Source: an uncultured Flavobacteriaceae bacterium (GTDB lineage: Bacteria; Bacteroidota; Bacteroidia; Flavobacteriales; Flavobacteriaceae). Taken from it: a stretch of 64,000 nt of DNA. This document shows positions 1 to 64,000 of this stretch, piece after piece; the first letter of the stretch is position 1; each line of letters begins with the position of its first letter. The position numbers were made by a program, and so were the translations under genes. The stretch spans positions 62,001 to 126,000 of the forward strand of contig CANKYF010000010.1 in NCBI GenBank assembly GCA_947487895.1. The letters run 5' to 3'. The notes under the pieces are model-generated. The model was given only the letters and a program-made list of their open reading frames with translations. It was not told where the DNA came from and searched no databases.

Positions 1-500
1 TTTGCTAACTCTTTAAAACCCATTTCTACCAATCCGTTAGGTCTCTGAGGCCAAGGATACACTGTATGCCACATTAACGCTCCTGAAAAAGACGCATGAG
101 ATTTTAACCCTAATCTTCTACTAGCTGTTCCACATTTTTTCACAAAGCCTATAGCCCATTCTGTTCTTGCTTTTGGGTTTCCTCTAACTTCTTCTGGTGC
201 AAAACCATCAAACATGGTATCATAAGCTGGATTTACGGCTACCAATTGCCCTTGTAAATGAGTGGACAATTCAGTAATCTCTAATCCATAAGATTGCACT
301 TTTCCTTTTAACTCATCACAATAGGTTTGACTTTCAGCTGCTTTTTCAATATCAATTAAGCTAGATTCCCAAGTTGGAATTTGTATGCCTTTATACCCTA
401 AATCTGCTGCCCATTTACAGATACCATCTAAGGTATTAAATGGTGCTTCACTCCCTGCAAACTGCGCTAAAAAAACCGCTGGTCCTTTAATTGTTTTCAT
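1..500 (-). CDS. Sugar phosphate isomerase/epimerase family protein (partial, C-terminus off the left edge)
   Basis: This is an open reading frame of about 166 codons with an ATG at 498-500; it runs off the left edge, so the C-terminal half is missing. The visible N-terminus starts MKTIKGPAVFLAQF and continues with GYKGIQIPTW and ITELSTHLQGQL, the pattern of the first strands of an AP-endonuclease-2-like TIM barrel (xylose isomerase-like). It has no signal peptide, so it should act in the cytoplasm. It lies 14 bp beyond the stop of the Gfo/Idh/MocA oxidoreductase upstream, as the downstream gene of the same minus-strand operon. In this setting it would isomerise, epimerise or cleave an oxidised sugar. 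Family assignment is fairly safe; substrate is unknown. Confidence 0.75.
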   Translation of the reverse strand, partial: MKTIKGPAVFLAQFAGSEAPFNTLDGICKWAADLGYKGIQIPTWESSLIDIEKAAESQTYCDELKGKVQSYGLEITELSTHLQGQLVAVNPAYDTMFDGFAPEEVRGNPKARTEWAIGFVKKCGTASRRLGLKSHASFSGALMWHTVYPWPQRPNGLVEMGFKELA

Positions 501-514
501 CTGTTAATTTAATT

Positions 515-1648
515 TTATAAATCTAACCAAACATTACCTTTCTTGTGAGACTCCACACATTTTTCAATGAATTTCATCCCTCTAACGCCATCGTTTATAT
601 TAGGATATTCTCCAGCATCATGATCTAGACCTTTAATGGCTTTTGCTACACCATAATATATATTCCCCATAGAATCAAAAATCCCTTCTGGGTGCCCAGG
701 AGGTAATTTTGTACCATCTAAAGACACCGTTCCGTTATAAGCATGTCCTGGTTTTAACAGCTGGACAGGTTTATCATCGGTTAAGTGATATAAATAGTTT
801 GGATTTTCCTGTTTCCAATTAAAGCCTCCTTTGGTACCATAAACTTTCACTGCAAGACCATTTTCCTCTCCTGTAGCTATTTGGCTTGCTCTGATAACAC
901 CTTTTACATATTCCGAAAAACGAATTAAAACAGTACCGTCTACATCCAGTTGATTGTCGGCATATCTGGTGTTCAAATCTGCAAGCACTGTTTGAACCTC
1001 CATACCCGTAAGGTATTCGGCCATATTGAAAGCATGCGTTCCAATATCTCCAATACAGCTACTGATACCGGCTTTTTCAGGATCCAATCTCCAAATAGTT
1101 TTCCTAAGCTCTTTATCTTGAAGTACAGGATTTATCCAACCTTGGTAATACTGAATATCAACTTTTTGAACTTCACCTATTACACCAGACTGAATCATTT
1201 CACGCATTTGACGCACCATTGGATACCCTGTATAGGTATAAGTTACAGCAAAAACTGTTTTAGATTTTTCTAAAGCTGTTTCTAATATAAATGCTTCATC
1301 TAAAGTAGTTGTTAATGGCTTTTCGCAAATGACATGAAATCCATTGTCAATGAGTTTTTTTGCCATTGGAAAGTGCAAGAAGTTTGGTGTTAAAACAGAA
1401 ACTACCTGTATTCTTTCATCTTCCGGAAGTTGAGTTTCTTCTTCAACAAAAGTGTCAAAATCTTTATATATTCTATCTGTTCTTATCCCTAATTTCTCAG
1501 CGAAACCAATATTTTCTTCAAAATCTGGATTAAATACACCTCCAACAATTTCGTATTGATCGTGCATTGCAGAAGCTACTCTATGTAACACTCCTATAAG
1601 GGAATCTCCCCCTCCTCCTAAAACACCTAATTTTATTTTTTGTGCCAT
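515..1648 (-). CDS. Gfo/Idh/MocA family NAD(P)-dependent oxidoreductase
   Basis: A 377-residue protein with no signal peptide. The N-terminal Rossmann fold carries GVLGGGGDSLIG (residues 8-19). The EKP motif at 109-111, typical of the family and in contact with the nicotinamide, is followed by the C-terminal alpha/beta domain with GDIGTHAFNM around 200-209, which holds the likely catalytic Asp201 and His205. Length is normal for the family. It sits between a sugar isomerase and an MFS permease on the same strand. Such enzymes oxidise or reduce sugar hydroxyl/keto groups, often at C3. Here the natural role is reduction of a keto-sugar in the cytoplasm, or oxidation of an imported sugar. The cofactor preference and exact substrate cannot be read from the sequence. 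Confidence 0.88.
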   Translation of the reverse strand: MAQKIKLGVLGGGGDSLIGVLHRVASAMHDQYEIVGGVFNPDFEENIGFAEKLGIRTDRIYKDFDTFVEEETQLPEDERIQVVSVLTPNFLHFPMAKKLIDNGFHVICEKPLTTTLDEAFILETALEKSKTVFAVTYTYTGYPMVRQMREMIQSGVIGEVQKVDIQYYQGWINPVLQDKELRKTIWRLDPEKAGISSCIGDIGTHAFNMAEYLTGMEVQTVLADLNTRYADNQLDVDGTVLIRFSEYVKGVIRASQIATGEENGLAVKVYGTKGGFNWKQENPNYLYHLTDDKPVQLLKPGHAYNGTVSLDGTKLPPGHPEGIFDSMGNIYYGVAKAIKGLDHDAGEYPNINDGVRGMKFIEKCVESHKKGNVWLDL

Positions 1649-1705
1649 TTAATAATAATTATAATCTAAATATGTTTCTACTTACTGTAATGTAATCTTG
1701 TTTTT

Positions 1706-2914
1706 TTAAACTCTTTTCGCTTCTAGTTTTTTACGTTGGGTGTATAATATTCCAAAAAGCACCACTAATACCATTGGAAAAATAGCAATGTTACTTAAGG
1801 TTTCCTGACCCGCCATTAACTCTGCTTGTTCTACAGAAGCACCAGCCTCTATAGCTGTTGTTTTCGCACTGTCTAACCAAGAGCCTATTACTGGTTGCCA
1901 AATACTTGTTGCAAACATACCTGCTCCACCAATTAATGACATCCCTAACGCACCCGTTTTTGGGATGTACTCACTAACAAAACCAATCATTGTTGGCCAG
2001 AAATAACAAACCCCTATAGCAAATAAAATAGCTGAAACATATACCATACTACCAGTTGCAGTACTCATCATATATATTGCTATTGCTGATATTATAGCAG
2101 AGCCTAATAATACTCCTGGAGGATTTAATTTATGAATTACTGGTCCCGCAAAATAACGCCCTACAGCCATTAAACCTGTTACCATTGCTAATATTAACAT
2201 GGGGCTTGCTCCTGTATTTCCTAAAATTTTCTCAACCCATTGCTGAGTACCTAGCTCGGTAGTTGCTGTTAACGTCATACAAATCACCATAAAAATGAAA
2301 AGGGGTGATAATAAACTCTTAATATTCATTTTAGTATCTGAAACTGTACTTTCGTTTTTCGGGAATGTTTGTCCAAAGAACAAAAACCCATATAACAATG
2401 TTGGAATTAGCATGAGTCCAATTTGCATTTGCCACCCCATATTAAAATCTGTCATAAATTTAGATGCCAAAGCACCAATTACGATACCTCCTGGAAACCA
2501 TACATGAAATTTATTCAGCATAGTTGTTTTATTATCTGTGTACATACCTGCAATTAATGGATTACAAGCGGCTTCTACAGAACCATTAGCAAACCCAATA
2601 AAAAATGTTGAAATAAGCAAGGTCCAGAATCCACCAGCAAAAATGGTTAACAATAACCCTAATAAATGTGATACAAATGCTACTAACATTAGTTTACGAG
2701 GGCCTACAGAATTATAAACAAGTCCTCCAAAAATAGTTGCTATAGGAAATCCTAAAAACGCCATACTATTTACCCATCCTAACTGGGTATCAGATAATTG
2801 AAAATCTGTTCCTAATTGCCCCAAGATCCCAGCACGTATTGCAAACGTCATTGCTGTTACTACTAGCGAAATACATGACGCTAAAAACAATCTGTTCTTA
2901 TTAATATTCTCCAT
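1706..2914 (-). CDS. MFS sugar permease (FucP-like)
   Basis: A 402-residue protein with about 12 hydrophobic segments, so an inner-membrane major facilitator. The conserved cytoplasmic loop after the second helix reads GGLVYNSVGPRKLML, and EAACNPLIAGMY followed by LNKFHVWFPGG resembles the FucP/sugar-H+ symporter group. It is preceded by the exported isomerase gene (24 bp gap) and followed by the Gfo/Idh/MocA gene. The context suggests uptake of a monosaccharide or keto-sugar released in the periplasm by the divergent GMC/DUF1080 genes. The family is clear; the substrate is inferred from neighbours only. Confidence 0.85.
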   Translation of the reverse strand: MENINKNRLFLASCISLVVTAMTFAIRAGILGQLGTDFQLSDTQLGWVNSMAFLGFPIATIFGGLVYNSVGPRKLMLVAFVSHLLGLLLTIFAGGFWTLLISTFFIGFANGSVEAACNPLIAGMYTDNKTTMLNKFHVWFPGGIVIGALASKFMTDFNMGWQMQIGLMLIPTLLYGFLFFGQTFPKNESTVSDTKMNIKSLLSPLFIFMVICMTLTATTELGTQQWVEKILGNTGASPMLILAMVTGLMAVGRYFAGPVIHKLNPPGVLLGSAIISAIAIYMMSTATGSMVYVSAILFAIGVCYFWPTMIGFVSEYIPKTGALGMSLIGGAGMFATSIWQPVIGSWLDSAKTTAIEAGASVEQAELMAGQETLSNIAIFPMVLVVLFGILYTQRKKLEAKRV

Positions 2915-2938
2915 AAAATTTTAGTTAGTTAATTATAA

Positions 2939-3916
2939 TTATGATAATTCTTTGCCAACTTTAATTAGCAAATCTCTAGTTAGTTCTATTCCTTTGTCTT
3001 CAGAAACATTTTTTCCTTCATATTCAATGCCCACAAAACCAGTATAACCTGTTTCCTTAACCATTTTCATAACTTTAAGATAGTCTATTGTTGTTTCATT
3101 TCCTTCAGCATCAAAATCATATGATTTAGCACTCACTGCTTTGGCAAAAGGCAACAATTCTTGCATACCTTTATACCTGTCGTAAGCATCAAAACATGGT
3201 CTTACACCATTTTCATCTTTTTCTCCTTTATTTATACAGAAATTACCAAAATCAGGCAGTGTTCCGCAGTTTTCATTTTTTACTTCAGAAAACACCTTAT
3301 GCATCCATTCCCCATTAGAAGAGAATCCTCCATGATTTTCAACCAAAACATTAATATTAGACCCTTTGGCAAATTCTGATAATTGAGTTAAAGAATCTAT
3401 AGCAGTCTTAATACCTTCATCAAAGTTTGTAGCACCAGCCAAATTAACTCTAATAGCATGACATCCTAAAAAATGAGCTGCTTCAACCCATTTGTAATGG
3501 TTTTCAATAGCTAGTTTTCGATTCGCTTCATCTGGTATTGCTAAACCACCTTCTCCATCAACCATTATCAGTACATTTTTCTGTCCTTCGTTATTAGCTC
3601 TCAACTTCATTTCTTTTAAATACGCCATATCTTTGGCTTTATCTTTAAAAAAGCCATTAACATATTCCACTCCTTCGCAACCAAAACTTCTTGCTTTTGC
3701 TGCAAAATCTAAGCTATCTAATTCACCTGCGAATAATGCATTATGAAGCGACCACTGCGCTAACGAAATTTTAAATTCCCATGGCACATTCTTCTCTTTA
3801 GAAGACATTTGTGTATCATTACTTTTCTTTTCCGCGTTTTTACAGGAAGCCAAACCAAGAAAAGATAAAGCAAGTCCAGATTGACTTGCCTTGTATATAA
3901 AATCTCGTCTTTTCAT
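2939..3916 (-). CDS. Exported sugar phosphate isomerase/epimerase-like TIM-barrel protein (Tat/lipoprotein signal)
   Basis: A 325-residue protein. The N-terminus has MKRRDF, a twin-arginine start, then a hydrophobic stretch ending in LGLASCKN, a lipobox-like cysteine at about residue 25, so it is probably exported by Tat and anchored as a lipoprotein. The rest is a xylose-isomerase-like TIM barrel: SLAQWSLH, GCEGVEYV, LVENHGG (metal ligand Glu), LPDFGNF (ligand Asp) and GIEYEG (ligand Glu) are in the expected order. A periplasmic TIM-barrel enzyme of this family next to GMC dehydrogenases suggests that it acts on keto-sugars outside the cytoplasm, for example by isomerisation or by eliminating a glycosidic bond. 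The exact reaction is inference. Confidence 0.82.
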   Translation of the reverse strand: MKRRDFIYKASQSGLALSFLGLASCKNAEKKSNDTQMSSKEKNVPWEFKISLAQWSLHNALFAGELDSLDFAAKARSFGCEGVEYVNGFFKDKAKDMAYLKEMKLRANNEGQKNVLIMVDGEGGLAIPDEANRKLAIENHYKWVEAAHFLGCHAIRVNLAGATNFDEGIKTAIDSLTQLSEFAKGSNINVLVENHGGFSSNGEWMHKVFSEVKNENCGTLPDFGNFCINKGEKDENGVRPCFDAYDRYKGMQELLPFAKAVSAKSYDFDAEGNETTIDYLKVMKMVKETGYTGFVGIEYEGKNVSEDKGIELTRDLLIKVGKELS

Positions 3917-4021
3917 ACCTAAATTTAGTTAGTTGTTGTTTTGGTATTATGTGAAAATACACAAATAAAACATCTTGATTGTTTATTTTTATTCAGTGAA
4001 AGAATTTAAACAAATTTAGAC

Positions 4022-5065
4022 CTAAATTCCAGGGTAAGCAACTAAAGAATTATTTACATTTTGTGATTTTCTATATTCATTTGGCGAACATTTTTCATGC
4101 TTCTTAAACACTGTTGAAAAATATTGACTAGTAGTAAAACCACACATATAAGCTACTTCACTAACCGTTAATTTATCGTCTTCCAAAAGAATTTTTTTAG
4201 ACATTTCCAACCTACGCATCGTTAAATAACGCATTGGCGTTAAATTAGTTAATTGCTTACAATGATGCGTGAAACGTGTTAAACCAACACCCGCAGATTG
4301 AGACATTTGCTCTATCGTCCAGTTCTCAGCTAAATTTTTATCTAATTCGTTTAAAAAATACTTTACACTTCTAGAACTATCAGTTAACGACTCATTGAGC
4401 TCTATTTTTTCAGAATCTAATAAATCTAAAATTAAAATCAATAAATAATTAATTAACAATCTAATTTTAGATGCATTGCTCCCTTTAACATCTGTATTTA
4501 TTGCAACATTAATCCTCTTAAAACAATCTCTAACGTGTTGATCTGTCTTTAAAATAGACTTTTCATTATGCCTTAGCATTTTAGTAAGTCTAGATAAATC
4601 TGTTTCCGTAAGTGTAATCCACTCTGGCCATACCCATTCTTGGTGAGGTCTGCGAACACCTAGATCAATGATAACCCAGTAAAACTTCCCCATCCCAATA
4701 TTAGGATTACCAACTTTATGAGCTTCCCAAGGACGTGTTATTGTTAAATGATTTGGTGTTAAGAGCACTTCTTTATCATCCTGTGCATAAGGCATGGTAC
4801 CAGACTCTAAAAAATGAAACTCTATACCTTCGTTTCTATGCCAGTCCAATCCCCAATCTTGCGGTTCATTTGCATCCCAGTAACCAATACTATTCAACCC
4901 TAAAGTATTCCCATCTAATCTTTCTCCAGGATAGGTATGCCTTGCTAAGGCTTTAAACTTAAGTTTTTTACGCTCATAAGCATCAATTAGAGGCACACAA
5001 GTATCTGCATGATACACAACACCATCAGCCTCATAAGGTTCTATCTTTTGTATGTTTATTTTCAC
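4022..5065 (-). CDS. AraC family transcriptional regulator
   Basis: A 347-residue protein. The N-terminal 150 residues look like a cupin-type sensor (YHADTCVPLIDAYERKKL, then HFLESGTMPYA). The C-terminal 100 residues hold the two helix-turn-helix motifs of AraC/XylS proteins: WTIEQMSQSAGVGLTRFTHH and LTVSEVAYMCGFTTSQYFS, ending in FKKHEKCSPNEYRKS. It lies between the minus-strand sugar genes (105 bp before the exported isomerase) and is divergent from the GMC operon. The 138-bp intergenic region carries paired inverted TTAGC/GCTAA half-sites. It is the likely local regulator that senses a sugar or keto-sugar and controls both arms. Confidence 0.9.
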   Translation of the reverse strand: MKINIQKIEPYEADGVVYHADTCVPLIDAYERKKLKFKALARHTYPGERLDGNTLGLNSIGYWDANEPQDWGLDWHRNEGIEFHFLESGTMPYAQDDKEVLLTPNHLTITRPWEAHKVGNPNIGMGKFYWVIIDLGVRRPHQEWVWPEWITLTETDLSRLTKMLRHNEKSILKTDQHVRDCFKRINVAINTDVKGSNASKIRLLINYLLILILDLLDSEKIELNESLTDSSRSVKYFLNELDKNLAENWTIEQMSQSAGVGLTRFTHHCKQLTNLTPMRYLTMRRLEMSKKILLEDDKLTVSEVAYMCGFTTSQYFSTVFKKHEKCSPNEYRKSQNVNNSLVAYPGI

Positions 5066-5084
5066 TGAAAAATTTTAAACATCA

Positions 5085-5153
5085 TTAGCGTGCAAAATAG
5101 CTAATTTTCCACTTAATATAAAAATAATTGCTATTTTCAACATAATTAGCAAT
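5085..5153. promoter_or_regulatory. Candidate operator: two inverted repeats between AraC gene and GMC operon
   Basis: TTAGC at 5085-5089 faces GCTAA at 5100-5104 (10-base spacer). ATTGCTA at 5127-5133 faces TAGCAAT at 5147-5153 (13-base spacer). All four half-sites contain the same core, TTAGC or its complement, and lie in the only divergent gap of the cluster. They are candidate binding sites for the AraC-type protein. No footprint data exist here, and A+T-rich DNA makes short repeats common. Confidence 0.4.
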
Positions 5154-5203
5154 AACTTATATGTTTTTTTCAACTTTCTAAACTTATAAAACAACTAATT
5201 TAA

Positions 5204-6928
5204 ATGAATAATAATTCTGCTGTAGAACAACCTGAGCAATACGATGCTATTGTAATAGGTACAGGAATAAGTGGCGGTTGGGCAGCCAAAGAACTTTGTG
5301 AAAATGGACTAAAAACTTTAGTACTAGAACGAGGTAGAATGGTAAAACATATTGAAGACTACCCTACTATGTATACAGATCCATGGGATTTAGAACATAG
5401 AGGCAAGCAACATCCGGATGAACTAAAAAATCAATATAAACAAAGTAAACTATGGGGAGGAGGTATTACTCGCCCCACTACAAAACATTGGTTTGTTGAT
5501 GACGTAAAACACCCTTACAATGAGACTAAAGACTATTTATGGATACGTGGTTATCATGTTGGCGGCAGATCTATTATGTGGGGAAAACAATCTTATAGAT
5601 TAAGCGATCTAGATTTTGAAGCTAATAAAAAAGATGGACATGGTATTGATTGGCCAGTACGCTACAAAGATATTTCTCCTTGGTACGATAAGGTTGAAGA
5701 ATACATTGGCGTATCTGGAGAAAACTTAGGACTACCCCATTTACCTGACGGAAAACTAGAACCTCCAATGGAGCTTAATTGTGTTGAGCAAGACTTAAAA
5801 GAACGTATTAATGATAATTTTGAAGACGGTAGACTCTTAACTATTGGTCGTGCAGCACATATTACCGGAGACAAAACCCATGAAGGCAGAAGCAAATGCC
5901 AATTTAGAAATAGATGTATGAGAGGATGCCCATTTGGAGGCTACTTTAGTAGCAATTCATGTACGCTTCCTGCAGCAGAACGCACTGGAAATATGACTTT
6001 GAGACCGCACTCAATAGCTTATGAAATTGTATATGATGACACTCTTAAAAAAGCAACTGGCGTAAAAATTATTGATGCCGAAACTAAAGAAAAACTATTT
6101 TTTAAAGCTAATATTATTTTTTGTTGCGCATCTGCTATAGCGTCTTCGGCTATTTTAATGCAATCTAAATCAGAACGTTTCCCAAACGGACTTGGTAACG
6201 ATTCAGGTGAGCTAGGTCATAACTTAATGGATCATCATTATGCTGTTGGTGCAAGTGCTGAAGTTGATGGTTTCAATGATAAATATTATAAAGGTAGACG
6301 TCCTAACGGATTTTATATCCCCAGATTTAGAAATTTAGGCGATAAAAAAACGAAAAAAGACTTTGTTCGTGGATACGGTTATCAAGGGGGTGCAAGCAGA
6401 ACTAATTGGCAACATGCTGTTTCAGAATTATCGTTTGGAAAAGAATTAAAAGACAAAATATTAAAACCAGGACCATGGGAGATAGGAATGTCTGGTTTTG
6501 GAGAATGCTTGCCTTATCATGAAAATAAAATTTCTTTAAACTATGAAAAGCCAGATCAATGGGGGTTACCTACAATAGATTTTGATGCTGAAGTAAAAGA
6601 AAATGAAATAAAAATGCGTATTGATATGAGAGACCAAGCAGTTGCCATGTTAAAAGCTGCTGGTTATAAAAATGTTAAGGGTCATCTTGGTAAAGCAATA
6701 CCGGGTGCATGTATTCATGAAATGGGAACAGCACGCATGGGCCACGATCCAAAAACTTCTGTTTTAAATAAGCACAATCAAATTCACGCTTGTAAAAACG
6801 TGTACGTTACCGACGGTGCATTTATGACCTCTTCTGCTTGCCAAAATCCTTCCTTAACTTATATGGCATTTACAGCTCGTGCTGCAAATCATGCGGCAAA
6901 AGAATTTAAAAAAAATAAAAATAGCTAG
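5204..6928 (+). CDS. GMC family FAD-dependent oxidoreductase (sugar/glycoside dehydrogenase large subunit)
   Basis: A 574-residue flavoprotein. FAD-binding motif GTGISGG lies at residues 19-25, followed by LVLERG. The GMC C-terminal domain carries HEMGTARMG (His505) and CQNPSLTYMA (Asn548), the catalytic His/Asn pair. A cysteine motif, C232-x5-C238-x3-C242-P, lies where bacterial FAD-glucose dehydrogenases bind a 3Fe-4S cluster; whether this one does is unproven. It has no signal peptide of its own. The next gene, 3 bp away, encodes a Tat-signal small subunit, and co-export by that partner is the known scheme for gluconate 2-dehydrogenase-type complexes. It probably oxidises a sugar or glycoside hydroxyl in the periplasm and passes electrons to cytochrome c. 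Confidence 0.9.
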   Translation: MNNNSAVEQPEQYDAIVIGTGISGGWAAKELCENGLKTLVLERGRMVKHIEDYPTMYTDPWDLEHRGKQHPDELKNQYKQSKLWGGGITRPTTKHWFVDDVKHPYNETKDYLWIRGYHVGGRSIMWGKQSYRLSDLDFEANKKDGHGIDWPVRYKDISPWYDKVEEYIGVSGENLGLPHLPDGKLEPPMELNCVEQDLKERINDNFEDGRLLTIGRAAHITGDKTHEGRSKCQFRNRCMRGCPFGGYFSSNSCTLPAAERTGNMTLRPHSIAYEIVYDDTLKKATGVKIIDAETKEKLFFKANIIFCCASAIASSAILMQSKSERFPNGLGNDSGELGHNLMDHHYAVGASAEVDGFNDKYYKGRRPNGFYIPRFRNLGDKKTKKDFVRGYGYQGGASRTNWQHAVSELSFGKELKDKILKPGPWEIGMSGFGECLPYHENKISLNYEKPDQWGLPTIDFDAEVKENEIKMRIDMRDQAVAMLKAAGYKNVKGHLGKAIPGACIHEMGTARMGHDPKTSVLNKHNQIHACKNVYVTDGAFMTSSACQNPSLTYMAFTARAANHAAKEFKKNKNS

Positions 6929-6931
6929 ATT

Positions 6932-7558
6932 ATGAATAGAAGAACCGCATTAAAAAATTTAACAGCTGGTATTGGATATTCTATTGCAACTCCAGCAATA
7001 TTAAATATTCTGTCATCTTGCAGTAATAATAGTGATACTTGGACGCCTTTATTTCTTTCTGAAGATGAAAAGCTCATGGTAACCCATCTAGCTGATCTAA
7101 TTTTACCAAAAACTGAACTCCCTGGGGCTCTTGACGTTAATATCACCCAATTTATTGATCTAATGTATCATGACATTGAAACAAAAGAACACCAAGATAT
7201 TTTTAAAAAAGGAGCAGATATTTTCTCTAAAAAATCTATACAAAGCTTAAATAAACCCATATCTGACATTACAAAAGACGACTTTAGCCTACTTTTAGAT
7301 ACATATTTGAATCTTTCTAATACAGATTCTAATATCATTTTAAAAGAATTAAACAAAGACATAAAGAACATTCCTGAAACTAAAATAGACACTTATTACA
7401 TTTACAAATTCCTATTATCTGTGAGGCATTACACCATTTTCGGCTATTGTACCTCTGAAGAAATAGGAGAAAATGTTTTAGCCTATGACCCAATTCCAGG
7501 AGTTCAATTAGGCTGTATTTCTGTTGAAGACACAGGAGGAAAAGCTTGGTCTTTATAA
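6932..7558 (+). CDS. Gluconate 2-dehydrogenase subunit 3 family protein (Tat-exported)
   Basis: A 208-residue protein beginning MNRRTALKNLTAGIGY, a twin-arginine signal, and reaching a lipobox-like LSSCSNN near residue 30, so it is probably exported folded together with the GMC subunit and lipid-anchored. The body has DLILPKTELPGALDVNITQFID, and near the end GYCTSEEIGENVLAYDPIPG and a C-terminal GGKAWSL, hallmarks of the small subunit of gluconate dehydrogenase-like complexes. It begins 3 bp after the GMC gene and ends 17 bp before the second GMC gene. It is the natural export and stability partner of the first GMC protein. Confidence 0.87.
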   Translation: MNRRTALKNLTAGIGYSIATPAILNILSSCSNNSDTWTPLFLSEDEKLMVTHLADLILPKTELPGALDVNITQFIDLMYHDIETKEHQDIFKKGADIFSKKSIQSLNKPISDITKDDFSLLLDTYLNLSNTDSNIILKELNKDIKNIPETKIDTYYIYKFLLSVRHYTIFGYCTSEEIGENVLAYDPIPGVQLGCISVEDTGGKAWSL

Positions 7559-7575
7559 AATAAGTAAAACTATAT

Positions 7576-9273
7576 ATGGAAGGTATTGATGAAAAATACG
7601 ATGCTATTGTTATTGGCACAGGAATTACTGGAGGCTGGGCAGCTAAAGAATTATGCGAAGGCGGATTAAAAACCTTAGTTCTAGAACGTGGTAGAATGGT
7701 AAAACATATTGAAGACTACCCTACTATGTATTCAGATCCATGGGATCATGAACTAAAAAACAATCTCTCTTCCGAAGAAAAAATAAAATATGCCAAACAA
7801 GCTAGAACCGGTTACGCTGTTAAAAACGATACCAAACATTGGTTTGTTAATGATATTGACCATCCATATAATGAAAAGAAACAATTTAACTGGATACGTG
7901 GCTACCATGTTGGTGGCCGTTCTATTACCTGGGGAAAACAAACTTACAGGTGGAGTGATTTAGATTTCACAGCCAACCAAAGAGATGGACACGGTGTTGA
8001 TTGGCCTATTAGATACAAAGATATAGAACCTTGGTATAGTTATGTTGAAAAGCACATTGGTGTTAGCGGAGAACCTCTTGGTTTACCTCAGTTACCAGAC
8101 AGTGTTTTTGAGCCTGCTATGGAATTAAATTGTGTTGAAGAGCACTTAAAGGAAAGTATGTCTAAAGAATTTGGGCGTGTTTTAACCGTAGGAAGAGCAG
8201 CTCATATTACAGGCACTAAAACTAGAGAAGGAAGAAGCCAATGCCAAAATAGAAATAGATGTATGAGAGGCTGTCCCTTTGGCGGCTACTTTAGCAGTAA
8301 TGCATCAACATTGCCAGCGGCTGAGCGCACTGGGAATATGACGTTAAGACCTCATTCAATAGCCTACGAAATTATTTACGATGCCGATAAAAAGAAAGCA
8401 ACTGGTGTAAAAATTATTGATGCAGAAACAAAAGAGAAAATTGAATTTAAGGCAGACATTATATTCTGCTGTGCTTCTGCAATGGCATCAGCATCTATAT
8501 TAATGCAATCTAAATCTGATCGTTTTCCAGATGGATTAGGAAATGATTCAGGCGAGTTAGGACATAACATTATGGATCATCACCTAGGTGCAGGCGCCTC
8601 TGGTAAATTTGATGGTTACAAAGATAAATACTATTACGGGAGAAGGCCTAATGGGGTATATATTCCAAGGTTTGTTAATCTAGGAGACAAAGCTAGTCAA
8701 AATAAAAACTTTTTAAGAGGTTATGGATACCAAGGAAGAGCTTCTAGAGGTGATTACACAGAATCTTTAGAAGAATTAGCTTATGGTGTTGAGTTTAAAG
8801 AAAAAATATTAGAACCTGGCGGTTGGCGTATGAGTATTGGCGGTTTTGGAGAATGCCTACCGCATCATGATAACAAAATGACTCTTAATTATAACAAACT
8901 TGATCAATGGGGACTTCCTACAATAACTTTTGATGCCGAATGGAAAGAAAACGAATATGCTATGAGAAAAGATATGGTTGCTCAGGCTGTAGCCATGTTT
9001 GAAAAAGCAGGATTTAAAGATATACAAGAAAGAGATTATGCTCGTGCCCCTGGTATTGGTATCCATGAAATGGGAACAGCAAGAATGGGAAGAGACTCAA
9101 AAACATCTGTTTTAAACAAATACAATCAAATTCATGCTGTACCAAATGTTTATGTTACAGATGGCGCTTGTATGACGTCTTCAGCTTGTCAAAATCCATC
9201 ATTAACTTATATGGCGTTAACCGCCAGAGCTGCAAATCACGCGGTTAAACTATTTAAAGCTCAAAAATCATGA
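7576..9273 (+). CDS. GMC family FAD-dependent oxidoreductase, second copy
   Basis: A 565-residue paralogue of the GMC protein just upstream, clearly homologous along its whole length (shared KTLVLERGRMVKHIEDYPTM, RGYHVGGRSI, RCMRGCPFGGYFSSN). FAD motif GTGITGG is at residues 14-20. The catalytic pair is expected at His497 (HEMGTARMG) and Asn540 (CQNPSLTYMA). The cysteine motif C223-x5-C229-x3-C233-P is kept. The region after the FAD fold (residues 60-90) differs most from copy one, which may alter substrate choice. The next gene overlaps by 4 bp (ATGA) and supplies its Tat small subunit. The tandem arrangement points to duplication of a two-gene unit. Confidence 0.9.
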   Translation: MEGIDEKYDAIVIGTGITGGWAAKELCEGGLKTLVLERGRMVKHIEDYPTMYSDPWDHELKNNLSSEEKIKYAKQARTGYAVKNDTKHWFVNDIDHPYNEKKQFNWIRGYHVGGRSITWGKQTYRWSDLDFTANQRDGHGVDWPIRYKDIEPWYSYVEKHIGVSGEPLGLPQLPDSVFEPAMELNCVEEHLKESMSKEFGRVLTVGRAAHITGTKTREGRSQCQNRNRCMRGCPFGGYFSSNASTLPAAERTGNMTLRPHSIAYEIIYDADKKKATGVKIIDAETKEKIEFKADIIFCCASAMASASILMQSKSDRFPDGLGNDSGELGHNIMDHHLGAGASGKFDGYKDKYYYGRRPNGVYIPRFVNLGDKASQNKNFLRGYGYQGRASRGDYTESLEELAYGVEFKEKILEPGGWRMSIGGFGECLPHHDNKMTLNYNKLDQWGLPTITFDAEWKENEYAMRKDMVAQAVAMFEKAGFKDIQERDYARAPGIGIHEMGTARMGRDSKTSVLNKYNQIHAVPNVYVTDGACMTSSACQNPSLTYMALTARAANHAVKLFKAQKS

Positions 9274-9872
9274 AACGAAGAGACGCTCTAAAAAACATAG
9301 GACTATCTTTAGGTTATGCTACAGTTGCACCAAGCGTAATGAGTATTTTACAAAGCTGCACATCTGAAGCAGAAAAATGGACACCCCAGTTTTTATCTAT
9401 AGAGCAAGGAGACGTTGTAAAAAATCTAATAGATTTAATACTACCCGAAACAGAAACATTACCTGGAGCATTACAAGTTAACATCCCTGAGTTTATTGAC
9501 CTTCTAGCCTTTAAATCTTATGACACTGAGGATCAAACTAAATTTTTAGAAGAAATTGATGCAGTCGTTTCTGAATTAACAAAAAATAAAGAGCCACAAT
9601 TTACAATTCAAGATTTAAATACAGAAGATTACGTTAACATTTTAGACTCTTATTTAAAAACCAAACCTAATGACCGTCAACATTTTAATGCAGAGAAAAA
9701 ACTTATTTTCAAAGCACTTTATAAGTTAAGAAATCAAGCTGTATGGGCATATAAAAACTCAGAATATATAGGAGAAAAAGTACTTTCTTACAATCCCATT
9801 CCAGGAAAGCAAAAAGGCTGTATAAATGTTAATGAAGCCACCAAAGGCAAAGCATGGTCATTACAATCTTAA
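9270..9872 (+). CDS. Gluconate 2-dehydrogenase subunit 3 family protein, second copy
   Basis: A 200-residue protein with a twin-arginine start MKRRDALKNIGLSLGY and a lipobox-like ILQSC near residue 31. It is homologous to the small subunit at 6932-7558 (DLILPETETLPGALQVNIPEFIDLL; NSEYIGEKVLSYNPIPGKQKGC; C-terminal GKAWSL). Its start overlaps the stop of the second GMC gene by 4 bp, so the two are translationally coupled. It probably carries that GMC subunit through the Tat pore and may help pass electrons on. The two small subunits have diverged more than the two large subunits. Confidence 0.86.
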   Translation: MKRRDALKNIGLSLGYATVAPSVMSILQSCTSEAEKWTPQFLSIEQGDVVKNLIDLILPETETLPGALQVNIPEFIDLLAFKSYDTEDQTKFLEEIDAVVSELTKNKEPQFTIQDLNTEDYVNILDSYLKTKPNDRQHFNAEKKLIFKALYKLRNQAVWAYKNSEYIGEKVLSYNPIPGKQKGCINVNEATKGKAWSLQS

Positions 9873-9898
9873 ATCCATACTAATCAAAAAATTAAAAA

Positions 9899-10726
9899 AT
9901 GATCAAACTAAATACTTCTATAAAACTAATAATACTAATTACCATAAACTTGTGCTTAGTTAATTGCAAAAACAAGGAAAAAACAAATGATATCGTTCAA
10001 GAAAAAACACCGGAAAAACAATGGACAAAATTATTTAATAGTAAAGATCTTAATGATTGGGTTGTTAAAATAAAGGGATATCCTGCTGGAGTTAATCATA
10101 ACAATACGTTTATTGCAGAAGATGGTATTTTAAAAGTGAATTATGAAAAGTATCAAGACTCATTCAATAGTACATTTGGTCACATTTATTACAAAAAATC
10201 ATTTTCAAATTACCGCTTTAGAATGGATTACCGCTTTGTTGGAGAACAGTTATCAGATGGCGCGTCTTGGGCAACCAGAAATAGTGGTATTATGATCCAT
10301 TGCGAAGACCCAAATAAAATTGGTTTAGACCAAGATTTCCCTATTTCAATAGAAGTTCAACTTTTAGGTGGAAATGGCTCTGAAGAACGTACTACCGCTA
10401 ATTTATGTACACCAGGAACTAATGTTGAAATTAATAACGAATTAATAACCGAACATTGCATATCATCAAACTCTAAAACATTTCATGGAGAACAATGGGT
10501 ACACGCAGAAATAGAAGTTAGAAATGATTCCATCATTAAACACTTTATTAACGGTGAAGAAGTAATAAGCTATTCTAAACCACAATATGGTGGTAGCCAT
10601 ATTGATTATAATATTGACTATTGGAAAAGCCTTGAAGGACAACCTCTAAAAGAAGGTTACATTTCATTACAAAGCGAAAGCCATCCCATTGAATTTAAGA
10701 ACATTGAAATATTAGAACTAGAGTAA
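9899..10726 (+). CDS. DUF1080 (3-keto-disaccharide hydrolase family) lipoprotein
   Basis: A 275-residue protein. The signal peptide ends in LCLVNCKN, a lipobox with the cysteine near residue 24. The mature part starts with WTKLFNSKDLNDWVVK and contains GHIYYKKSFSNYRFRMDYRF and RNSGIMIH, then IEVQLLGG and HGEQWVHAEIEV, the concanavalin-like beta-sandwich of DUF1080 (now called 3-keto-disaccharide hydrolase). It follows the second small subunit by 26 bp in the same operon. In this context it would cleave the glycosidic bond of a sugar already oxidised by the GMC enzymes, outside the cytoplasm. The family is clear; activity on a particular 3-keto-glycoside is inference. Confidence 0.88.
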   Translation: MIKLNTSIKLIILITINLCLVNCKNKEKTNDIVQEKTPEKQWTKLFNSKDLNDWVVKIKGYPAGVNHNNTFIAEDGILKVNYEKYQDSFNSTFGHIYYKKSFSNYRFRMDYRFVGEQLSDGASWATRNSGIMIHCEDPNKIGLDQDFPISIEVQLLGGNGSEERTTANLCTPGTNVEINNELITEHCISSNSKTFHGEQWVHAEIEVRNDSIIKHFINGEEVISYSKPQYGGSHIDYNIDYWKSLEGQPLKEGYISLQSESHPIEFKNIEILELE

Positions 10727-10732
10727 AACAAA

Positions 10733-11104
10733 ATGGGTAAAACAAGAAAAATAGTTAATATAATTCTGTGTATTCTCTTTATTGCCTTTGCTATTTTACA
10801 ACTTAATGACCCTGATGGATGGTTGTGGTTTTTAATTTATTTTGTAGTAGCCTTAATTAGTATAATTGAAAATTTCAAAAAACTCCCTAAAACTTTTCTT
10901 TGGGTAGTTTTCTTTGGATTAGTTATCTATTCTGCATTTTATTTCTCATCATTAATAGACTTTTTAAAAACTGACAACAAAGAAGAAGTTTTTGGTGAGA
11001 TGGTATATGAGAAACCATATCTTGAAGGCACCAGAGAGTTTATAGGTTTAATATTAGCAGCATTAGCAATATTATATCATTTAAAAAGAAAACCTATTTC
11101 TTAG
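10733..11104 (+). CDS. TMEM220-like small membrane protein
   Basis: A 123-residue protein with four hydrophobic segments. The first segment ends in AILQLNDPDGWLWFLIYF; the QLNDPD motif is characteristic of the transmembrane protein 220 family. It starts 6 bp after the DUF1080 gene, so it is cotranscribed with the dehydrogenase genes. Its function is not known; placement suggests a membrane component of electron transfer or transport in this pathway, but nothing in the sequence shows a cofactor site. Confidence 0.72.
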   Translation: MGKTRKIVNIILCILFIAFAILQLNDPDGWLWFLIYFVVALISIIENFKKLPKTFLWVVFFGLVIYSAFYFSSLIDFLKTDNKEEVFGEMVYEKPYLEGTREFIGLILAALAILYHLKRKPIS

Positions 11105-11192
11105 AAAATTTCTAATCGCAAAATCTCTCGTAAAATTTACACTTATTTTCGCAGCTCTTAGCCGCCAACTTTAATAGCGTTACATACTAAAC

Positions 11193-14027
11193 ATGAAACA
11201 TTTTAGCAAAAATCTGCTTTTTATTTTCTTAATCATGTTTTGCCATACTTTGTTTGGGCAAACATCTATAAAAGGATATATTCTTGATTTTAACAACACT
11301 CCAATTGAAGGCACCAATATTTTACTAAAACCAACTAATAAAACAACTAGCAGTAATACTAATGGAGAATTTATGTTTCAAAATGTACCTGAAGGTGAAT
11401 ATACGTTAACAATTTCTTCTTTAGGCTTTAAAACTCAAACCATAACAATAACCTCTAGTGAAGAAAAAACATTTTCTATTACACTTGAAGAAGACTTATT
11501 AAACCTTCAAACTGTTATTGTTACAGGAACTTTTAATCCAGTTAAAAACATTAAGTCTTCAACATCTGTAAGTACATTAACATCAAAAGATATTCAAAGA
11601 AATTTCCCAAGAGGAACCGCCAATTTATTACAAAATGTGGCAGGTACTTTTACAGATGCATCAGCAGGTGAAGTTTTTACAAGAGTTTACACCAGAGGTA
11701 TTTCGGCTTCCGCCGAAGATGATATGGGCTGGTATTATGTTTCTCTTCAAGAAGATGGGCTTCCTGTGAGTTTAATTCAGCATTCTTATAATTCGCCAGA
11801 CTTGTTTCATAGAACCGATTTAACAACCAAAAAACTAGAAACAATAAGAGGCGGAAGTTCATCCATAACCGCTATGAATGCTCCCGGAGGTATTTATAAC
11901 TTCATATCTCATAACGTGTATCAAAATTTTAATGGTGAAGCACAAGTAACACAGGGGTTTCAAGGAAATAACAACAATCCTTTATATAGAATTGACACTA
12001 ATATTGGTGGTCCGCTTCAAAATAACTGGTATTTTAATGTTGGCGGACATTATAGAAAAGATGATGGCGCTAGAAATAACGACTTTACTTTTAGCAAGGG
12101 AGGACAATTAAAATTCAATTTTATAAAAACCAACGCTAATGGGTATTTTAAATTCTATGGAAAGTATTTAAATGATCGAACAAATAGATACACAGGGGTA
12201 GCCGCTACAAATTGGAATGCCCCAACAGCAGCTTTTGGTCAAGATTTTAATTCTACCTCACTTTTAATGCCTTCTTTTAATGTTAATATTCCAGATGGAA
12301 GAAACATTAACAAAACCAATACATTTAACCCAACTAATGGTGTACATGCCAAAGACTTTGCTTTAGGCCTTGATCTCTCTCAACAACTTGGCAATCAATG
12401 GACTTTAAGAAATAATCTAAAATTCTCAACCAAAAATGCCAATTGGCAAACGTCAATAAGCAATGCTTTTGTTTCACTTAACGACCCTACAGCATATCTA
12501 ATTAGTGATATTACCGCTTTTTCTAGAGCAGATGCGCCTCTCCCATTTGGACAAGTAATTTTTAGAGACGTTCTATCTAATTCTGAAATTGCCAGAATAG
12601 ACAATAGTGGCTTATTTGGCGGTAACCCATTTCAATATCTAACAAATGGTTCTTTACCAAATGATGCCATAATGGGAACCTCAGCATGGTATAAAGATAT
12701 AGATGCAAACGAATGGATGCAACAGCTTTCTATTAACAAACAAATAGAACAACATAACGTAACCTTAGGTTTTTCTAGCGGTCTATCAAACACATCTTAT
12801 TTTGGACAAGGCTCTTTTGGATACGCAACTTACGAACCAAATCCAAGGATGTTACAGGTTACTTTAGAAAACCCAAATCAACCAATTCTAAATATTTCTG
12901 ATGAAAATGGTGTTAGCAATTATGGTGGATTATTCTATGTAAATACTGAAGCTAACATAACTCAATTAGCCACTTTTATAAATGACAGATGGCAATTAAA
13001 CAACAACTTACATCTAGACATAGGTTTAAGATATGAAAGTATAAAGCATAAAGGCAATAAAGACAGATTTGCGCCTTTGGGATTACCTGGTGGTGTAGAC
13101 GGAAATGAAAATACAATTTATGATAATGGAATAATAGGTTCAACTGGAGAAAAAGACTTTTTCAATTACACATATAGCTATGTTTCTTATTCTGTAGGAA
13201 TTAATTATAGTTTCAATAAAAATTCTGCTATTTTCTCTAGGCTTTCCAAAGGACATAAGGCACCAGAATTAAATTATTACTTTGATAATTTTAGAAACGT
13301 TCCTATCAACTCTAAAGGTGAAATTCAAAAAATTAATCAGTTTGAACTAGGGTTAAAATGGAGCTCAAAAATTATTTCTTTTACTGGGACTGCCTTTTGG
13401 AGTAGACTTAAAGATATAGGCACATCAAATTTTGAATTTGATGACAATTCTGGAGGTATTTTTTACACGCCTATTCAATTTAATGCCTCTAGAACTATTG
13501 GATTTGAATGGGAAAGTGTTTTAAAAGCTACTAATCAATTATCATTTGAGTTTAACGGTGTAATTCAAGATCCTAAAGCAACCAAATGGAAAGTATATGA
13601 TGCAGCTGGCACTATTGAAACTGATGACGATGTTATTCATGATTTTTCAGGAAACCAGCTTGCTTTCAACCCTAAAGCCATGTTTAATTTAGGTAGCTTT
13701 TATCAAAACAAAAAGCTTTCGGCGTTTCTGAAATGGCAATTTATGGGTAAAAGAGAAGGCAATGTATCAAACGGATTTCAACTTGATGCTTATAGCTCAT
13801 TTACAACTGGTTTAGGCTATAAAATTTCTAAAAACTTATCTGCGAACGTAGTGGTGAATAACCTTTTTAATTCTGAAGGTTTAGCCAACTTTTTTGGAGC
13901 TAATACTTTTGGAGCAAGCGGAAGCGCAGCTACACCTGAATTTATTCAAGCAAACCCTGACGCCAGTTTTATAGTTGTACCTATTTTACCTAGAAGTTCT
14001 TTAATAAGACTGAACTATATTTTCTAA
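11193..14027 (+). CDS. TonB-dependent receptor with carboxypeptidase-like N-domain
   Basis: A 944-residue outer-membrane protein. The signal peptide ends at TLFGQ (about residue 23), then a carboxypeptidase regulatory-like domain (GYILDFNNTPIEGTNILL, SLGFKTQTITI) to about residue 105, the plug domain (TVIVTGTF, RNFPRGTANLLQNVAG, IRGGSSSITAMNAPGG) and a 22-strand-type barrel ending in the aromatic RLNYIF. There is no SusD gene next to it, so this is not a standard Sus pair; single receptors of this form often take iron chelates or small sugars. It follows the membrane protein by 88 bp and ends in a strong terminator. Uptake of the pathway's glycoside is an inference from position. Confidence 0.88.
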   Translation: MKHFSKNLLFIFLIMFCHTLFGQTSIKGYILDFNNTPIEGTNILLKPTNKTTSSNTNGEFMFQNVPEGEYTLTISSLGFKTQTITITSSEEKTFSITLEEDLLNLQTVIVTGTFNPVKNIKSSTSVSTLTSKDIQRNFPRGTANLLQNVAGTFTDASAGEVFTRVYTRGISASAEDDMGWYYVSLQEDGLPVSLIQHSYNSPDLFHRTDLTTKKLETIRGGSSSITAMNAPGGIYNFISHNVYQNFNGEAQVTQGFQGNNNNPLYRIDTNIGGPLQNNWYFNVGGHYRKDDGARNNDFTFSKGGQLKFNFIKTNANGYFKFYGKYLNDRTNRYTGVAATNWNAPTAAFGQDFNSTSLLMPSFNVNIPDGRNINKTNTFNPTNGVHAKDFALGLDLSQQLGNQWTLRNNLKFSTKNANWQTSISNAFVSLNDPTAYLISDITAFSRADAPLPFGQVIFRDVLSNSEIARIDNSGLFGGNPFQYLTNGSLPNDAIMGTSAWYKDIDANEWMQQLSINKQIEQHNVTLGFSSGLSNTSYFGQGSFGYATYEPNPRMLQVTLENPNQPILNISDENGVSNYGGLFYVNTEANITQLATFINDRWQLNNNLHLDIGLRYESIKHKGNKDRFAPLGLPGGVDGNENTIYDNGIIGSTGEKDFFNYTYSYVSYSVGINYSFNKNSAIFSRLSKGHKAPELNYYFDNFRNVPINSKGEIQKINQFELGLKWSSKIISFTGTAFWSRLKDIGTSNFEFDDNSGGIFYTPIQFNASRTIGFEWESVLKATNQLSFEFNGVIQDPKATKWKVYDAAGTIETDDDVIHDFSGNQLAFNPKAMFNLGSFYQNKKLSAFLKWQFMGKREGNVSNGFQLDAYSSFTTGLGYKISKNLSANVVVNNLFNSEGLANFFGANTFGASGSAATPEFIQANPDASFIVVPILPRSSLIRLNYIF

Positions 14028-14036
14028 CAGAAATAC

Positions 14037-14062
14037 AAAAAGCAGCCCAAAGCTGCTTTTTA
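14037..14062. terminator. Intrinsic terminator after the TonB receptor
   Basis: A 9-bp stem (14038-14046 with 14052-14060, core AGCAGC/GCTGCT) with a 5-base loop, followed by T residues on the plus strand and preceded by A residues. It ends the plus-strand cluster and may also serve the convergent cytochrome gene. Confidence 0.75.
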
Positions 14063-14089
14063 TTAGTATATTATATTTATAACTGATTG

Positions 14090-14500
14090 TTATTTTAAAG
14101 AATTAATCCATCTAGCTATTTGAAACGCATCTCCTTTTGGCACTTGTGGTAAAGCCAACATTGGCACTTTATACTCTGGCCAGTTTTCAGGTTCAGGCTT
14201 ATAAATTAATTCTACAATTCTTTTGTCTTCATAATTGCGCTTGGCAATGTCTTTATAAGATGGTCCAATAAGTTTTTCATCTTTTTTGTGACATGCAACA
14301 CATGTATTTTTAGCCAACAATGGCGCCACTTCTTTATCTGTTAATACTTCTACAGCGGGTGCTTCTTTTACTTCGCTTTTGTTTGTTGCAGATTCTTTTT
14401 CATATGAAAACGACTCTTTTTCTTTTTTCTTTTCTCCTCCGCAGCTCATCAAAACTACTGTAGCAAAAACTGTCGTTAATACACTCTTAAATGTTTTCAT
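14090..14500 (-). CDS. Lipoprotein c-type cytochrome
   Basis: A 136-residue protein. The signal peptide ends in VLMSCGG with the lipobox cysteine at residue 20. A charged linker is followed by a single haem-binding CVACH (residues 67-71) and LIGPSYKDIAKR, typical of small cytochrome c domains; Met114 in KVPMLALPQVP is the probable sixth ligand. It would be anchored in the periplasm or on the outer membrane. It is convergent with the GMC operon and is a plausible electron acceptor for the GMC dehydrogenases; the same type of small cytochrome is often found near such genes. The partnership is inferred. Confidence 0.85.
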   Translation of the reverse strand: MKTFKSVLTTVFATVVLMSCGGEKKKEKESFSYEKESATNKSEVKEAPAVEVLTDKEVAPLLAKNTCVACHKKDEKLIGPSYKDIAKRNYEDKRIVELIYKPEPENWPEYKVPMLALPQVPKGDAFQIARWINSLK

Positions 14501-14718
14501 TTTTAATAAATTATTTTCTAAGTCTAATATAGTTTACTGGTCTAAAATACGGCAAAAAAAGCAACTTTCAATCTTCAATTTTATTTTTTACTCATCATTA
14601 TTTCTACATAAAGACTATACAATTAATTCATCATCAAACTCTATTGAAATAAATCATTAAGACAGATCAACTACTCTTAAAAAATAATTCTTTACACCAA
14701 TTTATTTCACAATTGAGC

Positions 14719-14758
14719 AAAAAAAAGCTACCGATATTTTATAAAAAATACCAGCAGC
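14719..14758 (-). terminator. Intrinsic terminator of the ilv operon
   Basis: On the minus strand GCTGCTGGTATTTT (from 14758) can pair with AAAATATCGGTAGC (to 14727), with three G-U pairs, and is followed by seven T residues. It lies 31 bp after the ilvC stop codon and closes the ilvDBNC operon. Confidence 0.7.
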
Positions 14759-14788
14759 CGAATTAGTGATTATTTAGTTTAGTTAGTT

Positions 14789-16264
14789 TTAAACTATAGG
14801 CTTCATAGCCGTCATTGAAGATCTTAAGAATCTACCAATTTTTTCAACTGGATGATTTCTTAAAGTTTCATTGATCTCAATTAGCTTAGCATTATCAACA
14901 CCTTCTCCATTATCTTTTGCATAAGCTTTACCAATAACATCTGTATCGATAGTTTTCATAAAATCTGTTAATAAAGGCTTACAAGCATGATCAAATAAAT
15001 AACATCCGTACTCAGCAGTATCAGAGATTACACGGTTCATTTCATATAATTTCTTTCTTGCAATTGTATTTGCAATTAATGGCGTTTCATGTAATGATTC
15101 ATAGTAAGCAGACTCATCAATAATTCCAGATTCAGTCATAGCTTCAAAAGCCAACTCAACACCTGCACGTACAAATGCTACCATTAACACACCATTATCA
15201 TAATATTCTTGCTCTGAAATTTCAACATCTCCAGCTGGTGTTTTTTCAAAATTAGTTTCAGCAGTAGCTGCTCTCCATCCTAATAAGTTAGCATCACCAT
15301 TAGCCCAGTCTGCCATCATATCTCTTGAGAACACACCTTCCATGATGTCATCCATATGCTTTTGGAATAACGGACGCATGATATCTTTTAATTCTTCAGA
15401 TAGTTCAAACGCTTTAATCTTAGCAGCATTAGAAAGTCTATCCATCATGTTAGTAATACCTCCGTATTTTAAACCTTCGGTTACAGTTTCCCATCCATAT
15501 TGAATTAATTTAGAAGCATATCCTGCATCAATTCCTTGTTCTACCATTTTATCAAAACATAAAATAGATCCAGTTTGTAGCAACCCACAAAGAATAGTTT
15601 GCTCTCCCATTAAATCACTCTTAACCTCAGCAACAAAAGAAGACTCTAAAACACCTGCTCTATCACCACCTGTTGCAACCGCATAAGCTTTAGCTTGTGC
15701 TAAACCTTTTCCTTCTGGATCATTTTCTGGGTGAACAGCAATAAGTGTTGGCACACCAAATCCTCTTTTATACTCTTCACGAACCTCAGAACCTGGAGAC
15801 TTAGGCGCACACATAATTACAGTTAAATCTTCACGAACTTGCATTCCTTCTTCAACAATATTAAAACCATGAGAATACGCTAATGTTGCTCCATTTTTCA
15901 TTAATGGCATAACCGCTTTCACAACATTAGTATGTTGCTTGTCTGGTGTAAGATTTAAAACTAAATCTGCAGTTGGAATTAATTCATCATAAGTACCAAC
16001 ATTAAATCCATTTTCTGAAGCATTAACAAAAGATGCTCTTTTTTCTTTAATAGCTGCTTCACGTAACGTATAAGAAATATCTAATCCAGAATCTCTCATA
16101 TTTAACCCTTGGTTTAACCCTTGAGCTCCACAACCTACTATTACTATTTTTTTGTCTTTTAATGCTTCTACACCGTCTGTAAACTCAGATGCATCCATGA
16201 ATCTACATTTAGACAACTGGTCTAATTTACCTGCTAATGTAAGTGTGTTAAAATAATTTTCCAT
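14789..16264 (-). CDS. ilvC: Ketol-acid reductoisomerase (class II, long form)
   Basis: A 491-residue enzyme that converts 2-acetolactate or 2-aceto-2-hydroxybutyrate to the dihydroxy acids of the valine and isoleucine pathways with NADPH and Mg2+. The Rossmann motif GCGAQG is at 44-49, then [16 protein letters not shown] and [21 protein letters not shown]. The length matches the long E. coli-type enzyme with a doubled C-terminal knotted domain, not the ~330-residue short form. It is the last gene of the ilvDBNC operon, 67 bp after ilvN, and is followed by an intrinsic terminator. Confidence 0.97.
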
Positions 16265-16331
16265 TTGTAATATTCTTGTTTTAATACTTGGTTTACACCA
16301 TTAAAGGTGCTTGTTTAATTTATAGTTATTA

Positions 16332-16862
16332 TTATTTTTTAACAGCGTCTAACAACTCTGTAACTTTCATTTCGTCTTTAGTAACGGCAATTCTTCCAGA
16401 ACGCACAAATTGCATGATCCCAAAAGCATTTAAATCTCTTCGTAGAGCTTCAATCTCATGGCGTCTTCCTGATTTTTCTAATACAAAGAATTCTTTGTTA
16501 ACCGTTACAATTCTGGTATCACTTTCTTTAATGATATTCTGAATTTGAGGTTCTTCAAATAACAATTCAGACTTAATTTTAAACATACATGATTCAGTAA
16601 AAATAGTTTCATCATCTGTATGATAATAAGCCTTAATGACTTCAACTTGTTTTTCTATTTGTCCAACTATTTTTTTAGCTTGAGTTTCACTCATGTTAAC
16701 AACAATTACAAACCTATTTACATTTTCAATTTCAGATTGTGATGTCGTTAAACTTTCTATATTGATATGTCTACGCTGAAAAATAGCTGAAATACGATTT
16801 AATAAACCAATATTGTTTTCGGTATAAATTGAAATCGTCAATGTTTTTATTTCTTCGTTCAT
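16332..16862 (-). CDS. ilvN: Acetolactate synthase small (regulatory) subunit
   Basis: A 176-residue protein with an N-terminal ACT domain (LTISIYTENNIGLLNRISAIFQRRHINIESL, quoted here only as its start and end: LTISIYTENNIG and RHINIESL) and the small-subunit C-terminal domain (VEVIKAYYHTDD, EIEALRRDLNAFGIMQFVRSGRIAV). It binds the catalytic subunit, raises its activity and confers valine feedback inhibition in known systems. It lies 101 bp after ilvB, a rather wide gap for the operon, and 67 bp before ilvC. Confidence 0.95.
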   Translation of the reverse strand: MNEEIKTLTISIYTENNIGLLNRISAIFQRRHINIESLTTSQSEIENVNRFVIVVNMSETQAKKIVGQIEKQVEVIKAYYHTDDETIFTESCMFKIKSELLFEEPQIQNIIKESDTRIVTVNKEFFVLEKSGRRHEIEALRRDLNAFGIMQFVRSGRIAVTKDEMKVTELLDAVKK

Positions 16863-16963
16863 TTCTTAAAAATATATTAGAAAAAAGATGAAAGATTTTG
16901 AAATTATAATCCTCTTTCTAGTTATACCATCTTTAGTCTTTGTTCTATATTCTAAACTCTTTA

Positions 16964-18700
16964 TTAACTTAATCTTACATCTGATACAGAAGCACCCGCC
17001 GGAATCATTGGAAATACATTATCTTCTTTTTCCACACAAACTTCTAAGAAGTATGATGAATCTGAAGCAATCATTTCTTTAACAACATCTGCCAATTCCT
17101 CGCGTTTTGTAACGCGTTTAGCATCTATGTGATATCCTTTAGCAATAGTTACAAAATCTGGATTAGTCATTTCTGTAGACGCATAACGCTTATCGAAAAA
17201 CAATTGTTGCCACTGACGTACCATCCCTAGAAACTCATTGTTTAATACCACAATCTTAACTGGTACTTTTTGCTGAAAAATGGTACCTAACTCTTGAATA
17301 TTCATTTGATAACCACCATCTCCAATAATAGCAACAACTTCTCTATCTGGAGCCGCCATTTTAGCGCCAATTGCAGCTGGTAAAGCAAACCCCATTGTTC
17401 CCAGACCACCAGATGTGATATTACTTTTAGTAATATTAAAATCCGCATATCTACAGGCTATCATTTGATGTTGACCAACATCAGACACTATTGCTGCATT
17501 ACCTTTTGTTTGCGTATTAATTTCTCTAAGCACCTCACCCATAGTAAGACCTTCCTTTTCAGGAAGTATGTCTCCTTTAATGACTTGCTCAAATTCAACT
17601 TTATATAATTCTTTAAACTCTTGAAGCCAACTTTCATGAGAATTAGCTTCTAATTCATTTAATAACAACGCTAAGCTTTCTTTTGCATTCCCAAGAACTG
17701 CTACATCTGTTTTTACGTTTTTATCTATCTCAGCAGGATCAATATCAAAATGAATGATTTTAGCTTGTTTAGCATACGTATTTAAGTCTCCTGTAACACG
17801 ATCATCAAAACGCATTCCTATGGCAATTAACACATCACACTCATTGGTTAATTTGTTAGGTGCATAGTTACCATGCATACCAACCATACCAACATTTAAT
17901 GGATGTGACGTTGGAATTGCTGAAGCTCCTAAAATTGTCCAAGACGCAGGCACTCCAGATTTTTCAATCACAGTCTTAAGTTCTTCTTCTGCCTCGCCTA
18001 GAATAACCCCTTGACCCCAAACTATGAATGGTTTTTTGGCATTATTAATTAATTCTGCCGCAGCTTTTACAGATTCTATATTAGTTTTTGGTACTGGGTT
18101 ATAACTTCTTACTCCTGTACATTTTTCATATTTAAAATCAAACTCTTGAAGCTGAGCATCTTTAGTAATATCTATTAAAACAGGTCCTGGCCTACCGCTT
18201 TTTGCTAAATAAAAAGCTTTAGCTATAACTTCAGGGATATCCTCTGCTTTAGTTACTTGATGATTCCATTTTGTTACAGGTGTAGATATACCTACTATGT
18301 CTGTTTCTTGAAATGCATCACTACCTAACAAATGAGAAAACACTTGTCCAGTAATACATACTAAAGGTGTAGAGTCAATTTGCGCATCTGCAATACCAGT
18401 CACTAAATTAGTTGCTCCTGGTCCAGAAGTTGCCATAGCGACACCTACTTTACCAGAAATTCTTGCATACCCTTGAGCTGCATGAGCTGCTCCCTGTTCA
18501 TGACGTGTTAACACGTGATGAATTTTATCTTGGTATTTAAATAATTCATCATAAACTGGCATTATTGCACCTCCAGGATACCCATAAAGAATGTCTACGC
18601 CTTCAGCTATTAAACATCTAATAATAGCTTCACAACCTGTGATACGCTCAGTTTTTATAGCGTTTGTTTTATTTTGTTCAATTGTTTGTGTTTCCTTCAT
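16964..18700 (-). CDS. ilvB: Acetolactate synthase large (catalytic) subunit
   Basis: A 578-residue thiamine-diphosphate enzyme. The N-terminal domain has GYPGGAIMPVYD and TRHEQGAAHAAQGYAR with the catalytic Glu68. The middle FAD-type domain is present, and the C-terminal cofactor domain shows GDGGYQMNIQELGT and NNEFLGMVRQWQ. Length and order are those of AHAS catalytic subunits. It condenses pyruvate with pyruvate or 2-oxobutyrate, the first common step to valine, leucine and isoleucine. It is 43 bp after ilvD in the operon. Confidence 0.96.
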   Translation of the reverse strand: MKETQTIEQNKTNAIKTERITGCEAIIRCLIAEGVDILYGYPGGAIMPVYDELFKYQDKIHHVLTRHEQGAAHAAQGYARISGKVGVAMATSGPGATNLVTGIADAQIDSTPLVCITGQVFSHLLGSDAFQETDIVGISTPVTKWNHQVTKAEDIPEVIAKAFYLAKSGRPGPVLIDITKDAQLQEFDFKYEKCTGVRSYNPVPKTNIESVKAAAELINNAKKPFIVWGQGVILGEAEEELKTVIEKSGVPASWTILGASAIPTSHPLNVGMVGMHGNYAPNKLTNECDVLIAIGMRFDDRVTGDLNTYAKQAKIIHFDIDPAEIDKNVKTDVAVLGNAKESLALLLNELEANSHESWLQEFKELYKVEFEQVIKGDILPEKEGLTMGEVLREINTQTKGNAAIVSDVGQHQMIACRYADFNITKSNITSGGLGTMGFALPAAIGAKMAAPDREVVAIIGDGGYQMNIQELGTIFQQKVPVKIVVLNNEFLGMVRQWQQLFFDKRYASTEMTNPDFVTIAKGYHIDAKRVTKREELADVVKEMIASDSSYFLEVCVEKEDNVFPMIPAGASVSDVRLS

Positions 18701-18743
18701 AATCTTAACTTATGGTTAGAAAGATGTCTGCTTTCACAGAAAT

Positions 18744-20426
18744 TTAATACTTATCTGTTACACATCCTTCTGATGCAGACGCCACAGATCTTGCGTATTT
18801 AAATAGTATTCCTTTATTGAATTTTAATGCTGGTGCTTGCCACTTTGCTTTTCTACTAGCCATTTCTTCATCAGAAATATTTAGTGTAATACTGTTATCT
18901 ACAGCATCAATAGTTATAACATCTCCAGTTTCAACAAGAGCAATAGCGCCTCCAACTTGTGCCTCAGGAGTTACATGCCCTACTACGAAACCGTGTGTAC
19001 CTCCAGAAAAACGACCATCGGTAATTAACGCTACAGATTTACCTAAACCTGCTCCCATAATCATAGAGGTGGGCTTCAACATTTCTGGCATTCCAGGACC
19101 TCCTTTTGGTCCAACATAACGAATAACAACAACATTTCCTTTTTCTACTTCTCCATTAGAGATTCCTTCGTTTGCTTCAGGTTCACTGTCATAGACGACT
19201 GCTTTTCCTTCAAACTTTAAACCTTCTTTTCCAGATATTTTTGCTACCGCTCCTTCTTCCGCTAGGTTACCTCTTAAAATTTGTAGGTTACCTGATGGTT
19301 TTAATGCTTTATCTAAGCTATATAGTAAATCTTGCTCCTCAAACTCCATTGCTTCAACATCTGCAAGATTTTCTGCCAATGTTTTACCTGTTACTGTCAT
19401 ACAATCACCATGCAAGAATCCTTTCTCTAACAAGTATTTCATGATTTTAGGAGTACCTCCAATACTGTGAACGTCTTCCATTAAATATTTTCCAGATGGT
19501 TTTAAATCACCAATAAGAGGTGTTTTATCACTTATTCTTTGAAAATCTTCTAAAGTAAAATCTATATCAGCAGCATAAGCAATTGCTAAATAATGTAATA
19601 CCGCATTGGTAGAACCTCCAAGTGCATTAACTAGAGTAATAGCATTTTCAATAGACTTTTTGGTAACAATGTCTTTTGGTTTTAAATCTAATTCCAAAAG
19701 ATTTTTCATAGCCTTGGCAGTACGTTCTGCTTCCGTAAGTTTATTAGGGTTTACAGCTGGTATAGAAGAATTATAAGGCAATGCCATACCCATACACTCT
19801 ATAGAAGATGCCATAGTGTTTGCTGTATACATTCCTCCACATGCTCCTGCTCCAGGAATAGATTTTTTAATAATCTCCTTATATTCAGCTTCATCAATTT
19901 CTCCAGCTATTTTTTGTCCTAAGGCTTCAAATGCAGAAACAATATTTAACTTACGTCCTTTATATTTACCTGAAGCAACACTTCCTCCATATACCATAAT
20001 AGAGGGCCTGTTAAGCCTTAACATTGCTATAATAGCTCCTGGCATATTTTTATCACACCCCACAACTCCAATTAATCCATCATAAGCCATACCGTTTACT
20101 ACAGTTTCCATTGAATCTGCAATGATATCTCTAGAAGCTAAAGAATACTTCATTCCTGGTGTTCCCATAGAAATACCATCAGAAACACCAATAGTACCAA
20201 ACGTTAACCCTACTTGTCCAGCTTCGTTTACGTGTTTTTTTATTTCTTCGGCTATACCATTTAAATGCATATTACATGGATTTCCATCATATCCAGTGCT
20301 TCCAATTGCAATTTGAGCTTTTTTCAAATCTTCTTCTGTTAAGCCTGTTGCATAAAGCATAGCCTGAGAAGCTGGTTGAGAAGGATTCTGAGTAACTGTT
20401 TTACTATATTTATTAAGTTCGCTCAT
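18744..20426 (-). CDS. ilvD: Dihydroxy-acid dehydratase
   Basis: A 560-residue iron-sulphur enzyme catalysing the third common step of branched-chain amino acid synthesis. Cluster cysteines are seen in [26 protein letters not shown] and [14 protein letters not shown], and the C-terminal lid has [19 protein letters not shown]. It is the first structural gene of the operon. Its start lies about 240 bp below an intrinsic terminator and a leader peptide rich in branched-chain residues, so its expression is probably set by attenuation. Confidence 0.96.
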
Positions 20427-20661
20427 GTTTCTTATTAATATTTTTAAATCTTATTTAGATATTTTATGATATTTTGATGATTTTAAGACTTTTTATAAAA
20501 AAAGCTTATTTATAGTCAACGAAAATAATTCTTTAGGTATTTATTAGCTTTTTTTAATGATTATGCTAGTTAAATTCACTACACTTAAAAAAAATACAAC
20601 AAATTGAAAATCAGATAATTAATATCGAAATTTTATGATGTCCAATAGCCTAAAAAATTTC

Positions 20662-20695
20662 ATAAAAAAACCTTCCTTAGAAATATAGGAAGGTT
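20662..20695 (-). terminator. ilv attenuator terminator
   Basis: On the minus strand AACCTTCCT (20695-20687) and AGGAAGGTT (20677-20669) form a perfect 9-bp stem followed by a run of T residues to 20662. It lies between the leader peptide and ilvD and is oriented for minus-strand transcription. The first arm can instead pair with the segment at 20719-20729. Confidence 0.8.
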
Positions 20696-20718
20696 AATTT
20701 TATAATATTATTTCAAAT

Positions 20719-20729
20719 AACACTTCCTA
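20719..20729 (-). promoter_or_regulatory. Antiterminator arm of the ilv attenuator
   Basis: The minus-strand sequence TAGGAAGTGTT begins exactly at the leader peptide's stop codon. It can form ten base pairs with one bulged base with AACCTTCCTA, the first arm of the terminator. A ribosome that reaches the stop codon would cover this arm and let the terminator form; a ribosome stalled earlier would leave it free. Confidence 0.65.
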
Positions 20730-20789
20730 TTGCAGTAGAGAGACCTCTAAGACAATAATAGAAATGATATTTAAAACTTGTTTTTTCAT
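20727..20789 (-). CDS. ilv operon leader peptide (20 residues)
   Basis: A short reading frame with an ATG at 20787-20789 and a TAG at 20727-20729 encodes MKKQVLNIISIIVLEVSLLQ. Eleven of its 20 residues are Ile, Val or Leu, including four Ile, three Val and four Leu. It lies on the same strand as ilvDBNC, 32 bases above the first arm of an intrinsic terminator that precedes ilvD. This is the layout of a branched-chain amino acid attenuator: scarcity of charged tRNA stalls the ribosome and favours read-through. It is too short for homology and would normally be missed by gene callers. The promoter is uncertain: AATATTTG just above it deviates from the TAnnTTTG form and would give a very short 5' leader. 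Confidence 0.75.
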   Translation of the reverse strand: MKKQVLNIISIIVLEVSLLQ

Positions 20790-20853
20790 ATTAACACTGC
20801 AAATATTAATTTTTAAAAAGTAGCAACCAATTTTTTTTAATAAAAAAATAAAA

Positions 20854-20888
20854 TTTGATTTTCCTTTTATTGAAATTTCATACTTTTG
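20854..20888 (+). promoter_or_regulatory. metK promoter (Bacteroidota type)
   Basis: TTTG at 20854-20857 and TACTTTTG (fits TAnnTTTG) at 20881-20888, 23 bases apart, match the -33/-7 elements of Bacteroidota promoters. Transcription would start around 20895, just before the riboswitch at 20902. Confidence 0.65.
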
Positions 20889-20901
20889 TCAACATAACAA
20901 T

Positions 20902-20996
20902 AGAGGAAAGATTTGACTGATTGCAACCTCTTTATACTGAACTGTTTTACAAATACATTATAATTGTTCAGCATAAAAAAAAATGCTAAAGGCAGT
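20902..20996 (+). promoter_or_regulatory. SAM-II-like riboswitch with an extended internal hairpin
   Basis: AGAGG (20902-20906) pairs with CCTCT (20927-20931) around a loop containing GATTTGACTGATTGCAA, which resembles the conserved SAM-II loop (GAUUU...UUGCA). After an inserted hairpin (CTGAAC 20937-20942 with GTTCAG 20966-20971) comes GCTAAAGGCAGT (20985-20996), matching the SAM-II GCUAAA segment. CAGT (20993-20996) can pair with ACTG (20916-20919) to close the pseudoknot. It sits directly upstream of metK, whose product makes SAM. The inserted hairpin is longer than in the classical 52-base form; I recall long-loop SAM-II variants from Bacteroidota but could not check. Confidence 0.72.
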
Positions 20997-21047
20997 GTTA
21001 ACTTCCTTGACGTTTTCCGTCAAATCTCACTCATAAATTTATACATA

Positions 21048-22301
21048 ATGCCTTATTTATTTACTTCGGAAAGTGTTTCTGAAGGACATCCAGATAAAGT
21101 TGCAGATCAAATTAGTGATGCACTTATAGATAATTTTCTAGCTTTTGATTTAGATTCTAAAGTAGCTTGTGAAACACTAGTAACTACAGGACAAGTGGTA
21201 CTTGCTGGTGAAGTAAAATCCAACACATATTTAGATGTTCAAAAAATTGCTAGGGACACTATTAACAAAATAGGATACACCAAAGGTGAATATATGTTCG
21301 ACGGAAATTCATGTGGTGTCTTTTCGGCAATCCATGAGCAATCTGAAGATATTAATCAAGGAGTTGATAGAGGTAAAAAAGAAGATCAAGGTGCTGGTGA
21401 TCAAGGAATGATGTTTGGCTATGCTACAAATGAAACTGAAAACTATATGCCATTAGCATTAGATTTATCTCATTTAATATTAAAAGAATTAGCTGAATTA
21501 CGTAGAGAAAATAAAGACATCACCTATTTACGACCAGATTCTAAAAGTCAGGTTACCATAGAATATAGCGATGATAATGTTCCTCAACGTATTGATGCTA
21601 TTGTTGTTTCTACACAACACGATGACTTTGATGAAGACGATACTATGCTTTCAAAAATTAGAGAAGACATAAAAAATATCTTGATTCCAAGAGTTATTGC
21701 AAAATTACCTGAAGCTGCTCAAGCATTATTTAATGAAGATATTAAATACCATATTAACCCTACTGGAAAGTTTGTAATTGGTGGTCCTCATGGAGATACA
21801 GGTTTAACAGGTCGTAAAATTATTGTAGACACTTATGGTGGTAAGGGTGCTCATGGTGGCGGAGCATTTTCTGGAAAAGATCCTAGTAAAGTTGATAGAA
21901 GTGCTGCGTATGCTACACGTCATATTGCTAAAAATTTAGTTGCTGCTGGCGTTGCTGATGAAGTACTAGTGCAAGTAAGTTATGCAATAGGAGTTGTAGA
22001 ACCAATGGGTATTTTTATTGAAACTTACGGAACAGCTAAAGTAGATTTAACTGATGGCGAAATTGCTTCTAAAGTTTCTGAGGTTTTTGATATGCGCCCA
22101 TTTGCCATTGAAGAACGTTTAAAATTACGTTCGCCAATGTATAGTGAAACGGCTGCTTATGGACATATGGGACGTACTAATGAAGTGGTTTCAAAAACAT
22201 TTTCTCAGCCTAACGGAGATAGTATAACACTTGATGTTGAATTATTTACTTGGGAAAAACTTGATTTTGTTAATAAAGTAAAAGAAGCTTTTAGACTATA
22301 A
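21048..22301 (+). CDS. metK: S-adenosylmethionine synthetase
   Basis: A 417-residue enzyme that makes SAM from methionine and [16 protein letters not shown] begins at residue 13, [12 protein letters not shown] follows near 117-128, and the P-loop-like [26 protein letters not shown] lies in the C-terminal half. I chose the ATG at 21048 ([15 protein letters not shown]), which agrees with the family. An in-frame start at 20964 would add 28 residues unrelated to MetK, encoded inside the riboswitch. A promoter, a SAM-II-like aptamer and a perfect hairpin (21007-21023) precede it; an intrinsic terminator follows. Regulation by its own product is likely. Confidence 0.97.
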
Positions 22302-22324
22302 CACATTCATAAAAATTAATATTT

Positions 22325-22353
22325 AAAGACTGCCTTAGTGCAGTCTTTTTTTA
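22325..22353 (+). terminator. Intrinsic terminator of metK
   Basis: A perfect 9-bp stem, AAAGACTGC (22325-22333) with GCAGTCTTT (22340-22348), with a 6-base loop and a T run, 23 bp after the metK stop codon. Confidence 0.85.
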
Positions 22354-22477
22354 TATTAAAAAACAATAACCTCCTTGTTTTAAAAAGAGTATGACACTTA
22401 TACAAAACAAGAAGAGTTAGGATTAACTTTATTCCTCTTATAAGCTACTCTTTGTAAAATAGAAAATGGTATAAAAC

Positions 22478-22504
22478 AAAAAAACAAGCTTTATATTTAG
22501 CTTG
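22478..22504 (-). terminator. Terminator downstream of tRNA-Tyr
   Basis: On the minus strand CAAGCT (22504... arm at 22499-22504) and AGCTTG (arm at 22485-22490) form a 6-bp stem with an 8-base loop, followed by seven T residues. It lies 18 bases after the 3' end of the tRNA. Confidence 0.55.
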
Positions 22505-22521
22505 CTTTTTCTGTTTATTTG

Positions 22522-22604
22522 TGGGAAGAGCAGGATTCGAACCTGCGAAGGTAAAAACCAACAGATTTACAGTCTGTCCTCGTTGGCCGCTTGAGTATCT
22601 TCCC
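22522..22604 (-). tRNA. tRNA-Tyr (anticodon GTA)
   Basis: The minus strand folds as a class II tRNA of 83 bases. The acceptor stem is GGGAAGA/TCTTCCC with discriminator A; the anticodon arm CAGACTGTAAATCTG carries GTA; a long variable arm follows, and the T arm has GGTTCGAATCC. CCA is not encoded. It stands alone, between metK and an exported hypothetical gene, with its own promoter and terminator. Confidence 0.96.
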
Positions 22605-22615
22605 AAAACCGAGCG

Positions 22616-22646
22616 CAAATATATTATTGTTTCATTATTAAACCAA
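22616..22646 (-). promoter_or_regulatory. Promoter of tRNA-Tyr
   Basis: On the minus strand TTG (22646-22644), 20 bases, then TATATTTG (22623-22616) fit the Bacteroidota TTG-N20-TAnnTTTG form. The -7 element ends 11 bases before the tRNA 5' end. Confidence 0.7.
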
Positions 22647-22775
22647 AGAAAAAAGAGATTCTGTGAAAGTTTTTTTATCATGATAACACCTTCAAACCTG
22701 TAACTACTTCATTTTTAAACAAATCATTTATCACTCTCCTTAAAATGGTTTGATTTTTGTATTTTTCGTCTTGAC

Positions 22776-23552
22776 ATGAGATACACTTTTTTAATACTGC
22801 TTTTTTCATTTTTAAATCACGCTCAAAATCCAATACAAGCTACACTTGTTAAAAGTTTAGACTTTCCTAGTGACTATATCGTTTCTATAGATAATTTTGG
22901 AACAACATATTACACCACCAATAATACGTTTTATAAAAAAACTAAAAACAATACTTTAAGCTATAATAATCTACAATTAGGAGATTTATTTTCCATTAAT
23001 ACGTTCAACCCCTTAAAAATCAATTTATTTTACAGAGACTTTAATACCGTAATTATCCTTGATAATAGACTTGCTGAAGTTCACAAAATGGATTTTAACT
23101 CCATTCAACCCTATAAAAACATAACTCATATTTCTAGTGGTTTTGATAATACACTTTGGGTATTTAACCAAGACACTCAACAGTTAGAATTGTACAATTA
23201 TAAAAACAATACTACTAAGGCTAGATCTCTGCCAATACAAAGTAACGTTTTAGATTTAAAGAGTAATTACAATAGTGCTTGGTTACTCACTGAAGATTAC
23301 ATTTATCAATATAACTACTTTGGTAATTTACTTTTAAAAATTAAAAACAATGGTTTTACTAAACTAACGCATAGTAATAATGATATTATCCTCAAAAAAG
23401 AAAATGACTTGTATTTTCTTGGAGAAAACTCTAAAACCACAATATTTATAGAACTACCAAAGTTCTTGATAAATCAGTTTTTTGTAGTGAATGAAACCTT
23501 GTATATTTACCACCACCAAACCCTAGAACAATTTCAATTAAAAACTAACTAA
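22776..23552 (+). CDS. Exported protein of unknown function (beta-propeller-like)
   Basis: A 258-residue protein with a short signal peptide (MRYTFLILLFSFLNHAQ). The rest is made of repeated short beta-strand units such as YIVSIDNFGTTYYTTNNTF, DNTLWVFNQDTQQLELYNY and SAWLLTEDYIYQYNYFGNLL, which look like blades of a WD- or Kelch-type propeller. I do not recognise a catalytic motif. It ends 8 bp before the deoxynucleoside kinase gene, so the two are probably cotranscribed, but no functional link is evident. It could be a periplasmic or surface scaffold. Confidence 0.7.
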   Translation: MRYTFLILLFSFLNHAQNPIQATLVKSLDFPSDYIVSIDNFGTTYYTTNNTFYKKTKNNTLSYNNLQLGDLFSINTFNPLKINLFYRDFNTVIILDNRLAEVHKMDFNSIQPYKNITHISSGFDNTLWVFNQDTQQLELYNYKNNTTKARSLPIQSNVLDLKSNYNSAWLLTEDYIYQYNYFGNLLLKIKNNGFTKLTHSNNDIILKKENDLYFLGENSKTTIFIELPKFLINQFFVVNETLYIYHHQTLEQFQLKTN

Positions 23553-23560
23553 CCATTATT

Positions 23561-24175
23561 ATGCACATTGCAATTGCCGGAAACATAGGAGCTGGAAAAA
23601 CTACTTTAACTAAATTACTTGCTAAACATTACAAATGGGAAGCACAATTAGAAGATGTTGTAGACAATCCATATTTAGATGATTTCTATAATCAAATGGA
23701 ACGCTGGAGTTTTAATTTACAGGTGTATTTTTTAAATAGTAGGTTTCGCCAAGTATTACAAATTCGTGAAAGTGGCAAGCAAATAATTCAAGATAGAACT
23801 ATTTACGAAGACGCTCATATATTTGCGCCCAACTTACATGCCATGGGATTAATGACCAATCGCGACTTTGAAAACTACAAATCACTATTTGAGTTAATGG
23901 AATCTTTAGTAAAAGGACCAGATTTATTAATCTATTTAAGAAGCTCTATACCTAATTTAGTTTCTCAAATTCATAAACGAGGAAGGGATTATGAGAACTC
24001 AATTAGCATTGATTACTTAAGCAGATTAAATGAGCGCTACGAAGCCTGGATTCATGGCTACAAAAACGGAAAACTTGTTATTATTGATGTAGACAATCTT
24101 AATTTTGTTGATAAGCCTGAAGATTTGGGCAAGGTAATTAATACTATAGATGCTGAAATTCATGGTCTGTTTTAA
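23561..24175 (+). CDS. Deoxynucleoside kinase
   Basis: A 204-residue cytoplasmic kinase. The P-loop GNIGAGKT is at residues 7-14, the DRT motif lies in IQDRTIYEDAHIFA, and the lid has RGRDYE. This is the dCK/dGK-like family that phosphorylates deoxyadenosine, deoxyguanosine or deoxycytidine to salvage nucleosides. Length is typical. It follows the exported hypothetical by 8 bp and converges on the DUF4249 operon, whose last stop is only 11 bp away. Substrate preference is not decided from sequence. Confidence 0.92.
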   Translation: MHIAIAGNIGAGKTTLTKLLAKHYKWEAQLEDVVDNPYLDDFYNQMERWSFNLQVYFLNSRFRQVLQIRESGKQIIQDRTIYEDAHIFAPNLHAMGLMTNRDFENYKSLFELMESLVKGPDLLIYLRSSIPNLVSQIHKRGRDYENSISIDYLSRLNERYEAWIHGYKNGKLVIIDVDNLNFVDKPEDLGKVINTIDAEIHGLF

Positions 24176-24186
24176 GAAAAGACTTT

Positions 24187-25956
24187 TTAGTTAGATTTAT
24201 TTTTAACTTCAAAATACCCTTTCTTTGTTAAATAAACACCGCTATTGGTATACCCTTTTAATGTAATCTCATAAATACCTTCAACATCTGATGTGTAAAA
24301 CTCAATCGGCTCATTTTCTCCATTTAAAGTAATATTGGGTTGCCATAAAAGTTGACGCCTATAATCTGGAATTCTTTTAAGCTGATTTCCAAAATTCACA
24401 CCATAATTAGGAGAATAATAGATTTTTTTATTTTGAACAAGGTCTAACTCTAAATAATGCAACCCTTTAAATTCTTGACTATTTGAAGAAAACACATTAG
24501 TTTTTTTGGTTCGTATATCAATAATACCATTAAATATTTTTGGGCCATAAAAATAACTTCCTTTCACCAAGTTTACCTCATCTATTTTATAAGGGTCATA
24601 ATCTATTAAATATTGGTTGTCTTGCACTAAAACACCATCAAAAAGTACTAAAGGCTCATAATCTGCAAAAGGATAATTCTCATAACCTTCATAAAAATAT
24701 ATTTTAAAAGAGTATTTATCTTTCTTTTTTCTAATAGCTGCTCCTTCTACCACCTCAACAAATGTCTCTCTTACGGTTGGAAATCTAGCATAATCATCTA
24801 ATTTATATGAAATTGAGGAAGATTCAAAAAAGGAGTTTGGCTGCATTTTAATAACAGTACTATCTAATTTAACCACGTTATATGCATTTTCAACTTGGTT
24901 TGAAACACTCTCTGCACGAAGCCATTTCTCTGTATTAACATCTAACTGTATTTCATTGAATACTAGATTTTTGTCATATCTAAAGGATTTGTCATCTAAA
25001 ACAATTTTGAAATTTTCAGGATTAGAATCCATAACTTGTAAAAAGCATTTTTCGCTAAAATAGTTTTCTCGTAAATTAAATATAAATCTACCTGACTCAT
25101 CTGTTAGTACATTTTTATAAATATAATTTTTATCAGGAATTGATAGAGTAATCGTTTTATCTACTGCAACCTCATTATTTTCTTTAAAAAACACTTGCCC
25201 CGAAATGATCTCCCCTCTTAATTCTGGCAAACAAAATTCTCTTGATGTATTTATAATAGTGTCTTTTAGCAAGCTTCCCTCTTTATTAACAAAAGAATCA
25301 TATTTTAATACATTTGTTTTTCTAATTGAAAGCACATAACTTCCATTACTTGCAACACCATTTAAATTTAAAACAGCTTTACTTCTGGGTTCATATATTT
25401 TCGAATCTGTATTTAATTCACTATTTTCTATATCAATTAACGGAAGCAATTCGTCTCTTAATTTTATATCAACTATTGAAGTATTACTTTCTAGATTAGG
25501 GTCTTTAGTTCTATCTGTAGATGAAATAAATGGATTGATAATATATATATCTTTTTGAAAAAACTGTTCCGTCTTATTATTGTTCATCCATTGTGTATAC
25601 CCAACAAGCTTGTAATTTCCTGTATTAACATTTGGTGGTATAAAAAAGTCTCCATATGCTATACCTTTTTCAAGTTTAATCTTATGCTTAAACAGTTTAT
25701 TATACTCTTTATCTATTAGTTCTACATAAGCAATTTTACTTATCTTACTAAATGTGTTATCATTTTGTATTAAGCAAAATAATTTATAATATAAGGGTTC
25801 TCCAGCAACTAAAACTTCATCATTAATTTCAATAAAAGCTTTTTCTCTGGGAATTGAATTTAGCATTTCTGATTGAATATCTGCCTTAACCTGACCTAAA
25901 CTAATACCTGAGTACAAACAAATCAATAGGTATAAATAACATTTTTTATAATCCAT
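24187..25956 (-). CDS. Exported MG2/plug-like protein of a TonB receptor operon
   Basis: A 589-residue protein with signal peptide MDYKKCYLYLLICLYSGISLG. I chose the ATG at 25956 because it gives a clean signal peptide and overlaps the stop of the DUF4249 gene in a TAATG junction; a start 19 codons earlier lacks such a signal. The N-terminal part (FIEINDEVLVAGEPLYYKLFC) resembles a macroglobulin MG2 domain. Near the C-terminus LVLFDGVLVQDNQYLID and YFYGPKIFNGIIDIRTK resemble a TonB plug domain without a barrel. It is last in the receptor-DUF4249 operon and probably acts in the periplasm or at the outer membrane with the receptor. Its exact function is unknown. Confidence 0.72.
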   Translation of the reverse strand: MDYKKCYLYLLICLYSGISLGQVKADIQSEMLNSIPREKAFIEINDEVLVAGEPLYYKLFCLIQNDNTFSKISKIAYVELIDKEYNKLFKHKIKLEKGIAYGDFFIPPNVNTGNYKLVGYTQWMNNNKTEQFFQKDIYIINPFISSTDRTKDPNLESNTSIVDIKLRDELLPLIDIENSELNTDSKIYEPRSKAVLNLNGVASNGSYVLSIRKTNVLKYDSFVNKEGSLLKDTIINTSREFCLPELRGEIISGQVFFKENNEVAVDKTITLSIPDKNYIYKNVLTDESGRFIFNLRENYFSEKCFLQVMDSNPENFKIVLDDKSFRYDKNLVFNEIQLDVNTEKWLRAESVSNQVENAYNVVKLDSTVIKMQPNSFFESSSISYKLDDYARFPTVRETFVEVVEGAAIRKKKDKYSFKIYFYEGYENYPFADYEPLVLFDGVLVQDNQYLIDYDPYKIDEVNLVKGSYFYGPKIFNGIIDIRTKKTNVFSSNSQEFKGLHYLELDLVQNKKIYYSPNYGVNFGNQLKRIPDYRRQLLWQPNITLNGENEPIEFYTSDVEGIYEITLKGYTNSGVYLTKKGYFEVKNKSN

Positions 25957-27188
25957 TAGTCTTCCCAAAATAAAGGTTTTTCTCCCGAAGCAAATGAAGT
26001 GCAATTTCCACATTCTGCTTTAACAATAAATACTACACACATATCTTGCCCAAAAAATTTATATCCATGATCTTTTAAAAGTCTAAATAAAAACCCTCTT
26101 TCATCATGTTCTGTAAATGGTGGACCAATTGCACCGAAATTATAATCTCTAAACTCATCACATTCAAACAAGTAACTTGGTTTTCTTTCTATTTCAAAAT
26201 CTTTGTAATTAAAAAATATTCTTTTTGAACTCATTGAAGACACATCAAAAAAACCAATTACTTTCTCATTTTCATTTACTTCAGAAAAAATATTACCTTG
26301 AACAAACCCTGGTTGATTTTCAATAAGTAAACTTTCATCATCACCAAATTCTTTTAATATTTTATAAAAATTATTCGCATCAGCAGATTGCACAAATTGT
26401 TTTACTAAAATACTGTAGCGATCTCTTAAAAGATGATCATCAGCCTGTATGAACCTAATGGGATATTTTAGCACTCTACTCTCATTTACCCCATTAATAC
26501 TTGTAACAAATATATCGTTGGAAACATCACTCAAATAACAAGTTTTTTCATTTAGAGGTCTTCTAACCCATATTGGACGCTCACTACAAAATAATCCTGT
26601 TTGCACATCATCAGCCCATTCTTCTGGATCTAATACTAAATCAAATGGGAAATGGTTTTTAGCTATAATCTGATAGGTTTCCTCGTACTCATATCTAAAA
26701 TAATTTGCATTTCCTTGAGCCTCTTCACTATCAACAAATATCTGTACTCCAAGACCATTTTCAATATTTATTAGCTCCCCATATACTTTTTCTATTTCTA
26801 CTTTAGAAGGTAATACCTGAGTACTTGAACTATATTGTCTTCCATTTACAGCAATTTTCAATTTATACGAAACGCCTAGTTGTGCTTGAAACTGTTCAGC
26901 GGATTCATAAACACCATAAGCTGTATGCTCAAAATTATATACCATAGAATTACTTCCTTCTATACTTACTTGAGCACTTGTTACATAATTTGGTTCACTA
27001 CCTTCTTCTAACGCTATGGTACGAGACAATTTTATTTCCTGAGTTTTAAGCTCATCTGTAATAGTAGCCTCTATTACTAAAGCATCTTCAAAAGTTTCTG
27101 TAACAGCATTGAAAGGCTCTGTACAATCAAAAAGCATTGTTGTGAGCAACAGAAAACAAATGATGATATAATTTTTTTTAAAATTCAT
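25956..27188 (-). CDS. DUF4249 domain-containing lipoprotein
   Basis: A 410-residue protein. The signal peptide ends in LLTTMLFDCTEPF, a lipobox-like cysteine at residue 22. The start of the mature protein, with VTETFEDALVIEATITDELKTQEIKLSRT split by short variable residues, is diagnostic of DUF4249, a Bacteroidota family whose genes almost always follow TonB-dependent receptors. The gene starts 1 bp after the receptor's stop codon. It is thought to be a surface or periplasmic partner of the receptor, perhaps analogous to SusD, but no ligand is known. Confidence 0.85.
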   Translation of the reverse strand: MNFKKNYIIICFLLLTTMLFDCTEPFNAVTETFEDALVIEATITDELKTQEIKLSRTIALEEGSEPNYVTSAQVSIEGSNSMVYNFEHTAYGVYESAEQFQAQLGVSYKLKIAVNGRQYSSSTQVLPSKVEIEKVYGELINIENGLGVQIFVDSEEAQGNANYFRYEYEETYQIIAKNHFPFDLVLDPEEWADDVQTGLFCSERPIWVRRPLNEKTCYLSDVSNDIFVTSINGVNESRVLKYPIRFIQADDHLLRDRYSILVKQFVQSADANNFYKILKEFGDDESLLIENQPGFVQGNIFSEVNENEKVIGFFDVSSMSSKRIFFNYKDFEIERKPSYLFECDEFRDYNFGAIGPPFTEHDERGFLFRLLKDHGYKFFGQDMCVVFIVKAECGNCTSFASGEKPLFWED

Positions 27189-27189
27189 T

Positions 27190-29973
27190 TTAAAATTTAA
27201 AATTATAAGTTATAGTTGGTACTGGTATTGCAAAAATTGATGATTTATACCCTTTTATTTGTCCATCTTCATTAACAAAAAACACAGAAAAAGGATTATT
27301 TCTCCCCAAGACATTATACACTGATATATTCCAAAAGCTATGAGCTAATTTTACATTTTTATGATTTCCCTCTATGTTTAAGCCCAAATCTAATCTGTAA
27401 TAATCTGGAATTCTAAATTTATTTCTATCGCTATACAATACGTGCTCAATTCCATTTAAAAAATATTTCCCAACTGGGTAAGTTATTGGTCTACCTGATT
27501 GATAACTAAAATTCATAGAAAAACTATATCGCTTTGTTAACCTATAATTTGAAACTAAGCTTAAATCGTGTGGTCTATCTTGATTAGCTGCAAAATAATC
27601 GCCATTATTAACTCTATTAGTTAAAAACTCACTATCCAACTTAACAAAAGTTCTAGCATAAGTATATGCTAGCCATCCATTTAATCGACCTTCTTTCTTT
27701 TTAGCTAAAAACTCTACGCCATAAGCCTTACCATCCCCTTGCAACAATTCTGTTTCTATATTTTGATTTAAAAACAATTCTGCCCCAACCTTAAAATCTA
27801 GTAGATTATTCATTTTTTTGTAATAACCTTCTAAACTAAATTCATAAATATCACTTTCAGAATTCTTGAACAATCCTAAAGATACTTGTTGCGCCCTTTG
27901 AGGCTCAATATTTAAATCTGATAGTTTCCAAGAATCTACTGGAGAAGCTGTAGTATTTGTTGATAATAAATGTGAATATTGAATGGTATTATTATATGAT
28001 GCCTTGATAGAAGAAGTAGGAGATAAAAAATACCTCGCCGATATTCTTACTTCTGGTCCACCATATGTTTTTATAAATTCATTACTACCAAATTCTTTAG
28101 TTTCTACTACAGACTCCTCACTTATTGGAACATTAGGGGCATATATATTCTGCATACTGGGTCCTAATGCAGAAAACATAGAAAACCTTAAACCTAAATC
28201 TAATGAAAGTTTATCACTCACTTTATATAGATCTGACACATAAACTGCCGACTCTAAACCTTTTTCCTTATCTACTTTTCTATTTGTTACGATAGACTCA
28301 CCCCCTAAAGGCTTTATCTCTCCTGGGTCTATTGCATAAAGTTTACTACTTAAACCATATGTAAACTTGTGCTCATTACTATGCAAATATTTAGCCCTAA
28401 GTTTTAACTGAGTTTCATTTATTTTATAACCAAAGTCTGAGTTTTGATTGAAATTACCATCAAAAATTATGTTAAATTTATACTGACTTGTAGCTAACTG
28501 AATAGAAGCAGAATTTTTAGAATTAAATGTATGATTCCATTTTAAAGAACCTAATCTATTACCATAATCAAATATAGAATCTGATGTTATACTAAATTTA
28601 TCATTACTAAAATACCCCATAGCTTGTATAGAGTTTTTCTCATTAATTTTATCCTCATACTTCAAAACCGCATCAAAAAATGATGCTTTACTGTTTTGTA
28701 ATGACTCTTCTGAAAGTGATCTTAAAACCCAATTGGAATAAGTAGCTCTTGCACCAACCAAAACGGCCGATTTATCTTCTACAACAGGTATTTCTAACAT
28801 TAAATTCCCTGTAACAGGACCTATATTACCTTCGCCAGATAATTCTTTCTTATTAATTTCTTTTGTTGAAATATCAATTACCGATGATAATTTACCCCCA
28901 TACTCAGCAGGAATACTTCCTTTATAAATATCTACACTACCAGTTGCAAATGGATTTACAGCTGAAAACACACCAAAAAAATGAGATGGATTATAAATGG
29001 CAGCATCATCAAAAAGTATTAAATTTTGATCTACTTTTCCTCCTCTTACACTGTACCCTAAAGCACCTTCGCCAGCTGTTTTTATTCCTGGCATTGTAGT
29101 GGCTACTTTTACAACATCTCTTTCTCCTAAAACCAATGGAATATTTTTTATTCCTTTTACATCAACAGAAGTTACGCCAACAGCTACCCTTTTAATATTC
29201 TTATCTTTATCAGACTTTACAACTATCTCATCTAAGGCATTGATTTCTTCTTTCAAAGAAAAATTTAAAGAACCACTCCCATAAACAACTATTTGCTTTT
29301 GATTCTTACCATAACTTAGAGAAGAAATTTCTAAAACATGATACCCTTTAGGAACCATTAAAGAATAGTATCCAGATTGGTTGGTTACTGTATTAATACT
29401 TGTCCCATCAATATAAACACTTAAATTTTCTATTGGTTTTTTAGTTTTTCTATCAACAATAACACCAGATAATTTATGTTTTTTTTGAGGTGAATTCGCT
29501 TGTTCTTTTCCTATTGAAAAAATCTTTCGTGAGCCAATAGAACGGTTGTTATATTCTTTTTGTAGCACTGGTATTTTCTTTGCTTCTGCATCTGAAATTT
29601 CTGTTTCAATTTCTTCTTTATTAAAATAATCAAAAGGAAGGTTATTTATAATTACGTTATTTTTAGTAAGAATAACTTTGTTATCAGTAACGAAATAATT
29701 TAGTTGAGTTTCTTTTAAAAGTTCTTTTAAAATATCTTCTAAACTAGAATTTTCAAATACTCTTGTTACTCTAATATTTTTCAACCAACTTTCTTCAAAG
29801 TAAAAATTAAATTCTGAAGCTTTTTCTAATTCAATCAGAGCTTCTTTGAGACTAATATCATTTAAATCTAAAGAAATTTCACTCTTTTTTTGAGCATGGG
29901 TTAGTTGAGAAATCAAAATAAGTACAAAAGTGATTTTAAATATCCTTGACATTAACTTTTTACTTAACTTCAT
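27190..29973 (-). CDS. TonB-dependent receptor with STN and carboxypeptidase-like domains
   Basis: A 927-residue outer-membrane receptor. The signal peptide ends at SQLTHAQ. An STN domain follows (ISLDLNDISLKEALIELEKA, ILKELLKETQLNYFV), then a carboxypeptidase regulatory-like domain (SGVIVDRKTKKPIENLSVYI), the plug (GERDVVKVATTMPGIKTAG, YSVRGGKVDQNLILFDDA) and the barrel to ITYNFKF. The start at 29973 overlaps the upstream gene by 14 bp; an alternative ATG at 29952 removes the overlap. STN domains often signal to FecR-type anti-sigma factors, but none is in this window. It heads a four-gene operon with a DUF4249 protein. The ligand is unknown. Confidence 0.88.
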   Translation of the reverse strand: MKLSKKLMSRIFKITFVLILISQLTHAQKKSEISLDLNDISLKEALIELEKASEFNFYFEESWLKNIRVTRVFENSSLEDILKELLKETQLNYFVTDNKVILTKNNVIINNLPFDYFNKEEIETEISDAEAKKIPVLQKEYNNRSIGSRKIFSIGKEQANSPQKKHKLSGVIVDRKTKKPIENLSVYIDGTSINTVTNQSGYYSLMVPKGYHVLEISSLSYGKNQKQIVVYGSGSLNFSLKEEINALDEIVVKSDKDKNIKRVAVGVTSVDVKGIKNIPLVLGERDVVKVATTMPGIKTAGEGALGYSVRGGKVDQNLILFDDAAIYNPSHFFGVFSAVNPFATGSVDIYKGSIPAEYGGKLSSVIDISTKEINKKELSGEGNIGPVTGNLMLEIPVVEDKSAVLVGARATYSNWVLRSLSEESLQNSKASFFDAVLKYEDKINEKNSIQAMGYFSNDKFSITSDSIFDYGNRLGSLKWNHTFNSKNSASIQLATSQYKFNIIFDGNFNQNSDFGYKINETQLKLRAKYLHSNEHKFTYGLSSKLYAIDPGEIKPLGGESIVTNRKVDKEKGLESAVYVSDLYKVSDKLSLDLGLRFSMFSALGPSMQNIYAPNVPISEESVVETKEFGSNEFIKTYGGPEVRISARYFLSPTSSIKASYNNTIQYSHLLSTNTTASPVDSWKLSDLNIEPQRAQQVSLGLFKNSESDIYEFSLEGYYKKMNNLLDFKVGAELFLNQNIETELLQGDGKAYGVEFLAKKKEGRLNGWLAYTYARTFVKLDSEFLTNRVNNGDYFAANQDRPHDLSLVSNYRLTKRYSFSMNFSYQSGRPITYPVGKYFLNGIEHVLYSDRNKFRIPDYYRLDLGLNIEGNHKNVKLAHSFWNISVYNVLGRNNPFSVFFVNEDGQIKGYKSSIFAIPVPTITYNFKF

Positions 29974-30706
29974 TATGTGAGTTTAAATTATCTAAATACT
30001 TTAAAAGATTTAAATAGAATTTTTCTTTATTTTTTCTTACTAAAGCAGAATTCTTTTTATAGAAGTACTTTATAGACTTTTCATAGAAAGGGAAAGCCTC
30101 TAGAAAGCTTTTTTTCGTTGAAATCTGATAATAAACATCTCTGTAACCTGCTATAAAATACGTAGATTCTCTAAACTCAAATGCTATTTTATTTTCGGTT
30201 AGTTTTTCTACTACTTTTTTTACATGTTTACTGTATAAAGAAAACTCACTTCCAATATATTCTTCTTTAAAAAATCCATTACGATACACTGATTTTATTA
30301 TCCCGGAGTTATTTGGTAGTCTTTTAAATTTATGCCCTATCAATTCAAATTCTTCAACCATTTTAGAATTGAGAGCTAATAGATTAACTCTTTCATTTGT
30401 ATAAGCTATAAGTAACAAATCATGTACTAATTCATACTTAAATTTCACATTATAATATGGTTGCCCATCATAAAGCACATAGCCGCTTACAAAATCATAG
30501 GAGCCATAAAACTTATTGTTCGTTTTTGATGTTCTTATTTCTTCAGGATATATATCTAAATATTCTTTACCGTTAAATGCTCCAAAATTTTCTTCTTCGG
30601 CGTAAGAATCAAATAAATTGTAATATTTAGATTCTTTTTTATATTGAGAAAAGACACAATTGAAAGATAATAAAATAAGGATTAATATTAAGGAATTACA
30701 TTTCAT
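29960..30706 (-). CDS. Exported hypothetical protein, first gene of the TonB receptor operon
   Basis: A 248-residue protein with a signal peptide (MKCNSLILILILLSFNCVFS). The mature part is rich in Tyr, Phe and Lys, with KYYNLFDSYAEEENFG, GQPYYNVKFKYELVHDLLLIAY and a basic C-terminus with YFYKKNSALVRKNKEKF. I recognise no catalytic motif. It overlaps the receptor start by 14 bp, so the two are translated together. It is likely a periplasmic or outer-membrane accessory of the receptor. Confidence 0.68.
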   Translation of the reverse strand: MKCNSLILILILLSFNCVFSQYKKESKYYNLFDSYAEEENFGAFNGKEYLDIYPEEIRTSKTNNKFYGSYDFVSGYVLYDGQPYYNVKFKYELVHDLLLIAYTNERVNLLALNSKMVEEFELIGHKFKRLPNNSGIIKSVYRNGFFKEEYIGSEFSLYSKHVKKVVEKLTENKIAFEFRESTYFIAGYRDVYYQISTKKSFLEAFPFYEKSIKYFYKKNSALVRKNKEKFYLNLLKYLDNLNSHNEVK

Positions 30707-30844
30707 CTTTAAGTTTAAAATTCTCCCTAAAGATAACTTTTTATTCTATCACAAATAGTTCAAATTAAGCATTAAATGATTCAAAACAATCATTTTAACT
30801 TTTTCACTACTGGATTTTTCCTAAACAATTTATCTAATAAACAA

Positions 30845-30871
30845 AAAAACCACGCATACCGCGTGGTTTTT
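30845..30871 (-). terminator. Intrinsic terminator of hppA
   Basis: An 11-bp stem (30845-30855 with 30861-30871, core CCACGC/GCGTGG) with a 5-base loop. On the minus strand it is followed by a run of T residues to 30843. It lies 29 bp after the hppA stop; the flanking A/T runs would let it act in both directions. Confidence 0.8.
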
Positions 30872-30899
30872 CGCCAGAATTGGTTCTTAGGTCTTTTGG

Positions 30900-33230
30900 C
30901 TAACCATTACTCTTTAGAGCGTCAACACGTGCTCTTACTTCTGACTTTGTTCCTTTAAAGGTTTCATATGTTGTAGATTCTTCACCATTTTCATTTGTAA
31001 TTACTGTAACTACAGCTTTACAGCTGCCGTCTTCATTATTAGTCATGTCAACCACAACTTTCCTTACAGTTTCTATTGTATTAATTTCATTTTCATTATA
31101 TGCCTGAACAGCTTCATCTGAAACTAAGCTTGGAGCAATAACCAATGCCACTACACTCATAAGTTTTAATAAAATGTTCAATGAAGGCCCTGAGGTATCT
31201 TTAAATGGATCTCCAACCGTATCTCCAACAACAGCAGCTTTGTGAGCTTCTGTACCTTTTCTACCTTGTTCTTCTATAGTTTTTTTAGCATTATCCCAAG
31301 CTCCTCCTGCATTAGATTGAAAAATAGCCATTAATACTCCACAAGTTGTAACACCCGCTAATAAACCACCAAGCATTTCTGCACCTCCAATAAAACCAAC
31401 AGCAACTGGTACAGCAATAGCTAATAAACCAGGAAGTACCATTTCTCTAATAGATGCTTTAGTTGAAATATCTACACATTTATCATATTCTGCAACCCCA
31501 TTAGCTTCATCAAAAATCTTTCTATCTGCCTCTGAAGCTTTACTCATATCTGAGTCATACTTACGCATGATTTCTAAAGCAGCTTTTAATTGAGGTATAT
31601 CTCTAAATTGCCTCCTTACTTCTTCAATCATAGCCATGGCAGCTCTACCAACTGCATTCATTGATAATGCTGAAAATACAAACGGTAGCATACCCCCAAT
31701 TAATAAACCTGCCATAATATCTGGTTGAGAAACATCAATAGACTTTACGCCTGCTGTTTTCATGAAAGCAGCAAACAGCGCTAATGCTGTTAATGCAGCA
31801 GACGCAATTGCAAATCCTTTCCCAATAGCAGCTGTGGTGTTACCAACAGCATCTAACTTATCTGTTCTTTCTCTTACTTCACTAGGTAATTCTGCCATTT
31901 CAGCTATACCACCAGCATTATCGGATATTGGTCCGTAAGCGTCAACCGCTAATTGAATTCCTGTATTTGCCAACATACCAACAGCAGCAATTGCTATCCC
32001 GTATAATCCAGCAAAATGATGCGACACTAAAATAGCGGCAGCAATTAGTATAATTGGAAACATTGTAGACATCATACCTATTCCCAAACCTGCAATAATA
32101 TTTGTGGCAGCACCAGTTTCAGATTGTCTAACAATAGAGTTTACTGGTTTGGTACCTGTACCAGTGTAATACTCAGTTACTTTACCAACTGCTAAACCAG
32201 ACACTAATCCTGCAATAGTTGCATAAAAAACGCCCATAGCTCCAAAAGGCAATCCATCTACTTCTGCAGGTATAAAATTTGTAATTAAAAAGTAAGAAGC
32301 AATAAGCATTAAACCTGCAGAACCAAACTCACCTATATTTAAAGCGGCGTGTGGTGACCCTCCTTCTTTAACTCTTACAAAGAATGTTCCTATAATAGAC
32401 ATTATAATTCCAATAGCCGCAAGTGCTAATGGCAAATACACCGCTCCAAGACCATCAAAACCAGGAGTAACTATTAAAGCTCCAAGTACCATTGTACCAA
32501 TAATTGAGCCTACATAAGACTCAAATAAATCTGCTCCCATTCCAGCAACGTCACCAACATTATCACCTACATTGTCTGCAATAGTAGCTGGATTTAGCGG
32601 GTGATCTTCAGGAATACCTGCTTCTACCTTACCAACAAGATCTGCACCAACATCGGCTGCTTTGGTATAAATACCTCCACCTACACGTGCAAATAAAGCA
32701 ATTGATGATGCTCCTAATGAGAATCCAGATAACACATTAAGAATCTCTGTTATTTCCCATCCTTGCCCGCTATAAATCATAAACAACCCACTTAGCCCTA
32801 ACACACCCAATCCTACAACTCCAAGCCCCATTACAGCTCCTCCAGCAAACGCAACTTCAAGTGCTTTTCCTAATGATGTTCTTGCGGCACTAGTAGTCCT
32901 TACATTTGCCTTAGTGGCTACTTTCATACCTATAAAACCTGCCAACGCAGAACAAATAGCTCCAACAATAAATGATACAGCTACCATTCCATTAGAACCA
33001 TCTTCACTGTTCCCTTTAAAATACAATAGTATAGCTACAGCTATAACAAAGATTGATAAAATTTTATATTCCGCTTTTAGAAAAGACATTGCCCCATCAG
33101 CAATATTCTTAGCAATAACTTTCATAGTATCAGTCCCTTCATCTTGTTTTGACACCCATCTACTTTTAATAAAAACAAACGCCAACGCCACCACGCCAAA
33201 AAGCGGTAAAAAATTCACTATTAATTCCAT
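30900..33230 (-). CDS. hppA: Membrane-bound ion-pumping pyrophosphatase
   Basis: A 776-residue inner-membrane protein with about 16 hydrophobic helices. The substrate-binding motifs are present: [31 protein letters not shown] (given in pieces: [18 protein letters not shown] and [10 protein letters not shown]), [20 protein letters not shown], and [19 protein letters not shown] near the C-terminus. It couples PPi hydrolysis to H+ and/or Na+ export. The [10 protein letters not shown] motif has Ala where K+-independent enzymes have Lys, so this should be a K+-dependent type. A Cys-poor tail of about 70 residues follows the last helix ([19 protein letters not shown]). It has its own terminator and lies next to the soluble pyrophosphatase gene on the same strand. 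Confidence 0.95.
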
Positions 33231-33450
33231 ATTTTTTTAGTTAGTTATAAAGTTATTTAATGCCAATAAAAGTAGAAAAATAAAAGTGATAAAAAAAAGT
33301 ATTATTTATTAAAGATTAATCACCTAAACACCCTTTAAATTATAATATCGATATTACCGAATTTTAAGTGAGTTTATTTTTGCTTTATCAAATAAAATTT
33401 ACTGGATGTAAAAAATTAATAATAACTCTAAAAAATTTATAATTGAAAAT

Positions 33451-33483
33451 AAAAAAAGCCACTTTATTATTTATAAAGTGGCT
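33451..33483 (-). terminator. Intrinsic terminator of ppa
   Basis: AGCCACTTTA (33457-33466) pairs with TAAAGTGGCT (33474-33483), a perfect 10-bp stem. On the minus strand it is followed by seven T residues. It separates ppa from hppA, so hppA must have its own promoter; I found no convincing one in 33231-33450. Confidence 0.82.
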
Positions 33484-33508
33484 TAAGTTTTAAAACTCAA
33501 ATGGTTTT

Positions 33509-34036
33509 TTATATAGTAAAAGTTCTCTTTTTCTTATGTTCGCTATCATCATAACGCTTAACGCATTCATGATATATTTTTATAGCAGCTTCTGCATTTC
33601 CCCATCCTCCTGTATCAACTTTTTTCTTTTCTAAATCTTTATACACTTTAAAAAAATGTTCAATTTCTTTAAGTCTATGTGGGTTTATGTCTGAAATATC
33701 CCATTTATTACTCCAGATAGGATCTGACACAGGAATACATATTATTTTTTCATCTGGTCCTTTTTCATCTGTCATATAAAAAACACCTATTGGTCTTACC
33801 TCCATTACAACCATAGGAAATGTTGGTTGATGTCCCAAAACTAATACATCTAAAGGATCTTGATCTAAGGCTAGTGTCTCTGGAACAAAACCATAATCAC
33901 CTGGATACATCATTGAAGAAAATAGCATTCTATCAAATCTAATTTTATTAAGTACAAAGTCATACTCGTACTTGTTTCTACTTCCTTTTGGTATTTCAAT
34001 TAATACATCAAATGTAACCGCTGTTTTCTTACTCAT
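33509..34036 (-). CDS. ppa: Inorganic pyrophosphatase (family I)
   Basis: A 175-residue soluble enzyme that hydrolyses PPi to two phosphates. The family I signature is DYGFVPETLALDQDPLDVLVLG, with the metal-binding Asp residues in DQDPLD. IEIPKGSRNKYEYD at the N-terminus holds substrate-binding Lys and Arg. Length is normal. It has a clear Bacteroidota promoter (34056-34086) and its own terminator. The membrane pyrophosphatase lies just downstream, so the cell has both heat-releasing and ion-pumping PPi hydrolysis side by side. Confidence 0.96.
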   Translation of the reverse strand: MSKKTAVTFDVLIEIPKGSRNKYEYDFVLNKIRFDRMLFSSMMYPGDYGFVPETLALDQDPLDVLVLGHQPTFPMVVMEVRPIGVFYMTDEKGPDEKIICIPVSDPIWSNKWDISDINPHRLKEIEHFFKVYKDLEKKKVDTGGWGNAEAAIKIYHECVKRYDDSEHKKKRTFTI

Positions 34037-34055
34037 ATAAATAAAATTTGTATTG

Positions 34056-34086
34056 CAAAGGTACAGAAGTGTACAATGTTTAACAA
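34056..34086 (-). promoter_or_regulatory. Promoter of ppa
   Basis: On the minus strand TTG (34086-34084), 20 bases, then TACCTTTG (34063-34056) match TTG-N20-TAnnTTTG. The -7 element ends 19 bases before the ATG. Confidence 0.72.
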
Positions 34087-34219
34087 CACAAAACCACTAA
34101 GCTTTCAATTTTTCACAAAACCTTAAAACTAACTTTAACTATACGGTTTTTCAGCAATTAAAAGCTATCAATTTTTACTATATTGCAACCATCTCTTAAC
34201 AATAACTAACTCGAAAACC

Positions 34220-36454
34220 ATGAAACCAATCTTAAACACATTAATTTGTTTAATGTTGTATCAATTTACATTTGCTCAAACCCAACCTTGGCAAGGGAAA
34301 TTTGAACCCATTGACAATCTAATTTCTCCTCCTAACAGTTTTAGAGCTGCAAGTGGTGCCCCAGGAAAAGATTACTGGCAGCAGCATGCCAATTACAAAA
34401 TTAAAGCGCAATTAGATGAAACTAATAATATACTTTCTGGAGAAGAAACTATCACTTATTTCAATAACTCTCCAGATGACTTAAGTTATTTATGGATTCA
34501 ACTTGAACAAAATGTAAATAAAAAAGGGAACGAAGATTTTGGTTCTATAAACAACAATATTAAAAACGGCATAGATGCTCGTAAAATGCAATTTCTTACT
34601 CGGGCTATAAATTTCCCAGCTGGTTATACGATTAAATACGTTAAAGATAAAGATGGTAATAATATAACAACCCTTGTTAACAACACTATGATGAAGGTAA
34701 AACCAGATCAACCTTTAAAATCTGGCGAATCTATAACATTAAATATTGCTTGGTCCTATCATATTACAGATAGAAGTATGTTTTTACTATCTAGAGAAGG
34801 TTATGAATATTTTCCTGATGATGATAATACAGTTTATCTAATTGCTCATTGGTTCCCTAGAATGGCAGTATATAACGATACTGAAGGCTGGCAAAATCAG
34901 CAATTTCAAAAATTGGGCGAATTTGCACTTGAGTTTGGTGATTATGATGTTGAAATCACCGTTCCATCAGATCATATTATAGCATCAACCGGATCATTAC
35001 AAAACCCAGAATCTGTTTTAACAAAAAAACAACGTAAACGTTTAAAGCAAGCTTCAAATTCTTTTGATAAACCAATAATGGTTATTACCAAAGAAGAAGC
35101 CATTGAAAATGAAAAGAATAAATCTAAAAAAACAAAAACCTGGAAATTTATAGCTGAAAATGTTCGCGATTTTGCATTTGCTTCTTCAAGAAAGTTTATG
35201 TGGGATGCTCAAAATGTAAAACTTCCTACCAATACAGTAATGGCTATGTCTTTCTACCCTAAAGAAGGATTGCCTGTATGGGAAGAAGAATCTACTAAAG
35301 CTATCATGCATGCTTTAGAGGTATATTCTGAAGCTACTTTTGATTACCCATACCCTGTTTGTATTTCAGTCAATACATCAAATATAGGAATGGAATTTCC
35401 AATGATTAGTTTTAATGGGGGAAGACCTAAAAACGGTAAAATTAGTAAAACTGCTAAAGCTAACATGGTAGGCACTATTATTCATGAAGTAGGACATAAT
35501 TGGTTTCCAATGATTGTGAGTTCAGACGAACGCAAGTGGATGTGGATGGATGAAGGCTTAAACACCTTTTTACACCAACGTACAGTTGCAGAAAGATATC
35601 CTGATTTTAATAGTGTTACACCTAAAAGCATCATCCCATTTATGAGTGGTGATAAAAATATTTTAAGACCAACAATGACCACTTCAGATAACGAATTGTT
35701 TAATCAATTTGGAGCCAATTTTTATGTAAAACCAACTGTTGGCTTACAAATACTCAGAAACTCCGTAATGGGTAAAGAGCTTTTTGATGAAGCCTTTAAA
35801 GAATATGCAAATCGTTGGAAGTACAAACACCCTAACCCTGCTGATCTTTTTAGAACTCTTGAAGATGCTAGCGCTGTAGACCTAGATTGGTTTTACAGAG
35901 GCTGGTTCTTTACCACAGACCATGTAGACAGAGAACTTAGTAATGTAAAATGGTTTAAAGTTTATGAGGAAAATAAAAATATTGAAGACCAGAAAAAATC
36001 TTCTGAAATAAAGATTACTAGTACTGATGGCAGTAATAGCAATAAAACTGAAAACATGAACTTTTCAAATGGTCCAGAGGTTATTAATATGGTTTCCACT
36101 CCAGATAATGCATATGGGCAATTTTTATCTAGATTTGATGAAGATGAAATTAGAAAACAAGTCTCAGGAAAAAACATTTATGAAGTCAACATTAAAAACA
36201 TAGGAGGCCTCATAATGCCTGTTACCATTGAATGGACATACAAAGACGGATCTAAAGAAACTGATATACTTCCTGCTCAAGTTTGGAGAAGAAACGAATA
36301 TGAAATTAAACATGTTTTTGTAAAAGATAAAGAAGCCGTTAAAGTAATTTTAGATCCTAATTTTGAATTTGCTGATACCAATTCAGAAAACAACAATTTC
36401 CCAAAGACTAAAAAAGCATCTGAATTTGACAGTTTTAAATCTGGTAAGAATTAA
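34220..36454 (+). CDS. Exported M1 family zinc metallopeptidase
   Basis: A 744-residue protein with signal peptide MKPILNTLICLMLYQFTFAQ. The zinc site is HEVGH at residues 422-426, with the third ligand Glu445 in WMWMDEGLN. The upstream N-terminal beta-domain (YKIKAQLDETNNILSGEETITYFNN) is typical of aminopeptidase N-like M1 proteins; the GAMEN exopeptidase motif is replaced by the divergent GMEFPMISF, as in other Bacteroidota members. It probably trims peptides in the periplasm or outside. It is monocistronic and ends 9 bp from the convergent hutG stop codon. Confidence 0.9.
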   Translation: MKPILNTLICLMLYQFTFAQTQPWQGKFEPIDNLISPPNSFRAASGAPGKDYWQQHANYKIKAQLDETNNILSGEETITYFNNSPDDLSYLWIQLEQNVNKKGNEDFGSINNNIKNGIDARKMQFLTRAINFPAGYTIKYVKDKDGNNITTLVNNTMMKVKPDQPLKSGESITLNIAWSYHITDRSMFLLSREGYEYFPDDDNTVYLIAHWFPRMAVYNDTEGWQNQQFQKLGEFALEFGDYDVEITVPSDHIIASTGSLQNPESVLTKKQRKRLKQASNSFDKPIMVITKEEAIENEKNKSKKTKTWKFIAENVRDFAFASSRKFMWDAQNVKLPTNTVMAMSFYPKEGLPVWEEESTKAIMHALEVYSEATFDYPYPVCISVNTSNIGMEFPMISFNGGRPKNGKISKTAKANMVGTIIHEVGHNWFPMIVSSDERKWMWMDEGLNTFLHQRTVAERYPDFNSVTPKSIIPFMSGDKNILRPTMTTSDNELFNQFGANFYVKPTVGLQILRNSVMGKELFDEAFKEYANRWKYKHPNPADLFRTLEDASAVDLDWFYRGWFFTTDHVDRELSNVKWFKVYEENKNIEDQKKSSEIKITSTDGSNSNKTENMNFSNGPEVINMVSTPDNAYGQFLSRFDEDEIRKQVSGKNIYEVNIKNIGGLIMPVTIEWTYKDGSKETDILPAQVWRRNEYEIKHVFVKDKEAVKVILDPNFEFADTNSENNNFPKTKKASEFDSFKSGKN

Positions 36455-36463
36455 TTTTTCGAG

Positions 36464-37450
36464 CTAAACATTTGTTACGATAAAATCTATTAGTCGAGAG
36501 GCCAAACTAGCTGTTTGACTGTCTCTATCGTATTTTGGATTTAGCTCTGCAATATCACATGAAATTACTTTTTTAGAGCTTATTAAAAACTCTAAAATTT
36601 CGTATACAAAATTTGGACTGAAACCAAAAGGAGATGGCGCGCTTACACCAGATGCGTAAGCAGAAGAGAAACCATCTAGATCAATGGTGATATACAAGTA
36701 ATCATTGTTTTGAATGAATGATTCTAATTTATTCTGAAGAAATTTTACATCTTCTTTTAAATGAGAACAAGCATCATTGAATGCAAAATCGACTTGAAAC
36801 TTCTTAGCTATTTCAAAAAGCTGTTTGGTATTGGATTGTTTTTGAATTCCAATAGCGAAATAATCAATCTTTTCTCCGTTTTCTGAAAACTCTAAAAGAA
36901 TTTGGTTGAAAGGTGTTCCTGAATTTGGTTTTCTATCAACAGGTCTCAAATCAAAATGAGCATCAAAATTTATAATTCCAATTCTTTTTTTGGGAAATGC
37001 CTGTTTCAAACCCATATAGTGTGCATAGGCTATATCGTGTCCTCCTCCTAATCCGATTGGAAAAACACCTTTTTTAACGAGATTGTTAATTCCTAATGAA
37101 AATGCTTTTTGGCAAGATTCTAAATCATTATCCAAACAAATAACATCTCCAAAATCCATCACAGATATATTTTCAAAATGAAATGGTAATCTTCCTAATT
37201 TTTCTCTAATAATTAATGGTCCATCTATAGCTCCTACTCTTCCAAAATTTCGTCTTACACCTTCATCACAAGCATAACCTAATATTCCGAAATCTGGAGT
37301 TTTACAACCCTCCAAACCCTTCAAACTTCCACACAATATATGTTGATACCAATATTGAGATTCAATTCCAAAAGTGGTTTTTCTTCCTGCCCAAAATTCT
37401 TGTTGACCTGGTTGATAATCTACATGTATGTTTGAAAATTCACTAAACAA
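36464..37450 (-). CDS. hutG: Formimidoylglutamase
   Basis: A 328-residue arginase/ureohydrolase-family enzyme. Mn-binding motifs are GLGGGHDIAYAH, INFDAHFDLRP and DLDGFSSAYASGVSAPSPFG. In this operon it hydrolyses N-formimidoyl-glutamate to glutamate and formamide, the last step of histidine breakdown. Its start overlaps the end of hutI by 8 bp. It is last in hutHUIG. Confidence 0.92.
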   Translation of the reverse strand: MFSEFSNIHVDYQPGQQEFWAGRKTTFGIESQYWYQHILCGSLKGLEGCKTPDFGILGYACDEGVRRNFGRVGAIDGPLIIREKLGRLPFHFENISVMDFGDVICLDNDLESCQKAFSLGINNLVKKGVFPIGLGGGHDIAYAHYMGLKQAFPKKRIGIINFDAHFDLRPVDRKPNSGTPFNQILLEFSENGEKIDYFAIGIQKQSNTKQLFEIAKKFQVDFAFNDACSHLKEDVKFLQNKLESFIQNNDYLYITIDLDGFSSAYASGVSAPSPFGFSPNFVYEILEFLISSKKVISCDIAELNPKYDRDSQTASLASRLIDFIVTNV

Positions 37451-38681
37451 CAGCTTCTCCTTTTAAATATATTTTTTCGATATGATTGTTTCCAAAACTA
37501 TAGGGCATAAAATTGTATGAACTAATGGGTTTCGTTAAAATAAGATTTGCCAACTTCCCTTTTGTTATGGAACCTACTTGTTGTTCAAGCCCCATAGCAT
37601 ATGCTCCATTAATTGTAGCCGCATTAATAGCTTCCTCGGGTGTCATTTTCATTTTTATACAGGCTGTAGATACTACAAAATTCATATTCCCAGAAGGAGC
37701 AGACCCAGGATTATAATCTGTTGCTATAGCTAATGGCAAACCTGAATCTATCATTTTTCTCGCTGGCGTGTATGGTATCCCTAAAAAGTATGAACATCCT
37801 GGTAATGCTACTGGTATGGTAGATGTGTTTTTTAAGATTTCTATATCTTCATTCCGCATTTCTTCTAGGTGATCAACTGAAAACGCTTTATACTTTACGC
37901 CTACAGCAACACCCCCTATAGCATTAAATTGATTGACATGAATTTTAGGCATTAAACCATGTAACCTCCCTACTTTTAGAATTAATTCAGTCTCTTCGAC
38001 AGAAAAATAACCTGTTTCACAAAACACATCAATGAAATCTGCAAGTTGTTCTTCTACTACTTTTGGTATCATTTCATCAACTAATAATTCCACATAGCTT
38101 TCTTTATTATTCTTATAAGCTTCTGGTAAAGCATGTGCACCTAAAAAAGTGGCCTTTATTGGTATAGAAAACTCTTCTTTTAAACGTTTTATAACTCGAA
38201 GCATCTTTAATTCGGCTTCTAAAGTCAAACCATATCCTGATTTAATCTCAATAGCTCCAGTACCTAATTTGATAACGTCTTCTAATCTTTTTTTACTTTG
38301 AATGTATAAATCCTCTTCAGATGTATTCTGAAGTTGCTTTGCGGAATTTAAAATCCCTCCGCCGCGCTTTGCTATGTCTTCATAAGACAATCCGTTAATT
38401 CTATCTACAAACTCAGTTTCTCTGGTTCCTGCATAAACAATATGTGTATGCGAATCGCACCATGTAGGCAATATCAACTTACCTGATGCATCTATAACTT
38501 TAGCATCTGAAATTTTGGGACAATCTTTCATTTTTCCAAAATCTGATATCAGTCCGTTTTCAACTACTAAAAAAGCATTTTTTATAGTAGGCAAGATTGA
38601 CATTTCTTTCCCTCTTAGAAAAGACACTTGTTCTTCTCTAACTTGGATTAATTCTTTTATATTTTTAAAAAGTGTCTTCAT
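37443..38681 (-). CDS. hutI: Imidazolonepropionase
   Basis: A 412-residue amidohydrolase. CDSHTHIVYAGTRETEF carries the metal-binding HxH, GAIEIKSGYGL and FLGAHALPEAY follow, and the late Asp is in AIATDYNPGSAPS. It opens the imidazolone ring, the third step of histidine degradation. Its start codon overlaps the hutU stop codon, and its end overlaps hutG, so the genes are tightly coupled. Confidence 0.95.
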   Translation of the reverse strand: MKTLFKNIKELIQVREEQVSFLRGKEMSILPTIKNAFLVVENGLISDFGKMKDCPKISDAKVIDASGKLILPTWCDSHTHIVYAGTRETEFVDRINGLSYEDIAKRGGGILNSAKQLQNTSEEDLYIQSKKRLEDVIKLGTGAIEIKSGYGLTLEAELKMLRVIKRLKEEFSIPIKATFLGAHALPEAYKNNKESYVELLVDEMIPKVVEEQLADFIDVFCETGYFSVEETELILKVGRLHGLMPKIHVNQFNAIGGVAVGVKYKAFSVDHLEEMRNEDIEILKNTSTIPVALPGCSYFLGIPYTPARKMIDSGLPLAIATDYNPGSAPSGNMNFVVSTACIKMKMTPEEAINAATINGAYAMGLEQQVGSITKGKLANLILTKPISSYNFMPYSFGNNHIEKIYLKGEAVV

Positions 38682-40684
38682 TAAAATAAAGATTCTAAAA
38701 TAGTGTCATCTACTAAATTTGGTAAGGTTACTTTTAAATTTGGAGTACGTTCCATTTCACGTTGTATTGCAAAACGGGCATTATCATTTCTTGCCCAACT
38801 TCGTCTTGAAATACCGTTATTCACATCATAAAACAACATGTTTTTAAGTCTGTTTTCTGCCGCTTCGCTACCATCTAATAACATACCAAAACCACCATTT
38901 ACGACTTCACCCCATCCAACACCACCACCGTTGTGAATTGACACCCAAGTGGCTCCTCTAAAACTATCACCAATTACATTATGCATTGCCATATCTGCGG
39001 TAAACTTACTGCCATCATATATATTTGAGGTTTCCCTATAAGGTGAATCTGTGCCACTTACATCATGATGATCTCTGCCTAAGATAACTCGCCCAATTTC
39101 TCCTTTTGCAATAGCTTGGTTAAAAGCCAGAGCTATTTTTGCACGTCCTTCTGCATCAGCATATAGTATACGCGCCTGAGAACCAACTACCAATTTATTT
39201 TGTTTTGCATTTTTTATCCAAGTGATATTGTCTTGCATTTGTAACTTAATCTCTTCTGGAGCTGTTTCCAAAATATGTTTTAGAACCTCTTCGGCAATTG
39301 CATCTGTTTTATCTAAATCTTCTTGTTTTCCTGAAGCACACACCCACCTAAATGGTCCGAAACCAAAGTCAAAACACATAGGTCCTAAAATATCTTGCAC
39401 GTAAGAAGGGTGTTTAAAATCAATATTGTTTTCAGCCATTACATCTGCACCAGCTCGTGATGCTTCTAATAAAAAGGCATTTCCATAGTCAAAAAAATAA
39501 GTACCCTTTTCTACGTGTTTGTTTATAGCGTTGGCATGTCGTTTTAAAGACACTTGTACTTTTTCTTTAAAAAGCTTTGGATTCTCTTTTATCAAAACAT
39601 TGGATTCTTCAAAAGTACAATCAACGGGATAATACCCTCCTGTCCATGGAATATGAAGCGATGTTTGGTCTGAACCTAAATGAACAAATATATCTTCCTT
39701 ATCAAAAGACTCCCATACTTCAACCACATTACCAATGTATGCTATTGATACTACTTCGTTTTTTACTTGTGCCAATTTCACTCTTCTCACTAAATCATCT
39801 ATATCTTCTATCAATACATCTACCCAGCCTTGTTCGTATCGCTTTTTAGCCGCTTTTGCATTGACTTCTGCACAAACCGTAATGCACCCCGCTATATTTC
39901 CTGCTTTGGGTTGAGCTCCACTCATACCACCTAAACCTGAGGTTAAAAATATCTTTCCTGCTGGTGTTTTTTCTTTTGATAGTAGTTTCCTGAAAGCATT
40001 CATAATAGTAATGGTTGTACCATGTACGATACCTTGCGGACCAATGTACATGTAAGACCCAGCAGTCATTTGCCCATATTGTGTGACGCCTAATGCGTTA
40101 TACTTTTCCCAATCGTCTGGCTTAGAATAATTAGGTATCATCATGCCATTAGTCACCACAACTCTAGGTGCTTCTTTGGAAGACGGAAACAACCCCATAG
40201 GATGACCAGAATACATATGCAATGTTTGCTCATTCGTCATAGTGGCTAAGTATTGCATAGTCAACGTATATTGTGCCCAATTTTGAAATATAGCACCATT
40301 ACCTCCATATGTGATTAATTCTTCTGGGTGTTGCGCTACAGCAGGATCTAAATTATTCTGAATCATTAACATGATTGCAGCAGCTTGTTGAGATTTTGCA
40401 GGATATTTATCAATAGACCTTGCATAAATTTCATAATCTGGTTTAAACCTGTACATGTATATGCGTCCGTATTCTTGAAGTTCTTCAGCAAATTCATTTG
40501 CTAGTTCTTTATGCCAATCTTTAGGAAAATAGCGTAACGCATTTCTAATAGCCAATTGCTTTTCCTTTATAGACAATACATCTTTTCTCTTAGGCGCCCT
40601 ATTTGCATTTTTAGGATACGCTTTTCCTTGAGGCAATATATCTGGTAACCCTTGTAAAATTTGCTCTTTGAACGACATACCCAT
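38681..40684 (-). CDS. hutU: Urocanate hydratase
   Basis: A 667-residue NAD+-dependent enzyme that hydrates urocanate to imidazolonepropionate. The NAD-binding region has SGLGGMSGAQPKAGNIAG, and GRDHHDVSGTDSPYRETSNIYDGS (in two parts: GRDHHDVSGTDSP and YRETSNIYDGS) is the active-site segment. It is about 100 residues longer than the Pseudomonas enzyme, which is usual for Bacteroidota. It starts 1 bp after the hutH stop codon. A second Met two codons on (MSFKEQ) is an equally possible start. Confidence 0.95.
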   Translation of the reverse strand: MGMSFKEQILQGLPDILPQGKAYPKNANRAPKRKDVLSIKEKQLAIRNALRYFPKDWHKELANEFAEELQEYGRIYMYRFKPDYEIYARSIDKYPAKSQQAAAIMLMIQNNLDPAVAQHPEELITYGGNGAIFQNWAQYTLTMQYLATMTNEQTLHMYSGHPMGLFPSSKEAPRVVVTNGMMIPNYSKPDDWEKYNALGVTQYGQMTAGSYMYIGPQGIVHGTTITIMNAFRKLLSKEKTPAGKIFLTSGLGGMSGAQPKAGNIAGCITVCAEVNAKAAKKRYEQGWVDVLIEDIDDLVRRVKLAQVKNEVVSIAYIGNVVEVWESFDKEDIFVHLGSDQTSLHIPWTGGYYPVDCTFEESNVLIKENPKLFKEKVQVSLKRHANAINKHVEKGTYFFDYGNAFLLEASRAGADVMAENNIDFKHPSYVQDILGPMCFDFGFGPFRWVCASGKQEDLDKTDAIAEEVLKHILETAPEEIKLQMQDNITWIKNAKQNKLVVGSQARILYADAEGRAKIALAFNQAIAKGEIGRVILGRDHHDVSGTDSPYRETSNIYDGSKFTADMAMHNVIGDSFRGATWVSIHNGGGVGWGEVVNGGFGMLLDGSEAAENRLKNMLFYDVNNGISRRSWARNDNARFAIQREMERTPNLKVTLPNLVDDTILESLF

Positions 40685-40685
40685 A

Positions 40686-42179
40686 CTACTTTAAAATAAA
40701 TTTTTGCTGTTTTACTAATTGTATCATGGCATCAATATCATCTTTCAACAAACGATCTTCTTCTAATCGTTTCACTTTCTGTCTAATTATTTTAAAATTA
40801 GATTCAATAATATCAGAAAAGGTATTTGGTCTTCTAAATTCTAATGCTTGTGCTGCATACATTAATTCTATGGCTAAGATTTTCTCTAAATTTTCTAGAA
40901 TCTGATTGAATTTACGCCCAGAAATACTTCCCATAGACACATGATCTTCTTGACCTAAAGCCGTAGGAATACTATCGGCAGACGATGGAAAACACAAAGA
41001 TTTATTTTCAGACACCAAAGCTGCTGTGGTGTATTGTGGAATCATAAAACCAGAGTTTAAACCGCCTCCAGTAGTTAATAGTCTTGGTAAACCAAATTTA
41101 CCTTCTAATAGTAAAAAGCATCGCCTGTCTGAAATATTTCCTAATTCTGAAACTGCAATCGAACCATAGTCCAATGCCATTGCTAAAGGTTGTCCATGAA
41201 AATTACCGCCCGAAATTGCTTCAATATCACTTAATACAATTGGATTATCTGTTACCGAGTTTAATTCAATCTCAGTAAGCTCTTTTAAATGATAATATGC
41301 ATTTCGTGATGCGCCATGCACCTGCGGAATACAACGCATAGAATACGGGTCCTGTACGCGTTCGCAGTTTTCATGAGCATCAACATTTTGTGATTTATAA
41401 AGTAGCATAAACATGCGTTCTGCTACTTTAACGGTTCCTTGAAAAGGTCTTATTTTATGTAATTCATCCCTAAAAGGCGCAGAACTCCCTTGATATCCTT
41501 CAATACTCATAGCTCCAGCAACATCTGCTAAATCTAATAAGTAGTCCATTTTTTTTAAACCAACTACTGCATGCGCCAAAATAAATTGTGTGCCATTTAT
41601 TAACGCTAATCCCTCTTTGGCTTTTAGTTCAATAGGTTGTAGGTTGTATTGTTTTAAAACTGACTTAGCCGAAACAATTTTATCCTTAATCCAAAACGCG
41701 CCTTCTCCTATTAAAGGCAAAAACAAATGAGATAAGGGTGCTAAATCTCCAGAGGCGCCTACCGAACCTTGTTCGGGGACTACTGGTAATACATCATTTT
41801 CAATGAAATACAATATGCGTTCTATAACTTTGATACTAATACCCGAATATCCTTGACACAACGCATGTACTTTGCAAATCATCATGAGTTTTGATAATTG
41901 CTTATCAATAGGATTCCCAACACCAACAGCATGTGTAATTAGTAAATTTTCTTGAAGTTTATTAGTTTCATCTACAGTAATTTTTACATCGCACAAAGGC
42001 CCAAAACCTGTATTAACACCATAAATGGCCTTGTTTGAATTGGCTAAAGATTCTACTTTTTCCCTACAGTTAATAACACGCTGCTTCACTTCAGAGGTAA
42101 TTACACCTTCTAAAGTACCTTTTGCAATTGCAACAACTTTACTTATGGTTAATTTATCAATACCGTACTTAAATTGCAT
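40686..42179 (-). CDS. hutH: Histidine ammonia-lyase
   Basis: A 497-residue enzyme converting histidine to urocanate and ammonia. The MIO prosthetic group forms from Ala142-Ser143-Gly144 in GSVGASGDLAPLSH. The active-site Tyr/Asn segment YGVNTGFGPL is at the N-terminus. It is the first gene of hutHUIG. TAACTTTG (minus strand, 42211-42204) fits the Bacteroidota -7 box 25 bases above the ATG. The divergent LysR gene 82 bp away is the likely regulator. Confidence 0.96.
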   Translation of the reverse strand: MQFKYGIDKLTISKVVAIAKGTLEGVITSEVKQRVINCREKVESLANSNKAIYGVNTGFGPLCDVKITVDETNKLQENLLITHAVGVGNPIDKQLSKLMMICKVHALCQGYSGISIKVIERILYFIENDVLPVVPEQGSVGASGDLAPLSHLFLPLIGEGAFWIKDKIVSAKSVLKQYNLQPIELKAKEGLALINGTQFILAHAVVGLKKMDYLLDLADVAGAMSIEGYQGSSAPFRDELHKIRPFQGTVKVAERMFMLLYKSQNVDAHENCERVQDPYSMRCIPQVHGASRNAYYHLKELTEIELNSVTDNPIVLSDIEAISGGNFHGQPLAMALDYGSIAVSELGNISDRRCFLLLEGKFGLPRLLTTGGGLNSGFMIPQYTTAALVSENKSLCFPSSADSIPTALGQEDHVSMGSISGRKFNQILENLEKILAIELMYAAQALEFRRPNTFSDIIESNFKIIRQKVKRLEEDRLLKDDIDAMIQLVKQQKFILK

Positions 42180-42261
42180 TTTATAGATTTTAACTAATCA
42201 TTACAAAGTTATTTCTATTTTTAATGCTTAAAAAGACTATTTTTGTAACAAATTGATAACT

Positions 42262-43155
42262 ATGAGTAATCAATTAGAATTACGCCATTTAAACTATTTT
42301 CTAGCTGTTGCTAAAGATTTACACTTTAGAAAAGCTGCGGAAAGACTATACATTTCCCAACCTGGTTTAAGCAGACAAATAAAACAAATGGAGGAAGATT
42401 TAGGTATCCAACTGTTTGAGCGTCATAATCGAAAAGTTGTACTCACTAAAGCAGGCAACTATCTTAAAAACGAATTAAGCATCCATTTAAAGCAGTTAGA
42501 TGACATCATTAACCATGCTAAATTGTTGCATGATGGTAAAAAAGGACAATTAAAATTAGGATACGTAGGTTCTGCGATGCAACAGATTATCCCTAATTTG
42601 CTTTTAAAGTATAAAAAAGCACATCCTGACGTTATATTCAGCTTAAACGAGATTGATAATCAAAAACAAATTGAAGACCTATTAAACTTTAAAATAGACA
42701 TAGGTTTCGTAAGGCTTGAAAACACCCCCTCTACTATTGCAAAAAAGGTTGTTTTAAAAGATACATTTTGTTTAGTACTTCCAAAATCTCATAAAATTGA
42801 TGAGAACAACTTTAAGCGTTTATCACAATTACAACAAGAACCTTTTATTTTGTTTGATCCTGAATACAGCGAATCATACTACAATAAAGTGTTACAAGTG
42901 TTTCAAGGCAGTGGTTTTACGCCGCAAATATCTCACCTTACCATTCACGCTAGTTCTATATACAAATTGGTGGAAAATAATTTTGGTATATCTATTGTGC
43001 CAAAATCTTTAATAAATGAAAATGTGAAAGGTGTTAAGTTTATAGAGTTGCATAAAATTAAGCAAAGAACGGAGCTATCTGTAGTCTGGAATAAAAACAA
43101 TAGAAATCCTTTACTAATTCATATCTTAAGTTTGATAGATAAATTAAATTTGTAA
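42262..43155 (+). CDS. LysR family transcriptional regulator, divergent from hut
   Basis: A 297-residue protein. The N-terminal helix-turn-helix reads LRHLNYFLAVAKDLHFRKAAERLYISQPGLSRQIKQME (fragments: FLAVAKDLHFRKAAERLYIS and QPGLSRQIKQME). The C-terminal effector domain has LGYVGSAMQQIIPNLL and EPFILFDPEY. I start it at the ATG at 42262 (MSNQLELRHLN); a TTG three codons earlier is less likely. TATTTTTG at 42238-42245 fits a -7 box. It is divergent from hutH and probably controls the hut operon. It lies 15 bp before the peroxidase gene, so those two may be one transcript. Confidence 0.9.
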   Translation: MSNQLELRHLNYFLAVAKDLHFRKAAERLYISQPGLSRQIKQMEEDLGIQLFERHNRKVVLTKAGNYLKNELSIHLKQLDDIINHAKLLHDGKKGQLKLGYVGSAMQQIIPNLLLKYKKAHPDVIFSLNEIDNQKQIEDLLNFKIDIGFVRLENTPSTIAKKVVLKDTFCLVLPKSHKIDENNFKRLSQLQQEPFILFDPEYSESYYNKVLQVFQGSGFTPQISHLTIHASSIYKLVENNFGISIVPKSLINENVKGVKFIELHKIKQRTELSVVWNKNNRNPLLIHILSLIDKLNL

Positions 43156-43170
43156 AAACAATTTCAACGA

Positions 43171-44352
43171 ATGCAATCCAGTAAAACTAAAATATTCTGC
43201 TTTTTAATTGCTATTGCATTTTCATCATGTAAAGAAAAACCAAACTACACTAAAGCGTCACAGTTTAAAACAAAGTTTCAAAAGCAAGTTGGTGCGTTAC
43301 CCTTGAAAATCAAACACCCAAAAAATAATCCTTCAACTACAGATAAGATTGAATTAGGAAGGCTCCTTTTTTTTGACCCCATTCTTTCAGGTAATAAAGA
43401 TGTGGCGTGTGCTACTTGCCATCATCCTAAAAATGGTTATGCTGAATTTAGAGATATTTCAATTGGTGTAAACGGAAAGGGTTTTGCCAACAAAAGAACG
43501 TTTAACCAACCTAATACTATTCCTTTTGTAAAACGAAATGCTCATACCGTTTTAAATACCGCTTTTAATGGTATTAGCACTTTAAACAGTTATCAACCTG
43601 AAGAAGCGCCTATGTTCTGGGATTCTAGGGTAAAAAGTCTAGAAACTCAAGCTATTGAACCTATAAAAGCATTAGAGGAAATGCGAGGGGCTCATTTTAC
43701 TGATGTAGACATTCTAGAAAAAGTGGTTAATCGATTAAAATCTATTCCGGAATATCAAAAATTATTTAAGAAAGCATTCCCTGAGAGCGATAGTATTTCA
43801 ATTGAAAATATTGGAAAAGCCATTGCAGATTTTGAAAGAACATTGATTGCAAATAATTCAGATTTTGATAAATATATGCGTGGTGATTCTACAGCTATAT
43901 CATTGGCAGAAAAAGAAGGATTCAAAATTTTCAAAGAAGTTGGTTGTATTAACTGCCATAATGGGCCCATGTTTTCAGATTTTAAAATGCATGTTTTAAG
44001 TGTTCCTGAAAATGAAAAATTAGATAGTATTGATCGTGGTTTTGAAAATCAGTTTGCCTTTAGAACACCTACCCTTCGCAATTTAAGATTTACAGCGCCT
44101 TATATGCATAATGGTACTTTACCTACCTTAGAAAAGGTATTAGAATTCTACGAAGACCTTACGTTTAAAAAATCTAGAAACCCAAATATTAATCCTACTA
44201 AGATTGATACTTTGGCTCAAGGTTTAACATTAAGAATGAAAGACATGTCTCTTATTATTTCATTTTTAAACACACTTAATGATGATGGTTTTGATAAAAC
44301 TGTTCCAGAAAGTGTACCAAGTGGATTACAAGTTGGTGGAAATATTGATTGA
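43171..44352 (+). CDS. Dihaem cytochrome c peroxidase (MauG/CCP family)
   Basis: A 393-residue protein. The signal peptide ends in AIAFSSCKE, a lipobox-like cysteine at residue 20. Two haem motifs are seen: C80-A-T-C83-H84 and C259-I-N-C262-H263. LGRLLFFDPILSGNKDVACATCHHP and FRTPTLRNLRFTAPYMHNG (each cut here to its diagnostic part: LGRLLFFDP and FRTPTLRNL) are typical of bacterial CCPs. It reduces hydrogen peroxide in the periplasm with electrons from cytochrome c. It follows the LysR gene closely, though a link to histidine use is not known. Confidence 0.9.
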   Translation: MQSSKTKIFCFLIAIAFSSCKEKPNYTKASQFKTKFQKQVGALPLKIKHPKNNPSTTDKIELGRLLFFDPILSGNKDVACATCHHPKNGYAEFRDISIGVNGKGFANKRTFNQPNTIPFVKRNAHTVLNTAFNGISTLNSYQPEEAPMFWDSRVKSLETQAIEPIKALEEMRGAHFTDVDILEKVVNRLKSIPEYQKLFKKAFPESDSISIENIGKAIADFERTLIANNSDFDKYMRGDSTAISLAEKEGFKIFKEVGCINCHNGPMFSDFKMHVLSVPENEKLDSIDRGFENQFAFRTPTLRNLRFTAPYMHNGTLPTLEKVLEFYEDLTFKKSRNPNINPTKIDTLAQGLTLRMKDMSLIISFLNTLNDDGFDKTVPESVPSGLQVGGNID

Positions 44353-44512
44353 TTTACATCAGAAAATTAGTTACTTTCACATACGTAATTAAAACTAATA
44401 TGGCTTAACAATATTTTTTAAACAGGCTAAAAACAATCATAAATCACTTAATTACAGTGTTTTAAATAATTTACACATAATAAATATAAACGTACCTTCT
44501 GTTTAGCCAGGA

Positions 44513-44522
44513 GTTGTAGAGC
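44513..44522 (+). repeat. Left boundary of cassette-like unit 1 (inverted 10-mer)
   Basis: GTTGTAGAGC is the exact reverse complement of GCTCTACAAC at 45381-45390. The two bracket the immunity gene and the zinc-ribbon gene. This is the arrangement expected if each unit was joined at an attC-type site. Confidence 0.5.
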
Positions 44523-44531
44523 ATAACCAAA

Positions 44532-44768
44532 ATGACAAGAAAAGAGCTAATTGATATTGGTCGAAGAATAGTTGCATGTGATGGGACTGAAAAAGAAATA
44601 GACGATTTATCAGAACTATTTGATAAAAACGTCCCTCATCCAAATGGTTCAAACTTGTTCTTTTACCCTGAAAACTATAACGCAAGAAAAGACAACATAT
44701 CAGCATACAATCCTTCTATTGAAGAAGTTGTAGACAAATGTTTAGCCTATAAAGCAATACAATTATAA
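44532..44768 (+). CDS. Colicin/pyocin-type immunity protein (Im-like), orphan
   Basis: A 78-residue acidic protein. GTEKEIDDLSELFDKNVPHP followed by NGSNLFFYP matches the family core seen in E-colicin and S-pyocin immunity proteins (GTxEE...HPxGSDLIFYP). Members bind and block cognate HNH or tRNase toxin domains in the cytoplasm. No toxin gene with such a domain lies within the window, so this copy would protect against toxins of rivals. It starts 10 bp after a boundary repeat and ends 1 bp before the zinc-ribbon gene. Confidence 0.75.
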   Translation: MTRKELIDIGRRIVACDGTEKEIDDLSELFDKNVPHPNGSNLFFYPENYNARKDNISAYNPSIEEVVDKCLAYKAIQL

Positions 44769-44769
44769 A

Positions 44770-45375
44770 ATGAGTGATAATTACATAACCATTACAACGT
44801 CAAGAGAAGTTTCAGAACCTATTGAATTAAAAAATAAGGTTATTGAATTTTTACAATCTAAAGAGTATGTGGAAAGAGAGCTTTCAGATTGCGTATTGAA
44901 TATGAAAAACAAAGGATATAGACCTGGTAAAAATCATGTTAGTGCGATTGGCTATGATGAAGATTTATTGAGTTTAAATGTCTGCGGTTTAGAATTCAAA
45001 ACTCAAAGAGAAGTTATGAATGCTGGAGCATTTACAGCAATGACGAAAATGGAATGTCCAAATTGTAATAAAAATAGATTCGAAGGAATAACTCCTCAGG
45101 ATTTTTTTACTGATAATTGTACTAAGGAACAACTAGAACTATTCCATTCGGTTTTCCCTCAATTTGATAGTTGGACTAATGGATATGAAGCGAAATTGAA
45201 ATGCCCACATTGCTTAACTGAATCAAAAATTGAGAATTATAAAACTGATAATAGTATTTCTTTTTCAAATTTTGGCTTGACCTTTTGGAATTGGTCTGAT
45301 TTGACAAATGAATTCATTGAGGAATTAAAAACAGTAATAAGAACTGATATTATTAGAATAAACGGACATATATAA
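44770..45375 (+). CDS. Hypothetical protein with a split zinc ribbon
   Basis: A 201-residue cytoplasmic protein. Two CxxC pairs, in MECPNCNKNRF (about residues 97-100) and LKCPHCLTESK (about 137-140), could bind one zinc ion. The N-terminal part (NKVIEFLQSKEYVERELSDCVL) is helical. I do not recognise the family. It starts 1 bp after the immunity gene, so it is co-translated with it and may itself be an immunity or toxin-neutralising protein; that is inference from position. Confidence 0.6.
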   Translation: MSDNYITITTSREVSEPIELKNKVIEFLQSKEYVERELSDCVLNMKNKGYRPGKNHVSAIGYDEDLLSLNVCGLEFKTQREVMNAGAFTAMTKMECPNCNKNRFEGITPQDFFTDNCTKEQLELFHSVFPQFDSWTNGYEAKLKCPHCLTESKIENYKTDNSISFSNFGLTFWNWSDLTNEFIEELKTVIRTDIIRINGHI

Positions 45376-45380
45376 AATAC

Positions 45381-45452
45381 GCTCTACAACAATGGGTATA
45401 ATGCATAGCTTCCTAACGTCAGCTACGGCACCATACCCGGAACGTTGAGTGC
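45381..45452 (+). repeat. attC-like imperfect palindrome
   Basis: The ends GCTCTACAAC (45381-45390) and GTTGAGTGC (45444-45452) pair with one mismatch and one bulged base. Inside, GGGTAT (45394-45399) pairs with ATACCC (45433-45438), and TAGCT (45406-45410) with AGCTA (45421-45425). The 3' end GTTGAGT fits the integron core GTTRRRY. A folded, bulged hairpin of about 72 bases between unrelated genes resembles an attC site. No integrase is present in the window. Confidence 0.5.
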
Positions 45453-45814
45453 AATTTGAGAAAATGAGATTTTGGATTTATATAGAAAGAGATTTAGTTG
45501 ATTTACAATCCGATTTTGAAAAAATTTTCGGAGTTGACAATTTATATCGAGATTATGAAAACGTTTGGGAATGGATTGAGTCAAGTAACCGAGAGTCTGA
45601 CCTCTATTTGAACATTAGCCGACCGCATGATTGGGAAAAAGGAGAATATGATAAACCAATTATTATAAAAGTTGAATCAAATAACAGAATTGAATTAAAT
45701 GAATCGGAAATAGCGTTCAAAATAAAAAAGCAAATGAATTGTGAAGTTTATGCTGGAGAAATATACGCTGACAGAAATAACAATCCAGTAATTGGAGAAG
45801 AAAGAAAGTATTAA
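45449..45814 (+). CDS. Small hypothetical protein in the cassette-like island
   Basis: A 121-residue cytoplasmic protein from the GTG at 45449, or 116 residues from the ATG at 45464; the GTG overlaps the 3' end of the attC-like repeat, so the ATG is preferable. It is acidic, with WIYIERDLVDLQSDFEKIFG, YENVWEWIESSNRE and a C-terminal VYAGEIYADRNNNPVIGEE. Small acidic proteins of this kind are often immunity proteins, but I recognise no family. Codon use (A-rich coding strand) differs from the housekeeping genes. Confidence 0.5.
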   Translation: MQFEKMRFWIYIERDLVDLQSDFEKIFGVDNLYRDYENVWEWIESSNRESDLYLNISRPHDWEKGEYDKPIIIKVESNNRIELNESEIAFKIKKQMNCEVYAGEIYADRNNNPVIGEERKY

Positions 45815-45895
45815 ATCTGTATACAACAATGTTTAATCGCTAATTTATCACGAAACTACTCATAGCCAATATTTTAAGGCACTAAAAACAAACCT
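45815..45895 (+). repeat. Cassette boundary with half attC-like repeat and a direct-repeat copy
   Basis: ACAACAATG near 45828 matches the 5' part of the attC-like site at 45381. A 21-base segment at 45849-45869, with core AACTACTCATAGCCAA, recurs at 47000-47020 with one mismatch. The typical 3' GTTG end is missing, so this boundary looks decayed. Confidence 0.45.
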
Positions 45896-46918
45896 ATGAA
45901 TAGAACTTTAAACTTTCAGAAAAATTTAATCATTTTTGGGTTGCTATTATTGATTATTGGAATGATGATATTCATTGCAAAATCATCTGTTTTTGAGACT
46001 AACTCAAGCAGTTTGTCAACTGGAATTACATTTGACTTATTATTAACAGTTCCTATTATATACTTTTTGTTAATCAGAAAAACTAGAATTCCTAAAACTA
46101 CGGTCGTTCCTTTTTTGATTCTTGGGATGTTAGTGTGCTCAATAATACTTCCAACCGAAAACCAATATTATCTCAACATTTTTAAGACTTGGGTATTCCC
46201 CATCGTTGAACTTTCAATAGTGTCTTACATAATCTACAATGTGAACAAAGCCATAAAGCGATATAGGCTGAAAAAAAACGAAAACATTGACTTTTTCACG
46301 GCTTTGAAAAACACCTGCTATGAAATACTTCCAAAAAGTATAGTTATTCCTGTAGTAACTGAAATTGCGGTTTTTTACTATGGATTTATTTATTGGAAGA
46401 AAAGAAAATTAAAGGAAAATGAATTCTCTTATCATAAAGATAACGGAACAGTTGCACTATTAATTGCGATAATTTTAATTGTTGCTGTTGAAACTGTTGT
46501 TTTACATATTCTCCTTGAGAAATGGAATGTTACTGTTGCTTGGATTTTGACTCTTTTGAGTATTTATTCTGGAATTCAGCTTCTTGGATTTTTAAAATCT
46601 ATGTCTAAAAGACCAATTTACATCAAAGGCGATAAAATATATCTTCGATACGGCATAATGAATGAAACAACTATTGATTTAAAAAGTATTGACAGCATCG
46701 AGATCTCATCAAAAGATATAGAGTTAAATAAAGAAACGCGAAAACTGTCATTTTTGGGAGAATTAGAAAGTCATAATATTATTATTCGCTTGAAAGAAGA
46801 AAATACGTTAACTGGACTTTATGGAATTAAACGAACATACAAGAATTTAGCACTACATGTTGACAAGAAAATTGAATTTAAAAACCGAATTAATAACGCC
46901 TTACAACAATGGGCGTAA
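45896..46918 (+). CDS. Membrane protein with C-terminal PH-like domain, unknown function
   Basis: A 340-residue protein with about seven hydrophobic helices in the first 240 residues (NLIIFGLLLLIIGMMIFIA, LLLTVPIIYFLLI, TVVPFLILGMLVCSII and others). The C-terminal 90 residues (RPIYIKGDKIYLRYG, IDSIEISSKDIEL) resemble a bacterial PH-like domain on the cytoplasmic side. The final residues ALQQWA are encoded by the conserved boundary repeat ACAACAATGGGCG, so the tail comes from the repeat itself. No function is recognised. It is flanked by the 21-base direct repeat, 1,151 bp apart. Confidence 0.6.
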   Translation: MNRTLNFQKNLIIFGLLLLIIGMMIFIAKSSVFETNSSSLSTGITFDLLLTVPIIYFLLIRKTRIPKTTVVPFLILGMLVCSIILPTENQYYLNIFKTWVFPIVELSIVSYIIYNVNKAIKRYRLKKNENIDFFTALKNTCYEILPKSIVIPVVTEIAVFYYGFIYWKKRKLKENEFSYHKDNGTVALLIAIILIVAVETVVLHILLEKWNVTVAWILTLLSIYSGIQLLGFLKSMSKRPIYIKGDKIYLRYGIMNETTIDLKSIDSIEISSKDIELNKETRKLSFLGELESHNIIIRLKEENTLTGLYGIKRTYKNLALHVDKKIEFKNRINNALQQWA

Positions 46919-47037
46919 GTAATTGTTTGTTATAGTCTACTTCTGGAAATCCTCACGGATTTTCAGTTTGGTATGTACTTTCAAAATTAAGTATTAAACC
47001 ACGTAACTACTCATAGCCAAGGTCATCACCCTTTATC
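46900..47037 (+). repeat. Cassette boundary after the membrane protein gene
   Basis: CCTTACAACAATGGGCGTAAG at the start matches the attC-like 5' arm at 45381 and contains the stop codon of the membrane-protein gene. ACAACAAT can pair with ATTGTTTGT a few bases on. The second copy of the 21-base direct repeat (47000-47020) ends 17 bp before the serine hydrolase ATG. Confidence 0.45.
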
Positions 47038-48141
47038 ATGAAAAACCCAGCAACTCTAACATTATTCGCTCTATTTATTAGTACACTTTGTTATAGCCAA
47101 AGCTCTTATGAATATAGACAACCAAAAGAACTTGGTGAAGGATGGCATACAAATGACTTAAAATCACATGGCATTGATTCAACCTTGATTTATAGATTTT
47201 TCAATCAGTTAAAAAGTCGCAAACACAAAATACATAGTGTGTTATTAGTGAAAAATAACCAACTTATTCTTGAAGAATACTTTAATGAACATTCCGTTAG
47301 TATGCAGCACGACCTCCGCTCTACAACAAAAAGTATTCGGTCTATTTTGATAGGAATAGCAATAGACAAAGGCTTTATTGAAAGTATTAATGATCCAATA
47401 CTAAAATACCTCAAACAACCAATTCCAAAGAAAAATCTTGATAGCAGGAAGCAAAAAATAACCATAAAACACCTTTTGACTATGTCGAGTGGGCTTGATT
47501 GTAATGATTGGGATAGTAAATCAAAAGGGCAAGAAGACAAAGTTTACAAAAAAAAGGATTGGCTTCAATATACATTAGACTTGCCAATGATTAATGAACC
47601 AGGAGAGGTATCAAATTACTGTTCAATGGGTGTCGTACTGCTAGTAGAAATAATAAGTCAAGCTTCTGGAATGTCAATAGATAAGTTTGCCGAAAAGTAT
47701 TTATTCAAATCTTTAGGTATTCAAAACGTAAATTGGGGACATACTACAGATAAAGAAGTTATTCCATCTGGAAAAAGATTATATATGACCTCACGTGATT
47801 TGGCAAAAATTGGGCAATTAGTACTAAACAAAGGAAAATGGAACGGAAAACAAGTAGTTTCGGGAAAATGGATTGAGGAATCTACAACGCCAAAAACAAA
47901 AATAACTGGTATTGATTATGGCTTCTTATGGTGGAATATTCCATTCATTGTAAATGAAAAAATAATAATTTCTAAAACAGCAACAGGAAATGGCGGACAA
48001 TATATTATGATATTTCCAGAAATGGATATGGTCGCTATATTTACTGGAGGCGCCTATAATTCACAAGAAGATAAATTACCTTTTGTCATTATGAAAGATG
48101 TATTTCTAGCTTCGTTGAATAGTGAAAGTGACAAAAAGTAG
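47038..48141 (+). CDS. Exported serine hydrolase (beta-lactamase/class C-like family)
   Basis: A 367-residue protein with signal peptide ending at TLCYSQ (about residue 21). The catalytic Ser95-Thr-Thr-Lys98 motif lies in LRSTTKSIRS, the Tyr motif is YCS in VSNYCSMGVVLLVEI, and the third motif is TATGNGGQYI. This is the PBP4*/EstB/beta-lactamase fold; members act as esterases, peptidases or beta-lactamases. True AmpC activity cannot be claimed, since such hydrolases are common. It is the only exported enzyme in the accessory island and follows a boundary repeat. Confidence 0.85.
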   Translation: MKNPATLTLFALFISTLCYSQSSYEYRQPKELGEGWHTNDLKSHGIDSTLIYRFFNQLKSRKHKIHSVLLVKNNQLILEEYFNEHSVSMQHDLRSTTKSIRSILIGIAIDKGFIESINDPILKYLKQPIPKKNLDSRKQKITIKHLLTMSSGLDCNDWDSKSKGQEDKVYKKKDWLQYTLDLPMINEPGEVSNYCSMGVVLLVEIISQASGMSIDKFAEKYLFKSLGIQNVNWGHTTDKEVIPSGKRLYMTSRDLAKIGQLVLNKGKWNGKQVVSGKWIEESTTPKTKITGIDYGFLWWNIPFIVNEKIIISKTATGNGGQYIMIFPEMDMVAIFTGGAYNSQEDKLPFVIMKDVFLASLNSESDKK

Positions 48142-48172
48142 TTATCTATATAATGTGAATGAATTATAACAA

Positions 48173-48667
48173 ATGGATAACAATCTGAATCAAATCAAAA
48201 CAGAAGTTTACGACAAATGTTCACTTGAAATTTCAGACTTCAAAATTGAATCAGAAAGTAAAGAGTATTATGCCTGTAGATTTAGACTGAACAGATTAAA
48301 CATTCTCAGTAGAAATGCTAAAATAACACCAAAAAAAGTTGGACAATTTGTTACGTTTTGGAAACGAAATGGAATCGGACCGATTGAACCATTTAACGAA
48401 AAAGACAACATTGATTTTTATATTATAAACGTAAAGACTGAAAATGAATTTGGACAATTTGTTTTTCCTAAATCTCTATTGATTAAAAAAGGAATTATCT
48501 CAATAGAAAACAAGGAAGGAAAAAGAGGTTTCAGAGTGTATCCGAAATGGGATATTGCAAAAAACAAACAAGCTGAACGAACTCAAAAATGGCAATTAAA
48601 TTATTTTTATGAAATAAATAGTTCTACAGATTTAAAAGAGGTTGTCAAATTATATAATCAAAAATAA
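48173..48667 (+). CDS. MepB family protein
   Basis: A 164-residue cytoplasmic protein. RNAKITPKKVGQFVTFWKRN and GPIEPFNEKDNIDFYII fit the MepB family (named from the Staphylococcus mepRAB locus, where its role is unknown). LLIKKGIISIENKEGKRGFRVYP, quoted here as KRGFRVYP, is the conserved C-terminal part. It is the last gene of the accessory island, 31 bp after the serine hydrolase. No mepA or mepR gene lies nearby, so no drug-efflux role can be inferred. Confidence 0.78.
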   Translation: MDNNLNQIKTEVYDKCSLEISDFKIESESKEYYACRFRLNRLNILSRNAKITPKKVGQFVTFWKRNGIGPIEPFNEKDNIDFYIINVKTENEFGQFVFPKSLLIKKGIISIENKEGKRGFRVYPKWDIAKNKQAERTQKWQLNYFYEINSSTDLKEVVKLYNQK

Positions 48668-48893
48668 AGTATATTATTAATTACAACGCGTTCTATAAGT
48701 GTTGTCTCAATCTACGTGGAATTGGCTGTAAGTAAGTGACAAATCGAAATTAACGGTTATTAGAAAGTGTCTAGTCTATTACTTGTTGCTACATACTTCA
48801 TATTCCTAATCCAAAAAAACATGTTCTATTTAATGATAAAATGTTAGAAGAAAACTTTACTTATTTTGAAGTTTCTCTAAAAAATACAGCTAA

Positions 48894-49871
48894 TTATTTT
48901 TTCCTATCAATTACATAATTCACCATAAGTTTTAGTGAATTTTTATATTCAGAATCTGGATAATCATTTAATAACGCTAGTGCTTCCTCTTGGAAAGCTT
49001 TCATCTTATTAATGGCATATTCTAACCCATTATTATTTTTCACGTAAGCAATAATTTCTTTAACTCTTTTTTTGTCTTTATTATGATTTTTTATGGAGTT
49101 TATAAGCCAACGTTTGTCTTTTTTATCAGCGTTGTTTAAAGCATAAATTAAGGGCAATGTCATTTTTTGTTCCTTAATATCTATACCTGTAGGTTTACCT
49201 ATCTGTGTGTCTCCATAATCAAACAAATCGTCTTTAATTTGAAAAGCCATACCTATAAGCTCACCAAATTTTCGCATTTTTTCTACATGTTCTGAGTCAG
49301 GTTTTACAGATGCAGCCCCTAAACTACAACAAGCGGCAATTAAAGTAGCTGTTTTCTGTCGGATGATTTCGTAATAAACATCTTCTGTAATATCAAGCTT
49401 TCTGGCTTTTTCTATTTGAAGCAACTCACCTTCACTCATTTCACGCACCGCTACCGAAATAATTTTCAACAAATCGAAATCATTATTGTCAATAGACAAT
49501 AACAAACCTTTTGAAAGTAGAAAATCGCCTATTAAAACAGCTATTTTATTTTTCCAAAGTGCATTTACTGAAAAGAATCCACGACGGCGGTTACTATCAT
49601 CTACAACATCATCATGAACAAGTGTTGCTGTGTGAATTAGTTCAATAACCGAAGCCCCTCTGTAAGTACGTTCTCTAACCTCTCCATTTGATACCATTTT
49701 AGACACCAAAAACACAAACATTGGGCGCATTTGCTTTCCTTTTCGGTTCACAATGTAATGAGTAATTCTATTTAACAACGCCACCTTACTAGACATTGAT
49801 AATTGAAACTTTTGTTCAAAAAGTTCCATTTCAAAAGCTACGGGTTCTTTTATTTGTTCAACTATTTTCAA
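48894..49871 (-). CDS. Polyprenyl diphosphate synthase
   Basis: A 325-residue trans-prenyltransferase. The first Asp-rich motif DDVVD (residues 87-91) lies in HDDVVDDSNRRRG and the second in IKDDLFDYGD (about 216-220). GKQMRPMFVF near the N-terminus is the substrate-binding segment. It makes the long isoprenoid tail of menaquinone (octaprenyl- or heptaprenyl-PP class); exact chain length is not readable. It stands alone, on the minus strand, and the next gene upstream is divergent. Confidence 0.92.
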   Translation of the reverse strand: MKIVEQIKEPVAFEMELFEQKFQLSMSSKVALLNRITHYIVNRKGKQMRPMFVFLVSKMVSNGEVRERTYRGASVIELIHTATLVHDDVVDDSNRRRGFFSVNALWKNKIAVLIGDFLLSKGLLLSIDNNDFDLLKIISVAVREMSEGELLQIEKARKLDITEDVYYEIIRQKTATLIAACCSLGAASVKPDSEHVEKMRKFGELIGMAFQIKDDLFDYGDTQIGKPTGIDIKEQKMTLPLIYALNNADKKDKRWLINSIKNHNKDKKRVKEIIAYVKNNNGLEYAINKMKAFQEEALALLNDYPDSEYKNSLKLMVNYVIDRKK

Positions 49872-50051
49872 ATTTCTGGAATAAAGTTTTACAAATTTAA
49901 CAATTAAAGATGCTTCCGCACTAAATCCTTTACTCTAAAATAGATACAAATTACTTCTATACAACCAAAAAAAATACTATTAGCCGATAAATACACTGTA
50001 AATGACTAAAAAAGAATAACTTAAAGGAATTAATTCCTAAATGATGATTAT

Positions 50052-51074
50052 ATGAAAAAAAAAATACTTTTAATATGTTTTATTACAGCTCTTATTTCAA
50101 ATTTCAGTTATTCTCAAGTACTTCAATCTCAAAATTTCAATGAATTAAGTCTTGGTGATGTAGGTACAGACATTACAGGTGTCACTCCTGGTCAAGGAGA
50201 CCTATTAACATTTACAGATTCTGGGGAAAACTCTGATTTTCTTATCGTAGATTCTACTCTTTCATTAGAAAACGTACTACTACTTAACGGCCCAACTGGT
50301 GATACAGGCTCAAGGTTTGTTTGGATGAATGGACTAAATACAAGTTGGTTAAATAGAACTTCTGGTAATAATATTATTGAAATTGAATGTTATTTCTTTA
50401 CAGGACCTGCAACTAGCAGCGATGTAATCACTGGCATTCAATTATATGACTCAAGCTTTAATACAATAGCTGGTTTTAGGTTCGTACCTTCTACTAAAGT
50501 TATTACTGGTCTTGCTTATTTTGATCCAGGAGGTGGCGGAACTGTTGGAACCTATTTCTTTGATCTTGGAAGTGGTGGTACAGAAATTGTATTATCTGAA
50601 AATACATGGTATCAAATTGGTTTTGCATTTAATATTACCACAGGAGAAGTTGTTTGGAGGGGGCCAGGTTTTTATGCTGGTATTACTGGAGCTTTGGCTG
50701 GAACAAATCCTTTTGAAGTAGATTTTGTATTAATCCCAAATAGTACAAATACATCTGCTACAATTACTGGGTTTGATGACTTAGTAATTACAGCAGTTGA
50801 TACTGAAAACCTTCTAGGAATTACTAGTAATGAATTATCTAAATCTGTTAAAATATATCCTAACCCTATTTCAGATGCCATTAATTTTCAAACTCCTAAT
50901 AATATTGATATTACGAGAATTGAAGTTACTGATATAAATGGTAAGATAATTAAATCCGTACAGAAGGAATTTATAAGTAACAGCTTAAATTTATCTGATT
51001 TAAATTCAGGATTATATTTTTTGAATATTTATTCTAATGATGGAAAAGCATCTAAACGTTTTATAAAAAAGTAA
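50052..51074 (+). CDS. Secreted protein with T9SS type A sorting domain
   Basis: A 340-residue protein. The signal peptide ends at NFSYSQ (about residue 21). Residues 25-255 form a beta-rich domain (VLQSQNFNELSLGDVGTD, FDPGGGGTVGTYFFD) that looks like a concanavalin/laminin-G sandwich without a visible catalytic site. The C-terminal 75 residues (SVKIYPNPISDAINFQ, LNSGLYFLNIYSNDGKASKRFIKK as YFLNIYS...KRFIKK) are the type A sorting signal removed during type IX secretion. The product would be surface-bound or released. Its function is unknown. Confidence 0.85.
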   Translation: MKKKILLICFITALISNFSYSQVLQSQNFNELSLGDVGTDITGVTPGQGDLLTFTDSGENSDFLIVDSTLSLENVLLLNGPTGDTGSRFVWMNGLNTSWLNRTSGNNIIEIECYFFTGPATSSDVITGIQLYDSSFNTIAGFRFVPSTKVITGLAYFDPGGGGTVGTYFFDLGSGGTEIVLSENTWYQIGFAFNITTGEVVWRGPGFYAGITGALAGTNPFEVDFVLIPNSTNTSATITGFDDLVITAVDTENLLGITSNELSKSVKIYPNPISDAINFQTPNNIDITRIEVTDINGKIIKSVQKEFISNSLNLSDLNSGLYFLNIYSNDGKASKRFIKK

Positions 51075-51084
51075 TTTTATATAT

Positions 51085-51125
51085 AAAAAATGAAGCATCT
51101 ATCTTCTACTAGATGCTTCATTTTT
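51085..51125. terminator. Bidirectional terminator overlapping the rlmN 3' end
   Basis: TGAAGCATCTA (51091-51101) pairs perfectly with TAGATGCTTCA (51110-51120), flanked by A6 and T5 that extend the stem to about 16 bp. It serves the plus-strand T9SS gene and the minus-strand rlmN. The right arm and loop encode the last residues and stop codon of rlmN. Confidence 0.85.
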
Positions 51126-52157
51126 ATTTGCTAATTGCCCGCAAGCAGCATCTATATCTTTACCTCTACTCCTACGTACGGTTACTGTAACATTATTAGC
51201 TTCTAAGACTTTTTGATACATATCTAAAGCTTCAGGATTTGCTTGTTGAAACTCACCATCATCAATGGGATTATACTCAATTAAGTTTACCTTACTAGGG
51301 GCAAATTTGCAAAACTTCACTAATGCATCTACATCTTTACGCTTATCATTAATACCCCTCCAGACCACATACTCATATGTAATTCTATTTTTTGTTTTTG
51401 AATACCAGTATTCTAGAGCTTCTCTTAAATCTTTTAAAGGAAAGTTTTCATTAAATGGCATGATAGCGCTTCTCACTTCATCTATAGCTGAGTGTAATGA
51501 TACCGCCAATTTAAATTTCACACCATCATCTGCCATTTTTTTAATCATTTTTGGAACACCTGATGTTGATACAACAATGCGTCTTGGAGACATAGCTAAC
51601 CCTTCTGGCGAAGTAATTTTATCTATAGCTTTTAACACATTATTATAGTTCATAAGAGGTTCTCCCATTCCCATAAACACAATATTACTTAAAGGTCTAT
51701 TATAATAAAGTTTACTCTCTTTATCTATGGCTACTACTTGATCATAAATTTCGTCTGGATTTAAATTGCGCATGCGTTTTAAACGCGCTGTTGCACAAAA
51801 CTTACAATCTAAACTGCAACCTACTTGACTTGAAACACAGGCTGTAGTTCTTGTTTCTGTTGGAATTAAAACGGACTCTACTATTAAACCATCATGTAAC
51901 CTTACTGCATTTTTTACAGTACCATCTGAACTGCGTTGCATGGTATCTACCTCAACATGATTGATAACAAAATTATCCTCAAGCATCTGCCTAGTAGCTT
52001 TTGATATGTTTGTCATATCTTCAAAACTATGTGCAGACTTTTGCCATAACCACTCATAAACTTGATTGCCTCTAAAAGCCTTATCGCCTTCTTGAACAAA
52101 AAAATCTCTAAGCTCATCTTTTGTTAACGCTCTTATGTCTTTTTTACTTGATGCCAT
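51099..52157 (-). CDS. rlmN: Dual-specificity rRNA/tRNA adenine C2-methyltransferase
   Basis: A 352-residue radical SAM enzyme that methylates A2503 of 23S rRNA and A37 of some tRNAs. The Fe-S motif is C114-x3-C118-x2-C121 in VGCSLDCKFCATA; the second catalytic Cys339 is in DIDAACGQLAN. GMGEPLMN, typical of the family, is present. The last codons and the TAG stop form part of the bidirectional terminator shared with the convergent T9SS gene. Confidence 0.96.
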   Translation of the reverse strand: MASSKKDIRALTKDELRDFFVQEGDKAFRGNQVYEWLWQKSAHSFEDMTNISKATRQMLEDNFVINHVEVDTMQRSSDGTVKNAVRLHDGLIVESVLIPTETRTTACVSSQVGCSLDCKFCATARLKRMRNLNPDEIYDQVVAIDKESKLYYNRPLSNIVFMGMGEPLMNYNNVLKAIDKITSPEGLAMSPRRIVVSTSGVPKMIKKMADDGVKFKLAVSLHSAIDEVRSAIMPFNENFPLKDLREALEYWYSKTKNRITYEYVVWRGINDKRKDVDALVKFCKFAPSKVNLIEYNPIDDGEFQQANPEALDMYQKVLEANNVTVTVRRSRGKDIDAACGQLANKNEASSRR

Positions 52158-52270
52158 TTGTGTTGTAAAAGTAATGAAAGGATTTACGAATTACGATTCT
52201 TAATTAACGATTTTAAATAACTCATAGAGCATTTGTTTAACCCTTTTAATATATTGAATACTATAGAAGA

Positions 52271-52297
52271 AAGAAAAAGCCTCGATAAACGAGGCTT
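52271..52297 (-). terminator. Intrinsic terminator of queA
   Basis: AAGCCTCG (52277-52284) pairs with CGAGGCTT (52290-52297), loop of five bases; on the minus strand a T-rich tail follows. Its stem core recurs at 61231 and 62007. Confidence 0.8.
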
Positions 52298-52319
52298 GTA
52301 TTTTTATGTATAATAATTA

Positions 52320-53369
52320 TTAGATAATTAACATAGCATCTCCGTAGCTGTAAAACTTATATTTTTCTTTTACTGCTTCTTCATAAGCACGCATTACAAA
52401 ATCATGACCTGCAAACGCAGATACCATCATTAAAAGCGTTGATTTTGGCGTATGAAAGTTAGTTATCATACAATCAGCAATGCTAAAATCATACGGTGGG
52501 AATATAAACTTATTTGTCCACCCTTGCATATCATTTAACAATCCACTAGAAGACACAGAGCTTTCTATGGTTCTCATTGCTGTTGTTCCTACCGCACATA
52601 CTCGCCTCTTATTTTGAATAGCATTGTTAACAGTATCCGCAGCCAATTTATCTATAGTAATTTCTTCACTATCCATTTTATGTTTAGACAAGTCTTCTAC
52701 CTCAACTGGGTTAAAAGTTCCTAAACCTACGTGAAGTGTAACCTCTGCAAAGTTAACACCTTTAATTTCTAAACGCTTTAATAAGTGTTTTGAAAAGTGA
52801 AGCCCAGCAGTTGGTGCTGCTACTGCTCCTTCATTTTTAGCGTAAATAGTTTGGTAACGATCTTCATCTTCAGGTTCTACATCTCTTTTTATATATTTTG
52901 GTAGAGGAGTTTGCCCTAATTCCTGTAATTTTCTACGGAATTCTGAGTAAGACCCATCATATAAAAAACGAAGTGTTCTACCTCTAGAAGTGGTATTATC
53001 TATTACCTCAGCTACTAGAGTATCATCATCTCCAAAATATAATTTATTACCAATTCTAATTTTTCTAGCTGGATCTACCAAAACATCCCAAAGACGTTGC
53101 TCTTCATTCAATTCTCTTAATAAGAATACCTCAATTCTAGCACCCGTTTTTTCTTTATTACCATAAAGTCTTGCAGGAAATACTTTTGTATTGTTAAGAA
53201 TTAAAACATCTTCTTCATTAAAATAATCTATAATATCTTTAAACAGCTTATGCTCAATAGTTTGTTCTTTTCTGTTTAAAACCATTAAACGTGCTTCATC
53301 TCTATTTTCTGAAGGGTACTCTGCTAAAAGCTCATTTGGTAAATCAAAGCCAAAATTAGATAATTTCAT
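52320..53369 (-). CDS. queA: S-adenosylmethionine:tRNA ribosyltransferase-isomerase
   Basis: A 349-residue enzyme that adds the epoxycyclopentane group from SAM in queuosine synthesis. [29 protein letters not shown] (shown as [21 protein letters not shown]) and [26 protein letters not shown] are the family signatures. The length is normal. It has its own promoter (53495-53526), 126 bp above the start, and its own terminator, so it is transcribed separately from aroA. Confidence 0.96.
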
Positions 53370-53494
53370 GTGGTAATTTTTATGATTATTTACAAGCTAA
53401 GAACCTTAATGTTAAGATTATATAGCCCAAAGTTTTAGTTAATTTTTAATTGACAAATGGTATAATTAAATCTTACCATTTTTTCACAAAGTTG

Positions 53495-53526
53495 CAAATA
53501 TACAATCTGTGAATAGGGGTTGTCAA
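53495..53526 (-). promoter_or_regulatory. Promoter of queA
   Basis: On the minus strand TTG (53526-53524), 21 bases, TATATTTG (53502-53495) match the Bacteroidota form. The transcript would have a 5' untranslated region of about 120 bases, in which I see no clear riboswitch. Confidence 0.65.
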
Positions 53527-53541
53527 GTATTTAAGTAATTA

Positions 53542-54765
53542 TTATTCAGATATTTTAAAACCAATAGATTTTAGATCCTCCCAAAATGTTGGATACGATT
53601 TAGAAACTACCATCGCATCTTCAATAACTATAGATGCTTTTAGTGCTATTGGTGCAAATGCCATAGCCATTCTATGATCATTATAGGTAGCTATAGACAC
53701 CATTTCTTTAATACCTTTTGAGGCTTTTAAGTGTAAAGATTTGTCTGTAATATCTACTTCACCTCCTAATTTTTCAATTTCGGTTTTTAAAGCAACTAAT
53801 CTATCTGTTTCTTTAATTTTTAAGGTATGAAGTCCAGTTAAATCACAAGGAATACCCAAAGTAAAACATGTCACAGCTATAGTTTGGGCTATGTCTGGTG
53901 CATTTTTTAAATCTAGAGTAAGTGGTTCTATATTTGAACTTACTTTTTTTAGTGTTATCGAATTTTCAGAAAATGTTGATGCTACACCAAAATGTTTGTA
54001 AATATCTACTAAACATGAATCTCCTTGTAAAGATGCCTTTTTATACGATGACAATGTTATCTCTGTACCAACTTCACTTATTGCTGCAATACTAAAGTAG
54101 TATGAAGCCGAAGACCAATCTGATTCTACAACCAGTGTTTTAGCGTCTAACGATTTAGTATTAGGTTTTACAGTAATTACATTTTCTTTAAAAGAAGTTT
54201 CTACACCAATTTCATCTAACAAGCTTAAAGTCATTTTTATGTAAGGTACAGAGGTAATCTCGCCCTTTAAAGTTAACTCTAGTCCGTTTTCTAACTTTGA
54301 AGCAATTAACAATAATGCAGAAATATACTGACTACTTACATTAGCAGCCAAAGACACTTTGTTTTTAGTAAGTTTTTTTCCTTTTATTTTTAAAGGTGGA
54401 AAACCTTCATTTTCACCATACGTAATATCTGCTCCTAATGCTTGTAATGCCTCAACCAAAATTTTAATGGGACGTTCTTTCATACGTTTAGAACCAGTTA
54501 AAGTAACGCCTCTTCCTTCTTGTATTGAAAAGAATGCTGTTAAAAATCGCATTGCTGTCCCAGCATGATGAATATCTACAATATTAGAATCTGTAACCAA
54601 TGCATTGGTCATTAAATTACTATCATCTGAATTTGATACGTTATCTAGGTTAAAAACTGGATATAAAGCTTTTAAAAGTAATAGTCTATTAGATTCACTT
54701 TTAGAACCCGTTATTTTAACTGAAGATGTTTTAAGTACTTCAGATTTATGAAGCGTAATTTGCAT
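53542..54765 (-). CDS. aroA: 3-phosphoshikimate 1-carboxyvinyltransferase (EPSP synthase)
   Basis: A 407-residue enzyme of the shikimate pathway that joins phosphoenolpyruvate to shikimate-3-phosphate. SKSESNRLLLLKAL near the N-terminus, HHAGTAMRFLTAFF, LTGSKRMKERPI and NDHRMAMAFAPIAL near the C-terminus are the expected motifs. I chose ATG at 54765 (MQITLHKS); a TTG eight codons earlier is less likely. It is shorter than the 427-residue E. coli enzyme, as usual in Flavobacteria. It stands between queA and the MazG-type gene. Confidence 0.93.
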   Translation of the reverse strand: MQITLHKSEVLKTSSVKITGSKSESNRLLLLKALYPVFNLDNVSNSDDSNLMTNALVTDSNIVDIHHAGTAMRFLTAFFSIQEGRGVTLTGSKRMKERPIKILVEALQALGADITYGENEGFPPLKIKGKKLTKNKVSLAANVSSQYISALLLIASKLENGLELTLKGEITSVPYIKMTLSLLDEIGVETSFKENVITVKPNTKSLDAKTLVVESDWSSASYYFSIAAISEVGTEITLSSYKKASLQGDSCLVDIYKHFGVASTFSENSITLKKVSSNIEPLTLDLKNAPDIAQTIAVTCFTLGIPCDLTGLHTLKIKETDRLVALKTEIEKLGGEVDITDKSLHLKASKGIKEMVSIATYNDHRMAMAFAPIALKASIVIEDAMVVSKSYPTFWEDLKSIGFKISE

Positions 54766-54888
54766 ATTGTTGACTGAGGTTATAAACAAGCTGCAAATTT
54801 ACTGGATAATAGAGATTAATACTATGAAACTTGATGATTTTTTTTGAAGCTTTTAATAAAAAGCATTCCAATAGAATTATTAAAGGTA

Positions 54889-55218
54889 TTATTTCAATTT
54901 TTCATTATTATGATGTCTATCGTGGTCACGCTTTGCTTTCTTATCCATTCGTTTATCAAAAGCAGCTTGTAAATCTGTTCCTGTTTGATTTGCCAAACAT
55001 AACAATACAAACAAAACGTCTGCTAATTCTTCACCTAAATCTTTATTTTTATCACTTTCTTTCTCACTCTGTTCTCCATATCTACGAGCAATAATTCTTG
55101 CTACCTCCCCTACCTCTTCAGTAAGTTGCGCCATATTGGTTAACTCATTAAAATAACGAACACCATGTTCTTTTATCCAATTATCTACTTCTTTTTGAGC
55201 GTTCTTAATATCCATCAT
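54889..55218 (-). CDS. MazG-type nucleotide pyrophosphohydrolase
   Basis: A 109-residue all-alpha protein. Metal-binding motifs EEVGE (in QLTEEVGEVARIIAR) and EELAD (in LGEELADVLFVLLCLAN) fit the compact MazG/dCTPase-like family, which hydrolyses (d)NTPs to monophosphates. The ATG overlaps the stop codon of the upstream DUF3857 gene by 4 bases (ATGA), so translation is coupled. The substrate is unknown. Confidence 0.88.
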   Translation of the reverse strand: MMDIKNAQKEVDNWIKEHGVRYFNELTNMAQLTEEVGEVARIIARRYGEQSEKESDKNKDLGEELADVLFVLLCLANQTGTDLQAAFDKRMDKKAKRDHDRHHNNEKLK

Positions 55219-57227
55219 GCTTTTGTTAAAACTACTTGTTCTGTTTCTTTTTGGAGCAATTTATTAAAATATTCTTTTAAAGCCTCATAATATATTGAGG
55301 AGATAATAGACTGATTCAATTTAGAAGTTACTAATACTTGAATAGTTTTAGCATTCCCTATTACTTTATATTGAAATGTTCCCATATTTTCTGGAAGACC
55401 TATAGCTGTAGCTTCTGGTAAACTTTCTATCTTATACCCTTCAGGTATATTGATAATAAGTTTATAAGAAGTGGTTGATGGATATCCAAAATCTACTGGA
55501 AACTCTCGTTTTTCTAATTTAAAAGGGTTTTCATTGGTTTTTAAATAAAAAAGAGGTGAGAAATACATTTTATCTCCAATAATATCTGCTTGACTCTCTT
55601 TAATAAATTTATAAGACTCTACAATTGGTTTTGATAGGTCTTTATCATTTTTAACCTGATAATCTGATACTTCTATACCTCCATATTTATTTTCTAATTT
55701 TTCTAAATAAGCATCTTTATCTGCTCCGTTATACTTATTTCTAAATGATAATGCTTTATGGTTTGTTTTTACACTTCTATAACTGCCCTCAAGCGTACCT
55801 TCTTCATCTATTTTAACCATCATTGTCATTGCATTTTTAGACTTAGTAGTTGGATACAAATCGATTAAACCTGAACCGCTATTTTTGGCAACTATTCTTC
55901 CTTGCCAATTTAAAGCTCTAAACGGTAAAACATTTGGAACAGAATACGTATCTGTAGCATCTAATAGCATAACTGAATCATCTGGTAGTCTCAACCATGT
56001 AACCACATAATTAAAACCTTCTCTAGTAGGAAATAAAGGGATACCGTGACTTCTAGTACTTACTAAAACAGGGTTAGCATTTAAGCCTGCATAACGTAAC
56101 ATAGCGGTTAACATTAAATTAATATCACCACTACCACCTACATGATTTTTATATGCTTTTTTCACATCATCAGCATAAATTCCATAATACCCATTCCATT
56201 TTACTTGAGATTTCACAAAATTAAAAATGAGATTAGCTCTCTCTGCAGGGTTAGAAACAGCCCCAATTAAAGCATCAATATCTTTTTCAAAATATCCCGT
56301 TTTTTCTAGCTCCTCACCAAAACTTGAGCTTTTGTATATTCTTTTCACAACATCTTCCCAAGTTGTTGAATAATATTCTGTTGCTGATCTTGGGAACTTC
56401 GTATATGAAAGTTCATACTTTACTGATGATCTATAATTATTAATACTATTTACGTAGGGTTCTTTCTTAAGAGCTGGTATATTATCTAAACTATATTTAT
56501 TAATTTGTTTACTATAATCTACTTTAGAGGTACTAAATGATTTTTGTTCTAACTGATAATAACTATTACTACTCCTTGCTGTATTAGTAAAAGTGATTGA
56601 GCCTCTACCACTTTCGATTACAGGTTTTACAGATAAAAATCCTTTTGTATTAACCTTGAAATTATAATACTCAGGAACTTCAAAACTAGCTTCTACTTTT
56701 TTTATTGGTATACTATGCTGAAATACAAATTCATCTACTTTTGAAGCAAAAGGAGATGTTATTTCGTATTTGTATTCTAAAACGCAACCTGGTTGTATAT
56801 TGGGCATTGTAAATTTAACTTGGTTAGAGTATTTACTTGCTTCTGTTTTAAATATGCCACTTTTGTCAAGTTTTTCGCCAACTACTTTATTATTTTCTAG
56901 TTTATAGGTATAGGCTTTTAACCCAGAAATCCTTTCTTCTGCGCCACCACTTTTATACAACCTAATTTGCTTAGTTGCAAAATCAAAACCTTCTTGATTA
57001 TAAATTTTGATACGTTCGTGTATTTCAGTTTTTAATTCAAAGCCATTTTCTTTATTATATTCAAAAAAACTTTTTCTGTACTTATATAGGTAAGCAGCAT
57101 TAGCAGAAGAATCAATAGAACATATCTTTTCTTCTAATTCTTCTTCAGATACCTTACCAAATTTATAATTCTGACTAAATGTTGTTATAGTAAAACATAA
57201 ACATAGAACTGTAATAAGTATTTTCAT
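55215..57227 (-). CDS. DUF3857/transglutaminase-like exported protein
   Basis: A 670-residue protein with a signal peptide (ITVLCLCFTITTFSQ). The N-terminal 250 residues match DUF3857 (IKIYNQEGFDFATKQIRLY, YKYEITSPF). A transglutaminase-like core follows (VKSQVKWNGYYGIYADDVKKAYKNHVGGSGDINLMLTAML; key part GSGDINLMLTAMLRYAGLN), in which the usual catalytic Cys is Ser or Gly, so it may be inactive. It lies 4 bp after its paralogue at 57232-59139. The function of such pairs is not known. Confidence 0.82.
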   Translation of the reverse strand: MKILITVLCLCFTITTFSQNYKFGKVSEEELEEKICSIDSSANAAYLYKYRKSFFEYNKENGFELKTEIHERIKIYNQEGFDFATKQIRLYKSGGAEERISGLKAYTYKLENNKVVGEKLDKSGIFKTEASKYSNQVKFTMPNIQPGCVLEYKYEITSPFASKVDEFVFQHSIPIKKVEASFEVPEYYNFKVNTKGFLSVKPVIESGRGSITFTNTARSSNSYYQLEQKSFSTSKVDYSKQINKYSLDNIPALKKEPYVNSINNYRSSVKYELSYTKFPRSATEYYSTTWEDVVKRIYKSSSFGEELEKTGYFEKDIDALIGAVSNPAERANLIFNFVKSQVKWNGYYGIYADDVKKAYKNHVGGSGDINLMLTAMLRYAGLNANPVLVSTRSHGIPLFPTREGFNYVVTWLRLPDDSVMLLDATDTYSVPNVLPFRALNWQGRIVAKNSGSGLIDLYPTTKSKNAMTMMVKIDEEGTLEGSYRSVKTNHKALSFRNKYNGADKDAYLEKLENKYGGIEVSDYQVKNDKDLSKPIVESYKFIKESQADIIGDKMYFSPLFYLKTNENPFKLEKREFPVDFGYPSTTSYKLIINIPEGYKIESLPEATAIGLPENMGTFQYKVIGNAKTIQVLVTSKLNQSIISSIYYEALKEYFNKLLQKETEQVVLTKA

Positions 57228-57231
57228 TTAA

Positions 57232-59139
57232 TTATTTTTTAATTAAAGCAATTTTAGCGTTATCTAATTTTGAAACTTCTTTGTAAAAACCTCTAAAGGC
57301 AGCATAATCTTCTTTTGGAAAATCACCATCTTTAACTGTGAATTCTCTATGATAGATTATTGTATTTTCATCTGTTACTTCTAGAGTCATCTTATAGCTT
57401 CCAAATTTATTTTCAATAGACACATTTTCTGGCTGAGATTCAATTTTATAATCTGAAGGAAGTCTTATCTCAACCTCATCAATATCTTTAAAGCCTCTTT
57501 TAATTTGAAGCGGTAATTTTCTATTTCTATACCTATCTGGTATATGAGTATTTCTGTTAAGTGCATTAACCTGTAATAACATTCTATTTCCTATAACTTT
57601 TGAATAATTAGAAGCGTTAAAGCTAATATCTTCTATAAACTCAATACTATCTCTATCATTATTCAAACTCATTTCCTGAATAGTTAATCCATTAATATAT
57701 TTCCATCTTTTTTTATAATGAACATCTAAATCTCTTTCTGTCTCTGTTGCCAAATAATATTTATCATCATACTGAATTCCTTTTGAAACTGATATTACTT
57801 TTGCTTCAATAGCTCCTTCATTTGAAACACTACACTTCCCTTTAATTGATTGAAGACTTTCTTCTTCTTCATATTTTTTAGTATGAACAATCTTTCCTCC
57901 TTCTGGAGTAATAACTAATGCATCTCTATCATCTGTAAAATCACCAATAAAGCCGAAGGGCAATTTCTGACTTGTACACTCCAACCATATATCTTCTTCA
58001 TTTTGTCTAGGAATATTAAGTATTACATGATTCCCTTGCATAGAAGCAAAATCTTTTTCTATACTTCTTTGAGATTTCCTAGCATATACAACGGTGTAAT
58101 GCGATTCTACTCCAACCTCATTTAAAAGAGCCATAGTATAGTTAGTTAACGCTTTACAATCTCCATAACTAACCTCATCAACTTTAGATACATTAAAGGG
58201 TTTCCAACCACCTATTCCTACTTGCACGCTAATATAGCGTACCTTATCTTGTACATATTGATATACTTTTTTTGCTTTTTCTATTTGGCTTGTATCTCCT
58301 TTTACTAAATTTTGAATTTCAGTTTTTGTTTCTAAGGGTAAATCATGTGTTTCCTTTATTAAATCATGATACATCCATTTTCCAAAGTCATTCCAATTCT
58401 CAACTTGGGTATTTACTCCTTCTAATGAAAACTTATTGGAAGCAACCAACACTCTTGGAGCTATTAACGTATAAAAAGGGCTATACTGCTCTGGTTTAAA
58501 AGCTTCAATATTTGATACTTTAAAACTAAATTTATTTGCAAGTTCTTGCTTTTCTAAATCAAATTCATTGAAGTTTTTTTCTTTAGTTCTTATTGTTATA
58601 CCTTCAGGAAACTCTATACTATAAGAACTATCTTCTACACTTAAAAAATAACTATCTATAGGATTAAAAGGCTTTATAAAAGCCGTATTACTAGTAACGG
58701 TTTCGCAAATAAACTCCATGGTATAAGGATAGCTTATGGGTGTATATTCTAAGTATTTAACTCTGGAATCTGAATATAATGTACCACCATCAACAGCACT
58801 AACATCTTTAAATTCATTCTTTTTAATTTTTTTTATTTGTTGCCCAAGAGCATTGTAAACAATAACCTGAAGTTCCTTTATTTTTTCATTATTATCATAA
58901 TGAACATATGCATGCGTAGTTCTATTACCCTGTTTATTGAGAACTGTTATTACTCGTCTTTCTTTAACATGCATTTCATTAGCAGATTCTAAAACAATAT
59001 CAATAGTATTATCCCTTACTACGGCATTTGCATGTTCTGTTAAATTATCTGGTATTGTTAAACTTGTATAAATTTTACTCTGAGAATAACTTGAGATGTA
59101 GAAAAACAGTAAAAAAACTGTTATGTATTTTTTAAGCAT
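57232..59139 (-). CDS. DUF3857/transglutaminase family exported protein
   Basis: A 635-residue protein with signal peptide ending in FYISSYSQ. DUF3857 covers about residues 50-240 (KRRVITVLNKQGNRTTHAYV is close to ERRVITVLNKQG in position), followed by a transglutaminase-like core with VQDKVRYISVQVGIGGWKPF and SYGDCKALTNYTMALLNEVG, where the Cys of GDCKAL is the expected nucleophile. So this copy may be active while the next paralogue appears to lack that Cys. It is first in a three-gene run that ends with the MazG-type gene. Confidence 0.82.
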   Translation of the reverse strand: MLKKYITVFLLFFYISSYSQSKIYTSLTIPDNLTEHANAVVRDNTIDIVLESANEMHVKERRVITVLNKQGNRTTHAYVHYDNNEKIKELQVIVYNALGQQIKKIKKNEFKDVSAVDGGTLYSDSRVKYLEYTPISYPYTMEFICETVTSNTAFIKPFNPIDSYFLSVEDSSYSIEFPEGITIRTKEKNFNEFDLEKQELANKFSFKVSNIEAFKPEQYSPFYTLIAPRVLVASNKFSLEGVNTQVENWNDFGKWMYHDLIKETHDLPLETKTEIQNLVKGDTSQIEKAKKVYQYVQDKVRYISVQVGIGGWKPFNVSKVDEVSYGDCKALTNYTMALLNEVGVESHYTVVYARKSQRSIEKDFASMQGNHVILNIPRQNEEDIWLECTSQKLPFGFIGDFTDDRDALVITPEGGKIVHTKKYEEEESLQSIKGKCSVSNEGAIEAKVISVSKGIQYDDKYYLATETERDLDVHYKKRWKYINGLTIQEMSLNNDRDSIEFIEDISFNASNYSKVIGNRMLLQVNALNRNTHIPDRYRNRKLPLQIKRGFKDIDEVEIRLPSDYKIESQPENVSIENKFGSYKMTLEVTDENTIIYHREFTVKDGDFPKEDYAAFRGFYKEVSKLDNAKIALIKK

Positions 59140-59267
59140 ATACGTTACTATTAACTTAGGAAAACCGTTTTTACATTTAAAGAAAGCTACTAATAAAGTT
59201 AGCTTCTAACTAAAAAGTAAAAATTAGTTGGTCAAATTAATAAAATAAAACTAAATAAAATGAGGGA

Positions 59268-59720
59268 TTATCCTTTGTTTTTTGAGTCGATTATTATAGT
59301 TACAGGGCCATCATTTATCAGAGCAACTTTCATATCTGCACCAAACTGCCCTGTTTGAATAGACTTTCCTAAATCTACTTGAACTTGTTTTATAAAGGCT
59401 TCATATAAAGGAATTGCTACATCAGGTTTTGCTGCTTTTATATAACTAGGTCTATTCCCTTTTTTTGTTAGCGCGTGTAGTGTAAACTGACTAACTACAA
59501 TGATATCTCCATTAATATCTTTTACAGATTTATTCATGACGCCACTTTCATCCGCAAATATTCTTAGGTTTATAAGTTTTTTAGTGAGCCAATCAATATC
59601 TTCGCTAGTATCATCATCTACAATTCCTAAAAGAACTAAAAGTCCTTTTTTAATATCTGCAACCTTATCTTCATTAATAATTACACTAGCCTCAGATACT
59701 CTTTGAATTACTAACTTCAT
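59268..59720 (-). CDS. dtd: D-aminoacyl-tRNA deacylase
   Basis: A 150-residue enzyme that removes D-amino acids from tRNA. The two active-site motifs are SQFTLHALTKKGNRPSY and, near the C-terminus, NDGPVTIIID. Length is normal. Its start overlaps the rsgA stop codon by 4 bases (ATGA), a common pairing in Flavobacteria. Confidence 0.95.
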   Translation of the reverse strand: MKLVIQRVSEASVIINEDKVADIKKGLLVLLGIVDDDTSEDIDWLTKKLINLRIFADESGVMNKSVKDINGDIIVVSQFTLHALTKKGNRPSYIKAAKPDVAIPLYEAFIKQVQVDLGKSIQTGQFGADMKVALINDGPVTIIIDSKNKG

Positions 59721-60667
59721 TCCTTATCCCAAATATCGGTTCTATAGTGCTCATCTTCTCCTTCTAAAATTTGCACATAACTTCTATATCTTGAATATGC
59801 AATTTCATCATTATCTAAAGCGTCTTTTACTGCACATTTTGGTTCTTTAATATGTAAACAGTTATTGAACTTACAATCTTGTTTTAAAGCAAAAATTTCA
59901 GGGAAATAATCGGCTACTTCTTCTTTATCCATGTCTACCACTCCAAAACCTTTTATACCAGGTGTATCAATTATCTTTCCTCCAAAATCTGTATCAAACA
60001 TTTCAGCAAATGTAGTTGTGTGTTGCCCTTGCATATGTAAATTTGATATTTCTTTGGTTTTTAAATTTAAATCTGGTTGAATGTTATTTACCAATGTAGA
60101 TTTACCAACCCCAGAATGACCAGAAAACATACTCACTCTATCTTTCATTATTGCCTTTACCTTCTCAACATTCTTTCCCGTTTTAGCCGAAACTCCTATA
60201 CATTCATATCCTATTTTTCTATAAACATGTGCTAAATACTTTGCTTCTAAAAGTGTTTCTTCATCATAGGCATCAAGCTTATTAAATAATAAAACCGTTT
60301 TTATAGAATAAGCTTCAGCGGTCACCAAAAATCGATCTATAAAACTTGTTTGCGTTGGTGGGTTATTAATAGTAATTATTAAGAATACCTGATCTAAGTT
60401 TGATGCAATAATATGGGTTTGTTTAGATAAATTGACAGACTTGCGGACTATAAAATTCTTTCTTTCATGAATATTAAAGATTATCCCAGATTCTACATCA
60501 TTAGATTGCTCCAAATCAAAATCCACCCAATCTCCTACAGCTATTGGGTTGGTACTTTTTATACCTTTAATTCTAAATTTACCCTTAATTCTGCATTGAT
60601 AGGTTTCTCCCAACTGTGTTTTAACAGTATACCAACTTCCTGTAGATTTATAAACGAGTCCTGTCAT
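59717..60667 (-). CDS. rsgA: Ribosome small-subunit-dependent GTPase A
   Basis: A 316-residue circularly permuted GTPase that helps mature the 30S subunit. An OB fold is at the N-terminus; G4-like NKLD lies before the P-loop GHSGVGKST (183-191), followed by DTPGIKGFG. The C-terminal zinc site is CKFNNCLHIKEPKC. It heads the rsgA-dtd pair. Confidence 0.95.
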   Translation of the reverse strand: MTGLVYKSTGSWYTVKTQLGETYQCRIKGKFRIKGIKSTNPIAVGDWVDFDLEQSNDVESGIIFNIHERKNFIVRKSVNLSKQTHIIASNLDQVFLIITINNPPTQTSFIDRFLVTAEAYSIKTVLLFNKLDAYDEETLLEAKYLAHVYRKIGYECIGVSAKTGKNVEKVKAIMKDRVSMFSGHSGVGKSTLVNNIQPDLNLKTKEISNLHMQGQHTTTFAEMFDTDFGGKIIDTPGIKGFGVVDMDKEEVADYFPEIFALKQDCKFNNCLHIKEPKCAVKDALDNDEIAYSRYRSYVQILEGEDEHYRTDIWDKE

Positions 60668-60757
60668 ATTTAACTCAAAAATAATTTAAATAAATTATTT
60701 ATTCTGTGTTAATACTTATAAATTAGTCTCATAAATTTTTTAACAAAAATCAATAAC

Positions 60758-61207
60758 ATGAAAAAATTAATTTTAATTATCGCTATTGCGGTATTTAGTT
60801 TAGCTGAAGTTAATGCTCAAGTAGAGTATAAAGTTATTACTAGTGTAGAGTCTATTGTACCTAATGGGTTAGGTCGTTCTAGAATTATTAGTGCTAACGA
60901 ATCTAAAGACTACAAAGAATATACATCTACTCAAACGGCTGAAGACAATACCCGTAATAAATCTAAGCGTGGTGAAATTAGAGTTAAAGGTTTTGATGAA
61001 ACTAAACTTTTAAACTTCTATAATATTGGAGGGATTAGATTTCAAAACATTGCTGCTAATGATGCAATCATCACTTCTAAAATAAATACTATGATTGAAG
61101 AAGGTTGGGAATTAGCATTTGTAACAAGTGCTGTTGAAAGTGAAGCAGGTAAAGGTGATGGAAAAGGTATCTTTATTACTAGATATATATTTAAAAGATC
61201 TAAATAA
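60758..61207 (+). CDS. Small exported protein of unknown function
   Basis: A 149-residue protein with signal peptide MKKLILIIAIAVFSLAEVNAQ. The end, with INTMIEEGWELAFVTSAVES and FITRYIFKR, has the pattern of DUF4177-like proteins (a beta strand, then a 'GWEL' turn). Residues 40-70 are charged and probably flexible. It is monocistronic, divergent from rsgA and convergent with the gene at 61265, with which it shares a terminator. Function is unknown. Confidence 0.68.
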   Translation: MKKLILIIAIAVFSLAEVNAQVEYKVITSVESIVPNGLGRSRIISANESKDYKEYTSTQTAEDNTRNKSKRGEIRVKGFDETKLLNFYNIGGIRFQNIAANDAIITSKINTMIEEGWELAFVTSAVESEAGKGDGKGIFITRYIFKRSK

Positions 61208-61226
61208 TTATTATTTAGACCATAAA

Positions 61227-61251
61227 AAAAGCCTCGCTATGCGAGGCTTTT
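61227..61251. terminator. Bidirectional terminator between convergent genes
   Basis: AAAAGCCTCGC (61227-61237) and GCGAGGCTTTT (61241-61251) form a perfect 11-bp stem with a 3-base loop, with A and T runs on both sides. Confidence 0.85.
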
Positions 61252-61264
61252 CTATTTCTACTAA

Positions 61265-61903
61265 TTAACCTTTAATAGCCTTCTTTGTTGAAATCTTTTT
61301 CCCATCTGCAATTATGTTAATAATATACATACCTGATGAGAATTGTGATAAATCAATATTCAATTGTTTAGTATTTAAATTTTGGAAACTCATTTGATTG
61401 ACTGATTGTCCAGACATGTTAGCAACATTAACTTTAATATTTTTGTACACTTTTGAAAGTTTTAAATTAAACATTCCACTTGGTGATGTATTTGGATACA
61501 TAACTATTTCATTTTCTTTATCGTTTTTAAAATATTGATTACTAATACTTGTAATATAACATCTAGTTGTATATCTACATGAATGCCTTCCATATCCAAT
61601 TACGGTAACTTCATCTAAAACCTCATTCCCTTTTAGCATTACTTCTAGTTTACTTTCACCTATAACAGGAATTTCTATCGCTCTATAACCTAGATATGAT
61701 ATCTGTAGAGTATCACCTCTATTACCATTAATTTCGAAATGCCCTTTAGAATTTGAAACTGTCCCTTTTTTAGAATTCTTAATAAGAATATTGGCATTTT
61801 CAAGAACACCAAATTCATCAGACACAATACCTGTAATCGTTTCTTGCGCTTGAAGTTTAAATAGAATTCCTATTAAAAAGAATATAAACGTAATTTTTTT
61901 CAT
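61265..61903 (-). CDS. Carboxypeptidase-like regulatory domain protein with T9SS sorting domain
   Basis: A 212-residue protein. The signal peptide ends at LFKLQAQ (about residue 20). Residues 22-95 form a carboxypeptidase regulatory-like domain (ITGIVSDEFGVLENANILI, ISYLGYRAIEIPV). A short Cys-containing stretch (YGRHSCRYTTRCYITS) may form a disulphide. The C-terminal 80 residues (EIVMYPNTSPSGMFNLKL, FSSGMYIINIIADGKK) are a type A sorting domain. The protein has only these parts and no enzyme core. It probably is a small surface protein; function unknown. Confidence 0.75.
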   Translation of the reverse strand: MKKITFIFFLIGILFKLQAQETITGIVSDEFGVLENANILIKNSKKGTVSNSKGHFEINGNRGDTLQISYLGYRAIEIPVIGESKLEVMLKGNEVLDEVTVIGYGRHSCRYTTRCYITSISNQYFKNDKENEIVMYPNTSPSGMFNLKLSKVYKNIKVNVANMSGQSVNQMSFQNLNTKQLNIDLSQFSSGMYIINIIADGKKISTKKAIKG

Positions 61904-62000
61904 GAATTTGATTTTTTAGCTGATTATAACCCAAACCTAATTCAAAATCATGCTATTCTAAAGTCAGAATGAGTGTAAGTATCTTTTCATTGAGGGAAAC

Positions 62001-62029
62001 AAAAAAGCCTCGCTATACGAGGCTTTTTT
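62001..62029 (-). terminator. Intrinsic terminator of the aroF/aroQ-tyrA operon
   Basis: AAAAAAGCCTCG (62001-62012) and CGAGGCTTTTTT (62018-62029) form a 12-bp stem with a 5-base loop, 26 bp beyond the stop codon of the DAHP synthase gene. Confidence 0.85.
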
Positions 62030-62054
62030 ACTTTTAATTCCTAATAATAATTAA

Positions 62055-63137
62055 TTAACCATTAATTATTTTCTCTTGGTGGTTAATTGATTCTTGGTGA
62101 ACCGCCTTGAACATTTTCAAAATAAACTCTTCACTTAAACCATGCTCTTGACCTTCTAAAACCATTCTTCCTAAGATTTCATTCCAACGCTTGCTTTGTA
62201 AAACAGCAACATTTTTCTCTTTCTTTAATTGACCGATCCCATCAGAAGCTTGCATACGTTTACCTAACATATCAATAATCTGGTTATCTATAATATCAAT
62301 TTTAGCTCTTAAATTATTTAACTCATTATTATACGCTGCTTCTGGATCTGCTTCTTTTTTAACTTTTAAATCACGCATAATTTGCACTAAAGTAGAAGGT
62401 GTTACCTGTTGTGCAGCATCACTCCAAGCATTATCTGGATCATAATGTGTTTCAACCATTAAACCATCAAAATTTAAATCTAATGCAGTTTGACACACAT
62501 CAAATACCATATCTCTCTTACCTGTAATATGAGATGGGTCATTAATTAATGGAATATCTGGAAATCTATTTTGAAATTCTATAGCCATTTGCCATTCTGG
62601 ATTGTTTCTGTACTTAGTTTTTTCATACGTAGAAAAACCTCTATGAATAGCGCCTATATTTTTAACACCAGCAGTATATATTCTTTCAATACCACCTAAC
62701 CATAATGCTAAATCTGGATTTACTGGATTTTTAATTAATACAGGTTTATCTGTCCCTTCTAAAGCATCTGCAATTTCTTGCATTATGAATGGACTAACCG
62801 TAGAACGAGCACCAATCCAAAGCATATCAATATCATGCTCTAAAGCCAATTTCACATGAGCTGCATTTGCAACCTCAGTACAAACTTTCATACCCGTTTC
62901 TTCTTTTACTTTTTGTAACCACTTTAAACCTAAAGCACCTACACCTTCAAAGTTACCAGGTCTTGTTCTTGGTTTCCAGATACCTGCTCTAAAATAACTT
63001 ACATCAGTATCTTTAAGTTCATGTGCTATTTTAAGCACTTGCTCTTCTGTTTCAGCACTACAAGGTCCTGCAATTACTAATGGATGATTTAATCCTAAAT
63101 CATCTAACCAACTTCTTAACTCTTTCTTGTTTTCCAT
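62055..63137 (-). CDS. Bifunctional DAHP synthase / chorismate mutase (type II)
   Basis: A 360-residue fusion. The N-terminal DAHP synthase domain has PLVIAGPCSAETEEQ, FRAGIWKPRTRPGNFEG and INDPSHITGKRDMV; the C-terminal 95 residues (NLRAKIDIIDNQIIDMLGKRM) are an AroQ-type chorismate mutase. It catalyses the first step of the shikimate pathway and the branch to prephenate. I chose ATG at 63137 (MENKKELRS); an ATG nine codons upstream is less likely. It lies 90 bp after tyrA in the same direction, so prephenate is made and used by the same operon. Confidence 0.95.
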   Translation of the reverse strand: MENKKELRSWLDDLGLNHPLVIAGPCSAETEEQVLKIAHELKDTDVSYFRAGIWKPRTRPGNFEGVGALGLKWLQKVKEETGMKVCTEVANAAHVKLALEHDIDMLWIGARSTVSPFIMQEIADALEGTDKPVLIKNPVNPDLALWLGGIERIYTAGVKNIGAIHRGFSTYEKTKYRNNPEWQMAIEFQNRFPDIPLINDPSHITGKRDMVFDVCQTALDLNFDGLMVETHYDPDNAWSDAAQQVTPSTLVQIMRDLKVKKEADPEAAYNNELNNLRAKIDIIDNQIIDMLGKRMQASDGIGQLKKEKNVAVLQSKRWNEILGRMVLEGQEHGLSEEFILKMFKAVHQESINHQEKIING

Positions 63138-63227
63138 AATTCCTAATAAAATTTCATACTTCAAATTCCACGATTCTAATATTTATAATTCTTTGCTGGA
63201 ATTTGGTGTTTCAATATTGTTTTAATG

Positions 63228-64000
63228 TTAATTTATTCCGTTTAATATATCTTTTATGTGATTGGTATCTTTCATTTCTTTGAACACTCCTTCAAAATCG
63301 TCACTCTCCATCAACTTTTTAAATTGTGTTAGATTATTTATGTATTCTTCTAAAGTTTCAATAACGTTCTCTTTATTCTGCTTAAAAATAGGTGTCCACA
63401 TTTCTGGTGAGCTTTTAGCCAAACGTACCGTAGAGGCAAATCCACTACCCGCCATATCAAAAATATCACGCTCATTTTTCTCTTTATCAATAACCGTTTT
63501 TCCTAGCATGAATGAACTAATATGTGATAAATGCGATACGTAAGCTATATGTTTATCATGAGCTTCAGGGTTCATATAACGAATACGCATACCCAAAGCT
63601 TTAAATATTTCTAGAGCTTTTTCCTGAAGCTTAAAAGCGGTTTTTTCAACCTCACAAATAATATTTGTTTTACCTTCAAACAATCCGCTAATAGCAGCAC
63701 CAGGACCAGAATATTCGGTTCCAGCAATTGGGTGTGCTGCTAAAAAATTTCTACGCTTTGGATGATTTTCAACAATTTTACAAATAGCTTCTTTTGTAGA
63801 CCCAGCATCAATCACTAATGTGTTATCCGATATGTTATCTAATATTGATGGCAACAACTTAACAGTTGCATCAACAGGTATAGACACAATTACTAAATCT
63901 GCATGTTGTAAATCATCTAACGTCGCTTTTTTATCTATTAAGCCAAGAGACAAAGCTTGTTCTATAGTAGTGTCTTTTCTACTGATACCATGAACAACCA
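63228..64000 (-). CDS. tyrA: Prephenate dehydrogenase (partial, N-terminus off the right edge)
   Basis: At least 257 codons are in the window and the frame stays open to the right edge, so the N-terminal Rossmann glycine motif is outside. Visible parts: DLVIVSIPVDATVKLLP, VIDAGSTKEAICK, FLAAHPIAGTEYSGP and HIAYVSHLSHISSFML are the NAD-binding and active-site segments of prephenate dehydrogenase. It oxidises prephenate to 4-hydroxyphenylpyruvate for tyrosine. An internal TTG at 63953 could be mistaken for its start. The DAHP synthase/chorismate mutase gene follows. Confidence 0.92.
   Translation of the reverse strand, partial: VVHGISRKDTTIEQALSLGLIDKKATLDDLQHADLVIVSIPVDATVKLLPSILDNISDNTLVIDAGSTKEAICKIVENHPKRRNFLAAHPIAGTEYSGPGAAISGLFEGKTNIICEVEKTAFKLQEKALEIFKALGMRIRYMNPEAHDKHIAYVSHLSHISSFMLGKTVIDKEKNERDIFDMAGSGFASTVRLAKSSPEMWTPIFKQNKENVIETLEEYINNLTQFKKLMESDDFEGVFKEMKDTNHIKDILNGIN

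Follow-up and report, generated by a model that had tools for sequence, protein, structure and literature searches.

A probable ribosome-mediated attenuator upstream of ilvDBNC in an uncultured Flavobacteriaceae bacterium and its recurrence in relatives

In E. coli, the ilvGMEDA, ilvBN, and leuABCD operons are controlled by leader-peptide attenuators whose RNA segments form the alternative pairings 1:2, 2:3, and 3:4 and whose segment 1 lies in the codons of the leader. The best-known cases of leader-peptide attenuation come from Proteobacteria and Actinobacteria. A 2010 survey describes leader peptides as known in these two groups and adds His leaders of Firmicutes; apart from the atypical ermC leader, its authors were aware of no earlier demonstration in other bacteria (PMC2965389). 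Short frames reminiscent of leader peptides are mentioned for Bacteroides thetaiotaomicron in another study (PMC7366714). For F. psychrophilum, a further paper reports strong clues for leader-peptide attenuation, with structured 5' regions before amino acid biosynthesis operons, and notes that the elements before hisG and pheA are present in other genera too (PMC9723704); the main text of that paper contains no word beginning with ilv. Among titles and abstracts we found nothing on ilv attenuation in Bacteroidota, and Lyubetsky 2007 and Lopatovskaya 2010 may cover the phylum. Leader-peptide attenuation in a flavobacterium is thus already published in general terms (PMC9723704). What the present analysis adds is the covariation of the pairings, serial attenuators, His-rich hisG leaders, and a rigidly spaced block downstream of the ilv terminator.

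The window analyzed here is a stretch of 64,000 nucleotides that carries ilvD-ilvB-ilvN-ilvC one after another on its minus strand (Table 1). Judging from its sequence and that of its relatives, ilvDBNC is very probably preceded by a classic four-segment ribosome-mediated transcription attenuator, and this leader unit most likely halts transcription when branched-chain amino acids are plentiful. As in the E. coli ilvGMEDA, ilvBN, and leuABCD attenuators, there is a leader rich in branched-chain residues, a terminator before the first gene, the same three pairings, and a segment 1 borne by leader codons. Unlike the E. coli ilv and leu systems, the unit matches no Rfam leader family at threshold, has a very short predicted 5' untranslated region, occurs as two attenuators in series at 12 of the 78 ilvD loci that carry it, and is followed past its terminator by a separate promoter-like block. 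It is similar to the F. psychrophilum elements in that these come from a related bacterium and leader-peptide attenuation has been proposed for them (PMC9723704). The best Rfam leader family was Phe_leader (RF01859), which gave a weak full-length alignment on the correct strand (20662-20790), scoring 23.5 bits where its gathering threshold is 55 (E = 0.11); the ilv leader contains no Phe. No riboswitch or T-box in Rfam matched the ilv leader at gathering scores. Control of the operon by a riboswitch or T-box was rejected on this Rfam search, the sole riboswitch detected being a SAM-II (long loop) element on the opposite strand (20897-20999, plus) before metK. This element is divergent from the ilv operon, so that two amino acid-related RNA switches stand back to back. 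A search of a plasmid collection found no similar DNA.

Table 1. Features of the ilv region, in positions of the window
Feature	Position	Strand	Basis
Candidate promoter P1: TTG (20830-20828), 20 nt, -7 box AATATTTG (20807-20800)	20800-20830	minus	Box recurrence in relatives
Leader peptide ORF MKKQVLNIISIIVLEVSLLQ, stop TAG 20729-20727	20727-20789	minus	ORF call; related frames in relatives
Segment 1, leader codons 6-10, partner of segment 2	20760-20774	minus	Fold, permutation z -5.8, covariation
Segment 2, starts at stop codon; alternative partners segment 1 and segment 3	20713-20730	minus	Fold, RNAduplex, permutation
Segment 3, 5' terminator arm	20687-20695	minus	Fold; 2:3 permutation z -3.8
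Segment 4, 3' terminator arm (20677-20669) and T-run (20670-20664)	20664-20677	minus	Fold; 3:4 permutation z -10.6
TTGGACATCATA, first element of candidate P2 block	20634-20645	minus	Motif in 45/185 loci, reverse strand 0/185
TGAATTTAACT, 67 nt beyond first P2 motif	20568-20578	minus	Spacing in relatives
TATTTTCG, TAnnTTTG-like, candidate -7 box of P2, 118 nt from first motif	20520-20527	minus	Spacing in relatives
ilvD	18744-20426	minus	Pfam PF00920, PF24877
ilvB, acetolactate synthase large subunit	16964-18700	minus	Pfam TPP enzyme domains; name inferred from Pfam and context
ilvN/ilvH, acetolactate synthase small subunit	16332-16862	minus	PF10369, PF22629
ilvC, ketol-acid reductoisomerase	14789-16264	minus	PF07991, PF01450

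The original prediction, made from the letters of the window, described a 20-residue leader with 11 branched-chain residues followed by an intrinsic terminator before ilvD, and both are found. The leader has 20 codons, 11 of the 19 residues after Met are Ile, Leu, or Val, and its ATG lies 363 nt 5' of the ilvD start. The terminator (20695-20664) begins 31 nt 3' of the leader stop codon and ends ~240 nt 5' of ilvD; it consists of a 9-bp stem (AACCUUCCU/AGGAAGGUU), a 9-nt loop, and a T-run, and its hairpin folds at -11.8 kcal/mol (z = -3.7), a value equaled by none of 200 shuffles. A consensus terminator scan listed 0 terminators, the scanner permitting loops of 3 to 8 nt and the loop here being 9 nt.

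The same combination recurs in relatives. The sample was 185 regions upstream of ilvD, with the window included, of which 80 came from named records and 105 from genomes of the same family; ilvD was present in 110 of 149 such genomes, and G057, G064, G065, and the split G062 were left out of the 105 loci used. Two loci were removed (L001, the same place as L082, and L182, with 61 bases), and one retained region, L106, has just 271 bases 5' of ilvD. The 185 regions do not equal 185 independent genomes, as there are duplicate records (L012/L114 and L025/L091, with the last 400 bases identical, and L034/L176, with contigs of equal length). A unit was called when a frame of 12 to 42 codons with at least 7 Ile, Val, or Leu per 12 residues was followed within 100 nt 3' by TTTT and a hairpin at least as stable as -10 kcal/mol. 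By this rule 78 of the 185 loci have a leader and terminator 5' of ilvD (28/80 from named records and 50/105 from family genomes; 77/184 without the window), compared with 6/185 on the reverse strand; dinucleotide shuffling, repeated three times, yielded 0, 0, and 1 of 185. An earlier count by other rules gave 52 of 111 loci; we rely on 78/185. The conserved short Ile/Val/Leu-rich frame that the original prediction proposed looking for in relatives, and whose absence it had named as a refutation, is present at the 78 loci; 107 of the 185 received no call. Carriers include Algibacter, Lutibacter, Meridianimaribacter, Dokdonia, Aquimarina, Gaetbulibacter, Winogradskyella, and Flavobacterium, and further Saprospiraceae, Sediminibacterium, Segetibacter, Runella, and one Ignavibacteriae metagenome-assembled genome (MAG); these names are record titles and possibly wrong, and some of the records are MAGs. 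In near relatives the leader peptide resembles MKKQILNIISIIVIVIISQR.

We inspected 15 of the 107 uncalled loci by eye. L083, whose IlvD is the closest of those sampled (85%), still has the terminator, and its leader contains only 7 Ile, Val, or Leu residues; in L102 the RNA arms are kept and the frame is broken; the leader of L005 is shorter; and the hairpin of L098, at -9.3, falls narrowly below the limit. No recognizable unit was seen at L085, L099, L100, and others of the 15. To the eye, the attenuators of the close relatives L083, L095, and L102 look decayed, with fewer Ile/Val/Leu codons, a weakened terminator, or a broken frame.

Over 93 leader frames (3 of them dropped later), Ile makes up 29% of residues, Val 14%, and Leu 7%. 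This suggests that Ile and Val may be the main signals, a reading for which only the ratio is informative, since the frames were picked for Ile, Val, and Leu together. In the 19 leaders of 20 codons, entropy per codon position is 0.71/0.44/0.80; position 2 is the least variable, which is partly an effect of choosing Ile/Val/Leu-rich frames.

Promoter-like elements lie on both sides of the unit: a -7 box is found upstream of many leaders, and a conserved promoter-like block is found downstream of the terminator. The upstream box in the window, AATATTTG, is 10 nt 5' of the leader ATG and has one mismatch to TAnnTTTG, the sigma-A -7 box of F. psychrophilum (PMC9723704). In a loose test that had no shuffle control, 66 of the 78 leaders have, no more than 35 nt from the ATG, a box that agrees with TAnnTTTG at 5 or all 6 of its defined positions. 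The best box chosen by the script in the window was TACTTTTT (20822-20815), with a score equal to that of AATATTTG; we preferred the latter by eye since many relatives carry the box. A scan for the sigma-70 consensus found fewer sites than in shuffles.

The downstream block, candidate P2, has a first motif, TTG(A/G)(A/G)(C/T)(A/G)TCATA, that is found between the terminator and ilvD in 45 of 185 loci and in none on the reverse strand. Among these 45 loci, a TGAATTTAAC-like sequence lies at exactly 67 nt in 34 (counted by hand), and in 43 the first motif is followed at 118 or 119 nt by a TAnnTT(T/C/A)G box. The block in the window (20645-20520) folds no better than shuffles (z = 0.03), and we reject it as a structured RNA. 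A spacing that stays constant while the sequence in between varies points to a promoter and DNA sites rather than to RNA. The exact motif TTGRACATCATA was rejected as a genome-wide operator: it has 3 occurrences in the genome, and the other two are at unrelated-looking genes. P2 may be a second, unattenuated promoter that adds its own expression, and, should it be active, some ilv expression would escape attenuation. The original prediction had named a transcription start downstream of the terminator as evidence against an attenuator, and a candidate P2 at this place is a weak form of that evidence.

A stronger version of this possibility is that ilv expression comes mainly from P2, with the leader unit contributing little or being in decay. 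The kept spacing of the block in 43 of 45 loci, the absence of an attenuator call in 18 of the 45 loci with the P2 motif, and the decayed-looking leaders of close relatives are all in its favor, but the leader frame and both hairpins are intact in the window and the helices covary in relatives, and we regard dominance of P2 as unlikely, if a possibility of some weight.

The evidence for four segments comes from the alternative pairings. In the window, the minimum-energy fold of 20655-20800 consists of two hairpins, 1:2 and 3:4, at -40.2 kcal/mol (z = -5.6), and the 1:2 hairpin by itself (20713-20789) folds at -20.2 kcal/mol (z = -4.1); none of 200 shuffles was as good in either case. In the 1:2 hairpin, leader codons 6 to 10 pair with AGGAAGUGUUAUUUGA, whose start is in the stop codon. 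With RNAduplex, 1:2 reaches -18.6 kcal/mol (0/100 shuffles as good), or -15.3 kcal/mol with narrower segments (1/200), and is stronger than 2:3, which reaches -10.6 kcal/mol, a value equaled by none of 100 shuffles of segment 2. This last pairing is the one described in the original prediction, in which an antiterminator arm, UAGGAAGUGUU, starts at the stop codon and pairs with the first terminator arm, and it holds. Together, 1:2, 2:3, and 3:4 are the classic four-segment set.

These pairings were compared among homologues by partner permutation, in which segments are exchanged among 39 homologous attenuators (chosen by hand, with the window included) and the pairing energies of these swapped partners are set against those of partners from one and the same locus. 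Own partners are better than swapped partners for 1:2 (z = -5.8), 2:3 (z = -3.8), and 3:4 (z = -10.6), each with 0 of 2,000 permutations as good, and the off-model pairings in the same 39 show no preference for own partners (1:3, z = -0.5; 1:4, z = -0.6; 2:4, z = -0.1). By the cruder measure of own energy at or below the row median, 1:2 stands at 33/39 and 3:4 at 35/39, compared with controls of 25/39 for 1:3, 25/39 for 1:4, and 20/39 for 2:4; at 25/39, 2:3 is no higher than 1:3 and 1:4 and thus is not distinct by this measure. In a plain MAFFT alignment of 32 of the 39 or similar loci, again chosen by hand and including the window, with the structure drawn from L012, helices 1:2 and 3:4 have two-sided changes in 11 of 19 pairs (7 of 11 in 1:2), compared with 5.7 in shuffles (0/500 as high) and 5 or 6 in slid controls. 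For 2:3, two-sided changes on fixed columns occur in 5 of 9 pairs, a number reached by 13 of 500 shuffles; across measures, 9 to 61 of 500 shuffles are as high, and a slide of -1 is nearly equal. In such column counts the signal of 2:3 exceeds the control only weakly; its register differs between loci, and fixed columns are unable to track such shifts. Relatedness of the sequences inflates both the covariation and the permutation tests, and the best guard against this is that the three off-model pairings show no such signal.

In a larger set of 90 attenuators, obtained after dropping by reading the second matches of L026 and L059 and the first of L103, a locus-wise shuffle test (at most 5/100 as good) is passed by 1:2 in 54 and by 2:3 in 49. 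When segment 2 is placed narrowly by its best 2:3 match, 1:2 passes (at most 10/200) in only 27 of the 90. Measured from where the stop codon ends, segment 2 starts at -7 to +9 nt in 72 of the 90; in the other 18, L040, L041, L044, L046, L048, L052, and L177 among them, it lies within the 3' end of the leader frame.

These results bear on the form of attenuator first proposed for this locus, in which segment 1 was overlooked and three segments, simpler than in E. coli, were thought to suffice, with segment 2 masked only by a ribosome at the stop codon. Segment 2 does begin at the stop codon, and where it lies inside the leader end, 1:2 beats shuffles in just 3 of 18 loci versus 24 of 72 elsewhere, and a three-segment design may apply to some of these relatives. 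For the window, however, 1:2 outranks 2:3 and covaries among homologues, and on these grounds of energy and covariation we reject the three-segment design there as very improbable. The original identification of a ribosome-mediated ilv attenuator is upheld by the leader, the terminator, and the covarying helices in relatives; its three-segment form is not.

The comparative sequence data support a recurrent leader, terminator, and three alternative helices, and on the model of the E. coli attenuators, from which we infer stalling, ribosome-polymerase coupling, and the sign of the response, the four-segment unit would work as follows. Transcription would start from P1, just 5' of the leader gene. 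With ample charged Ile, Val, and Leu tRNAs, the ribosome would reach the stop codon and cover segment 2, or, after its release, segment 1 would pair with segment 2. Segment 2 would be occupied either way, so that the 3:4 terminator would form and transcription would end near 20664. Under tRNA shortage, the ribosome would stall on leader codons 8 to 14 and sit on segment 1, leaving segment 2 free for 2:3, which would block the terminator and allow the operon to be read. The geometry fits both states: in most attenuators (72 of 90) the start of segment 2 is so close to the stop codon that a terminating ribosome would cover it, and in the window the Ile/Val/Leu codons 8 to 14 overlap or directly follow segment 1, so that a stalled ribosome would cover segment 1 and free segment 2.

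A comparable leader precedes hisG in the genome of the window, where a His-rich leader, MTFIQTHHHFHICSQAK, and a terminator lie at C2:175789-175736 on the minus strand (L199). We found hisG in 49 of 60 family genomes and examined 30 loci, including that of the window's genome (L199, L204-L232), for a leader frame that has 3 or more His within 8 residues and, after it, a hairpin with a T-run. Such a leader is present before hisG in 29 of the 30 (the miss is L205) and never on the reverse strand, from which leader-peptide attenuation looks common in Flavobacteriaceae. Leader translation might instead act by masking alone, as a general sensor of translation that senses no amino acid, and the geometry alone would indeed answer any translation block; the residues match the operon, however, with Ile, Val, and Leu before ilvD and runs of His before hisG, and we give masking alone very little credence, even less than the three-segment design. 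That the frame encodes a functional small hydrophobic protein, with the hairpin merely the terminator of its gene, is hardly credible: the frame and its hydrophobic residues do recur, but neither of the two leaders that were scanned matched Pfam at E = 0.01 or NCBIfam above its cut-off, the NIIS codons fall on segment 1, which covaries with the noncoding segment 2, and leader length and sequence vary widely across loci.

The 12 ilvD loci with serial attenuators are L008, L027, L035, L036, L103, L113, L124, L129, L148, L156, L159, and L170. In 10 of them the second attenuator has a CCTGT(A/G)TC-type terminator. This second type occurs alone in nine listed loci, and the stop codon TGA begins the antiterminator arm in all nine (TGATACAG and similar) and in 3 of the 10 second copies (L008, L159, and L170). 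One possible reading of these observations, to which we give somewhat less than even weight, is a layered ilv switch in Flavobacteriaceae and relatives, in which one or two attenuators would be followed by an independent promoter with two protein-binding sites (at fixed 67- and 118-nt spacing), blending attenuated and unattenuated transcripts. This reading would distinguish attenuators of type A, with a CCTTCC/GGAAGG terminator, from those of type B, with CCTGTATC/GATACAG and, in solitary copies, a TGA that opens the antiterminator arm. If it is true, serial attenuators could sharpen the response or sense two amino acids. Of all these features, the serial attenuators and P2 most merit follow-up.

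Probable attenuators of ilv and his can be traced through Flavobacteriaceae and into other groups. Close relatives show intact, decayed, and serial copies, and gain and loss of attenuators are thereby directly testable. The leaders could also account simply for the early stops and unannotated short frames that lie before amino acid operons in flavobacterial transcriptomes. By reading, no Ile/Val/Leu-rich frame with a terminator was found directly upstream of two leuA-like clusters in the same genome (L200 and L203). In this genome, a short Thr-rich frame (TTTNTTT) lies just 5' of the aspartokinase/homoserine dehydrogenase gene (C2:51927-51820, minus; L198); it has no clear terminator and is preceded by a TACTTTTG box.
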